Below are positions 1 to 35,137 of a stretch of 35,137 bases of DNA, piece by piece. The stretch comes from Planctomycetia bacterium (GTDB lineage: Bacteria > Planctomycetota > Planctomycetia > Pirellulales > JALHLM01). Location of the stretch: positions 1 through 35,137 of the forward strand of contig JAWXBP010000243.1 in the NCBI GenBank assembly GCA_034440135.1. Reading direction: 5' to 3'. Under the pieces are notes generated by a model. The model worked only from the letters and a program-made list of their open reading frames with translations. It searched no databases and was not told the DNA's origin. Each line of letters begins with the position of its first letter. Within the stretch, counting starts at the first letter, position 1. Both the position numbers and the translations under genes were made by a program.

Positions 1-1
1 C

Positions 2-523
2 TTAGTGGACTGCGACACCCCAGGACTTTCGGACAGCGGCGGGGGCTGTTTTTTTACGCCGCTTGGGCCGGGGCGTGATCGGCTTCGAAACGGCTGCTCT
101 GTCAAAAATGAAAACGCGGCGTTCTTTCCACCTCCATTTGGGGTCGCATTGGGATTCCAAAGCGGACGCCGTTTGACGAGCCACGTTCGAGAAAAACTCC
201 TCTGGCAGCCGCTTTCGGGCCTGGCAGTAGGCGCCCGTTTTGGCCGAGCATGGACGCCGCCCCTGAGACACACGGTGCGCAATCAAGCGGGCGACAGCTC
301 TGCGACACGAATTGTCGGCGCTCAGTACTTGTCCCAGGAAGACCCACAACGTGACGAGCGGCGTAAAGATCCGATCCAACCAAATCACGTTGACCGTATT
401 CAATGCGCTCGCGATCAATTCTTCCGAAAGCACGTCGCCGAACGGTAAGCCTACATCCTGGAGGAATTGCCGACGCAGAAAACTGAGCTGTTGTTGAAAT
501 CCCCCCTGGTTAAAATACCGCAT
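2..523 (-). pseudogene. IS4-type transposase, N-terminal fragment
   Basis: The N-terminal part reads like the planctomycete IS4-family DDE transposases: an YCQARKRLPEEFF stretch, then a WRW..RRVFIFD segment holding what should be the first catalytic Asp. I place the start at ATG 523, not further upstream, because AGGAGG lies about 7 bases before it. After the residues PITP the expected sequence (…VS.P.TP followed by the rest of the catalytic core) is lost. A short basic tail follows, and a stop sits at 2-4. The product is about 173 residues, against roughly 400 or more for intact members, so the second Asp and the Glu are absent. This is best explained by an internal deletion or a junction with unrelated DNA. 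The DNA left of position 1 is not visible. The family call is from memory of the motifs and is fairly secure; that it is non-functional is a strong inference. Confidence 0.7.
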
Positions 524-705
524 CTTTGGGCCTCCTTGCCGTGATGAGTGCCTTTTCAAACACCATCTACGCAAGCGAGGCCCATTTCACCAAGGTCAAT
601 TCCCGCTAGAGACTTACGGAAGAACTACGTGCCATTCGTCGAATGTAACTGTGAATACGCGACTTTCCGATAGTAGTGCTTCAGCAGTCCACCCAGCCGC
701 GTTTT

Positions 706-1323
706 TCAGGCGACCTCGGTAATTGGTAACGTGGACGCTCCGTCGGTCGTCTTCCGACGATACCCCTTCTTCACCACGGTCTGGTTTTCCAATGCCTGAT
801 GCGGACGTTCGAGTTTGTAATGCTCCAAGAATTCTCGAACGAGGTAGTTCAGATGCCGCTCGCCAAGCACGACAAAATGGTCCAGGCATTCTTGCCCGAG
901 CGTTTGGATGAACCGCTCAACGAAGGCGCAGGTGTTGGGCGAGCGGTATGCGGTCCACTGGACTCGCAAGCCGGCGTCCTCAAGCGTCGTGTCAAACGAC
1001 CTGGCAAATTTAGTGTCGCGATCGTGCATGATCACGTCAGCCCCCAGCTTGCTCTTCTTGACGTGCTTCAGGAACGCCGCGGCTTGCTCGTTCACCCAAG
1101 CTTCGTTCGGATGCTGCGTGGCCGGCGAAATGAGCACTCGCCGTGTCTCGACGTGCAGGAAAACCAGCAGAAAGGCGTCCCGGAGCCCCTTCGGCGTCAC
1201 AATCCGTTTCGAGACGAAGTCGCATTGCCACAGCGTGGCGGCGTGAATCTTGACGAACTCGTCCCAGGTGCCGTGCCCGCGCGTACGCGATAAGCTGCCA
1301 GAATACTTGAACCCAAAAACCAA
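706..1323 (-). pseudogene. Integrase-core (rve) transposase fragment, N-terminus missing
   Basis: This encodes most of a retroviral-integrase-type DDE domain, as found in IS3/IS481-like transposases common in planctomycetes. The triad is visible: Asp in HAATLWQCDF, Asp in MHDRDTKF, and Glu in NTCAFVERF, followed by the C-terminal LEHYKLERPHQAL block. Homology seems to begin at about GTWDEFVKIHAATLW. The first 15 or so residues do not look like the family, and the usual N-terminal helix-turn-helix half is missing. An intact copy would be 300 residues or more. The leftmost codon in the frame is TTG, with no ribosome binding site. It sits beside another broken transposase, so this corner looks like a small graveyard of insertion sequences. 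It is probably not expressed as a working enzyme. Confidence 0.7.
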
Positions 1324-1409
1324 AGAGAGATTCGCGTGATTTGGAAGTCTGTAATCCGAAAAAACGTTTGGCGAGCCTTGGTTTACTCTTATTTTTCTTT
1401 AAAAAGTTC

Positions 1410-1444
1410 TTGACAGGCATGCGGCCGGCTATTCAATTCAATAG
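1410..1444 (+). promoter_or_regulatory. Candidate promoter with overlapping palindrome upstream of PEP-CTERM gene
   Basis: A perfect TTGACA box lies at 1410-1415. Seventeen bases later is TCAATT (1433-1438), only a weak match to TATAAT. An imperfect 16-bp palindrome, CTATTCAATTCAATAG (1429-1444, 7 of 8 pairs), covers the -10 position, which is where an operator would sit. The start codon of the next gene is about 100 bases further on. The weak -10 makes this tentative. Confidence 0.3.
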
Positions 1445-1541
1445 TTCCTTACCTGAACTCCGTGCATCCTCGCCGTATTGCCTTTGAGATGGGCACGGAC
1501 CCGAAGCGCTAGGTCCAGCGCACACATTGAGGAAACATCCC

Positions 1542-2315
1542 ATGAAGAAGCAATCAGCCGTCCTCGCGATCGTGATCGCACTAGCGTTTGCCCCGTCGCC
1601 TGTCTCAGCGCAGAATTTGTTGACGAACGGCAATCTCGACATCACTCAGCCAGTGGAAATCGTTCCCGCTTTCTTCCTGCCAAAGCCTGCCAGTTGGGTA
1701 AATGAAGGGTCGCGGTCCATTTCGGGACCCTACGAGGACGAAATGTCGTCGGAGCCGTGGGCCGGACCGGCTCCGACACCATTGACTACTGATGGCAGCG
1801 GCGCCGCTTCGCCAAATGGATGTGGCGGCCTCGACTGTGCCGTGTTTTTCAAACCGTTTTCCGGAAACACCTCCGACGGAACAGCTACGGGGCACTTGTA
1901 TCAGGATCACGCCGCCACGCCGGGCGTAACATACACGCTGACCGGTTGGGCCGGCGCGGAGCCCAATTTCCTCGGAGGTGGGAAATTCGCCCTCGATTTC
2001 TTGAATGCGGGCGGGACAAAAATCAGCGCCGCCGAGCTCGATTTGGTGGCTGCTGGATTGTTCACCGATAACGGCCTTGCATTCGACTACAAAGAGTTTT
2101 CGGTCTCGGCGATCGCGCCGGACGGCACTGCCACCGTCCGCGCCCGCGCCTCTATGATCGACGCGCTGTCCAATCCACTTGGTGGAGGTCAGGCCTTTGT
2201 GATTGATGATTTCGAATTGACCGCCGTGCCAGAACCGTCGACCGCTGTCCTGGCAATCGCCGGAATGGTGGCCGTCGTGGCCGTCTCCCATCGTCGGCGC
2301 CGCGCCGCTGTCTAG
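1542..2315 (+). CDS. PEP-CTERM sorting domain protein
   Basis: A secreted protein of about 257 residues. It opens with a signal peptide (MKKQSAVLAIVIALAF, then cleavage near SAQ) and ends with a PEP-CTERM anchor: VPEPST, a hydrophobic helix (AVLAIAGMVAVVAV), and an Arg-rich tail. In this family an exosortase (not seen in this window) recognises the tail and processes the protein at the cell envelope. The middle starts NLLTNGNLD and ends FVIDDFELT, the pattern of carbohydrate-binding-like beta-sandwich domains often seen in PEP-CTERM proteins. I chose ATG 1542 over an upstream in-frame TTG at 1527 because a GAGGAA site sits 7 bases before it and the signal peptide then begins properly. Its substrate or structural role is unknown. 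Confidence 0.85.
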   Translation: MKKQSAVLAIVIALAFAPSPVSAQNLLTNGNLDITQPVEIVPAFFLPKPASWVNEGSRSISGPYEDEMSSEPWAGPAPTPLTTDGSGAASPNGCGGLDCAVFFKPFSGNTSDGTATGHLYQDHAATPGVTYTLTGWAGAEPNFLGGGKFALDFLNAGGTKISAAELDLVAAGLFTDNGLAFDYKEFSVSAIAPDGTATVRARASMIDALSNPLGGGQAFVIDDFELTAVPEPSTAVLAIAGMVAVVAVSHRRRRAAV

Positions 2316-2407
2316 CGCGAGAAGCACGCCCAGAATGCATGTCGCACGACAGCCCGCATCCGCAGCTTGGAGCTGTAGGTTTCGCTGATTGCCCAAAGCA
2401 ACATCGC

Positions 2408-2508
2408 GCGCTCGCGCATCTGTTAACTGGCCCGTACTTTTTCCCAACGGCAGGAAAAGGCGCTCTCTAGTTAACGGCCCGCGCTCTCTCCTCTGTTAAC
2501 TGAACCCG
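2408..2508. repeat. Three short imperfect direct repeats, each with GTTAAC
   Basis: Three units starting at 2408, 2460 and 2481 each begin with GCGCTC and carry the palindrome GTTAAC (2422-2427, 2470-2475, 2495-2500), followed by a C-rich end. The middle unit is a few bases shorter. They lie 3' of the PEP-CTERM gene. No function can be assigned. Confidence 0.5.
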
Positions 2509-2509
2509 T

Positions 2510-3020
2510 CTAGGTTCGTAGACGGTTGCATTCGCTGGGAGGGGACCGAAACGGACTCGAAATCAGCATCCTATTGCTAGGCAACGATTTACGACTTGCG
2601 CTCTCGCGCGCATTGTTACGAAGAGGGTTGCGTACGGGGAGCTGGCCGAACTCGTCCAGGAAGTGGCAGTTGGGCGCTCTTGGCGCGAAGTCCCTTTCCC
2701 ATTCGATCGAAGGCTGGCCGCCGCCTTGCCCGCAGGGGGCGCCGCCACTTTGCAAATTCACCAAGAGGCGGAACGCACCGCCCGCCTGATAGAACTGCAG
2801 CCCGATCAACCCCGCTGCAGCCGGGTTCGTCCGAGTCGGCGCAGATCGTGGCTAGGAGCATGCCGTCCGAGCAATTCACGGGGTCGCTGTCGATATGGAT
2901 CTGCTGCATCGGCCCCATGATGTAAACACCGTCGATCGCCGCGCAGTCGGCGCAAAGGGCGTACAGGCTTGCTACCGAGACCAAAACCGCACTGGCCGAC
3001 AAGCCGCCGGTGGCGCCCAT
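2510..3020 (-). pseudogene. Possible frameshifted gene remnant, unknown product
   Basis: No single frame covers this stretch, but reading on the minus strand gives two adjoining segments that look coding. From 3020 to about 2815 one frame has mostly G or C in third codon positions (residues include IMGPMQQIHIDSDPVNCSDG). After that the first frame turns Arg-rich and loses the bias, while a second frame (LIGLQFYQAGGAFRLLVNLQ and on to about 2620) picks it up. This suggests one gene broken by a frameshift near 2815-2850. The apparent start (MGATGG) falls inside a dispersed repeat copy, so the true N-terminus is doubtful. I do not recognise the family. Otherwise the 806 bases between 2316 and 3121 hold only repeats. 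It could also be non-coding GC-rich DNA. Confidence 0.3.
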
Positions 3021-3021
3021 C
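2991..3021. repeat. Single arm of the dispersed repeat seen at 8258-8322
   Basis: These 31 bases match 8299-8329 at 28 positions (shared core ACAAGCCGCC and GTGGCGCCCATC). At 8258-8322 the motif is the right arm of a hairpin; here I find no matching left arm nearby, so it is a half copy. Confidence 0.6.
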
Positions 3022-3065
3022 GCATAATTACTTCTGCGCGTGCACTTAGATCAACGACCATGCCG

Positions 3066-3085
3066 CCTCGCTTGCGCGTCGGGCT
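3066..3085. repeat. Half copy of the palindromic repeat at 27106-27208
   Basis: The 20 bases CCTCGCTTGCGCGTCGGGCT match the right arm of the large inverted repeat at 27106-27208. Only one arm is present here. Confidence 0.6.
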
Positions 3086-3121
3086 GCTGTAGTTTTTTCT
3101 GTGGCAATACTTAGCCCAGGG

Positions 3122-3991
3122 CTACTTCTTCGCCGCTTCCGTGTCCGCCTTGGCTTTCGCTTCTTGTGCGGCCGACAGTTCCGGGTTCGGCGTGGCGTCG
3201 CCGGGTTCCTTGTTGAGGATCCATTTGATGCCGCCGAGCATCGATTCCATATACATGGGGTTGGTCCAGACGTCTTCACGATGCCCCAGGCTCATGTGGA
3301 AGACCTTGCCGTCGCCGTATTCCTTGACCCAGGCGATCGGCACGTGGTACGGCTCCTTCAAGTCGGTCTTGGCCATGTTGAGGCTCATCAACACGCGGAC
3401 CTTTTCGGGCTGCCAGTTCTTGAATTTGTAGATTTCGTCTTTGAGCGTGAACTCGTCGCCCCATGGCTTGCTGAGCGGGTGCTCCTTGTCGTGAACCGTG
3501 ACGGTGACGGTTTGGTCCGATCCCCAGGGGTGTCCGTCGAACGTGCCGCCGATCATGTCCCAATACGGTTGATAGTCGTGGTAAGTGTCGGTGGCCGAAT
3601 GCGCGCCGATGAACCCATGCCCCTTCTGCTTCAACCAGTCATTGAAAAAGTAATTGCGCGTTTCGTCGTCGATTGGCAGGGCGCCGGTCGTGTAGAAAAA
3701 CACGATGTCGTAGTTTTGCAAGTTTTCCTTGGTGAAATCCTTCGCCGCGTCCTGAGTGCAATCGACCCGGAACAGGTTGCTGGAAATCCCTAAGTCGGTG
3801 ATCGCCTGCTCGGCCGGAGAGAGCGCCCCGTCCGGTCGCGTGACCGAACCGTGCTTGAAACCGACGCTTTGGGTGAGCATCAGAATTCGTACCCCGCGTA
3901 CCGGCGCGTCGGCGGCGACGGCCTCCGAGGTCGAAAGCCCGGCAGCCAAACCGGCAGCGAGCACGAGAAACAGGCGTCGCGAAAAGTTCAT
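3122..3991 (-). CDS. ThuA-domain (trehalose-utilisation-like) secreted protein
   Basis: About 289 residues. An N-terminal signal peptide (FSRRLFLVLAAGLAAGL, cleavage near AVAA) is followed by a ThuA domain of the class-I glutamine-amidotransferase-like fold. Recognisable blocks are RILMLTQSVGFKH, YDIVFFYTTGALP, GFIGAHSATDTYHDY, YWDMIGGTFDGHPW and FHMSLGHREDVW. The last 25 or so residues are charged and Ala/Lys-rich. The open frame runs further upstream, but ATG 3991 has GGAGAA about 8 bases before it and gives a proper signal peptide, so the extension is not real. ThuA proteins are common in planctomycetes, often near sugar-related genes, but their reaction is mostly unproven. The gene stands alone here: the repeat at 3066 lies downstream, and a divergent metallopeptidase gene starts 115 bases upstream. 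Confidence 0.88.
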   Translation of the reverse strand: MNFSRRLFLVLAAGLAAGLSTSEAVAADAPVRGVRILMLTQSVGFKHGSVTRPDGALSPAEQAITDLGISSNLFRVDCTQDAAKDFTKENLQNYDIVFFYTTGALPIDDETRNYFFNDWLKQKGHGFIGAHSATDTYHDYQPYWDMIGGTFDGHPWGSDQTVTVTVHDKEHPLSKPWGDEFTLKDEIYKFKNWQPEKVRVLMSLNMAKTDLKEPYHVPIAWVKEYGDGKVFHMSLGHREDVWTNPMYMESMLGGIKWILNKEPGDATPNPELSAAQEAKAKADTEAAKK

Positions 3992-4105
3992 GGGGCGATT
4001 CTCCGTGGAGGGACGGCGAAATGGGCAACAAGGCGGGAACGCACGTGCGGCGTACAATTCTCCCGGGTAGTGTAATTCCGCACCGCGAGGCAAACCAGAG
4101 GCCCT

Positions 4106-4498
4106 ATGGCGGTCCGATTGAGCGAAGACGAATTCTGCCAGGCCGTCGACGAGGTCGTCCGGTCGCTGCCGGCCCAGTTTTTGGCGTGGCTGGAGAATGT
4201 GGTGATCGAGGTGGAACGCTACCCGGACCCGAGGCTGCAGCGCCAGATGAAGCTGGGGCCCCGGCATATCGGCCTGATGGGCCTCTTCGAAGGGCATTAC
4301 GTCACCAAACAGGAATACGGAATGGCGATGCCGAACCGCATCCTGCTGTTTCAGCGGGCGATCGAATCCCGCTGCCGATCGGTCGAAGAGGTTCGCTACG
4401 AAATCCGCCGGACGGTGCTGCACGAGTTGGCGCACCATTTTGGCTATGAAGAATCCGATCTGGATGACTTTGAGGCGCAGCCGAGTTCGTTTGATTAG
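4106..4498 (+). CDS. Zincin-like metallopeptidase family protein (DUF1025 type)
   Basis: A small protein of 130 residues with the zinc-binding helix HELAHHFGYEESDLDDF (His106, Glu107, His110; the acidic residues after it may give the third ligand). This HExxH…GxxxxDL pattern, together with the 110-140 residue length, fits the Zincin_1 (PF06262) family, whose substrates are unknown. No signal peptide is visible, so it is probably cytoplasmic. ATG 4106 is preceded by an AGAGG-like site. The divergent ThuA gene starts 115 bases upstream. It is followed directly by a large repeat element and no gene in the same direction for over 400 bases, so it is likely a single-gene unit. Confidence 0.85.
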   Translation: MAVRLSEDEFCQAVDEVVRSLPAQFLAWLENVVIEVERYPDPRLQRQMKLGPRHIGLMGLFEGHYVTKQEYGMAMPNRILLFQRAIESRCRSVEEVRYEIRRTVLHELAHHFGYEESDLDDFEAQPSSFD

Positions 4499-4505
4499 GA
4501 GTGAT

Positions 4506-4832
4506 TGCCCGCGAAACACGCGAAAGGACGCGAAAAGGGGACTGGTAGAGAAGGGAAGGTTGACCAAGTTTCCCAGCCCCAACGGGGCGATAGATAATTG
4601 CCAGCGGTGCAAACCGCTGGTGCTGGGGACACGCAAATTTGCATTGAGCCCCATCGGGGCGACACGCGTTGAGCGAAGGCGATATCAACAGTGTTTCGCC
4701 CCGTTGGGGCTCAATTTATTTCCTTCGTTCGTTTTCCAGGGGTTGGCACCCCTGGCTATTGTCTGTCGCCCCTGCGGGGCTGCGTTCACCGCACTGCTTC
4801 AAGTGCTCTTCTGCTCGCGTCTTTCGCGGGCA
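4506..4832. repeat. Composite palindromic repeat element (MITE-like)
   Basis: This fills most of the 419-base gap before the ABC transporter genes. The outer ends form an inverted pair: 4506-4522 and 4816-4832 (16 of 17 match, TGCCCGCGAAA type). Inside are two copies, in opposite orientation, of an approximately 88-base unit (4575-4662 and 4696-4781). Each unit is bounded by small palindromes of the form AGCCCC-N4-GGGGCGA. The four of these are at 4575-4590, 4647-4662, 4696-4711 and 4766-4781; the first and third are exact reverse complements. No open reading frame of its own is credible, so it would have to be moved by an enzyme elsewhere. Confidence 0.75.
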
Positions 4833-4917
4833 GTTCCCCCCACCCCGCACAAGAACTATGATGTGGCCGACGAATAGTCCGTCGGGTGGTGGCTTTCCAA
4901 CCAGGGCGGGGAATTGC

Positions 4918-5868
4918 ATGGTCGCCGCGATCGAGGTGCGCGATTTACGGAAGACGTATGGCAGCCGCTGGCGCGGCCGGCAGATCCACGCCTTGCGCGG
5001 GGTTACGCTGGACGTGCCGCGCGGCGAAATCTTTGGGCTACTCGGCCCGAACGGCGCCGGTAAGACGACGCTGATCAAAGTTTTGCTCGGGATTATCAGT
5101 CGCAGCGCGGGCGAGGCTCGGCTGCTCGACTTTCCGGCCGGCGATCTCCGCGGGCGCCGGCGCGTCGGCTACCTGCCGGAACATCATCGCATTCCCCGGC
5201 ATCACACCGCGAATTCGGCGTTGACCTACTACGGCGGGTTGAGCGGCCTTTCGCCCAGCGAAGTCCGCGCGCGGCGCGAGGCGCTGCTGGAAACCGTGGG
5301 GCTGCGCGGCTGGGGCGATGTTTCGGTGTCGCAGTTCTCCAAAGGCATGCAGCAACGACTCGGCCTGGCGCAAGCCATGCTCCATGAGCCGGAGTTGTTG
5401 GTCTTGGACGAGCCGACCGACGGCGTCGACCCGGTCGGTCGCTCCGAAATGCGGGCGCTTCTGCAGCGGCTCAAGGATCAGGGCAAGACGATGTTCCTGA
5501 ACAGCCACTTGTTGCAGGAAGTCGAGTTAGTCTGCGATCGCGTGGCGATTCTCGACCGCGGCGAATTGCTGCAAGTCGGAGAAGTCGACGCCCTGACGAT
5601 CGAAGCCGTCAACGACGTGCAGTTCACGTTCGCCGGCAGCGATGCGCAGCTTTCCGCGGCGTTCGGCAACGCTCCCGCACAGCCCGTGGCCATTCAAGAG
5701 AACGGGCAATTCCTGATCACGCTCGTCAATCCCGCACAGGCGGATGTCGATCGACTGATCGATCAGGCGCGTCAGGGCGGGCTGAGCGTGCTCGGCGTTG
5801 AGCGGCGGCACCAGACATTGGAACAAGCGTTTCTCAAGATCATTCAAAGGGCCCGGCCAGCCGCATGA
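4918..5868 (+). CDS. ABC transporter ATP-binding protein (ABC-2 exporter type)
   Basis: About 316 residues. It shows Walker A GPNGAGKT (43-50), a variant signature SKGMQQR (141-147, in place of LSGGQ), Walker B LLVLDEPT (160-167) and the switch His in NSHLL (His197). The C-terminal 90 residues form the extra domain typical of drug, lipid or NosF-like export ATPases. It would hydrolyse ATP at the inner face of the cytoplasmic membrane to drive the permease encoded next. The two genes overlap by ATGA, so they are translationally coupled. An in-frame ATG pair at 4858/4861 is possible, but ATG 4918 has a G-rich site just before it and starts cleanly at the domain. The transported substrate cannot be read from the sequence. 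Confidence 0.9.
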   Translation: MVAAIEVRDLRKTYGSRWRGRQIHALRGVTLDVPRGEIFGLLGPNGAGKTTLIKVLLGIISRSAGEARLLDFPAGDLRGRRRVGYLPEHHRIPRHHTANSALTYYGGLSGLSPSEVRARREALLETVGLRGWGDVSVSQFSKGMQQRLGLAQAMLHEPELLVLDEPTDGVDPVGRSEMRALLQRLKDQGKTMFLNSHLLQEVELVCDRVAILDRGELLQVGEVDALTIEAVNDVQFTFAGSDAQLSAAFGNAPAQPVAIQENGQFLITLVNPAQADVDRLIDQARQGGLSVLGVERRHQTLEQAFLKIIQRARPAA

Positions 5869-8231
5869 GACCGTACCTGACGATCCTGCGCGATTCGTTC
5901 CACGAGGCGCTCGCGTCGCGCGTGCTGTGGATGATTTTGATCGTAATCACGATCCTGTTGCTGTGCATGGCGCCGTTCGGGCCCTACGGTCTGCGCGGCT
6001 CGGAGTTCGCCCCGCAGGAAGTCTTCGACCCGCCGCGCGTGGCGCGAGAAATCCTGAAAGATCTGGACGCCACCGGTCCGACGGTCGGCAAGAGTCTGGT
6101 CAAACAGTGGGGCGCGGATTCCCGGCAGCGGTTAGAAAACATCGTCGCGAAAAAAGCGCCCACGAACGCGGCAGGCAGCGACGATCCAGATGCGGAAAGC
6201 CACGGAATCACGACGACTACGCCTGCCAGCGCCGATGCCGAATGGCTGACGACAAAGTTGAACGCTTCGATCGCCAGCCCCGATTTCTTCGAGCCGGACG
6301 CGTGGAAAAAGGTGCGCTTGCGCAAAGAGGCTCGCGGGTTGCAGGAGGAGGGCGTCGCGAGTCTCAGCTCCACGGATCGCGAGCGCTTCCATCGGCTCGC
6401 ACTCGAGGCGGCGTTTCCCAATCAGTTGGCGCTGTTGAATCAACGCAAAGAAAGTCTCGGTTACTTCGGGCTGAAGATGGAACTCTTTGGCGAGTCGAAA
6501 CGCTCCGAATGGCACGACATCATTGGCAATTTGATCTTCGGGCTGCTGAAACTCGGCGTCGGCGTGGGGGGCGTGTTGGCGGGCTTGTTCGTCACTTCTA
6601 CGATTATGCCTCAGGCCTTCGAAGCCGGCGCCGTCGATTTGTTGTTTAGCAAACCGGTGGTGCGCTCGGGCGTCTATCTGACCAAGTTTCTCGGCGGCTG
6701 CTCGTTCGTCGTGATCATGGCCGCATATTTGATCGGCGGCATCTGGCTGCTGGCCGGAATGCGCTTCGGGCTATGGAACATCCACCTGCTGGCGACGATC
6801 CCGATCTTCGTGTTTATCTTCGCCGTCTACTATTCCGTCTCGTGCCTGGCCGGGGCGTATTGGCGCAACCCAATCGTCTCGGTGGTGATCGCCGTGATGC
6901 TCTGGGCGTTTGGCTGGATGCTGACGATCTTCAACGGCTTTGCGGACACGTACGTCGTCGTGCCGTCGCGGATCATCAAGGTCTTTACCGCCGGCGAGAC
7001 GCCGATGAGCGTCGCCGAGATGGGCCAGGTGCGGCGCTGGGATGCCGCCACGAATTCCTGGCAAGAAGTCTTTGCTCCGGAAAAGGAAGAAACCGTTGGT
7101 TTTGGCATTCGACGTCCGACGCCGTACGCCGGGCCGATCTACGACGCGCCGAACAAGCGAATCGTCGCCGTGGAACGCAACATCCGCGAGATGCAGCAGT
7201 TTGCCAGCGCGGCCACCATCTGGGTCGGCGCCGAGGCGGACAACTTCGAGCGCAAGCAGGCGCTCAAACTGCCAGCAGAAGCGCAGGGGACGCGGGCGTT
7301 CTTGCGCGAACCGGACGGCAAGTTCCTGCTCTTGACGGATCGCGCCATGCTGCGCTGGAACGGCGAGGTCGAAGCACAACAAGAAGCGCCGAAAATCGCT
7401 GGCTTTGACGTGCCGTTCTTCAATCGCGGCGGCGGCAAGCAACTCGAAAACGTTGCTCCGGAAGTCCCGATCGAGGGGCGTTTCGAAGCTGCGTTAAACA
7501 ACAAGACCGGCGAGCTCGCCGTATTGACCGAAGCGGGACTGTATCTTTGCCAACGCGGTGAAGATGGCAAATACAAAGTCCGCGAAACCACGGAGCTGGA
7601 ATTGGACGAACTCGGTCCCCTCGCGGCCGGCGGCGAGAGTGTTGTCGCCGCGCTCGAGGACGGTCGGTTCCTCGCTTTCAATGCCAGCGACGGCAAGCAG
7701 CGCGATCCGATCACGATCCCCACCGCGTCCGATCCGAACACCTTGTTCGCCTCGCCGGACGGCAAGTGGTTCGCGCTCCTCACCCGCGACAAGCGCGCCT
7801 GGCTGTATGATGCGAAACAACATCGACTCTTCTCGGCTGCCGTGAGCGGTCAGGGCGACATCACCGCGCTGGCGTTCAGCGACGCGGGAGAGTTGCTGGT
7901 CACCGACCGCACGGATCGAGTCTCGACCTACTCTGTGCCGGCGTTGCAACGCGAGGCCCGTTACCAGCCCCGCCGCGAATGGCTGCGTTTTGGCTATGAT
8001 TTTCTGGTCTATCCGCTCTACCGGATCGTCCCCAAGCCGCGCGAGTTGGATCAACTCACGCTGTCGCTGGTCAGCGAACTGGACAAAACGCCCGGCACGG
8101 GCGTGGAGCGGGACACCGATCTCAACGCCCCCAGCGATTACAGCAAATGGACCCCGGTCCGCGACAACGGAATTTTCATCATCTTGATGCTGGCCCTCGG
8201 GTGCTGGCATGTGACAAGGCGCGATTATTAG
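5865..8231 (+). CDS. ABC-2 family permease with large extracytoplasmic insert
   Basis: 788 residues, much longer than ordinary ABC-2 permeases (250-400). One membrane helix lies near residues 20-38, and several lie between about 220 and 365 (for example LLKLGVGVGGVLAGLFV, GGCSFVVIMAAYLIGG, IPIFVFIFAVYYSV). A final helix at the extreme C-terminus (GIFIILMLALGCWHV) is followed by a short basic tail. Between the early helices is a soluble stretch of about 180 residues. Between the late ones, about residues 380-770, is another soluble stretch with repeated strand-rich units (such as EPDGKFLLLTD, SPDGKWFALLTRD, FSDAGELLVTDRTD) that looks like a WD40/beta-propeller-like fold. It pairs with the overlapping upstream ATPase gene. 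The cargo is unknown. Confidence 0.85.
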   Translation: MRPYLTILRDSFHEALASRVLWMILIVITILLLCMAPFGPYGLRGSEFAPQEVFDPPRVAREILKDLDATGPTVGKSLVKQWGADSRQRLENIVAKKAPTNAAGSDDPDAESHGITTTTPASADAEWLTTKLNASIASPDFFEPDAWKKVRLRKEARGLQEEGVASLSSTDRERFHRLALEAAFPNQLALLNQRKESLGYFGLKMELFGESKRSEWHDIIGNLIFGLLKLGVGVGGVLAGLFVTSTIMPQAFEAGAVDLLFSKPVVRSGVYLTKFLGGCSFVVIMAAYLIGGIWLLAGMRFGLWNIHLLATIPIFVFIFAVYYSVSCLAGAYWRNPIVSVVIAVMLWAFGWMLTIFNGFADTYVVVPSRIIKVFTAGETPMSVAEMGQVRRWDAATNSWQEVFAPEKEETVGFGIRRPTPYAGPIYDAPNKRIVAVERNIREMQQFASAATIWVGAEADNFERKQALKLPAEAQGTRAFLREPDGKFLLLTDRAMLRWNGEVEAQQEAPKIAGFDVPFFNRGGGKQLENVAPEVPIEGRFEAALNNKTGELAVLTEAGLYLCQRGEDGKYKVRETTELELDELGPLAAGGESVVAALEDGRFLAFNASDGKQRDPITIPTASDPNTLFASPDGKWFALLTRDKRAWLYDAKQHRLFSAAVSGQGDITALAFSDAGELLVTDRTDRVSTYSVPALQREARYQPRREWLRFGYDFLVYPLYRIVPKPRELDQLTLSLVSELDKTPGTGVERDTDLNAPSDYSKWTPVRDNGIFIILMLALGCWHVTRRDY

Positions 8232-8257
8232 GCTTTGTCCGAGCCTCGGCATTCCGT

Positions 8258-8322
8258 GCTACTGGCGGCTTGTCCGCTAGTGCTAGCCACGTCTATTCAC
8301 TGGCGAACAAGCCGCCAGTGGC
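8258..8322. repeat. Hairpin repeat between permease and ceramidase genes
   Basis: Two 25-base arms (8258-8282 and 8298-8322) are complementary at 22 positions around a 15-base loop. It lies 27 bases after the permease stop, so it could slow or end transcription, but there is no T-run. A half copy exists at 2991-3021. Confidence 0.65.
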
Positions 8323-8465
8323 GCCCATCAGAGTGAAACCACACGGAATCTGCTGTCCGGCAATTCCCTGGCGTCACGTTATAATCTCGGGATCATCGCG
8401 CGTTGGCGCGACGTATCCTTTCCGTGACGACGGAATCCACACCACTCATACGGTCGGCGCCGCCC

Positions 8466-9866
8466 ATGAATTCCCGAATGTTGATTGCCCCTCTGGCCTT
8501 CGTTGGTTTGTTGTTCTGCAATACGCCGCTTCGCGCCGAGCTCCAAGTCGGTTTCGCTGAGCGCGAGATCACGCCGGACATTTCCAAGCCGGTCTACATC
8601 GCCGGGTATGGGCAGAACCGCGTGGCGACGGCGGTTCACGATCCTCTGTTTGCTCGCGCGGTCGTGCTCGACGACGGGGAACGCAAGATCGCGCTCGTGT
8701 GCGTCGACTTGGTGGGCCTGCAACTTCCCGAGGTGCGGCGGATTCGGGCGGAGTTGAAGGACTTCGCCTACGTGATGGTTTCCAGCACGCATAATCACGA
8801 AGGTCCGGACGTGATCGGCATTTGGGGACCGTCGCCGGTGACGAGCGGCGTCGATCAAAAATATCTTTCGCAGGTCGTCGCGACCTGTGCGGCGGCCGTA
8901 GAAGATGCCGCAAAGAACTTGGCGCCCGCCGACGCCTACTTCGGCACGGCCAAGGATCATTCCCTGTTGCGCGATTCGCGGCAACCGGTCGTCTACGACG
9001 ACATCGTTCGAGTGCTCCGCTTCAACAAACCTGGCACACAAGAACCGTTTGGCATTCTGGTGCAGATCAACAATCATCCGGAATCGCTCGGCAGCGACAA
9101 CACGCAAATCACCGCCGACTTTCCGCACGCCACGGTCGCGGCGCTCAAGGAAAAGTATCATTGCCAGGTCGCCTATTTCACCGGCACGGTCGGAGGGTTG
9201 ATGAGCAACCCGCCGGAAATTCCGGGCCCCGACGGCAAACCGATGCACGACGAGAACTTCGAGTTCGCCGAATACTACGGTCGCCAATTCGCCAAGATCG
9301 CCGCACAAGCGATTGATAGCGCGACGTTGACAGAACTAACGCCCTTCGCCGTCGCCGCGAAGACGATCACCGCGCCGCTGGAAAACCCCGGCTATCAGAT
9401 GGCCCGCAAGATCGGCGTATTGCCGCGAGCCGGACGTGTCTGGACCGGTGATTTCGAAACGGTCGGCGACCTGGCCGCTGACGATACGCCCGCCGACAAG
9501 CTCGCGATCGAAACCGAAATCGCCTGCCTGCGATTGGGTGAAGTTCACGTGGCTTGTATCCCCGGGGAGATCTATCCCGAGTTGGTTTATGGTCAGTATC
9601 AGGATCCTGTCGATCCCGGCGCCGACTACCCCGATGCGGCGTTGGAACCGCATGTAATGCAAACCTTGCCTGGCGAAAAGAAGATGCTGATCGGCCTCGC
9701 CAACGACGAGATCGGCTACATCATCCCGCGCCGGCAATGGGATCACATCCCGCCGTTCGCGTACGGCCGCGATAAATCGCAATACGGCGAAATCAACAGT
9801 TGCGGTTCGGAAATCGCGCCGATCCTGATGAAGGCCCTCGAAAACCGCGTCCGGGAATTGAAGTAA
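8466..9866 (+). CDS. Neutral/alkaline non-lysosomal ceramidase-like protein
   Basis: About 466 residues with an N-terminal signal peptide (MLIAPLAFVGLLFC, cleavage near LRAE). The body starts with QVGFAEREITPDISKPVYIAGYG, as in the N-terminal domain of neutral ceramidases, and has the expected VMVSSTHNHEGPD metal-site block, INNHPES, and YFTGTVGGLMS. The family's metal ligands are histidines in such motifs; known members hydrolyse the amide bond of ceramides. Many planctomycete paralogues exist and their substrates are untested, so a ceramide substrate is inference. An in-frame TTG at 8403 would add 21 residues with no signal character; ATG 8466 or 8478 fits better, though neither has a strong ribosome binding site. 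The Nudix gene follows within 6 bases. Confidence 0.85.
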   Translation: MNSRMLIAPLAFVGLLFCNTPLRAELQVGFAEREITPDISKPVYIAGYGQNRVATAVHDPLFARAVVLDDGERKIALVCVDLVGLQLPEVRRIRAELKDFAYVMVSSTHNHEGPDVIGIWGPSPVTSGVDQKYLSQVVATCAAAVEDAAKNLAPADAYFGTAKDHSLLRDSRQPVVYDDIVRVLRFNKPGTQEPFGILVQINNHPESLGSDNTQITADFPHATVAALKEKYHCQVAYFTGTVGGLMSNPPEIPGPDGKPMHDENFEFAEYYGRQFAKIAAQAIDSATLTELTPFAVAAKTITAPLENPGYQMARKIGVLPRAGRVWTGDFETVGDLAADDTPADKLAIETEIACLRLGEVHVACIPGEIYPELVYGQYQDPVDPGADYPDAALEPHVMQTLPGEKKMLIGLANDEIGYIIPRRQWDHIPPFAYGRDKSQYGEINSCGSEIAPILMKALENRVRELK

Positions 9867-9871
9867 ACCGC

Positions 9872-10360
9872 GTGCCCGAAGAACTGGTCGACATCATCAA
9901 CGACGCCGGGGAAACGATTCGCGTCGAACCGCGTTCGGTAATGCGCCGCGAGCGGCTGCCGCATCGCTGCGTCTACATCCTGATGTTCAGCACGCGCGGC
10001 GAAATCTTCGTGCATCAGCGCACGGCGACGAAAGATATCTATCCCAGTTACTGGGACCTCGCGGCCGGCGGCGTATTGTCCTCCGGAGAAACCTTCGACG
10101 AAGGCGCCGCGCGCGAATGCCAAGAGGAATTGGGTGTCGCGACGCCGCTGACGTACTTGTTTCCGTTTAACTTCGCGGACGAACGCACCATCGTGCAAGC
10201 GCGAGTCTATCGCGGCGAACATGACGGTCCGTTTCGCTTGCAGCCGGAAGAAGTCGTGCAAGGCGAATTCGTAGCGTCCGACATGCTGGCGAAACTGATC
10301 GACACGCGCCCGTTCTGCCCCGACGGTCTGCAAGTCTGGCAGCGTTACAAGCAAGTTTAA
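9872..10360 (+). CDS. Nudix hydrolase, YfcD-like
   Basis: About 162 residues. The Nudix box is complete: Gly67, Glu73, then RECQEELGV (81-89), which fits G-x5-E-x7-RE-U-x-EE-x-G-U and would bind the metal for pyrophosphate cleavage. The start region (EELVDIINDAGETI), the LPHRCVYI and KDIYPSYWDLAAGG blocks and the acidic EEVVQGEF end resemble E. coli YfcD and isopentenyl-diphosphate isomerase relatives. I use GTG 9872, five bases after the ceramidase stop, since homology begins there; an ATG at 9800 lies inside the upstream gene. The real substrate is unknown. Confidence 0.85.
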   Translation: MPEELVDIINDAGETIRVEPRSVMRRERLPHRCVYILMFSTRGEIFVHQRTATKDIYPSYWDLAAGGVLSSGETFDEGAARECQEELGVATPLTYLFPFNFADERTIVQARVYRGEHDGPFRLQPEEVVQGEFVASDMLAKLIDTRPFCPDGLQVWQRYKQV

Positions 10361-10371
10361 ACGCACCCGAC

Positions 10372-10479
10372 TTCTGTAGCCGAGGTCTGTGACCTCGGTG
10401 GAGAGGACATCGAATACAGATCCCACGTCGAAGGGTAGACGACGCCTTCTCCCCGAGGTCACAGACCTCGGCTACAGAA
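10372..10479. repeat. Inverted repeat with 27-bp perfect arms
   Basis: Arms 10372-10398 and 10453-10479 are exact reverse complements. Each arm is itself a palindrome (CCGAGGTC-TGT-GACCTCGG), so either one long hairpin or two small ones could form. The right arm contains the TAG stop codon (10472-10474) of the minus-strand gene next door. It sits between two convergent genes, where a two-way terminator would be expected. Confidence 0.75.
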
Positions 10480-10978
10480 ACGAATCCCAGCGCGTCTCCG
10501 GATACGTCCCGTAAAAGCGCTTGATGAAATTGCGGCGCCAGCGTGCGGGGCAATGAGGCTCCCAGCCCCAGCGAGCGGCGAGGCGATCGCTGATGCGGAG
10601 GTTGGCCGCGTCGGAAACGATTGCGTCGATGCCTTTCAATTTCGCAATGGCGTACAGCACCTGCAGCGCGCCGTGAACCGTGGCCAGCGTCGCGTCGCGA
10701 TAACTAACGGCATACTTGAGCGCAACGAAGTTGCTCATCCCGCGCGGCTGATTGTAGTACAGCCAGCAGCGATCGCCCGCTCGATGCCGATGTTGCCACG
10801 CGCCCAGCACGGTCAGGTCCGGCCACGAAACCAGTTTCGGCAACGGCCGCAGCACGATCTGGTGCAAGCGGCCGCCGCGCATTTCAATCACGCCGTAACG
10901 CCGCCGGCGCAGGACATCCGTCTGCGCGTGAAAATCGCGCACGACTTCGAAGGGCGGGGCGAGCGTTAGGCCGGACAC
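10472..10978 (-). CDS. Uncharacterised protein, possibly GNAT-like fold
   Basis: 168 residues; I do not recognise a named family. The start is GTG 10978, supported by GAGGAAAG a few bases upstream. There is no signal peptide or membrane helix. The sequence is rich in Arg and Trp. The end (ISDRLAARWGWEPH, then WRRNFIKRFYGTYP) resembles the C-terminal part of acetyltransferase-like proteins, where a residue block of the type RLYERLGF is usual; this is only a hint. The middle has a YYNQPRG stretch and a hydrophobic helix VHGALQVLYAIAKL. It lies 56 bases from the Rrf2 gene on the same strand, so they may be co-transcribed. The stop codon lies inside an inverted repeat. Confidence 0.65.
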   Translation of the reverse strand: MSGLTLAPPFEVVRDFHAQTDVLRRRRYGVIEMRGGRLHQIVLRPLPKLVSWPDLTVLGAWQHRHRAGDRCWLYYNQPRGMSNFVALKYAVSYRDATLATVHGALQVLYAIAKLKGIDAIVSDAANLRISDRLAARWGWEPHCPARWRRNFIKRFYGTYPETRWDSFL

Positions 10979-11034
10979 GATGCTTTCCTCGATGGACTAC
11001 GAATCCATCAACAAGCATAGCTCCGCCGCCTGCG

Positions 11035-11499
11035 TTAGTTTTTGATCGCGCTTTCGTCGGCGGCCGGGGCTTTACGTGGAAAGTCGCACAACGGCACGCT
11101 TTCCGAGGGATCGGCGATGACCTCGGCCAGGGTCGAGGACTCGAACGCCCGTTCCACCATTGCCATGGCGTCGTCGAGCCGCTTGTGCAGCGGACAAAGC
11201 CGCACGCCATGGGATGCCAGGCCCAGCGGGCAGGTCCGGATGCGCTGCAGCTTCTCGACAGCGTTGACCACTTCCAGGATGGAGATTTCCTCCGGCCGTT
11301 TCGCCAGCCGAAAGCCACCGTGGAGCCCTCGCTGGGAAGTCACAAGTCCTGCTCGCTGCAGACTTTGCATCACCTTGGATAGGTAGGCCTTGGGGACTCG
11401 CGTGACCTCGGCGATTTCGTCCACGGTGCGAGCGCCGGCCGAATCGTCGGCCAGTAATACGGATGCCCTGAGGGCGTACTCAACGGTTTGGGAGATCAC
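11035..11499 (-). CDS. Rrf2-family transcriptional regulator
   Basis: 154 residues with the classic Rrf2 opening (MISQTVEYALRA), a winged helix with recognition helix KAYLSKVMQSLQRAGL, and the GLHGGFRLAK wing. Known members (IscR, NsrR, RsrR) sense iron-sulfur status, NO or redox through a bound Fe-S cluster. Here only two of the three usual cluster cysteines are in place: Cys90 and Cys102 (CPLHKRLD, with His105). The middle site has His97 and no Cys. A further Cys138 is near the end. GTG 11499 is the only possible start, as a stop codon lies two codons before it. It diverges from the protoglobin gene across 151 bases, so it is likely to control that gene and itself. A possible partner gene lies downstream. 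Confidence 0.9.
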   Translation of the reverse strand: MISQTVEYALRASVLLADDSAGARTVDEIAEVTRVPKAYLSKVMQSLQRAGLVTSQRGLHGGFRLAKRPEEISILEVVNAVEKLQRIRTCPLGLASHGVRLCPLHKRLDDAMAMVERAFESSTLAEVIADPSESVPLCDFPRKAPAADESAIKN

Positions 11500-11650
11500 T
11501 TTTTAGATATCCGGACCTTGACATCCAGTATTTGCATAACCTACCATTGCTCGCGTTACCAATATACCACGATCTCGAAGTCGTGGGACGGACTCGAACT
11601 GGATGCAACGGCCGTTTTGCGGCGGGCGACCAACAAAAGGGACGACGACC
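11500..11650. promoter_or_regulatory. Divergent Rrf2/protoglobin control region
   Basis: This 151-base gap is AT-richer than its surroundings at the Rrf2 side. On the plus strand TTGACA (11518-11523) with TACCAT 18 bases later (11542-11547) could be a promoter for the protoglobin gene. An 18-bp dyad, CACGATCTCGAAGTCGTG (11568-11585, 7 of 9 pairs), lies downstream of it and could be an operator. I found no clear IscR or NsrR consensus site. Confidence 0.4.
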
Positions 11651-12277
11651 ATGCGGCATATCGACGAACCTCGGCTGGAATCCGATCTCGCTTATCGTTT
11701 CGCGTACGTCACCGAATTCATGGGCTTGAACGGCGCCGATATCAAGGCGATCCACGCCTCGGCCGCGCACCTGGCGCCGGTCGTCGCGTCGCTTGTCGAC
11801 GCTGTCTACGACAAACTCGCAACTTACGACGCCACCTGGCGGCACTTCGTCCCGCGTCAGTCCGGCTTTGAAGGAGGCGTCCCCGAGAGCGTCGAAGCCC
11901 TGACGATGGACCACGAGCAGATTCAGTTCCGCAAGGCCCACTTGCAGCGCTACCTGGTTAAATTGGTCACCGGCGCCTATGACGACGCCATGGTCGGTTA
12001 CCTCGACCTGGTCGGCAAGATGCACACGCCCGGCCAAGGGAGCCAGGCGATCAACGTGCCGCTCGTGCAGATGAACGCTCTCTTGGGTTTCGTGGCGGAT
12101 GCGCTGAACGCAACGATCTTCAGCCTCGGCCTCAGCCGCGAAGACGAAACGCGCACGATCCGCGCCTTCAGCAAGTTGCTGTGGGTGCAAAACGATTTGA
12201 TCAACCGCCACTACCAGGCATCCCAGCCATCGTCGCACGCGGGGAACGGTGCGGACCGCATCGCCGTGTCGGTGTAA
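11651..12277 (+). CDS. Protoglobin-domain haem protein
   Basis: About 208 residues; almost the whole length is one protoglobin domain (PF11563), with no attached signalling domain. Family features include the RFAYVTEFMGLNGADI start helix, DHEQIQFRKAHLQRYL, and a LVGKMHTPG block whose His125 corresponds to the proximal haem ligand of globin-coupled sensors and protoglobins. Known protoglobins bind O2, CO and NO in the cytoplasm. ATG 11651 follows an AAGGGA site. It is transcribed away from the Rrf2 regulator and is followed, 86 bases on, by a gene for a secreted protein with one haem c motif. A role in gas sensing or NO handling is an inference. The last 20 residues are polar and probably disordered. 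Confidence 0.85.
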   Translation: MRHIDEPRLESDLAYRFAYVTEFMGLNGADIKAIHASAAHLAPVVASLVDAVYDKLATYDATWRHFVPRQSGFEGGVPESVEALTMDHEQIQFRKAHLQRYLVKLVTGAYDDAMVGYLDLVGKMHTPGQGSQAINVPLVQMNALLGFVADALNATIFSLGLSREDETRTIRAFSKLLWVQNDLINRHYQASQPSSHAGNGADRIAVSV

Positions 12278-12317
12278 GCAGTTGTTTGACGTGGGAGCTT
12301 TCGGCCGGGCCCAATCC

Positions 12318-12351
12318 CACTGAAAACTGAGCACTGAAAACTTCCAACTCC
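12318..12351. repeat. 34-bp dispersed repeat, copy 1
   Basis: This matches 23654-23687 at 32 of 34 positions and contains two ACTGAAAACT units. Its end is 12 bases before the ATG of the next gene. Read on the minus strand it would encode a KFSVLSFQ-like peptide, which explains a spurious antisense frame here. Confidence 0.75.
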
Positions 12352-12363
12352 CCCAAGTTTTCA

Positions 12364-13671
12364 ATGTACGCCTCATCGCTGATTCGCTGGCGCGTTGCCG
12401 CGGCAATCCTGGTCGCCCTGATTGGAACGCGCGCAGCCCGCGCGCAATACGATTTTGAAGGCGCGCCGATCAACTATGCGACCGCGCCGACAGACCAGCC
12501 TGTTTCGCAGTTGATCGAGCGACTGTCGCGGGACGGTGCCTCGCTGAAACGTGAAGGCCGACAGGGCATATTGAAGGCACTGCTGGAAGCCTGGGAGATT
12601 CCCGTCTCCTCGCAGGTCTTGGTGTTCACCAAGACCAGCTTTCAAAGCGAGCGGATTTCGCCGAAGACGCCGCGGGCTCTCTATTTCTCCGACGACGTGT
12701 ATGTCGGCTGGGTTCAAGGCAGTCAACTGCTGGAAGTGACCGCCTATGATCCACAACTGGGGCCGATCTTCTACACCGTCGATCAAGCCGGGTTCGACAA
12801 GCCGGAGTTCTTGCGGCAGAATCACGAATGCACGCAGTGTCACGCTTCTTCGCTCACGCACGGCGCGCCGGGACATATCGTGCGGAGCGTGTACTCGGAC
12901 ATTTCGGGTCATCCCATCCTGCGGAACGGCTCATTTCTGACCGACCACCGCAGCCCTCTTAAGGAACGCTGGGGCGGCTGGTACGTCACTGGCCGGCACG
13001 GGCAACTTCGGCATCTTGGCAATCAGTGGTTTTCCGAGGTCGTGAAGGTCGAAGAGTTGAATCGCGAACCGGGCGCGAACATCACGTCGCTGGACGATCG
13101 CATCGATACGAGCCGCTATTTAACGCCGCATAGTGATATCGTGGCGCTGATGGTGCTCGAACATCAGACGACGGTGCAGAATCAACTCGCTCAAGCCGTC
13201 TACCAAACGCGCTACGCGCTCCGCGACGCAGACGCGATGAACCAGGCGCTCGATCGCCCGGCCGATTTCCAGTCCGAAAGCACGCAACGTCGCATCAACA
13301 ACGCGGCGGAGGCCTTGCTCAAGGTAATACTCCTCGATGGTGAAGCCGCGCTCGGCGACAAGATCGAAGGCACGAGTGGGTTCGCCCAGGAATTCAGCCA
13401 ACGCGGTCCGCGCGACGCACAAGGCCGCTCGCTTCGTGAGCTAGACCTCGAACGACGGCTTTTCAAGTATCCGTGCAGCTATTTGATCTACTCGCGCGGC
13501 GTCATGGAAATGCCGGCCGCCCTTAAAAGCGTGTTCTTCGCGCGGCTTTGGGCCACACTGGACGGCTCTCCCGCCACGGACGATCTGCAGGGCCTGTCGA
13601 TCGCGGACCGGCAGGCAATTCGAGAAATCCTCCGCGAGACGCTGCCGGCGGAGTTGTTGGCGCAGCAGTAG
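12364..13671 (+). CDS. Secreted protein with one CxxCH haem c motif, unknown function
   Basis: 435 residues. The N-terminus is a signal peptide (RWRVAAAILVALIG, cleavage near ARAQ). A single Cys156-x-x-Cys159-His160 motif (HECTQCHASS) should bind one haem c covalently in the periplasm. It is followed by HGAPGHIVRSVYSD. The rest does not look like a small standard cytochrome c: there are about 150 residues before the motif (VLVFTKTSFQSERISPKTPRA, DVYVGWVQGS) and 270 after, mostly helical, with YPCSYLIYSRGVMEMP near the end. I have the impression that similar proteins occur in other planctomycetes and acidobacteria as hypotheticals, but cannot name the family. A dispersed repeat sits just before the ATG. 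It is downstream of the protoglobin gene on the same strand and may belong to the same unit. Confidence 0.75.
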   Translation: MYASSLIRWRVAAAILVALIGTRAARAQYDFEGAPINYATAPTDQPVSQLIERLSRDGASLKREGRQGILKALLEAWEIPVSSQVLVFTKTSFQSERISPKTPRALYFSDDVYVGWVQGSQLLEVTAYDPQLGPIFYTVDQAGFDKPEFLRQNHECTQCHASSLTHGAPGHIVRSVYSDISGHPILRNGSFLTDHRSPLKERWGGWYVTGRHGQLRHLGNQWFSEVVKVEELNREPGANITSLDDRIDTSRYLTPHSDIVALMVLEHQTTVQNQLAQAVYQTRYALRDADAMNQALDRPADFQSESTQRRINNAAEALLKVILLDGEAALGDKIEGTSGFAQEFSQRGPRDAQGRSLRELDLERRLFKYPCSYLIYSRGVMEMPAALKSVFFARLWATLDGSPATDDLQGLSIADRQAIREILRETLPAELLAQQ

Positions 13672-13683
13672 TCGCTGAGCGCC

Positions 13684-15207
13684 TTAATTCTCTTCGCCCA
13701 GCGTCACGGTCTTCACAAATTCCTCGCCGTTTCGCTGTGCGCGAACCTCCGCCTTTTCGCCGGCTTTCATGGTGCGGATCATGGCCCGCAGCTGCTCAAA
13801 GTTGCCGACCGGCGCGCCGTTGTAGTGCGTGATTAAATCGTCCACGTGGAAGCCGGCTTCGGCCGCCGCCATGCCTGGCTGGACATCTTGCAGTTCGCAA
13901 CCGAGCGGACTTTCGGTGCCGATCACGCCCAGGAAACCACCCTGGCGATGGTCCACGCGCACCGTCGAGTGTGCGGCGATGAAGGCGTCGGCCGCTGCCA
14001 TCGTCACTTCGGTGCCGTACAAGCTGAGCATGCTTAAGTTGGGGTTCTCACCGAGTTTGGCCAAACAGGTATCATCCACCGGGCAGTATTTCACATAAAG
14101 CATCCGCAGCCGCGGCAGCGATTCCACGTGCTTCAACCCGGCGCTGGTAATCGGCAAGTGCTTGAGTTCTACGCCCATCAAGGTGTTCAGCCCCGCAAAC
14201 AGTTGCATCCCGTCGTCGTGAATGTCGAGGCCGTCCAATCGGACGGTTTCCAAACTCTTCAAGGCAACCAATGGAGCCAGTCCGGCGCCGGTGACGGGCA
14301 GTTTCTTGAGTTCCAGACTTTTCAGACCGGTCAATTCGCTGAGTGGTTTGAGTCCTGCGTCACTGATGGCCAGGCCCTCAAGTTGGAGCGTCTCCAAATC
14401 CTTGAGCGCCACGATGTGCGCCAGGCCGGCGTCGGTGATGGCGTTGTTGCGGAGGTTCAGCAACTCGAGTCGCGGATGAGCCGAGACGACGGACATCGAT
14501 GCGTCCGTCAACGGCACGTTTTCCGCCTGGAGATAAAGCAGATTCGGCAGTTGCTTGACGTGAGCAAAGCCGGCGTCCGTGAGTTTCGTGTTCAACAGCC
14601 TCAAGTGGCGCAGCTGCGTTCGCGGGCCGAAAAACGCGAACGCCTCGTCGCCCAACGTCACGCCGTCGCAAACGAGTGCGGTCATCTCGGGGAACCAACG
14701 CAGCAACTGGAGGTCTTCGTCCGTTCCTTTCCAGGTTTCTCCGGAAATTTGCACCGAGATCAAATCGGCTCCCTGCATCGGGACCGTCGCGCCGAGTTCT
14801 TCCAAGCGCGCGAGCGCAGCGTCGCGCCGCATTTCCATGCGGCCGCGCAAGGCCGTCTTCGCGCGGCCCACGATTCGTGGCTCCCCCGATTCCGCGAGGC
14901 CGTCGAGCGCCTGTTCCGCGGCATCGGCCGTCGCCACGTCCGTGGATAGCGCCAATTGCCCGAGGACCGAAATCGCCCGCGCGCTGGTTTCCAGTTCCGG
15001 CGCGCGCGCCGCTTCGACCAGCAATGGAATCGCCACCGGCCCGGCCTCGACTAACGCGGCGCTGGCTTGCTCCCGCACGAAATAGTCATCGGCGTCCAAC
15101 TCGCGAATCCGCGCGGCGAGGGCGATCCCATCAACGGCAGGTTCATTCGAGCGCGCACTTGGCGCGATCAGCAACGCCAGCCCAATGCTCAACAATAACG
15201 GTTTCAT
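13684..15207 (-). CDS. Leucine-rich-repeat protein with C-terminal PDZ domain
   Basis: About 507 residues from ATG 15207, which begins a signal peptide (MKPLLLSIGLALLIAP). An in-frame upstream start at 15249 would bury it and is rejected. Residues about 25-130 are helical with HEAT-like repeats (ELDADDYFVREQASAALVEA, VAIPLLVEAAR). Residues about 170-400 hold leucine-rich repeats of the bacterial kind, with units such as LRLLNTKLTDAGFAHV and LNLRNNAITDAGLAHI, roughly nine in number. The last 100 residues (FLGVIGTESPLGCELQDVQPG, DDLITHYNGAPVGNFEQL) form a PDZ domain. Such proteins are usually envelope-located scaffolds for protein contacts; no catalytic residues are seen. The histidine-kinase gene starts upstream on the same strand, separated by 131 bases. 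Confidence 0.85.
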   Translation of the reverse strand: MKPLLLSIGLALLIAPSARSNEPAVDGIALAARIRELDADDYFVREQASAALVEAGPVAIPLLVEAARAPELETSARAISVLGQLALSTDVATADAAEQALDGLAESGEPRIVGRAKTALRGRMEMRRDAALARLEELGATVPMQGADLISVQISGETWKGTDEDLQLLRWFPEMTALVCDGVTLGDEAFAFFGPRTQLRHLRLLNTKLTDAGFAHVKQLPNLLYLQAENVPLTDASMSVVSAHPRLELLNLRNNAITDAGLAHIVALKDLETLQLEGLAISDAGLKPLSELTGLKSLELKKLPVTGAGLAPLVALKSLETVRLDGLDIHDDGMQLFAGLNTLMGVELKHLPITSAGLKHVESLPRLRMLYVKYCPVDDTCLAKLGENPNLSMLSLYGTEVTMAAADAFIAAHSTVRVDHRQGGFLGVIGTESPLGCELQDVQPGMAAAEAGFHVDDLITHYNGAPVGNFEQLRAMIRTMKAGEKAEVRAQRNGEEFVKTVTLGEEN

Positions 15208-15338
15208 CGTGCGACCCAGTTCGATGATTCGTTCGCTGTACACTCTCAAGTCTATCCAATCCCCACCAAACCAACACGCTCTTCGAGTTCCCTCTCTCCG
15301 CCGCGTCTCTGCGCCTCCGCGCTTCCCCCCGCGCAGTG

Positions 15339-17087
15339 CTAAATTTGCTCCGCCGGCTCGCTTGCTTCCAGTTCGTCCGGATCGATCATCCCCACCGCTG
15401 GCATCGTCGTACCGGGCCCGGGGGGCTTGGGCAGGTTCGAAGGGAACTCCAGAGTGAATCGGCTGCCTTGGCCGACGGTGCTGTCGCAGAGAATCGCGCC
15501 GCCGTGTTCCTTCAAAATCTTCTGGCTTACCGGCAGCCCCAGGCCGGTGCCGCGGCCCCCTTTGTGCGAAACGAACAGCGTGAAGATGTTTTGCATTTCC
15601 TCCGGCGGGATGCCGGCGCCGTTGTCTTCGACGATGATCCGCACCAGCGCCTCGGGCTGCGCCAGCTCCGTGCGGACAATCACGACGCCGTCTTCGCGTT
15701 TGTCGCAGGCGTCGATGGCGTTCGTCACCACGTTCAAGGTCGCGCGATGAATTCCTTCCGGGTCGAAGGTCAACGTCTCGATCCGCGGGTCCGGGCGGTA
15801 TTCGATCGTTACGCCCAATTCGCCGGCGCGGACGTTCATCAACTCCACGACTTCGCCGATCGTCTTGTTCAAATCCGCCGCGATCAACTCCGGTTCCCGG
15901 TCCTTGCTGAACGTCAGCATGTCCATCACCAGCGTTGAGATCCGAGTCTGGTTGCGCTCGACGATGTCCCAGCCCTTGCGGGTGAGCGATTCGTCGTGGT
16001 CGGACAGGCCCATCTCGATCAGGTAACTGCCGCCGCCGATGCCTTGCAGGATGTTTTTGATGTGATGGGACAACGTGGCGATCGTCTGTCCGACGGCGGC
16101 CAGACGCTCCGCCTGGACCATTGCGCTATAGTAGCGCGTGTCCTCGACCGCTAACGCCGCTTGATGCCCAATGGCTACCATTAGCTTTAGGTGCTCGGCC
16201 GAAAACTTACTGCCCGCAGCGGCCTGTAAGACCTGTCGCGGCGCCAGCGAGGTATCGATGTAGATCACACCGACGATGTCGTAGCGCCCCTGCATGGGAA
16301 CGCAGATCGCCTCGCGGATGCCGGCCTGCATGATGCTGGCCGCGTTGTCCCAGCGCGAGTCGTCCTGCGCGTCACTGGTGAGCACCCCTTCGCGGTGCTG
16401 GATGACGTAGTCGAGAATCGTCCGGCTGATGCTGATCCGCTCGTCCGGACGGATGCCTGGGCGCGTCCGCCGCACCTTGGGTTCGAGCTGGTGGATGTCC
16501 GGGTTGTAGAGCATGATGCAACCGCGGTCCGGCTCCACCCACTCGAAGATCAGCTCCATGATCCGCGCCAGGAGTTGATCGATATCGAGCGTCCGGCTGA
16601 CCGCGAGCGCGGTGCGGTACATGACCTGCAAGTTCGCGCGGACGCGGGCCACCCAGGGATCGCCCGGCGCGTCGAGGGCCAGGTCGAAGATGCGGCTCCC
16701 CTCTTCCTGGGTCATCGAGCGCAGAATTCGCGACTGATCCTTGGCGTCCGCCTTGGCGACGATATCGACCTGTTGCGCGGCGGCCCCGGTCGTTTCATCC
16801 GGCGCGCCGGTATACAGCAGCAGCGATGCGCCGAGTTGAATCTGGTCGCCGTTGACCAACGTGTGCAGCTCCGCGCGGCGGCCGTTGACGTACGTGCCGT
16901 TGGAGCTATTCAGATCGACCAGCGTGTAGCGGCCGTCGACCAACCGCAGTTCGACGTGCCGGCGCGAAACTTCGGTGTCGTGGAGCTGGATTGGGTTGTT
17001 CGGCTCGCGACCAAGCGTGACCGAGGGGGTGCGCAGCTCGAATTTCGAGCCTTGATCGACGCCTCGGATCACGAATAACGACGGCAC
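15339..17087 (-). CDS. FHA-GAF sensor histidine kinase
   Basis: 582 residues, no membrane helices, so a cytoplasmic sensor. An FHA domain (about 20-90; GREPNN, SRRHVEL, NSSNGTYVNG) would bind phosphothreonine. A GAF domain (about 150-315) could bind a small ligand. The phospho-acceptor block is SHHIKN (340-345). The catalytic domain has the N box LNVVTNAIDA (451-460), DNGAG (488-492) and GRGTGLGLP (511-519). The start is GTG 17087. No response regulator is encoded nearby, so it acts on a partner elsewhere. FHA at the front of a histidine kinase suggests crosstalk with Ser/Thr kinases; one is encoded at 19844-20749, but a link is speculative. The 283-base gap upstream, before the divergent peptidase gene, shows only a weak TTGACG box at about 17264. 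Confidence 0.9.
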   Translation of the reverse strand: MPSLFVIRGVDQGSKFELRTPSVTLGREPNNPIQLHDTEVSRRHVELRLVDGRYTLVDLNSSNGTYVNGRRAELHTLVNGDQIQLGASLLLYTGAPDETTGAAAQQVDIVAKADAKDQSRILRSMTQEEGSRIFDLALDAPGDPWVARVRANLQVMYRTALAVSRTLDIDQLLARIMELIFEWVEPDRGCIMLYNPDIHQLEPKVRRTRPGIRPDERISISRTILDYVIQHREGVLTSDAQDDSRWDNAASIMQAGIREAICVPMQGRYDIVGVIYIDTSLAPRQVLQAAAGSKFSAEHLKLMVAIGHQAALAVEDTRYYSAMVQAERLAAVGQTIATLSHHIKNILQGIGGGSYLIEMGLSDHDESLTRKGWDIVERNQTRISTLVMDMLTFSKDREPELIAADLNKTIGEVVELMNVRAGELGVTIEYRPDPRIETLTFDPEGIHRATLNVVTNAIDACDKREDGVVIVRTELAQPEALVRIIVEDNGAGIPPEEMQNIFTLFVSHKGGRGTGLGLPVSQKILKEHGGAILCDSTVGQGSRFTLEFPSNLPKPPGPGTTMPAVGMIDPDELEASEPAEQI

Positions 17088-17370
17088 GGCGGCAACTTCG
17101 CGCGGGGCGCGGCAAAGGATGAGTTCGCGCCGTCGCCGGCGGATCCATGGAAGGTTCCAGCTATTGTACGATTTTACGGGCGAAAGTCGGGGGACAAAAG
17201 GGTTCGATCCTCGCCAGCTGGGGAAACGAGGGAATAGGTAATTTCACCCTCCTAACCGGCAGGTTGACGCGGCCCGTCCGGTCCAGAACAATCGACATAC
17301 ATCCACTAACATTCGTTCGCGCAACACCCTCAATCGTGCCGGACGCCACGGCGGCCGGAGGAGACAACGC

Positions 17371-19407
17371 GTGTCAGTTCGTAGACTTAGTTTCTCGGTA
17401 TACGTTTTCGCTTCTGCTTGCGCACTCTTGGCTTCCGTAACGCAAGCCGAAACCACGCCGGAGGCCCCGGCCCCGTCCGCAGAAGACCGCGTGCGGGCTT
17501 CAGTGACGTTTCTGGCGTCCGACGAACAGGAGGGGCGTGGCGTCGGCACCGAAGGGCTTAACCGTGCCGCCGACTACATCGCACAGCAATTCACCGCACT
17601 CGGCTTGAACACGTCCCTTTACGACGGCACGCCGTTTCAGCCGTTCGAGATCGTCACCGGCGCGGAACTGGGTGAAACGCAACGGCTGGCCTGGATTCCG
17701 CCAACGACCGCGAGCAACGCCGCCCCGATCGAATTGAAATTCGACCAGGATTTCACGCCGCTGGCCCTCGGCGGCTCGGCGAAGCTCGACCTGCCGTTGG
17801 TGTTCGTCGGGTACGGCATCACGGCCAAGGAACACAACTACGACGACTACGCCGGCGTCGACGTCAACGGCAAGGCCGTCATTATTCTCCGGCATGAACC
17901 GCAACAGGCGAACCCGCACAGCGTTTTCAACGGCACGGACGATTCCCCATTTGCCGCGCTGACGCGGAAGATCTCGAATGCCTACGAACATGGCGCCGCG
18001 GCGGTGATCTTCTGCACGGACGATTTCGCTTTACGAAACGATGTCCGCGAAGGAATGAATCGCATCCAGACCGCGGTGGATGATTTGCGCAAGGCGGAAG
18101 ACGCCTTCCAAGCGCTGGAGTCTCCGTCGCCGGTGCAAGTCCAGGAGTTTCACGGCCAGGTAGAAAAACTGAGCACACGCCTCAGCGAGTTGGCCAAGGA
18201 AGCCGCCGCCGAGCGAGATACGTTGCTCCACTTTCAACACGGCGGACAGCCGGGCCCGGGACGCGAAATCCCGGTATTGCATGGCACGCGCCGCGCGCTT
18301 GACCCGGTTATCACCGCCGCTTGCGGGAAGACGTTGGCGGCGCTGGAAGCGGAGATGGACGCCGGCCCCGCACCGCGCAGCCGTGAATTAAACGGCTGGA
18401 AGGTGCAAGGCGAAACCCAGGTTCACCGCACGAATGTGCCGGTCAAGAACGTGGTCGCCGTCCTGGAAGGCGAAGGCCCGCACGCCGATGAGACGATCAT
18501 CATCGGCGCACATTACGATCACCTGGGCTTCGGCGGCGAAGGCTCGTTCGTGCCGCATTCGCAGGAAATCCATAACGGCGCGGACGACAACGCCTCGGGC
18601 ACGGCGGCGCTGTTGGAAGTCGCGCGGTTGCTCGCAACGCGGCCGGAGAAATTGGGACGTCGCGTCGTGTTCATCGCCTTCACCGGCGAGGAGCGCGGCC
18701 TGTTCGGGAGCGCTCAGTACGTGCGGCAACCGCTGTTTCCGCTCGAAAACACGGTGGCAATGCTCAACATGGACATGGTCGGCCGCCTGCGCGACGACAA
18801 GTTGATCATCCAGGGCGTCGACACGTCGCCGGAATTCGGCGTGATTATCGACAAGCTCAATGAGTCGGCGAAATTCCAGCTCACCAAACAGCCCGGCGGC
18901 AACGGACCCAGCGACCACGCCTCGTTCTACCCGCAGAACATCCCGGTGATGCACTTCTTCACCGACCTGCATGACGACTACCATCGGCCCAGCGACGACA
19001 TCGATAAAGTCAACTTCGCTGGCGCGGAGCGTGTGGCGCAAATGGTCGCCGCTTCGGCGGCCGAAATCGCCGCACTCGACGTTCGTCCCGGATACATCGC
19101 CGTCGCTCCGACGTTTTCGATCCAGCCGGGCCGCGGTGGCGACCGCCCTTACTTCGGCAGCGTCCCTGATTTCGCGCAAGCTCAGCCCGGCTATGCCCTC
19201 AGCGGCGTCACGAAAGGCGGGCCCGCGGAGAAGGCCGGCCTGCTGGCGGGCGATGTGATTATCAAGCTGGGTGAAAGCAAGATTGGCAACCTCGACGACT
19301 TCGATAGCGCCTTGCGCAAATTCCAGGCGGGCGACAAAGCGCCAGTCGTGGTGCGTCGCGGCGAGCAGGAACTCACGTTTGAAGTGGAGTTGGAAAAGCC
19401 CCGGTAA
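17371..19407 (+). CDS. M28-family zinc aminopeptidase with PA insert and PDZ domain
   Basis: 678 residues with a signal peptide (SFSVYVFASACALLASV, cleavage near TQA). The M28 zinc site is complete: HYDH (His381), Asp405 in GADDNASG, Glu440/Glu441 in FTGEERG, Asp468 in NMDMVGR and His538 in DDYHRPSDD. A protease-associated domain is inserted at about 135-215, followed by a charged helical stretch (220-290). A PDZ domain closes the protein (about 590-675; YALSGVTKGGPAEKAGLLAGD). It should trim peptides in the periplasm or outside. GTG 17371 follows a strong GGAGGAG site. The small membrane-protein gene starts 24 bases downstream. Confidence 0.92.
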   Translation: MSVRRLSFSVYVFASACALLASVTQAETTPEAPAPSAEDRVRASVTFLASDEQEGRGVGTEGLNRAADYIAQQFTALGLNTSLYDGTPFQPFEIVTGAELGETQRLAWIPPTTASNAAPIELKFDQDFTPLALGGSAKLDLPLVFVGYGITAKEHNYDDYAGVDVNGKAVIILRHEPQQANPHSVFNGTDDSPFAALTRKISNAYEHGAAAVIFCTDDFALRNDVREGMNRIQTAVDDLRKAEDAFQALESPSPVQVQEFHGQVEKLSTRLSELAKEAAAERDTLLHFQHGGQPGPGREIPVLHGTRRALDPVITAACGKTLAALEAEMDAGPAPRSRELNGWKVQGETQVHRTNVPVKNVVAVLEGEGPHADETIIIGAHYDHLGFGGEGSFVPHSQEIHNGADDNASGTAALLEVARLLATRPEKLGRRVVFIAFTGEERGLFGSAQYVRQPLFPLENTVAMLNMDMVGRLRDDKLIIQGVDTSPEFGVIIDKLNESAKFQLTKQPGGNGPSDHASFYPQNIPVMHFFTDLHDDYHRPSDDIDKVNFAGAERVAQMVAASAAEIAALDVRPGYIAVAPTFSIQPGRGGDRPYFGSVPDFAQAQPGYALSGVTKGGPAEKAGLLAGDVIIKLGESKIGNLDDFDSALRKFQAGDKAPVVVRRGEQELTFEVELEKPR

Positions 19408-19430
19408 TTGATTCCGCGAGAACGTCCACT

Positions 19431-19847
19431 TTGCCACTCTATCCGCGATTGCCGCTGGAACCTTCTCTGTACGCGAGACAATTCTCGCTGCGGCATTTGT
19501 TGATTGCGCTCACGGCGACCTGCATCGCGCTGGTCTTCTTCGACTATGGCGGCCTGCCGCGAATGCTGCTGGGCGTCACGCTGACGCTGCTCTGCCTCAC
19601 CGCCGGCGCCGGGGGCATCGCGCGCTTGAGGCCGGTTCCCGCGACGATCATCGTCGCCAATGTTTGGCTGGCCAGCTTCGCCGTGGTCGTGGTCTACGTC
19701 CTCCAAGCCAGCTTTCGCCGCCTGGTCGCCAACACATTTTCCATCACCGACGAAGGCTACGTGCTGATCTTCGCCTGGTACGCGGCGATTCTCCTTTTCG
19801 GCATGGGCTGCGGCTGGCTGATGGCAGTGGTGCGTGAACGCGGCTAG
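19431..19847 (+). CDS. Small membrane protein, unknown function
   Basis: 138 residues with about four membrane helices: LRHLLIALTATCIALVFF, RMLLGVTLTLLCLTAG, TIIVANVWLASFAVVVVYVL and YVLIFAWYAAILLFGMGCGW. The FSLRHLLI opening after a short soluble head is a pattern often seen in small planctomycete membrane proteins. TTG 19431 is taken as the start for lack of an upstream ATG or GTG in frame; no clear ribosome binding site is visible, so it may be translated by coupling to the M28 gene. Its stop codon overlaps the stop codon of the convergent kinase gene (CTAG at 19844-19847). No function can be proposed. Confidence 0.65.
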   Translation: MPLYPRLPLEPSLYARQFSLRHLLIALTATCIALVFFDYGGLPRMLLGVTLTLLCLTAGAGGIARLRPVPATIIVANVWLASFAVVVVYVLQASFRRLVANTFSITDEGYVLIFAWYAAILLFGMGCGWLMAVVRERG

Positions 19848-20749
19848 CCGCGTTGCACGATGCCCCGATCGACAAAGCGGTCGATTTCCCAGCGAACCAG
19901 TTCCTCGACCAGTTCGGCCGGCGTGGGTCGTCGCAGGGGATCCTTCGATAACAAGCGCCGCGAAAGCGCGATCAATTCCCGCGGCAGGTCCGGCCGCTCT
20001 GCGCCGAGGTCCGGCATCGCCCCATGCACGTGCTGAGAGGCCAGTTCGGAGAGTGTCGCGTTGTTGAACGGAAGTCGCCCCGCGAACAGGCGATACAGGG
20101 TGATCCCCAAGCTATAGACGTCGCTCTGCGGGTCGACGCCGGCGCGCGACCTGAATCGCTCCGGAGCGGCATATTGGGGCGTGCCCAGCCATTGCCGCGA
20201 ATCAATGCCTGGCTCCTCGTCGCGCTGGCAGGCGAAGCCCAGATCAATCAGCGTGGCATGGCCCGTCGGGGAAACCATCATGTTGCCAGGTTTCACGTCG
20301 CCATGCCGATAGCCCTTGGCCGCCAGGGCGGCCAGCGCGCCGGCGATCTGCCGGAGGATGGCCAGCCCCGCGGGCAGCGAGAATTGCTGTCCCTGGGCCA
20401 GCCGATCCGCCAGCGTAGCGCCGGACAACAGCGGCATCACCAAGTACGCCGGCTCGATCTGCAATTGCGCCGCGAACACCGCCACGAGATTGGGGTGACT
20501 CGCTGCCGCCGCCGCGCGGGCTTCGCGTTCCAGCAAAGAACGGCCGCCAGCTTTGTCGACGCGGAGTAACTTCACCGCGTGACCAGGGGCGACATTGACG
20601 AGTTGCGCAAGTCGCGCGCTGTAAACGCGGGTGAATTCCCCCTCGCCCACCAACCGGCACAACTGCCAAGGTCCGACGCAACGTGCGGCTGGCGCCTGTT
20701 GGCGCTGAACTGCGACGGAGTCGGCGAGTCGATCGACGGCTGGAGACAT
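19844..20749 (-). CDS. Ser/Thr protein kinase (PknB-like catalytic domain only)
   Basis: 301 residues, nearly all kinase domain. It has a Gly loop (GEGEFTRVY, 35-43), the ATP-binding Lys60 in HAVKLLR, a catalytic loop YRHGDVKPGN with Asp151 (HGD in place of HRD), the metal-binding Asp169 in DLG (in place of DFG), then GTPQYAAPE and DVYSLGITLYRLFAGRLPF. These variants occur in active bacterial kinases, so activity is likely. Unlike PknB there is no membrane helix or PASTA repeats, so it is soluble. It is read from ATG 20749 without a clear ribosome binding site. Its stop overlaps that of the convergent membrane-protein gene. Its targets are unknown; FHA domains (see 15339-17087) are natural readers of such kinases. 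Confidence 0.9.
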   Translation of the reverse strand: MSPAVDRLADSVAVQRQQAPAARCVGPWQLCRLVGEGEFTRVYSARLAQLVNVAPGHAVKLLRVDKAGGRSLLEREARAAAAASHPNLVAVFAAQLQIEPAYLVMPLLSGATLADRLAQGQQFSLPAGLAILRQIAGALAALAAKGYRHGDVKPGNMMVSPTGHATLIDLGFACQRDEEPGIDSRQWLGTPQYAAPERFRSRAGVDPQSDVYSLGITLYRLFAGRLPFNNATLSELASQHVHGAMPDLGAERPDLPRELIALSRRLLSKDPLRRPTPAELVEELVRWEIDRFVDRGIVQRG

Positions 20750-21119
20750 AGTAAACGGCGCACGTGCGGAATGCGGCTGAGCGCGTGCCGCTCTCGGTCT
20801 CCTTCGGTTCCCCGACGAAGCGGAGTTGAGCCTTGCTCACGTCTCTCCGTCGATTTAGAATCGCCGGTTCGCCATCCGTGGATTCACCCCGGATATACGG
20901 AGTAGAAGGATCAACGATTGAGCAGCCGCCACCGTGCAGTTGCATTTCCCACTCGGTCCCCAACTCTGTGCCTCCGCGGTGAATCCTCAGAAAATGGCGA
21001 CGAAGCAAGGTTGACCGGTTGTAGCGGAATTCTGCTGGCGGAGTCCGCGAGCGATCTCGTCTCGATTCATGTTCTTGAAACCACGGCCGATCCACGGCCC
21101 CAGGCGGGAGGTAAGGCGG
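20750..21119. other. Gap between kinase and sugar-importer genes
   Basis: These 370 bases hold no credible gene. They include the candidate promoter at 20833-20861 and, at about 20960-20985, a CTCTGTGCCTCCGCGGTGAA-like stretch of the kind widely scattered in planctomycete genomes. Confidence 0.5.
20833..20861 (+). promoter_or_regulatory. Candidate promoter for sugar-importer genes
   Basis: TTGCTC (20833-20838), a 17-base spacer, and TAGAAT (20856-20861). The -10 equals that of the much stronger candidate at 29515-29543. It would give a leader of about 250 bases before the binding-protein gene. Confidence 0.35.
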
Positions 21120-22229
21120 ATGATTGATCGTCGAAATTGGTTGGCGGGCTGCGGCGCGCTGGTGGCTGGCTGCGTGATCCTTTCCGGCTGCGGCCAAGGC
21201 GGCTCGAAGACGGATGGGGGCGCTGCGCAATCGTCGACTTCCGGCAGCGGCGAAACGCGGCGCGTGATCATCCTGACCAACGGCGACGATCCGTTCTGGG
21301 ACGCGATGCGGGCCGGCATGCAGGACGCTGAAAAGGAACTCGACCTCGCCAAAGCGGGATTGAAAGCCGAGCTCGACAAGAACGACGGCACCGACAAAGG
21401 CCAGGCCGACAAGCTGCAGCAATACGCCAATCAGACCGACATCGCCGCCGTGGCAATCTCCGTCATCGACGCCAAGAACGTCGCCGTCGCCGAGGGGATG
21501 CGTAAGCTGCAAGCGCAAGGCATCAAAGTGCTGACGGTCGACTCCGATGTGGATCGTGATCGCTCGCGTGACGCGCGGTTCGCCTATCTCGGCACCGACA
21601 ACATTGAAGGGGGCCGCGAGCTCGGCAAGGCCGCCAAGGGGCTGCGTCCCGAGGGCAAGTACGTCTGCTTCGTCGGCCACAAAAGCGCCGCCAACGCAAT
21701 TGAGCGCATTACCGGTTTCGCCGAAGGGGCCGGCGAGAAGTTCGCCGCCGCCGAAGACACGCTGGGCGACGAAATGGATCTTTCGGTCGCCGACAGAAAC
21801 GTCCGCGACGCCCTGGAACGCCACGCCGACTTGAACGTGCTCGTCGGCATCTGGGCCTACAACGCCAACGCCATCTCCTCAACGGTCAAGGACCGCAACG
21901 TCAAGGACAAAACCACGGTCGTCGTCTTCGACGCCGCCCCCAAAGCGATCACACACATGGAGGCCGGGCTGATCGACGCGATGGTCGTCCAGAACCCGTA
22001 TCAGATGGGCTTCGACGCCACGAAGCTGATGAAGGCCATGATCGAGGACGATCAAACCACGATCAAGTCGATGCTCCCGGACGGCGACGTGATCGTCACC
22101 GGACTCAAAGTCGTCGTACCGGACGAATCCTCGCCACTGAAAAAAGATATGTTCTCCGCCGGCACGGAATTCCTGACCCTCAAAGAATTCAAAGCCTGGC
22201 TCGACGCGAAACACCTGGCCGGGTCATAG
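21120..22229 (+). CDS. Ribose-type ABC transporter substrate-binding lipoprotein
   Basis: 369 residues. The signal ends in a lipobox (LSGC followed by GQGG), so it is a lipoprotein held on the outer face of a membrane. The body is a periplasmic-binding fold of the RbsB/LacI type: RRVIILTNGDDPFWDAMRAGM, GIKVLTVDSDVDRDRSR, FAYLGTDNIEGG, VVVFDAAPKAI and AMVVQNPYQMGF. It would capture a sugar or sugar-like compound and hand it to the permease and ATPase encoded downstream. ATG 21120 is preceded by GGGAGG at good spacing; the frame runs on to 21069 but without signal character. The exact sugar cannot be told. No regulator or catabolic gene lies beside it. Confidence 0.9.
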   Translation: MIDRRNWLAGCGALVAGCVILSGCGQGGSKTDGGAAQSSTSGSGETRRVIILTNGDDPFWDAMRAGMQDAEKELDLAKAGLKAELDKNDGTDKGQADKLQQYANQTDIAAVAISVIDAKNVAVAEGMRKLQAQGIKVLTVDSDVDRDRSRDARFAYLGTDNIEGGRELGKAAKGLRPEGKYVCFVGHKSAANAIERITGFAEGAGEKFAAAEDTLGDEMDLSVADRNVRDALERHADLNVLVGIWAYNANAISSTVKDRNVKDKTTVVVFDAAPKAITHMEAGLIDAMVVQNPYQMGFDATKLMKAMIEDDQTTIKSMLPDGDVIVTGLKVVVPDESSPLKKDMFSAGTEFLTLKEFKAWLDAKHLAGS

Positions 22230-22233
22230 GTCG

Positions 22234-22411
22234 TTTAACCGCGAAATGCGCGAAAATGACGCGAAAATGGGATTGCTGTGGAGCGTCACTTCGGCAGCGT
22301 CATCAAACACAACGAATCAAGGTTGTCGAAAAAATGCAGTGTGCAGTAGTGCGTTGACTGGAGCTACTTCGTTTTCACTTTTCGCGCCATTTCGCGCGTT
22401 TCGCGGTTAAA
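22234..22411. repeat. Inverted-repeat element inside the sugar-importer operon
   Basis: The ends 22234-22255 and 22390-22411 are reverse complements at 21 of 22 positions (TTTAACCGCGAAA type), with about 134 bases between. The CCGCGAAA…CGCGAAA ends resemble those of the element at 4506-4832. No frame of its own is seen. It separates the binding-protein gene from the permease gene. Confidence 0.7.
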
Positions 22412-22446
22412 TCCCTTTCTCCTTATCCCTCCACCTCCTCCGCTCC

Positions 22447-23628
22447 GTGCGACAATTCCGCAACGAATTCGGACTCATCCTGGCGATCATCGCGGTGATT
22501 GCCGTGACGATGTTCGCGAATCCGTCCTATCTACAGAAGCCGGTCGACAACGCCCACGAGATTTTGCGACAAACGTCGCTCTTAGGTATCTTCGCGCTCG
22601 GCGCGGCGATCGTGATCATCTCCGGCGGCATCGATCTTTCGGCCGGGTCGGTGATCGCCTTCAGCGGATCGATCTGCGCGCAGACGTTTTATCTGCTTGC
22701 GCCCGAAGGAGTTCGCGGCATCCCCGATACGGGCGACTTGAGTCTCGGCGTGTTCGCCGCCGGCATCGGCGCGGCGCTCGCGGTCGGTTTCTTGATCGGC
22801 ACTCTGCATACGTGGCTGATTACCATCGTCGGGCTACCGCCGTTCGTGGCGACATTGGCGTCGTTGGTCGGTTTGCGCAGTTTGGCGAAGGTCTTGAACC
22901 AGGAAATCACGCGCTCGCTGGGCAATCAATCGACGAAACTCAACGTCGACGATCCGGCGTTTATCGAGCTTGGCCGCACGTGGTGGATTCCGCTGGTGAT
23001 CTTTCTGGTGCTCGGCGCACTCGCCTGGCTGCTGATGAATCGTACCGTGGTCGGCCGGCACTTGTACGCGATGGGCGGCAACGAGCAGGCCGCGCGCTTG
23101 AGCGGCATCCGCACGGATCGGCTCAAATGGCTCGCCTATTGCCTGGGCGCCATGACCGCCGCCATCGCTGGCGTGCTGTACACCGCCGAGGTGGGCATCG
23201 CCGATCCCGTCACGCAAGGACGCGGCTATGAGTTGAACGCCATCGCGGCCTCCGTCGTCGGCGGGTGCAGTCTGCAAGGGGGCGTGGGGCTGATTCCCGG
23301 CGTGATGCTCGGCGTGTTGTTCCTGCGCGTGGTCATCGACTCCGTCGCCAAGGTCGTCGGCTCCGGCTCCGACGACTACGAAGGGCTGATCGTCGGCTTC
23401 CTCGTCGTCCTGGCCGTGACGTTCAACGAATTGCGTTCGATGCGCGAGCTCGTCCAAAAAAGCTTCTTCCCCGGCATGCTCGGCTGGATCACGGTCCCCA
23501 CGCTCGCCGTCCTGATCGGCACGGTCACGCTCGTGATGGGCGGCCGCAACGTCGGGCTTTCAGCGGGCATCGCCGCACTAGGAATTCTTGGCGCCGTAAA
23601 AATCTGGGAAGAGACGAGGGGAAAGTGA
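22447..23628 (+). CDS. Ribose-type ABC transporter permease
   Basis: 393 residues with about ten hydrophobic helices (for example LILAIIAVIAVTMF, LGIFALGAAIVIISGGIDLS, GVFAAGIGAALAVGFLIG, WIPLVIFLVLGALAWLL). The SGGIDLSAGS and TRGRGYELNAIAASVVGG-type blocks (here VTQGRGYELNAIAASVVGG) are typical of RbsC-family permeases, and GNEQAARLSGI is the cytoplasmic coupling loop. The start is GTG 22447; no ribosome binding site is visible and the leader is C-rich. The C-terminal 60 residues (from about 335) add extra helices beyond the usual 320-residue length. It works with the lipoprotein and the double ATPase flanking it. Repeats occupy both spacers around this gene. Confidence 0.9.
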   Translation: MRQFRNEFGLILAIIAVIAVTMFANPSYLQKPVDNAHEILRQTSLLGIFALGAAIVIISGGIDLSAGSVIAFSGSICAQTFYLLAPEGVRGIPDTGDLSLGVFAAGIGAALAVGFLIGTLHTWLITIVGLPPFVATLASLVGLRSLAKVLNQEITRSLGNQSTKLNVDDPAFIELGRTWWIPLVIFLVLGALAWLLMNRTVVGRHLYAMGGNEQAARLSGIRTDRLKWLAYCLGAMTAAIAGVLYTAEVGIADPVTQGRGYELNAIAASVVGGCSLQGGVGLIPGVMLGVLFLRVVIDSVAKVVGSGSDDYEGLIVGFLVVLAVTFNELRSMRELVQKSFFPGMLGWITVPTLAVLIGTVTLVMGGRNVGLSAGIAALGILGAVKIWEETRGK

Positions 23629-23653
23629 TGAGTGATCGGCGGGGAGCCCAAAA

Positions 23654-23687
23654 CACTGAAAACTGAACACTGAAAACTTCAAACTCC
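23654..23687. repeat. 34-bp dispersed repeat, copy 2
   Basis: This matches 12318-12351 at 32 of 34 positions. It ends 7 bases before the ATG of the ATPase gene, so the C-rich tail of the repeat takes the place of a normal ribosome binding site. Confidence 0.75.
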
Positions 23688-23694
23688 TCCCCCC

Positions 23695-25203
23695 ATGCCG
23701 CTCATCTCGATTCGCCACATCACGAAACGTTATCCGGGCGTCACCGCGCTCGACGACGTTTCGTTTGATCTGCTGCCTGGCGAGTGCCATGCCGTCGTAG
23801 GGGAGAACGGCGCGGGCAAAAGCACGTTGATGAAGATTCTCTCCGGCGTGATCCCCGACTACGACGGCGAGATTCATATCGACGGTCAGGCTGCCCGTTT
23901 CCAGGGCACGCGCGACGCCGAGGCCGCCGGTATCGGCATCATTCACCAGGAATTGAACCTGGTGGAACAACTCTCGGCCGCGGCCAACATCTTCCTCGGG
24001 CGCGAAAAGCACGGTCGACTTGGATTTCTCCACGAACGCGAGATGGAGGACGCCGCCGGCAAGCTGCTCGCGCAGTTGGAATGTCACGTCAGCCCGCGCG
24101 CGAAGGTCGGTACGCTGCGCGTCGGCGATCAACAGTTGATCGAGATCGCCAAGGCGCTCTCGCTCGACGCCGAAGTGCTGATTATGGACGAGCCGACGAG
24201 CGCCCTCACCGAGACGGAAGTCGCGCGACTTTACCGCGTCATTGGCAAGCTGCGGGAACGCGGCGTCACCATCGTCTATATCTCGCACAAGCTCGATGAA
24301 GTGTTCCGGTTGGCGAACCGCATCACGATTCTCCGCGACGGGCGATTCGTAAAAACGCTCGACCGCGCCGCCACCAACGCCGGTGAACTCACGCAGCTCA
24401 TGGTCGGCCGGGAAATCGCGTCGGTCGACTTGGGCGGCGAGCGCTGCGCCGCCGATGAAGTGCTGCGCGTGGAAAACCTCTCGCTGCCGTGGCCGGGTCA
24501 CGCCCGGGCGTGGCGGTTGAAAAACATCAGTTTCCACCTGAAGCGCGGCGAGATCCTCGGCTTCGCGGGACTGATGGGCGCGGGCCGCACCGAACTGCTG
24601 GAATGCCTGTTCGGCGCGTCGGCCGATCGCCCTCAGGGGAACATCTTGCTGGAAGGCCGCGCGGTCCAATTCCACACGCCGGCCGCCGCCAAACAGGCCG
24701 GCATGGCGCTCGTGACCGAAGACCGGAAGCGGCTCGGATTGTTCGCCCGGATGAACGTCGGGCACAATATTACGATGTGCAGTTTGCCGGAGGCGACCAC
24801 GACCGGAATTCTTAGCCGCCCGCGGGAACGGCAGATGGCCGAAGGGAGTGTCGCGCAGCTCGGCGTGAAAACCGCCGGCATTCGGGCGGCGATTACCAGC
24901 CTCTCCGGCGGCAATCAGCAGAAGGCCATTATCGGCCGCTGGCTTCTGGCCCGACCCAAGGTGCTGCTGCTGGACGACCCCACTCGGGGCGTGGACGTCG
25001 GCGCCAAGGCCGAGCTGTATCAACTCATCGACCGACTCTGCCGCGACGGGCTGGGCGTGATCGTCACCAGCAGCGAGCTGCCGGAACTGCTCACCCTCTG
25101 CGACCGAATTCTGGTCCTCTGTGAGGGCCGCCTCACCGGCGAATTCAGTCGGGCCGAGGCCACCGAAGAACGCATCATGCACGCGGCGACCTTGCGAGAG
25201 TAA
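23695..25203 (+). CDS. Ribose-type ABC transporter ATP-binding protein, two domains
   Basis: 502 residues with two ATPase halves, as in RbsA/MglA. The first has Walker A GENGAGKST (36-44) and LLIMDEPTSA-like Walker B (VLIMDEPTSAL). The second half has a degenerate Walker A (GLMGAGRTE), signature SGGNQQK, and Walker B VLLLDDPTRGVDVG; a weak second site is normal in this family. It powers sugar uptake with the permease and lipoprotein encoded just upstream. Gene order is binding protein, permease, ATPase. The start ATG 23695 follows a dispersed repeat at 7 bases. A hairpin repeat lies 36 bases after the stop. I use no gene symbol because the sugar is unknown. Confidence 0.92.
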   Translation: MPLISIRHITKRYPGVTALDDVSFDLLPGECHAVVGENGAGKSTLMKILSGVIPDYDGEIHIDGQAARFQGTRDAEAAGIGIIHQELNLVEQLSAAANIFLGREKHGRLGFLHEREMEDAAGKLLAQLECHVSPRAKVGTLRVGDQQLIEIAKALSLDAEVLIMDEPTSALTETEVARLYRVIGKLRERGVTIVYISHKLDEVFRLANRITILRDGRFVKTLDRAATNAGELTQLMVGREIASVDLGGERCAADEVLRVENLSLPWPGHARAWRLKNISFHLKRGEILGFAGLMGAGRTELLECLFGASADRPQGNILLEGRAVQFHTPAAAKQAGMALVTEDRKRLGLFARMNVGHNITMCSLPEATTTGILSRPRERQMAEGSVAQLGVKTAGIRAAITSLSGGNQQKAIIGRWLLARPKVLLLDDPTRGVDVGAKAELYQLIDRLCRDGLGVIVTSSELPELLTLCDRILVLCEGRLTGEFSRAEATEERIMHAATLRE

Positions 25204-25239
25204 GCCGCTCGATTGTCCCGCTACGTCGTCGCCGAAGTT

Positions 25240-25304
25240 AAGCCCAGGGAAGGCCCTCGTTATCGTGGGCGATAGCTACGCTGTCGGTGGCCTTCCCTGG
25301 GCTT
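25240..25304. repeat. Hairpin repeat family, copy A
   Basis: 16-base arms 25240-25255 and 25289-25304 (AAGCCCAGGGAAGGCC and its exact complement) around a 33-base loop, which itself has a small TATCG/CGATA hairpin. Copies B and C are at 25568 and 28171. It lies 3' of the importer genes. Confidence 0.85.
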
Positions 25305-25322
25305 GGCGGTCAACAGCGTTGG

Positions 25323-25367
25323 CGCAAAACAAAACCCGGAAGCTCTTGAATGACAAGAACTTCCGGG
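25323..25367 (-). terminator. Rho-independent terminator of tRNA-Asp
   Basis: On the minus strand a strong hairpin (25335-25367; CCCGGAAG…CTTCCGGG, extended by TCTTG/CAAGA) is followed by TTTTGTTTTG (25334-25325). It lies just past the 3' end of the tRNA. Confidence 0.85.
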
Positions 25368-25375
25368 CCGTGTAG

Positions 25376-25449
<74 letters not shown>

Positions 25450-25472
25450 AAGCTCCCCCATGGGAGTCCTCT

Positions 25473-25500
25473 ATCATAATGTCGGCCGGCGCGTTGGCAA
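25473..25500 (-). promoter_or_regulatory. Promoter of tRNA-Asp
   Basis: On the minus strand TTGCCA (25500-25495), a 16-base spacer, and TATGAT (25478-25473), 23 bases before the first base of the tRNA. Confidence 0.65.
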
Positions 25501-25567
25501 GGGCGTGAAAAAACCGCGGCGTGGAAGCGTTTCCAGTATTTCGTCCAGTTCGTTGACGACGCTCTCC

Positions 25568-25633
25568 AAGCCCAGGGAAGGCCCTCGGCAGCGCAGCTAT
25601 CGCCGACGGTCTTCGGTGGCCTTCCCTGGGCTT
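25568..25633. repeat. Hairpin repeat family, copy B
   Basis: 16-base arms 25568-25583 and 25618-25633, identical to those of copy A, with a different 34-base loop. As in the other copies, the left arm is followed by CTCG and the right arm preceded by CGGT. Confidence 0.85.
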
Positions 25634-25886
25634 AACCGGCGCGCGGCGGTAACTCCGTTGCGCCGGCCAAACCCATTTGCAATCGACAATCTGGACAGTC
25701 CGCCGGCGTCGCAAGTTCGCTCTGTCACGGCTGTCGGAGCTTCGTCACGGGGCTGGTCAGGCCGCAAAAACCGGAAAAACGGCGGCAAAAGACTAGCATT
25801 ATTTGTAGTATGTCGCGATAATTTCTGGTGGGTCGGTGTTCGGGCAAATGGGGCGGGACCGAGTTGTCAACAAAGGAAGGTAGAGA

Positions 25887-27002
25887 ATGAGCGCGCGGAA
25901 ACAACGAACCGGTTTCACGTTGGTCGAATTGTTGGTGGTCATCACCATCATCGGAATGCTGGTCGCCATGCTGCTGCCGGCGGTGCAAAATGCCCGCGAA
26001 GCCGGCCGCCGGGCGCAGTGCATTAACAACCTGAAGAACGTCACACTCGCGATCCAAAACTTCGAAAGCGGGAAGCAGCGCTTCCCTGGCATTCGCGAAC
26101 ACCTCGGGATCGCTACGACCGGACAAAGCAGCGGCAAGCAGATCAAAGGCAGTTGGGCGTTCATGATTCTGCCGCAGTTGGATCGCAACGACCTGTATCG
26201 TGCGTACACAAAGAAGACTCCTGAAGACGCAAACGATTTCATCTACCTCGGCAACCCTCCGGTTCCGACGGAGAGCTTGGAGATCATGGTCTGTCCGAGC
26301 AATCCGAGCGAGTCGGCAGGCGGCACTCCGCTGAGTTATGCAGTGAATGCCGGCGCCCCGGATCTCCGGCTCACCAGCGAAGATGACGCGATGGTTACGG
26401 CCGTAGACGGTCCGGCAAATGGCGTGTTCCATGAAAATGACCCGTTCTTCCAACCGTCATCGCAGGTCAATGCCAACGGCCAACCGCAGAAACCGCGCAA
26501 GCTCGTGAAGATGAACACGAGCGCGATCAGCGCCAACGATGGGTCGGCCACGACGATCATGTTGGCCGAACGGGTTGAAAATGGCAACTGGACCGACACG
26601 GGCTCCATCAATAGCAGCACGCCGAATCCATTTGACCCACAGCGCCAGACCGTGCCCGCGGAGGTGTTCACCGGTATCTGCTGGATTCCGTTGAACTCCG
26701 CCAATAACGAGCAGTTGCCCGCTCCAGCGACCGATTTTGAAATGAACGGTATTAAGCCGCCGTTCGAGGAGACCGACAAGAACCTGAATTACCACGATGT
26801 GCGTCCGTCGAGCTACCACCCGGGTGGCGTCGTTGTCGCGTTCGTGGACGGTCACGTTTCGTTCTTGAACGACGGGATTCCATACAACGTTTACTCGCAG
26901 TTGATGACGCCGAACGGCGCCCGCGCTTATCGCCCATTGGACGGTATGGCCACGCCGATTCGCCAGCCTCTCAATCAGGCTGATTACGCTAGCGGACAGT
27001 AG
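25887..27002 (+). CDS. DUF1559 protein with prepilin-type N-terminus
   Basis: 371 residues. The N-terminus is a type IV prepilin-like signal: basic MSARKQRTG, then FTLVELLVVITIIGMLVAMLLPA with Phe after the cleavage Gly and Glu at position 5. A prepilin peptidase would cut after Gly and methylate the Phe. The next part (QNAREAGRRAQCINNLKN) is the start of DUF1559. The C-terminal block SYHPGGVVVAFVDGHVSFLND is the family hallmark. Planctomycetes carry many such proteins, thought to be surface or pseudopilus-like, with no proven role. ATG 25887 has an AAGGTAGAG-like site before it. A strong terminator follows the stop codon, so this is a single-gene unit. Confidence 0.93.
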   Translation: MSARKQRTGFTLVELLVVITIIGMLVAMLLPAVQNAREAGRRAQCINNLKNVTLAIQNFESGKQRFPGIREHLGIATTGQSSGKQIKGSWAFMILPQLDRNDLYRAYTKKTPEDANDFIYLGNPPVPTESLEIMVCPSNPSESAGGTPLSYAVNAGAPDLRLTSEDDAMVTAVDGPANGVFHENDPFFQPSSQVNANGQPQKPRKLVKMNTSAISANDGSATTIMLAERVENGNWTDTGSINSSTPNPFDPQRQTVPAEVFTGICWIPLNSANNEQLPAPATDFEMNGIKPPFEETDKNLNYHDVRPSSYHPGGVVVAFVDGHVSFLNDGIPYNVYSQLMTPNGARAYRPLDGMATPIRQPLNQADYASGQ

Positions 27003-27034
27003 TCGGAAGCAAGCCAACTCGATACGCCATGCCC

Positions 27035-27070
27035 CCAGGGGAGCGAGAATTCGCTCCCCTGGTTCGTTTT
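27035..27070 (+). terminator. Terminator of DUF1559 gene
   Basis: A 28-base hairpin (27035-27062, CCAGGGGAGCGA with its complement, loop included) is followed by TTCGTTTT. It is 33 bases after the stop codon. Confidence 0.85.
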
Positions 27071-27105
27071 CCGTAGTTGGCATGAGTGTCTATCTGGCCC
27101 GCTCA

Positions 27106-27208
27106 CACTAGCCCGACGCGCAAGCGAGGGGGAGCGGACGTCGAACATGAGTACGGACGGTACTCTCAGCCGACGTCAACTCCCCCTCGCTTGCGCGTCG
27201 GGCTAGTG
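27106..27208. repeat. Large inverted repeat with 28-bp perfect arms
   Basis: Arms 27106-27133 and 27181-27208 are exact reverse complements. The centre also pairs (GAGTAC/GTACTC around 27150-27165), so nearly all 103 bases could fold into one cruciform. It occupies much of the 347-base gap between the DUF1559 and SDR genes; I see nothing else there apart from the terminator. A half copy is at 3066-3085. Confidence 0.85.
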
Positions 27209-27349
27209 GAGGTCCTTGCGCGGGCGCATTAAGCGTGGTCGAGCTAGCGTGGCAGGCTAAACCTTCGCCCGCTTGCGTGCTTGCGCGGCGCGCTTTAGGA
27301 TCGGCGGCTCGTTGAGCAACGATTTCTTCCTTCGCGCGGCAATCCATCG

Positions 27350-28105
27350 ATGGCACTTTCACTCGCAGGGCATGTGGCGCTCGTCACCGGCGGTTCCCGG
27401 GGCCTTGGCAAACTCATGGCGCTGACGCTCGCCCGTTCCGGCGCGAAGGTCGGCGTCAACTATTTCAACAACGCCGCGAAGGCCGAGGCCACGTTGGCGG
27501 AATTGCACGCCGCCGGCGGCGCGGGCGTCTTGGCGCACGGCGACGTGTCCACCGAGGAAGGCGTGAACAGCGTCTGCGAAAAGGTCGCCGCGGAGCTGGG
27601 CCCGATCGACATCCTGGTCGTCAACGCCACGCCCAATCAGCCGATGCTGCCGATCGAGGAATACACCTGGCAGCACTACCAAACGATGATCGATTTCTTC
27701 ATCAAGAGTCCGTATTTGCTCACCAGCGCCGTGCTGCCGCACATGAAGCAGAAACAATGGGGCCGCGTCATCAACATCGGCAGCGAGGTCTTCGCGCGAG
27801 GTGTGGGCAATTTCAGCGCCTATGTCTCCGCCAAGGGAGGCCAGGCCGGCTTCACGCGTAGCATGGCGACGGAACTGGCGCCGTTCGGCATCACGGTGAA
27901 CCTCGTCGCGCCGGGCTGGATTCCCGTCGAACGCCACGAGACGGACCCGAAAGATATGAAGGACGCCTACCTGAACTTGATCCCGATGCGGCACTGGGGC
28001 ACGCCGCAAGACGTGGCCGACGCGGTGCTGTATTTCGCCAGCGAGGAAGCCGGGTTCGTCACCGGACAGACGATCAGCGTTAACGGCGGGATGACGCTGA
28101 ATTGA
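27350..28105 (+). CDS. Short-chain dehydrogenase/reductase
   Basis: 251 residues, the classical SDR length. The cofactor motif is TGGSRGLG (13-20). The usual NNAG-type block appears as NATP (92-95), with Thr-Pro in place of Ala-Gly-like residues. The active site is Ser145 (NIGS), Tyr158 and Lys162 (AYVSAKGG). The end GQTISVNGGM is typical. It should be an NAD(P)H-dependent oxidoreductase in the cytoplasm; the overall pattern resembles FabG-type enzymes, but the substrate is not evident. ATG 27350 has no strong ribosome binding site. It sits between two repeat elements and has no obvious operon partners. Confidence 0.92.
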   Translation: MALSLAGHVALVTGGSRGLGKLMALTLARSGAKVGVNYFNNAAKAEATLAELHAAGGAGVLAHGDVSTEEGVNSVCEKVAAELGPIDILVVNATPNQPMLPIEEYTWQHYQTMIDFFIKSPYLLTSAVLPHMKQKQWGRVINIGSEVFARGVGNFSAYVSAKGGQAGFTRSMATELAPFGITVNLVAPGWIPVERHETDPKDMKDAYLNLIPMRHWGTPQDVADAVLYFASEEAGFVTGQTISVNGGMTLN

Positions 28106-28170
28106 GGAGGGGGGAGGGAGAGGAGTGCGGAGGAGTAAAGGAGTTGGTGCTTAGCGTCGTCGTCGAATTT

Positions 28171-28236
28171 AAGCCCAGGGAAGGCCCTCGAAGACTTCTC
28201 CATCATCGAAAGTCAACGGTGGCCTTCCCTGGGCTT
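28171..28236. repeat. Hairpin repeat family, copy C
   Basis: 16-base arms 28171-28186 and 28221-28236, identical to copies A and B, with another 34-base loop. It lies between the convergent SDR and lipoprotein genes. Confidence 0.85.
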
Positions 28237-28269
28237 TAGCAGCGCTCTAGCTGATTCAACGCCGCGCGC

Positions 28270-29313
28270 TTACGGACTCGCGTTTTTCGGCGGGCTCGTG
28301 CCGGCTGGCGGTGCTGGCGGAATTGATTGCGGCGCCGTCTGCGCCGTGGGCGGCGGTAGACGTCCGTCCGACGGTGGAACCGGCAACGGCGTCGCGGCGG
28401 CTGTCGCTGCGGGGAGCGCGGCCGGGGGCGTTTCGGGCGGCTGTGCGTTCGGCGCCGCCGGTGTTGTTGCAGCGGGCGCGGTGTGCGTCGCTTGCATCAC
28501 CGTTGATGGCGCCGCGCCTTCAGGCGTGGGGCGCGGCGGGGCTTGGAAAATGGTTTCCGACGTCACGTTTGCCAGCGTTTGGCGGTTCGGGCCTTTTTCG
28601 TTGCCCTTCTGCTTGGATTTTCCACGCGCGAACGGCGTAAGCACTTCGGCGCCGACGAAGTTCGTACCGTCATAGATAGAACCGCGCTGGAACGGGCCGA
28701 TGCCGAGAATCCAGGTGTCTTTGGCGTCGCTCGTGACCATTGCCACGCCCGATTGCCAGACGCGTTTGCCGGATTCTTGCTCGTAGGCGAAGACCGCGAT
28801 TTTGGCGACGCCCTTTTGATCCGTGCTCTTGGCGAAGGGAATCTCCGGAATCACCGGCGGCACGCCCGTCGCCGCGACCGCGACTGGCAAGTTCACCGCC
28901 GGCACGCCGACCGTGATGTCGTGGCGATCGGTGCCGATCGCGCCGGCTCGGGCTTCGACAATGTACTCTGCTTTCATTCGATCGGTTTGCAGCACGCAGC
29001 CGTGATGGAGCAGGTGCTGTCGCAGCGTACTGATGAGATACTTCTCGTCGACCGCGCCGGCCAAATACTGCGGGTCGAAATAGATGTTCTTGCCGGCGAT
29101 CGGTCCGAAGTCCAATTGGGCGACCGCCTGGTCGACAGCGTTGGAAATCAGCAGTTGCTCGCTGGCGGTGCGCGTTGTGTCGGAACGGCGGGTGACGCCA
29201 CAGCCCGACATCAGGACGGCAATCGCCAACATCGCCCAAGCGCCCGCGAACGGCGCATGGCGAGCGATGTCGCCGGATTGCAGTTCGTGTTTTGCCGGGG
29301 TTAGTCGAGGCAT
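28270..29313 (-). CDS. Lipoprotein of unknown function (tentatively DUF6655)
   Basis: About 347 residues from ATG 29313. After an unusually long N-region a hydrophobic stretch (WAMLAIAVLM) ends in the lipobox MSGC, followed by GVTRRSDTTRTASEQLLISNAVDQAV, which I associate with the planctomycete family DUF6655; I am not certain of the number. The folded part runs to about residue 230 and includes GKNIYFDPQYLAG, HGCVLQTDRMKAEYIVEARAG and KRVWQSGVAMVTSD. The last 100 residues are Pro/Ala/Thr-rich and probably extend through the periplasm. The frame stays open far upstream, over the promoter and body of the divergent PEP-CTERM gene, but that part is a shadow. Function is unknown. Confidence 0.8.
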   Translation of the reverse strand: MPRLTPAKHELQSGDIARHAPFAGAWAMLAIAVLMSGCGVTRRSDTTRTASEQLLISNAVDQAVAQLDFGPIAGKNIYFDPQYLAGAVDEKYLISTLRQHLLHHGCVLQTDRMKAEYIVEARAGAIGTDRHDITVGVPAVNLPVAVAATGVPPVIPEIPFAKSTDQKGVAKIAVFAYEQESGKRVWQSGVAMVTSDAKDTWILGIGPFQRGSIYDGTNFVGAEVLTPFARGKSKQKGNEKGPNRQTLANVTSETIFQAPPRPTPEGAAPSTVMQATHTAPAATTPAAPNAQPPETPPAALPAATAAATPLPVPPSDGRLPPPTAQTAPQSIPPAPPAGTSPPKNASP

Positions 29314-29514
29314 GATAGGCGTGCGGTGAAATGCCAGAATTGCGGTCCCCCATGCTGGCGGCGGAGGCGAGATTGTAGCGAACCACGCCGAACCACCAAA
29401 CACGTATTGCAGCGCGTTGATCCGTGCCGTCCTTCCTAACCTTCCCAGTCTCCGGCCCAGGAAGTAGCTGATTCGCAAACGACCATGTTTGTTAACACGA
29501 TCGCGAGTTTTTCC

Positions 29515-29543
29515 TTGACAGCCGCCGGGCCCCCGTGTAGAAT
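29515..29543 (+). promoter_or_regulatory. Strong candidate promoter of PEP-CTERM gene
   Basis: TTGACA (29515-29520), a 17-base spacer, and TAGAAT (29538-29543). Transcription would begin about 45 bases before the ATG at 29596. Confidence 0.75.
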
Positions 29544-29595
29544 CAATAACGGACGATGTTTCCGATTGCGCGGAAGTTACAGGCGGGGAAATGCC

Positions 29596-30345
29596 ATGTT
29601 GAAGCGGTTGCTGAGCTTTACCGCCGCGCTGGGCTTGTTGCTGAGTGCGGACGTTTCGTCCGCCGCCTCGTTGATGATCGATGACTTCGAGAATCCCACG
29701 CCGGCCGGTGTTCTGCTGATCGGCGTCAATCAGCCCAATGGCAAGCCGTTTCAGGAGTTGGGAGCGCCGATCACCATCGGCAACCAGCGCGACGTGATGG
29801 TCGAAGTGCTGGGTACGCCCAAAGCGAACTCCGCCCAAGTGCTGATCGGGCACGACGACGATCTGTTCGACCGCGGAATCTTTCAATTCGCCACGGCGTC
29901 GGATCCGGCTTCGGTTGTGACCCTGCAATACGACGGTGAAGACGTCAACACCGAGGAACTGGATAACGCCCACGCGCTCCAGCAGTTGGTGCTGCCGGAC
30001 GGCGGCATCACGATCAATTTCCTGAGCGTCGACGCGCCGGTCAGCGGGAATCTGGATGTGATTATTCGGCTCTCCAGTAACGGAGTGCAGGCGACCTACT
30101 CGGGCGAAGTCGGCGAAACCGGCGACCCGAGCGAATTGTACGCCCCCTACTTGGAATTCGATGTCGAAGACGGATTCAACTTCGCCGACGTCAACAGTTT
30201 CGAATTCGTCTTCAACTCCGCCGGCCAGGTCGACGTCGATTTCGTCGTCGATCAAATCTGGACCGTCGTGCCAGAACCGAGCACCTGGGCGCTGGGCCTG
30301 CTCTCGCTTGTCGGCATTGCGATCGCACGGCGTGTTCGCCGGTAG
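29596..30345 (+). CDS. PEP-CTERM sorting domain protein
   Basis: About 249 residues. The signal peptide (MLKRLLSFTAALGLLLSA, cleavage near SSAA) is followed by a strand-rich domain (SLMIDDFENPTPAG at the start; DVIIRLSSNGVQATYSG in the middle). It ends with VVPEPSTWALGLLSLVGIAIARRVRR, a complete PEP-CTERM anchor with its motif, helix and basic tail. An exosortase, not encoded here, would process it. The upstream frame reaches 29485, but ATG 29596 has GGGGAA before it, lies just after a near-consensus promoter, and starts the signal peptide. Its role at the cell envelope is unknown. Confidence 0.9.
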   Translation: MLKRLLSFTAALGLLLSADVSSAASLMIDDFENPTPAGVLLIGVNQPNGKPFQELGAPITIGNQRDVMVEVLGTPKANSAQVLIGHDDDLFDRGIFQFATASDPASVVTLQYDGEDVNTEELDNAHALQQLVLPDGGITINFLSVDAPVSGNLDVIIRLSSNGVQATYSGEVGETGDPSELYAPYLEFDVEDGFNFADVNSFEFVFNSAGQVDVDFVVDQIWTVVPEPSTWALGLLSLVGIAIARRVRR

Positions 30346-30466
30346 TTGGCGTGCGAGATTCGTTGCGTTGGCCGTTAGGTCGCCCGACTGGTCCTCACGA
30401 TGCTGGGGAGACCTGCGAATTGCACGCCGTTTCATCCGGCGTTCCCGATCGCTTTGCCCGCAATCC

Positions 30467-30970
30467 TTACGGCGAGAATCGAAGGACAGTTTGCAGCCGG
30501 TCGAAATCATCGTCGCGCGTGGCAATGCAACGAATTCCAAGCGAATTCATTGTCGCCGCGATCAGAGCGTCGTTCGTTAGCAGGCCATGAGATTGGCTCA
30601 GTTCCGTAGCTCGAATGACCAACTGTTCGCCGGTCGGAGCAATCTGGATATTGAGCTTGGGAATCATGCGTACGGCGTCCGCGAATTTTCGCAAAGTCTT
30701 TATTTCGGTGGCGCTTTTCCGTAGCCGCTGAGCGATTCCGGCGACCGGCCAACCGTAGACTTCACAGGCCTCGATCGTCATCAGACGATGCGACACTTCG
30801 GCAAGCACTGCCGACGAAGTTACTCCCATCACGTCCTGCCGCTCGATCCTCTCCAAGAACTCAATACATGCAGTCGCGTAAACTGGGTGTGCGCTCAACC
30901 CATAGATAAAGATGTTCGCGTCAACGAATACCGAATCGCCAGGCGGAATATCCGCAAGTGCTAGTGACAT
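30467..30970 (-). CDS. PIN-domain ribonuclease, toxin of a toxin-antitoxin pair
   Basis: 167 residues with a PIN domain. Acidic residues expected for metal binding are seen in VFVDANIF (Asp17), SSAVLAEVSHR (Glu), LLTNDALIAA (Asp) and ATRDDDFD (Asp). VapC-type toxins cut tRNA or rRNA. It overlaps the antitoxin gene by 10 bases (30961-30970), and both are read together from the minus strand. It is slightly longer than the usual 130-150 residues. The target RNA is unknown. Confidence 0.88.
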   Translation of the reverse strand: MSLALADIPPGDSVFVDANIFIYGLSAHPVYATACIEFLERIERQDVMGVTSSAVLAEVSHRLMTIEACEVYGWPVAGIAQRLRKSATEIKTLRKFADAVRMIPKLNIQIAPTGEQLVIRATELSQSHGLLTNDALIAATMNSLGIRCIATRDDDFDRLQTVLRFSP

Positions 30971-31173
30971 TCGGGCAACCCAAATTCAGGGTCGAGCGCG
31001 ATCTGATCCAGTGATTCCGTGGTTCCCGTCCAGTGAATCAGACCCAACATACTTCGCGCCACACTTTGACTTGGCACGATTTCGATTCGCACTCGCGAGC
31101 CGGGCTCGATCGGCAATGGATGATCGAGTTTGAGCAGGCCATTTTCGTAAACGGCTTCGGCGTGGATATTCAT
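30961..31173 (-). CDS. Antitoxin of DUF104/AF2212 type
   Basis: 70 residues. The opening (AEAVYENGLLKLDHPLPIEPGSRVRIEI) matches the small beta-rich DUF104 (AF2212-like) antitoxins, which often precede PIN toxins. The C-terminal half (TTESLDQIALDPEFGLPEC) would wrap the toxin. It overlaps the toxin gene by 10 bases. A TATAAT box lies about 37 bases upstream. It should neutralise the PIN protein and may repress its own promoter. Confidence 0.85.
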   Translation of the reverse strand: MNIHAEAVYENGLLKLDHPLPIEPGSRVRIEIVPSQSVARSMLGLIHWTGTTESLDQIALDPEFGLPECH

Positions 31174-31209
31174 GATCGAACTCGCGGTCCAGAACGGTGC
31201 ATCAAATCC

Positions 31210-31215
31210 ATTATA
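31210..31215 (-). promoter_or_regulatory. Candidate -10 box of the toxin-antitoxin pair
   Basis: A perfect TATAAT on the minus strand, 37 bases before the antitoxin ATG. No good -35 box is visible at the expected spacing. Confidence 0.45.
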
Positions 31216-31293
31216 CCACGCGGCGCATTTGACGGCCCGGCACGCGGCGCCATTCCCGGCCGAACGCTACTCAGGCGACCCAAATCGATTCCG

Positions 31294-33081
31294 CTACGCC
31301 CCGCCAACCACTTCGAACTGCGCCGTCGATTCCGCTGGGCGATGGAACTGCACGCGGAGTTCCGGGTCCGATTGACCGGAGACTTCCACGCGGAGAATGA
31401 TCGCGTGCCGGCCAGGCTCGAGCTCGGTCTCGAACTCGGTTTCGCTTTGAAACGGTTGCTCGTCGACCCAGGCTTGCACGGGCTCCGAGGATTCAATCTT
31501 TACGCCGATCGCGCCGCCCTCGTTAACTTGGAGCTCGCCGCGAAGGATCAGAACCTTGGGCTGGTCGCCTTGGCGCAACTCGGCGAGCGGCAACTTGCCG
31601 GCGACTTTTCCATAAGCCGGCGCCCAGGCGTACTCGGCGCCGCCGAGGACGAATTGGCGGATGTTTTCCAGGTGCGGAACAGATGAAGTCAACTCCGCGG
31701 GCGGGTTGAGCATGACGCGCCAGCGCTGCATCGTCGGCACCGTTTGCACGGCGTAGTCGCCGGGTTTTCCGAGTTCGGATACGAACTTGATCAAGTCCAA
31801 CAATTCGTCGCGCGTGAGAAACTTGGTCAGGCCAGTCGGCATCATCGTGGGGCCTTCCGCTTCGGCCTCGACGTCCGAGGTGGGAATCACAACCAAGTTG
31901 CCTTGGGCGTCGCGGAGGCGAATGCGGTTTTCGTCCCGATCGATCAACACGCCGGAGAGCTGTAGACCGTCTGACGTTTCGAAGATGCGGGTGACGAACT
32001 GTTCCTTAATGGCAAGATTCGGATTGAGAATTGAATTCGCCATGTAATCGAGCGGCGACGATCCGCCAACGGCGCTCAAGTCCGGCCCGACCTGGCCGCC
32101 GGCGCGGCTGACGCTGTGGCAACGCATGCAACTGAGATCGGCGCGGCGAAAGATCCGCTCGCCGCGTTCCGCGTTACCGTGTAATTCGACGGCGGCGACG
32201 ATTTCGGCCACTTGCTCGGGCGTCGGCGGCATATCGTCCGACGAGACGCCCGCGGCGGCGCTCAACACGTCCGACAGGGCCGCGTCGCTGCGACCGACTG
32301 AGTACATATAGCGCAAAGCGCGCTTCGCGACGTCGACTTGGAGCTGCTGTTGCGACAACGCGTGCGCTAGTTGATCCGGCCCTTCCTTGCGCTGGAAAAA
32401 CGCATTCATCAGCGGGCCGGGATCGTCTTCCGGCGTGGCCGCGGCCAAGACCTTCGCCGATTGCACGGCGGCGAGTTCCAGATCGACGCCGATCAAACCC
32501 GCCGCGGCCTGCATGCGCGTGGCGACGCCGGGCGCCGCCTCGGAGAGTTTGAGCAACGCCTCGCGATTCGCCTCGCCGCCGATGGACACCAGCCCCGCGA
32601 TGGCCGCGCGCTGGAGATCGGCCGCGGCGTGATCGCTCGTGGCGAGTTTCCGCAGTGCAGGGGCCGCCGCCTCCACGCGGCAGGCCGCCGCAAGTCGGAC
32701 TGCGGCTAGCTGCACCTTCGCGTCATCGAATTCGGTCAGCGCCGCGAGGTCCTGCAGATCCCCTGAGGGAATCACCTTGCGCGAGAGCGCCGCGTCGGTC
32801 AATCCGGCCATCGCTGTCAGCCGCAGCTCGGGCGTCATCGCGTCGGACTTCATCACGTTGTCGAACACGACGCGCAAGTCGAACTCATTGCCGCGGCTGC
32901 AGATCATTTCGACGACCGTCGGTTGACGTTCCGCCGGCAATCGTCCGCCGCGGTAGAGCTTCATCAGCGGACCCACCGTCGAGGGCGGCTCTTCCGCCGC
33001 GCGCAACGTCGTCGAGGAGCAAAGCATCGCCGCCGAGCACAACAGCGCGCCGATGTGCGCGCGGGAACACCTACGCAACAT
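31294..33081 (-). CDS. HEAT-repeat cytochrome c with planctomycete haem-binding domain
   Basis: 595 residues with a signal peptide (cleavage near LRAAEE). Residues about 60-290 are helical HEAT-like repeats. A haem c site, Cys318-Met-Arg-Cys321-His322, lies in the block GERIFRRADLSCMRCHSV, then GGQVGPDLSAVG, as in the putative haem-binding domain (TIGR02603) common in planctomycetes; MMPTG further on may supply the axial Met. The last 180 residues form a beta-rich domain. It starts 42 bases after the stop of the PVC dehydrogenase gene, so the two form an operon, and it may take electrons from that enzyme in the periplasm. That pairing is inferred. Confidence 0.88.
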   Translation of the reverse strand: MLRRCSRAHIGALLCSAAMLCSSTTLRAAEEPPSTVGPLMKLYRGGRLPAERQPTVVEMICSRGNEFDLRVVFDNVMKSDAMTPELRLTAMAGLTDAALSRKVIPSGDLQDLAALTEFDDAKVQLAAVRLAAACRVEAAAPALRKLATSDHAAADLQRAAIAGLVSIGGEANREALLKLSEAAPGVATRMQAAAGLIGVDLELAAVQSAKVLAAATPEDDPGPLMNAFFQRKEGPDQLAHALSQQQLQVDVAKRALRYMYSVGRSDAALSDVLSAAAGVSSDDMPPTPEQVAEIVAAVELHGNAERGERIFRRADLSCMRCHSVSRAGGQVGPDLSAVGGSSPLDYMANSILNPNLAIKEQFVTRIFETSDGLQLSGVLIDRDENRIRLRDAQGNLVVIPTSDVEAEAEGPTMMPTGLTKFLTRDELLDLIKFVSELGKPGDYAVQTVPTMQRWRVMLNPPAELTSSVPHLENIRQFVLGGAEYAWAPAYGKVAGKLPLAELRQGDQPKVLILRGELQVNEGGAIGVKIESSEPVQAWVDEQPFQSETEFETELEPGRHAIILRVEVSGQSDPELRVQFHRPAESTAQFEVVGGA

Positions 33082-33123
33082 GAATCACCATCTTCTACGC
33101 GCTACTTCGGGGCCTCGGAGAAA

Positions 33124-35137
33124 CTACTCTCCGCCGGCCGCTTTCACGCGACGTTCCAAAGTCTTCTCGGTTTCCGACAGCGAATATTTGATGAACGGAT
33201 CATCGGGATGCAACAGCGCCTCGACGGCGATCTCCGCCGCGCGACTCGCCTGCTCGCCGGAGAAGTAGCTCAATCCCCAGATTGACAGTAACCGCACCCG
33301 TGGATGCTCGTCGTTTACGCCTGCCGAGAGCAGGTCGAGCGATTCAGGCACGCGATCGCGCCAGGCGACCAAGACCCGCACGGCCGCGGCGCGAGCGCGG
33401 AAGTCCGGCGATGTCAACACGTCGGTCAGCAGTTGCTGATTCACGACGTTGTGATTCTGGTGCAGCCAGAGCCCTTCCAGGCGATGGTGCTCGTATTCCG
33501 GGTCGGCGGAATCAAGCTTCGCCACCCAGGCTTGCGCGGCGGTAATCACTTCGGCGCTGTCGCGGCTGCCCAATTCGATTCGCGTGCGATACCGCACCCG
33601 ATCGTCGGGCGACTTAAGCAGGTCCAACAGTTTATCGATCGGCTCGTCGGCGATCTTCACGGGCTTCAGCAGCTCGCGCGAGACATGCCGAACACGGTAT
33701 ACGCGACCATGCTCCTGATCGCGATTGGGATCGCGCAGGTTGTGTTGCATGTGACCGATGATGGGGTTCTGCCAATCGGTGAAGTAGATCGCGCCGTCCG
33801 GCCCGGTTTCCACGTCCGCCGGTCGGAAACTGGCGTCCGACGAATACACGATCGGATCAAGCTCCACGGCCGAGAAACTGGAATCCAGGTCGTCGACCTT
33901 GTAACGCAAAATGCCTTGAAAACCGATCACGTTGTTGACCAGCAAGTTTCCGCGGAACTCCTCCGGGAAATGGGAGCTCGCCAACACTTCGGCGCCGGAG
34001 CAAGGACGCGTGCGTTGCCGATAAACCTTTGGCGGCGCGCCGTGTTTGTGCGGATAGTCGACGTCGCCGGAGAACAACACGCCGTGATAGGGATCAGAAC
34101 CGGTGCCGTCCCAGACGATGTCCTGTCCCCAACGATCAAACACGTGGCCGTGCGGATTGGCAAAGCCGAACGACACGTACACGTTGAACTTCTGCGCCCG
34201 CGGCTCATAGCGGAACACAGCGCCGTTCGCCACGCGCCGCGGCGACCCCCAAGGGGATTCCACTTGCGTGTGATGGAACGTCCCTTCCTGGAAGTAGAGC
34301 GCGCCACCTGGATCGAACGTGAAGCTGTTCGCGGTGTGATGCGTATCGGCGGTATCGAGCCCATGCACGATGCGTTCTTTCACGTCGTAACGATCGTCGC
34401 CATTCGTATCGGACAGATACAACAAGTCCGGGCCTTGCGCCACGATCACGCCGCCGTTCCAGAATTCGAAGCCGGTCGGGTTGTGTAAGTCGCCGGCGAA
34501 CGTCAGGCATTTGTCGGAGCGACCGTCGCCGTTGGTGTCTTCCAGAATCAGCAACTTGTCGTTCATCGGCTGCGTCGGTTTCCAGTGCGGATAGGTCCGC
34601 CAGCAGGCGACCCAAAGCCGTCCCTTGGCGTCAAACGACATTTGCACCGGGTTCACCAACTCGGGAAACATCGATTCGTCGGCGACCAGTTCAACCTTGA
34701 GGTCGGCGCCAGTGGTCATCTTTTCGATGGCCGCTTCGCCGCTCAGGAAGAGGTGCTTACCGCCCGGCAGTTCGCCCGGCTTGTTGCTGACGACCGGGAT
34801 GAACTCCGGGAGTTTGGTTTCTTCCTTCGTGGTCGGCTTGCCTTGCGCCGTCTGCCAAATCACTTTGTCGCCGGCAGATGTGAGCGCGTCGATCACTTCC
34901 AGTTCGCGTTGCACGACCGAGTAGTTGGAAAGCCCGTCTCCATACCCGCCGGGGCCTTCGGAGAACTTCAAGAAAGCGCGATCGCCGAACGTCGAGTAGC
35001 CGTCCACCGCCCGATAGCGGTTGAACCAATAGAAGTTCTTGTCCACCACCGCGGCCCGCAGCGCTTCCAGCGCGGCGGCGTCGCGTTTGATCATCGGGCC
35101 GTTCGGGAACAACTGCTGTTCGATCGCCGCGGCGATC
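33124..35137 (-). CDS. PVC-type (membrane-bound) dehydrogenase, N-terminus outside window
   Basis: At least 670 residues; the frame is open to the window end, so the start lies beyond it. After a sequence with the NFYWFNRYRAVDGYSTFGDR block comes a long beta-propeller of the TIGR02604 type: QMSFDAKGRLWVACWRTYPHW, LEDTNGDGRSDKCLTFAGDLHNPTGFEF, SFTFDPGGALYFQEGTFHH, and ADVETGPDGAIYFTDWQNPIIGHMQHN. HEAT-like repeats close the protein. Such proteins resemble quinoprotein glucose dehydrogenases and are found in great numbers in planctomycetes, but substrates are not known. It is followed closely by the cytochrome c gene, a likely electron acceptor. Confidence 0.88.
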   Translation of the reverse strand, partial: IAAAIEQQLFPNGPMIKRDAAALEALRAAVVDKNFYWFNRYRAVDGYSTFGDRAFLKFSEGPGGYGDGLSNYSVVQRELEVIDALTSAGDKVIWQTAQGKPTTKEETKLPEFIPVVSNKPGELPGGKHLFLSGEAAIEKMTTGADLKVELVADESMFPELVNPVQMSFDAKGRLWVACWRTYPHWKPTQPMNDKLLILEDTNGDGRSDKCLTFAGDLHNPTGFEFWNGGVIVAQGPDLLYLSDTNGDDRYDVKERIVHGLDTADTHHTANSFTFDPGGALYFQEGTFHHTQVESPWGSPRRVANGAVFRYEPRAQKFNVYVSFGFANPHGHVFDRWGQDIVWDGTGSDPYHGVLFSGDVDYPHKHGAPPKVYRQRTRPCSGAEVLASSHFPEEFRGNLLVNNVIGFQGILRYKVDDLDSSFSAVELDPIVYSSDASFRPADVETGPDGAIYFTDWQNPIIGHMQHNLRDPNRDQEHGRVYRVRHVSRELLKPVKIADEPIDKLLDLLKSPDDRVRYRTRIELGSRDSAEVITAAQAWVAKLDSADPEYEHHRLEGLWLHQNHNVVNQQLLTDVLTSPDFRARAAAVRVLVAWRDRVPESLDLLSAGVNDEHPRVRLLSIWGLSYFSGEQASRAAEIAVEALLHPDDPFIKYSLSETEKTLERRVKAAGGE

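Follow-up and report, generated by a model that had tools for sequence, protein, structure and literature searches.

A planctomycete locus of an Rrf2 regulator, a stand-alone protoglobin and a secreted haem c protein as the probable core of a nitric oxide stress regulon

The closest described systems include that of NsrR, whose published core regulon comprises hmp, hcp, dnrN (ytfE), nnrS, and norB (PMC1274295). The cluster cysteines of ScNsrR are residues 93, 99, and 105, and the acid/arginine pair of NsrR is Asp8 and Arg12 (PMC5411485). Protoglobins are part of the sensor-globin lineage (PMC4020757); even the best-studied of them is described as having an unknown biological role (PMC3680402). 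Cytochrome c'-β binds NO, and a role in NO sequestering has been proposed for it (PMC6427953). Our literature search found no paper joining a protoglobin with an Rrf2 protein and none that describes NO regulation through Rrf2 proteins in Planctomycetes. The locus described here supplies a physiological setting for protoglobins, together with a testable operator and a predicted regulon whose members by operator or adjacency (globin, RIC, Hcp, NnrS, and qNOR) match the NsrR target set. It also gives a first functional lead for a haem c family of hundreds of members that is unnamed in the databases searched.

The window (the whole stretch of 35,137 nucleotides that was analysed) is contig C243 of a 7.3-Mb assembly in 534 contigs, referred to as its own genome (G000). 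Table 1 lists the features of the locus; we label the secreted protein with one CxxCH motif CYT. The initial annotation placed an Rrf2 gene divergent from a stand-alone protoglobin over 151 bases, and the open reading frames and Pfam matches confirm this (gap 11500-11650, with the globin start set at ATG 11651 as in the relatives). Its secreted one-CxxCH protein 3' of the globin on the same strand was likewise borne out by the open reading frame, the single CTQCH, and a signal-peptide-like N-terminus. A convergent LRR-PDZ gene (13684-15249) directly follows CYT and in our sample is common only to the same-genus genome. As this gene and that at 10472-10978 are shared only with that genome in the sample, neither is counted as a part of the locus. 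The sulfatase, DUF1501-type, and PQQ-like neighbours at some loci are common planctomycete genes and were judged unrelated.

Table 1. Positions of the genes and sequence elements of the locus in the window.
Feature	Position	Strand	Basis
Rrf2-family transcription factor	11035..11499	-	PF02082 4.6e-30; invariant residues, 16 relatives
Protoglobin, stand-alone, 208 aa	11651..12277	+	PF11563 9.3e-37; H125 invariant, 16 relatives
CYT, secreted, 435 aa, one haem c motif CTQCH	12364..13671	+	no Pfam/NCBIfam/PDB relative; model pLDDT 92
Operator, 14-bp inverted repeat, GGACCTTGACATCC on + / GGATGTCAAGGTCC on -	11513..11526	.	conserved 5' of Rrf2 genes in Rrf2/globin pairs
-35 box TTGACA, globin promoter, within operator	11518..11523	+	
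-10 box TACCAT, 18-bp spacer, 10/12 consensus matches	11542..11547	+	
Genome-wide intergenic repeat copy, between globin and CYT	12320..12342	+	142 genome matches, 0 control

The neighbourhood was mapped over about 8 kb on each side in relatives, and the full three-gene layout recurs in four genomes (G001, G046, G085, and G090) and four records (L133, L157, L160, and L187), which comprise a genome of the same genus, three further genomes from the order, and four named records. Globin is followed by CYT in five genomes (G000, G001, G014, G029, and G046). Among 57 genomes, CYT is present in 29 and globin in 20; Rrf2 is divergent from globin in 12 of the 20 genomes with globin in the first sample of relatives and, overall, at about half of the related protoglobin genes. 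The phylum sample has globin in 33 of 294 genomes, with a divergent Rrf2 at all of the best 15 loci and with Hcp then globin on one strand at two further loci (L280 and L282); this set overlaps in part with that of the relatives and the counts are not to be summed. Rrf2 faces CYT without globin in three genomes (L066, L070, and L072), and an Rrf2-family gene lies in the fetched flank of 27 of 80 named CYT loci. The layouts vary between Rrf2/globin alone, Rrf2/CYT alone, globin-CYT-qNOR, Hcp-globin, and the full set. The three-gene unit of the initial annotation is real; it is one of these several layouts and the most compact form of a larger, predicted regulon.

The Rrf2 protein belongs to the Rrf2 superfamily (104.9 bits against the PF02082 winged-helix domain, cut-off 30). 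It carries the signature CPLGL-x2-HG-x2-LCPLH, its loop cysteines C90 and C102 and the more distant C138 are invariant, and E7 (Asp in one relative) and R11 occupy the positions of the NsrR acid/arginine pair. These residues make an Fe-S type of regulator plausible, in which E7 could possibly be an acidic ligand to the predicted cluster. Against the curated NCBIfam NsrR model, the protein scores 56.5 bits, far under the cut-off of 182, and the three close cluster cysteines of NsrR are absent, cysteines being found instead at 90, 102, and 138. Among PDB sequences, the top match is an RsrR-type Rrf2 regulator (6y45/6hsd, E 1e-11), with which C90 and C102 align better than with NsrR. The best reading is of a putative repressor with NsrR-like targets and a different cysteine spacing and operator that controls an NO stress regulon; we predict that it works like NsrR, without naming it NsrR.

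A conserved inverted repeat lies 5' of the Rrf2 genes, with GGATGTCRACATCC as its best form and often with two copies about 44 bp apart. We found no description of this operator sequence. A weight matrix built from the Rrf2-upstream sites alone picks out strong sites at globin genes that lack an Rrf2 (L064 32.8, L068 27.9, L087 24.6, and L094 29.6) and at unlinked CYT genes (L055, L058, L059, L062, and L074), weaker sites at NnrS (L057 and L059), and also the divergent Hcp/globin and the RIC promoters. Counted as GGAYN6RTCC within 350 nt upstream of a gene, the motif is present at 18 of 22 globin, 22 of 28 Rrf2, and 18 of 105 CYT genes versus a background of 70 of 3386 (2.1%). The enrichment for CYT is 8 times background (binomial p 7e-12; globin p 3e-27), although related genomes are not independent and the p-values therefore overstate the significance. 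Most of the 18 operator-bearing CYT genes have no Rrf2 gene upstream. Since the other 87 lack the GGAY operator and only about a third of the named CYT loci have an Rrf2-family gene, other control must exist. A stricter 16-mer gave 19 sites in 97 genomes versus one for the control, 13 of them at Rrf2/globin or Hcp/globin. Two exact operator-like matches (L223 and L230, site at 1500; G031 and G087) are near genes that by eye resemble those of type VI secretion and are probably due to chance.

The regulators differ in the recognition-helix region, one subtype having VPxxYL-S/A and the other VPRRYL-H/T. GGAY-type sites are found only with the YL-S/A subtype (28 cases) and TRYATGTCAA-type sites only with RR-YL-H/T (five cases). 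This covariation supports Rrf2 as the protein that reads the site, although the relatives are not independent.

In its own genome, the window operator is the sole exact match to the pattern. Near matches number 22 versus 4 for the control, and only the window site and one located 150 bp upstream of a ScdA/YtfE gene (RIC; ScdA_N plus hemerythrin) are both high-scoring and intergenic, the other 20 lying in open reading frames or scoring low. A stricter promoter form leaves five sites, these two included. The qNOR gene of this genome has no operator. One contig (G000:C514; L207 5890-8112 and 19049-19783) holds the only full-length qNOR found there and the operator-bearing RIC, about 11 kb apart.

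The operator contains TTGACA directed at the target gene, and at most sites a -10-like hexamer follows 16-18 bp on (mean match 3.9 of 6 versus 3.0 for shuffled sequence); the pair in the window scores as the most promoter-like site in its region. An operator that covers the -35 box fits repression, and the conservation of TTGACA within the motif may in part reflect the promoter alone. Between globin and CYT, no terminator was found. This gap holds a copy of the repeat CTGAAAACTGAACACTGAAAACT, which is also present at 23656-23678 and often forms inverted pairs about 20 bp apart; its matches across the assembly were counted at up to two mismatches, the control being the reversed sequence. The presence of a genome-wide repeat at this point makes co-transcription of the two genes uncertain.

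CYT has no PDB relative and no match in Pfam at a threshold of 0.1, and its NCBIfam result is a non-significant line alone; a profile of the family found nothing credible among PDB sequences. It carries both marks of a c-type cytochrome, a CxxCH motif and an export signal, the latter judged by eye. The motif (mature residues 129-133) is invariant in 53 relatives. By their record titles, relatives of CYT come from Planctomycetota, Acidobacteria, and Hydrogenedentota; the culturable species Lacipirellula limnantheis and Thalassoglobus neptunius are among the carriers. Further invariant residues are a GGW motif, H190, and H240 (in mature numbering, the last of them within a long helix), from which CYT is possibly more than a simple electron carrier. 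The structural model is confident, yet no solved fold matches it well: the whole model gave no PDB match with Foldseek, and in a second comparison (VIA), unrelated chains reached Z 3.4 at most and P460 2.6. The N-terminal 162 residues modelled alone (pLDDT 82) gave no Foldseek match under E 0.001. In the other comparison, cytochromes c'-β and P460 make up most of the 16 best rows with nearly whole chains aligned, at Z 3.5-3.8 and 3.5-4.2 Å over 89-96 residues, values that PNP oxidases tie. Membership of PF16694 was rejected (no significant match among 53 members, one of them reaching E 0.3), as was sequence kinship to P460 or c'-β, since the profile comparison aligns only CxxCH. The modelled N-terminal domain thus weakly resembles c'-β/P460 in fold and not in sequence, and NO sequestering by analogy with c'-β would suit CYT, a suggestion we offer as a lead only. 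Judged from its sequence, CYT represents an undescribed family of predicted exported c-haem proteins.

Elsewhere, the quinol NO reductase qNOR (NorB cytochrome-c-like domain plus COX1) adjoins CYT at six loci, two of which also have an adjoining NnrS, and in genome G014 globin, CYT, and qNOR stand in a row with an operator in front. An NsrR-like Rrf2 adjoins CYT at L067 and L077 (where NsrR is the best non-superfamily model, below cut-off) and in four named records. At L067, a Tll0287-like (PF11845) gene (9005-9532) lies between CYT and the NsrR-like gene; one CYT member matches PF11845 weakly (E 0.053). Hcp adjoins the globin at five loci (L091, L093, L094, L280, and L282), and at L066 a second Rrf2 stands opposite a gene with a hemerythrin domain that is probably RIC-like. 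Globin or qNOR is present in 26 of 29 genomes with CYT versus 9 of 28 without (Fisher 8e-6), and qNOR alone in 17 of 29 versus 4 of 28 (p 6e-4). CYT and globin co-occur as well (p 0.008); globin and qNOR do not do so beyond chance in the 57 genomes. One reading is that globin and qNOR are alternatives to each other and that CYT is of use in any setting in which NO is handled.

We suggest, with a probability of roughly 0.7, that the locus is the regulator-linked core of an NO stress regulon. Rrf2, probably with an Fe-S cluster, would bind the GGATGTCRACATCC-type operator over the protoglobin -35 box and repress globin and CYT until NO damages the cluster and releases the protein. The cytoplasmic protoglobin would then bind and oxidise or reduce NO, nitrite, or peroxynitrite, while CYT, exported to the periplasm with covalent haem c, would act on NO outside the membrane by binding it or turning it over. 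This operator would, in other genomes, also serve Hcp, NnrS, and RIC, a protein of Fe-S repair, and CYT is there joined to qNOR. The gas sensing or detoxifying unit of the initial annotation holds up as a gas-response unit, most likely for NO, given the conserved neighbourhood and the links to qNOR, Hcp, NnrS, and RIC; the sensor is more likely to be Rrf2 than the globin. We put forward only tentatively the bolder proposal that a distinct Rrf2 sensor class (CPLGL...LCPLH) runs the NO regulon of Planctomycetota and that CYT is a new exported haem c family with a c'-β/P460-like core that traps or converts periplasmic NO.

Alternatively, Rrf2 could sense redox, O2, or Fe-S status in the manner of RsrR or IscR, with globin and CYT engaged in O2 or peroxide chemistry and the link to NO indirect through Fe-S damage. 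The RsrR-kind closest structure and the alignment of C90 and C102 favour this, and RIC and Hcp also respond to general Fe-S stress. However, the partners (qNOR, Hcp, NnrS, and RIC) are the NO set, no ISC/SUF or NAD genes were recognised at operator sites, and NsrR-like regulators also adjoin CYT; we consider this explanation unlikely. We find it harder still to accept that the unit is Rrf2 and globin only, with CYT a frequent neighbour through shared habitat or descent that has no functional tie to NO. CYT is absent from most globin loci, as is globin from most CYT loci, and the intergenic repeat leaves co-transcription in doubt, but CYT on its own bears the operator well above background and co-occurs with qNOR and globin. 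The initial annotation had raised the point that CYT might have unrelated partners elsewhere. It does have partners of its own in part, and those that can be recognised are mostly Rrf2, NsrR-like, or qNOR and other NO genes; most unlinked copies have no recognised partner.

The protoglobin match to PF11563 covers residues 14-191, and the Pfam search found no output domain. H125, in VGKMH, is the likely proximal haem ligand, assigned by position. No PDB sequence matched the globin, even with a profile of its subfamily. A relay in which the protoglobin is a haem gas sensor that signals to Rrf2, the version of the initial annotation, would suit the sensor-globin lineage but is very improbable. 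The globin is without an output domain, no partner is needed by Rrf2 proteins whose own cluster does the sensing (PMC5411485), and the operators common to the globin and to detoxification genes put the globin in the role of a target.

Compared with known systems, the modelled CYT N-terminal domain has a β-sheet followed by CxxCH, as have cytochrome c'-β and P460 (PMC6427953, PMC11928373), several chains of which are among its best structural matches, although Z is too low to trust and CYT has about 250 further residues. The protoglobin of Methanosarcina acetivorans (PMC4020757) is also stand-alone and has NO, nitrite, and peroxynitrite chemistry in vitro, but in the papers found it has no link to a regulator. 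RsrR of Streptomyces venezuelae (PMC5015018) is the closest solved kind and likewise has a divergent gene and a shared self-linked promoter region; it differs in its 11-3-11 operator and in having no NO detoxification targets. In Legionella, NsrR-glbN (PMC1274295) pairs an Rrf2-family repressor with a single-domain globin, which there is a cyanoglobin with a ferredoxin reductase and no secreted haem protein. The NsrR regulon of E. coli, Neisseria, and Streptomyces (PMC1274295, PMC5411485) has three close cysteines where the present Rrf2 has C-X11-C and a distant C, the operator gATGyAT-N5-ATrCATc where we find GGATGTCRACATCC, and flavohaemoglobin in place of protoglobin, with no counterpart of CYT. 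It shares with this locus an Rrf2-family protein near a globin or NO gene, a palindromic operator, and the targets hcp, ytfE/dnrN, nnrS, norB, and a globin; E7/R11 may be the counterpart of its Asp8/Arg12 acid/arginine pair.
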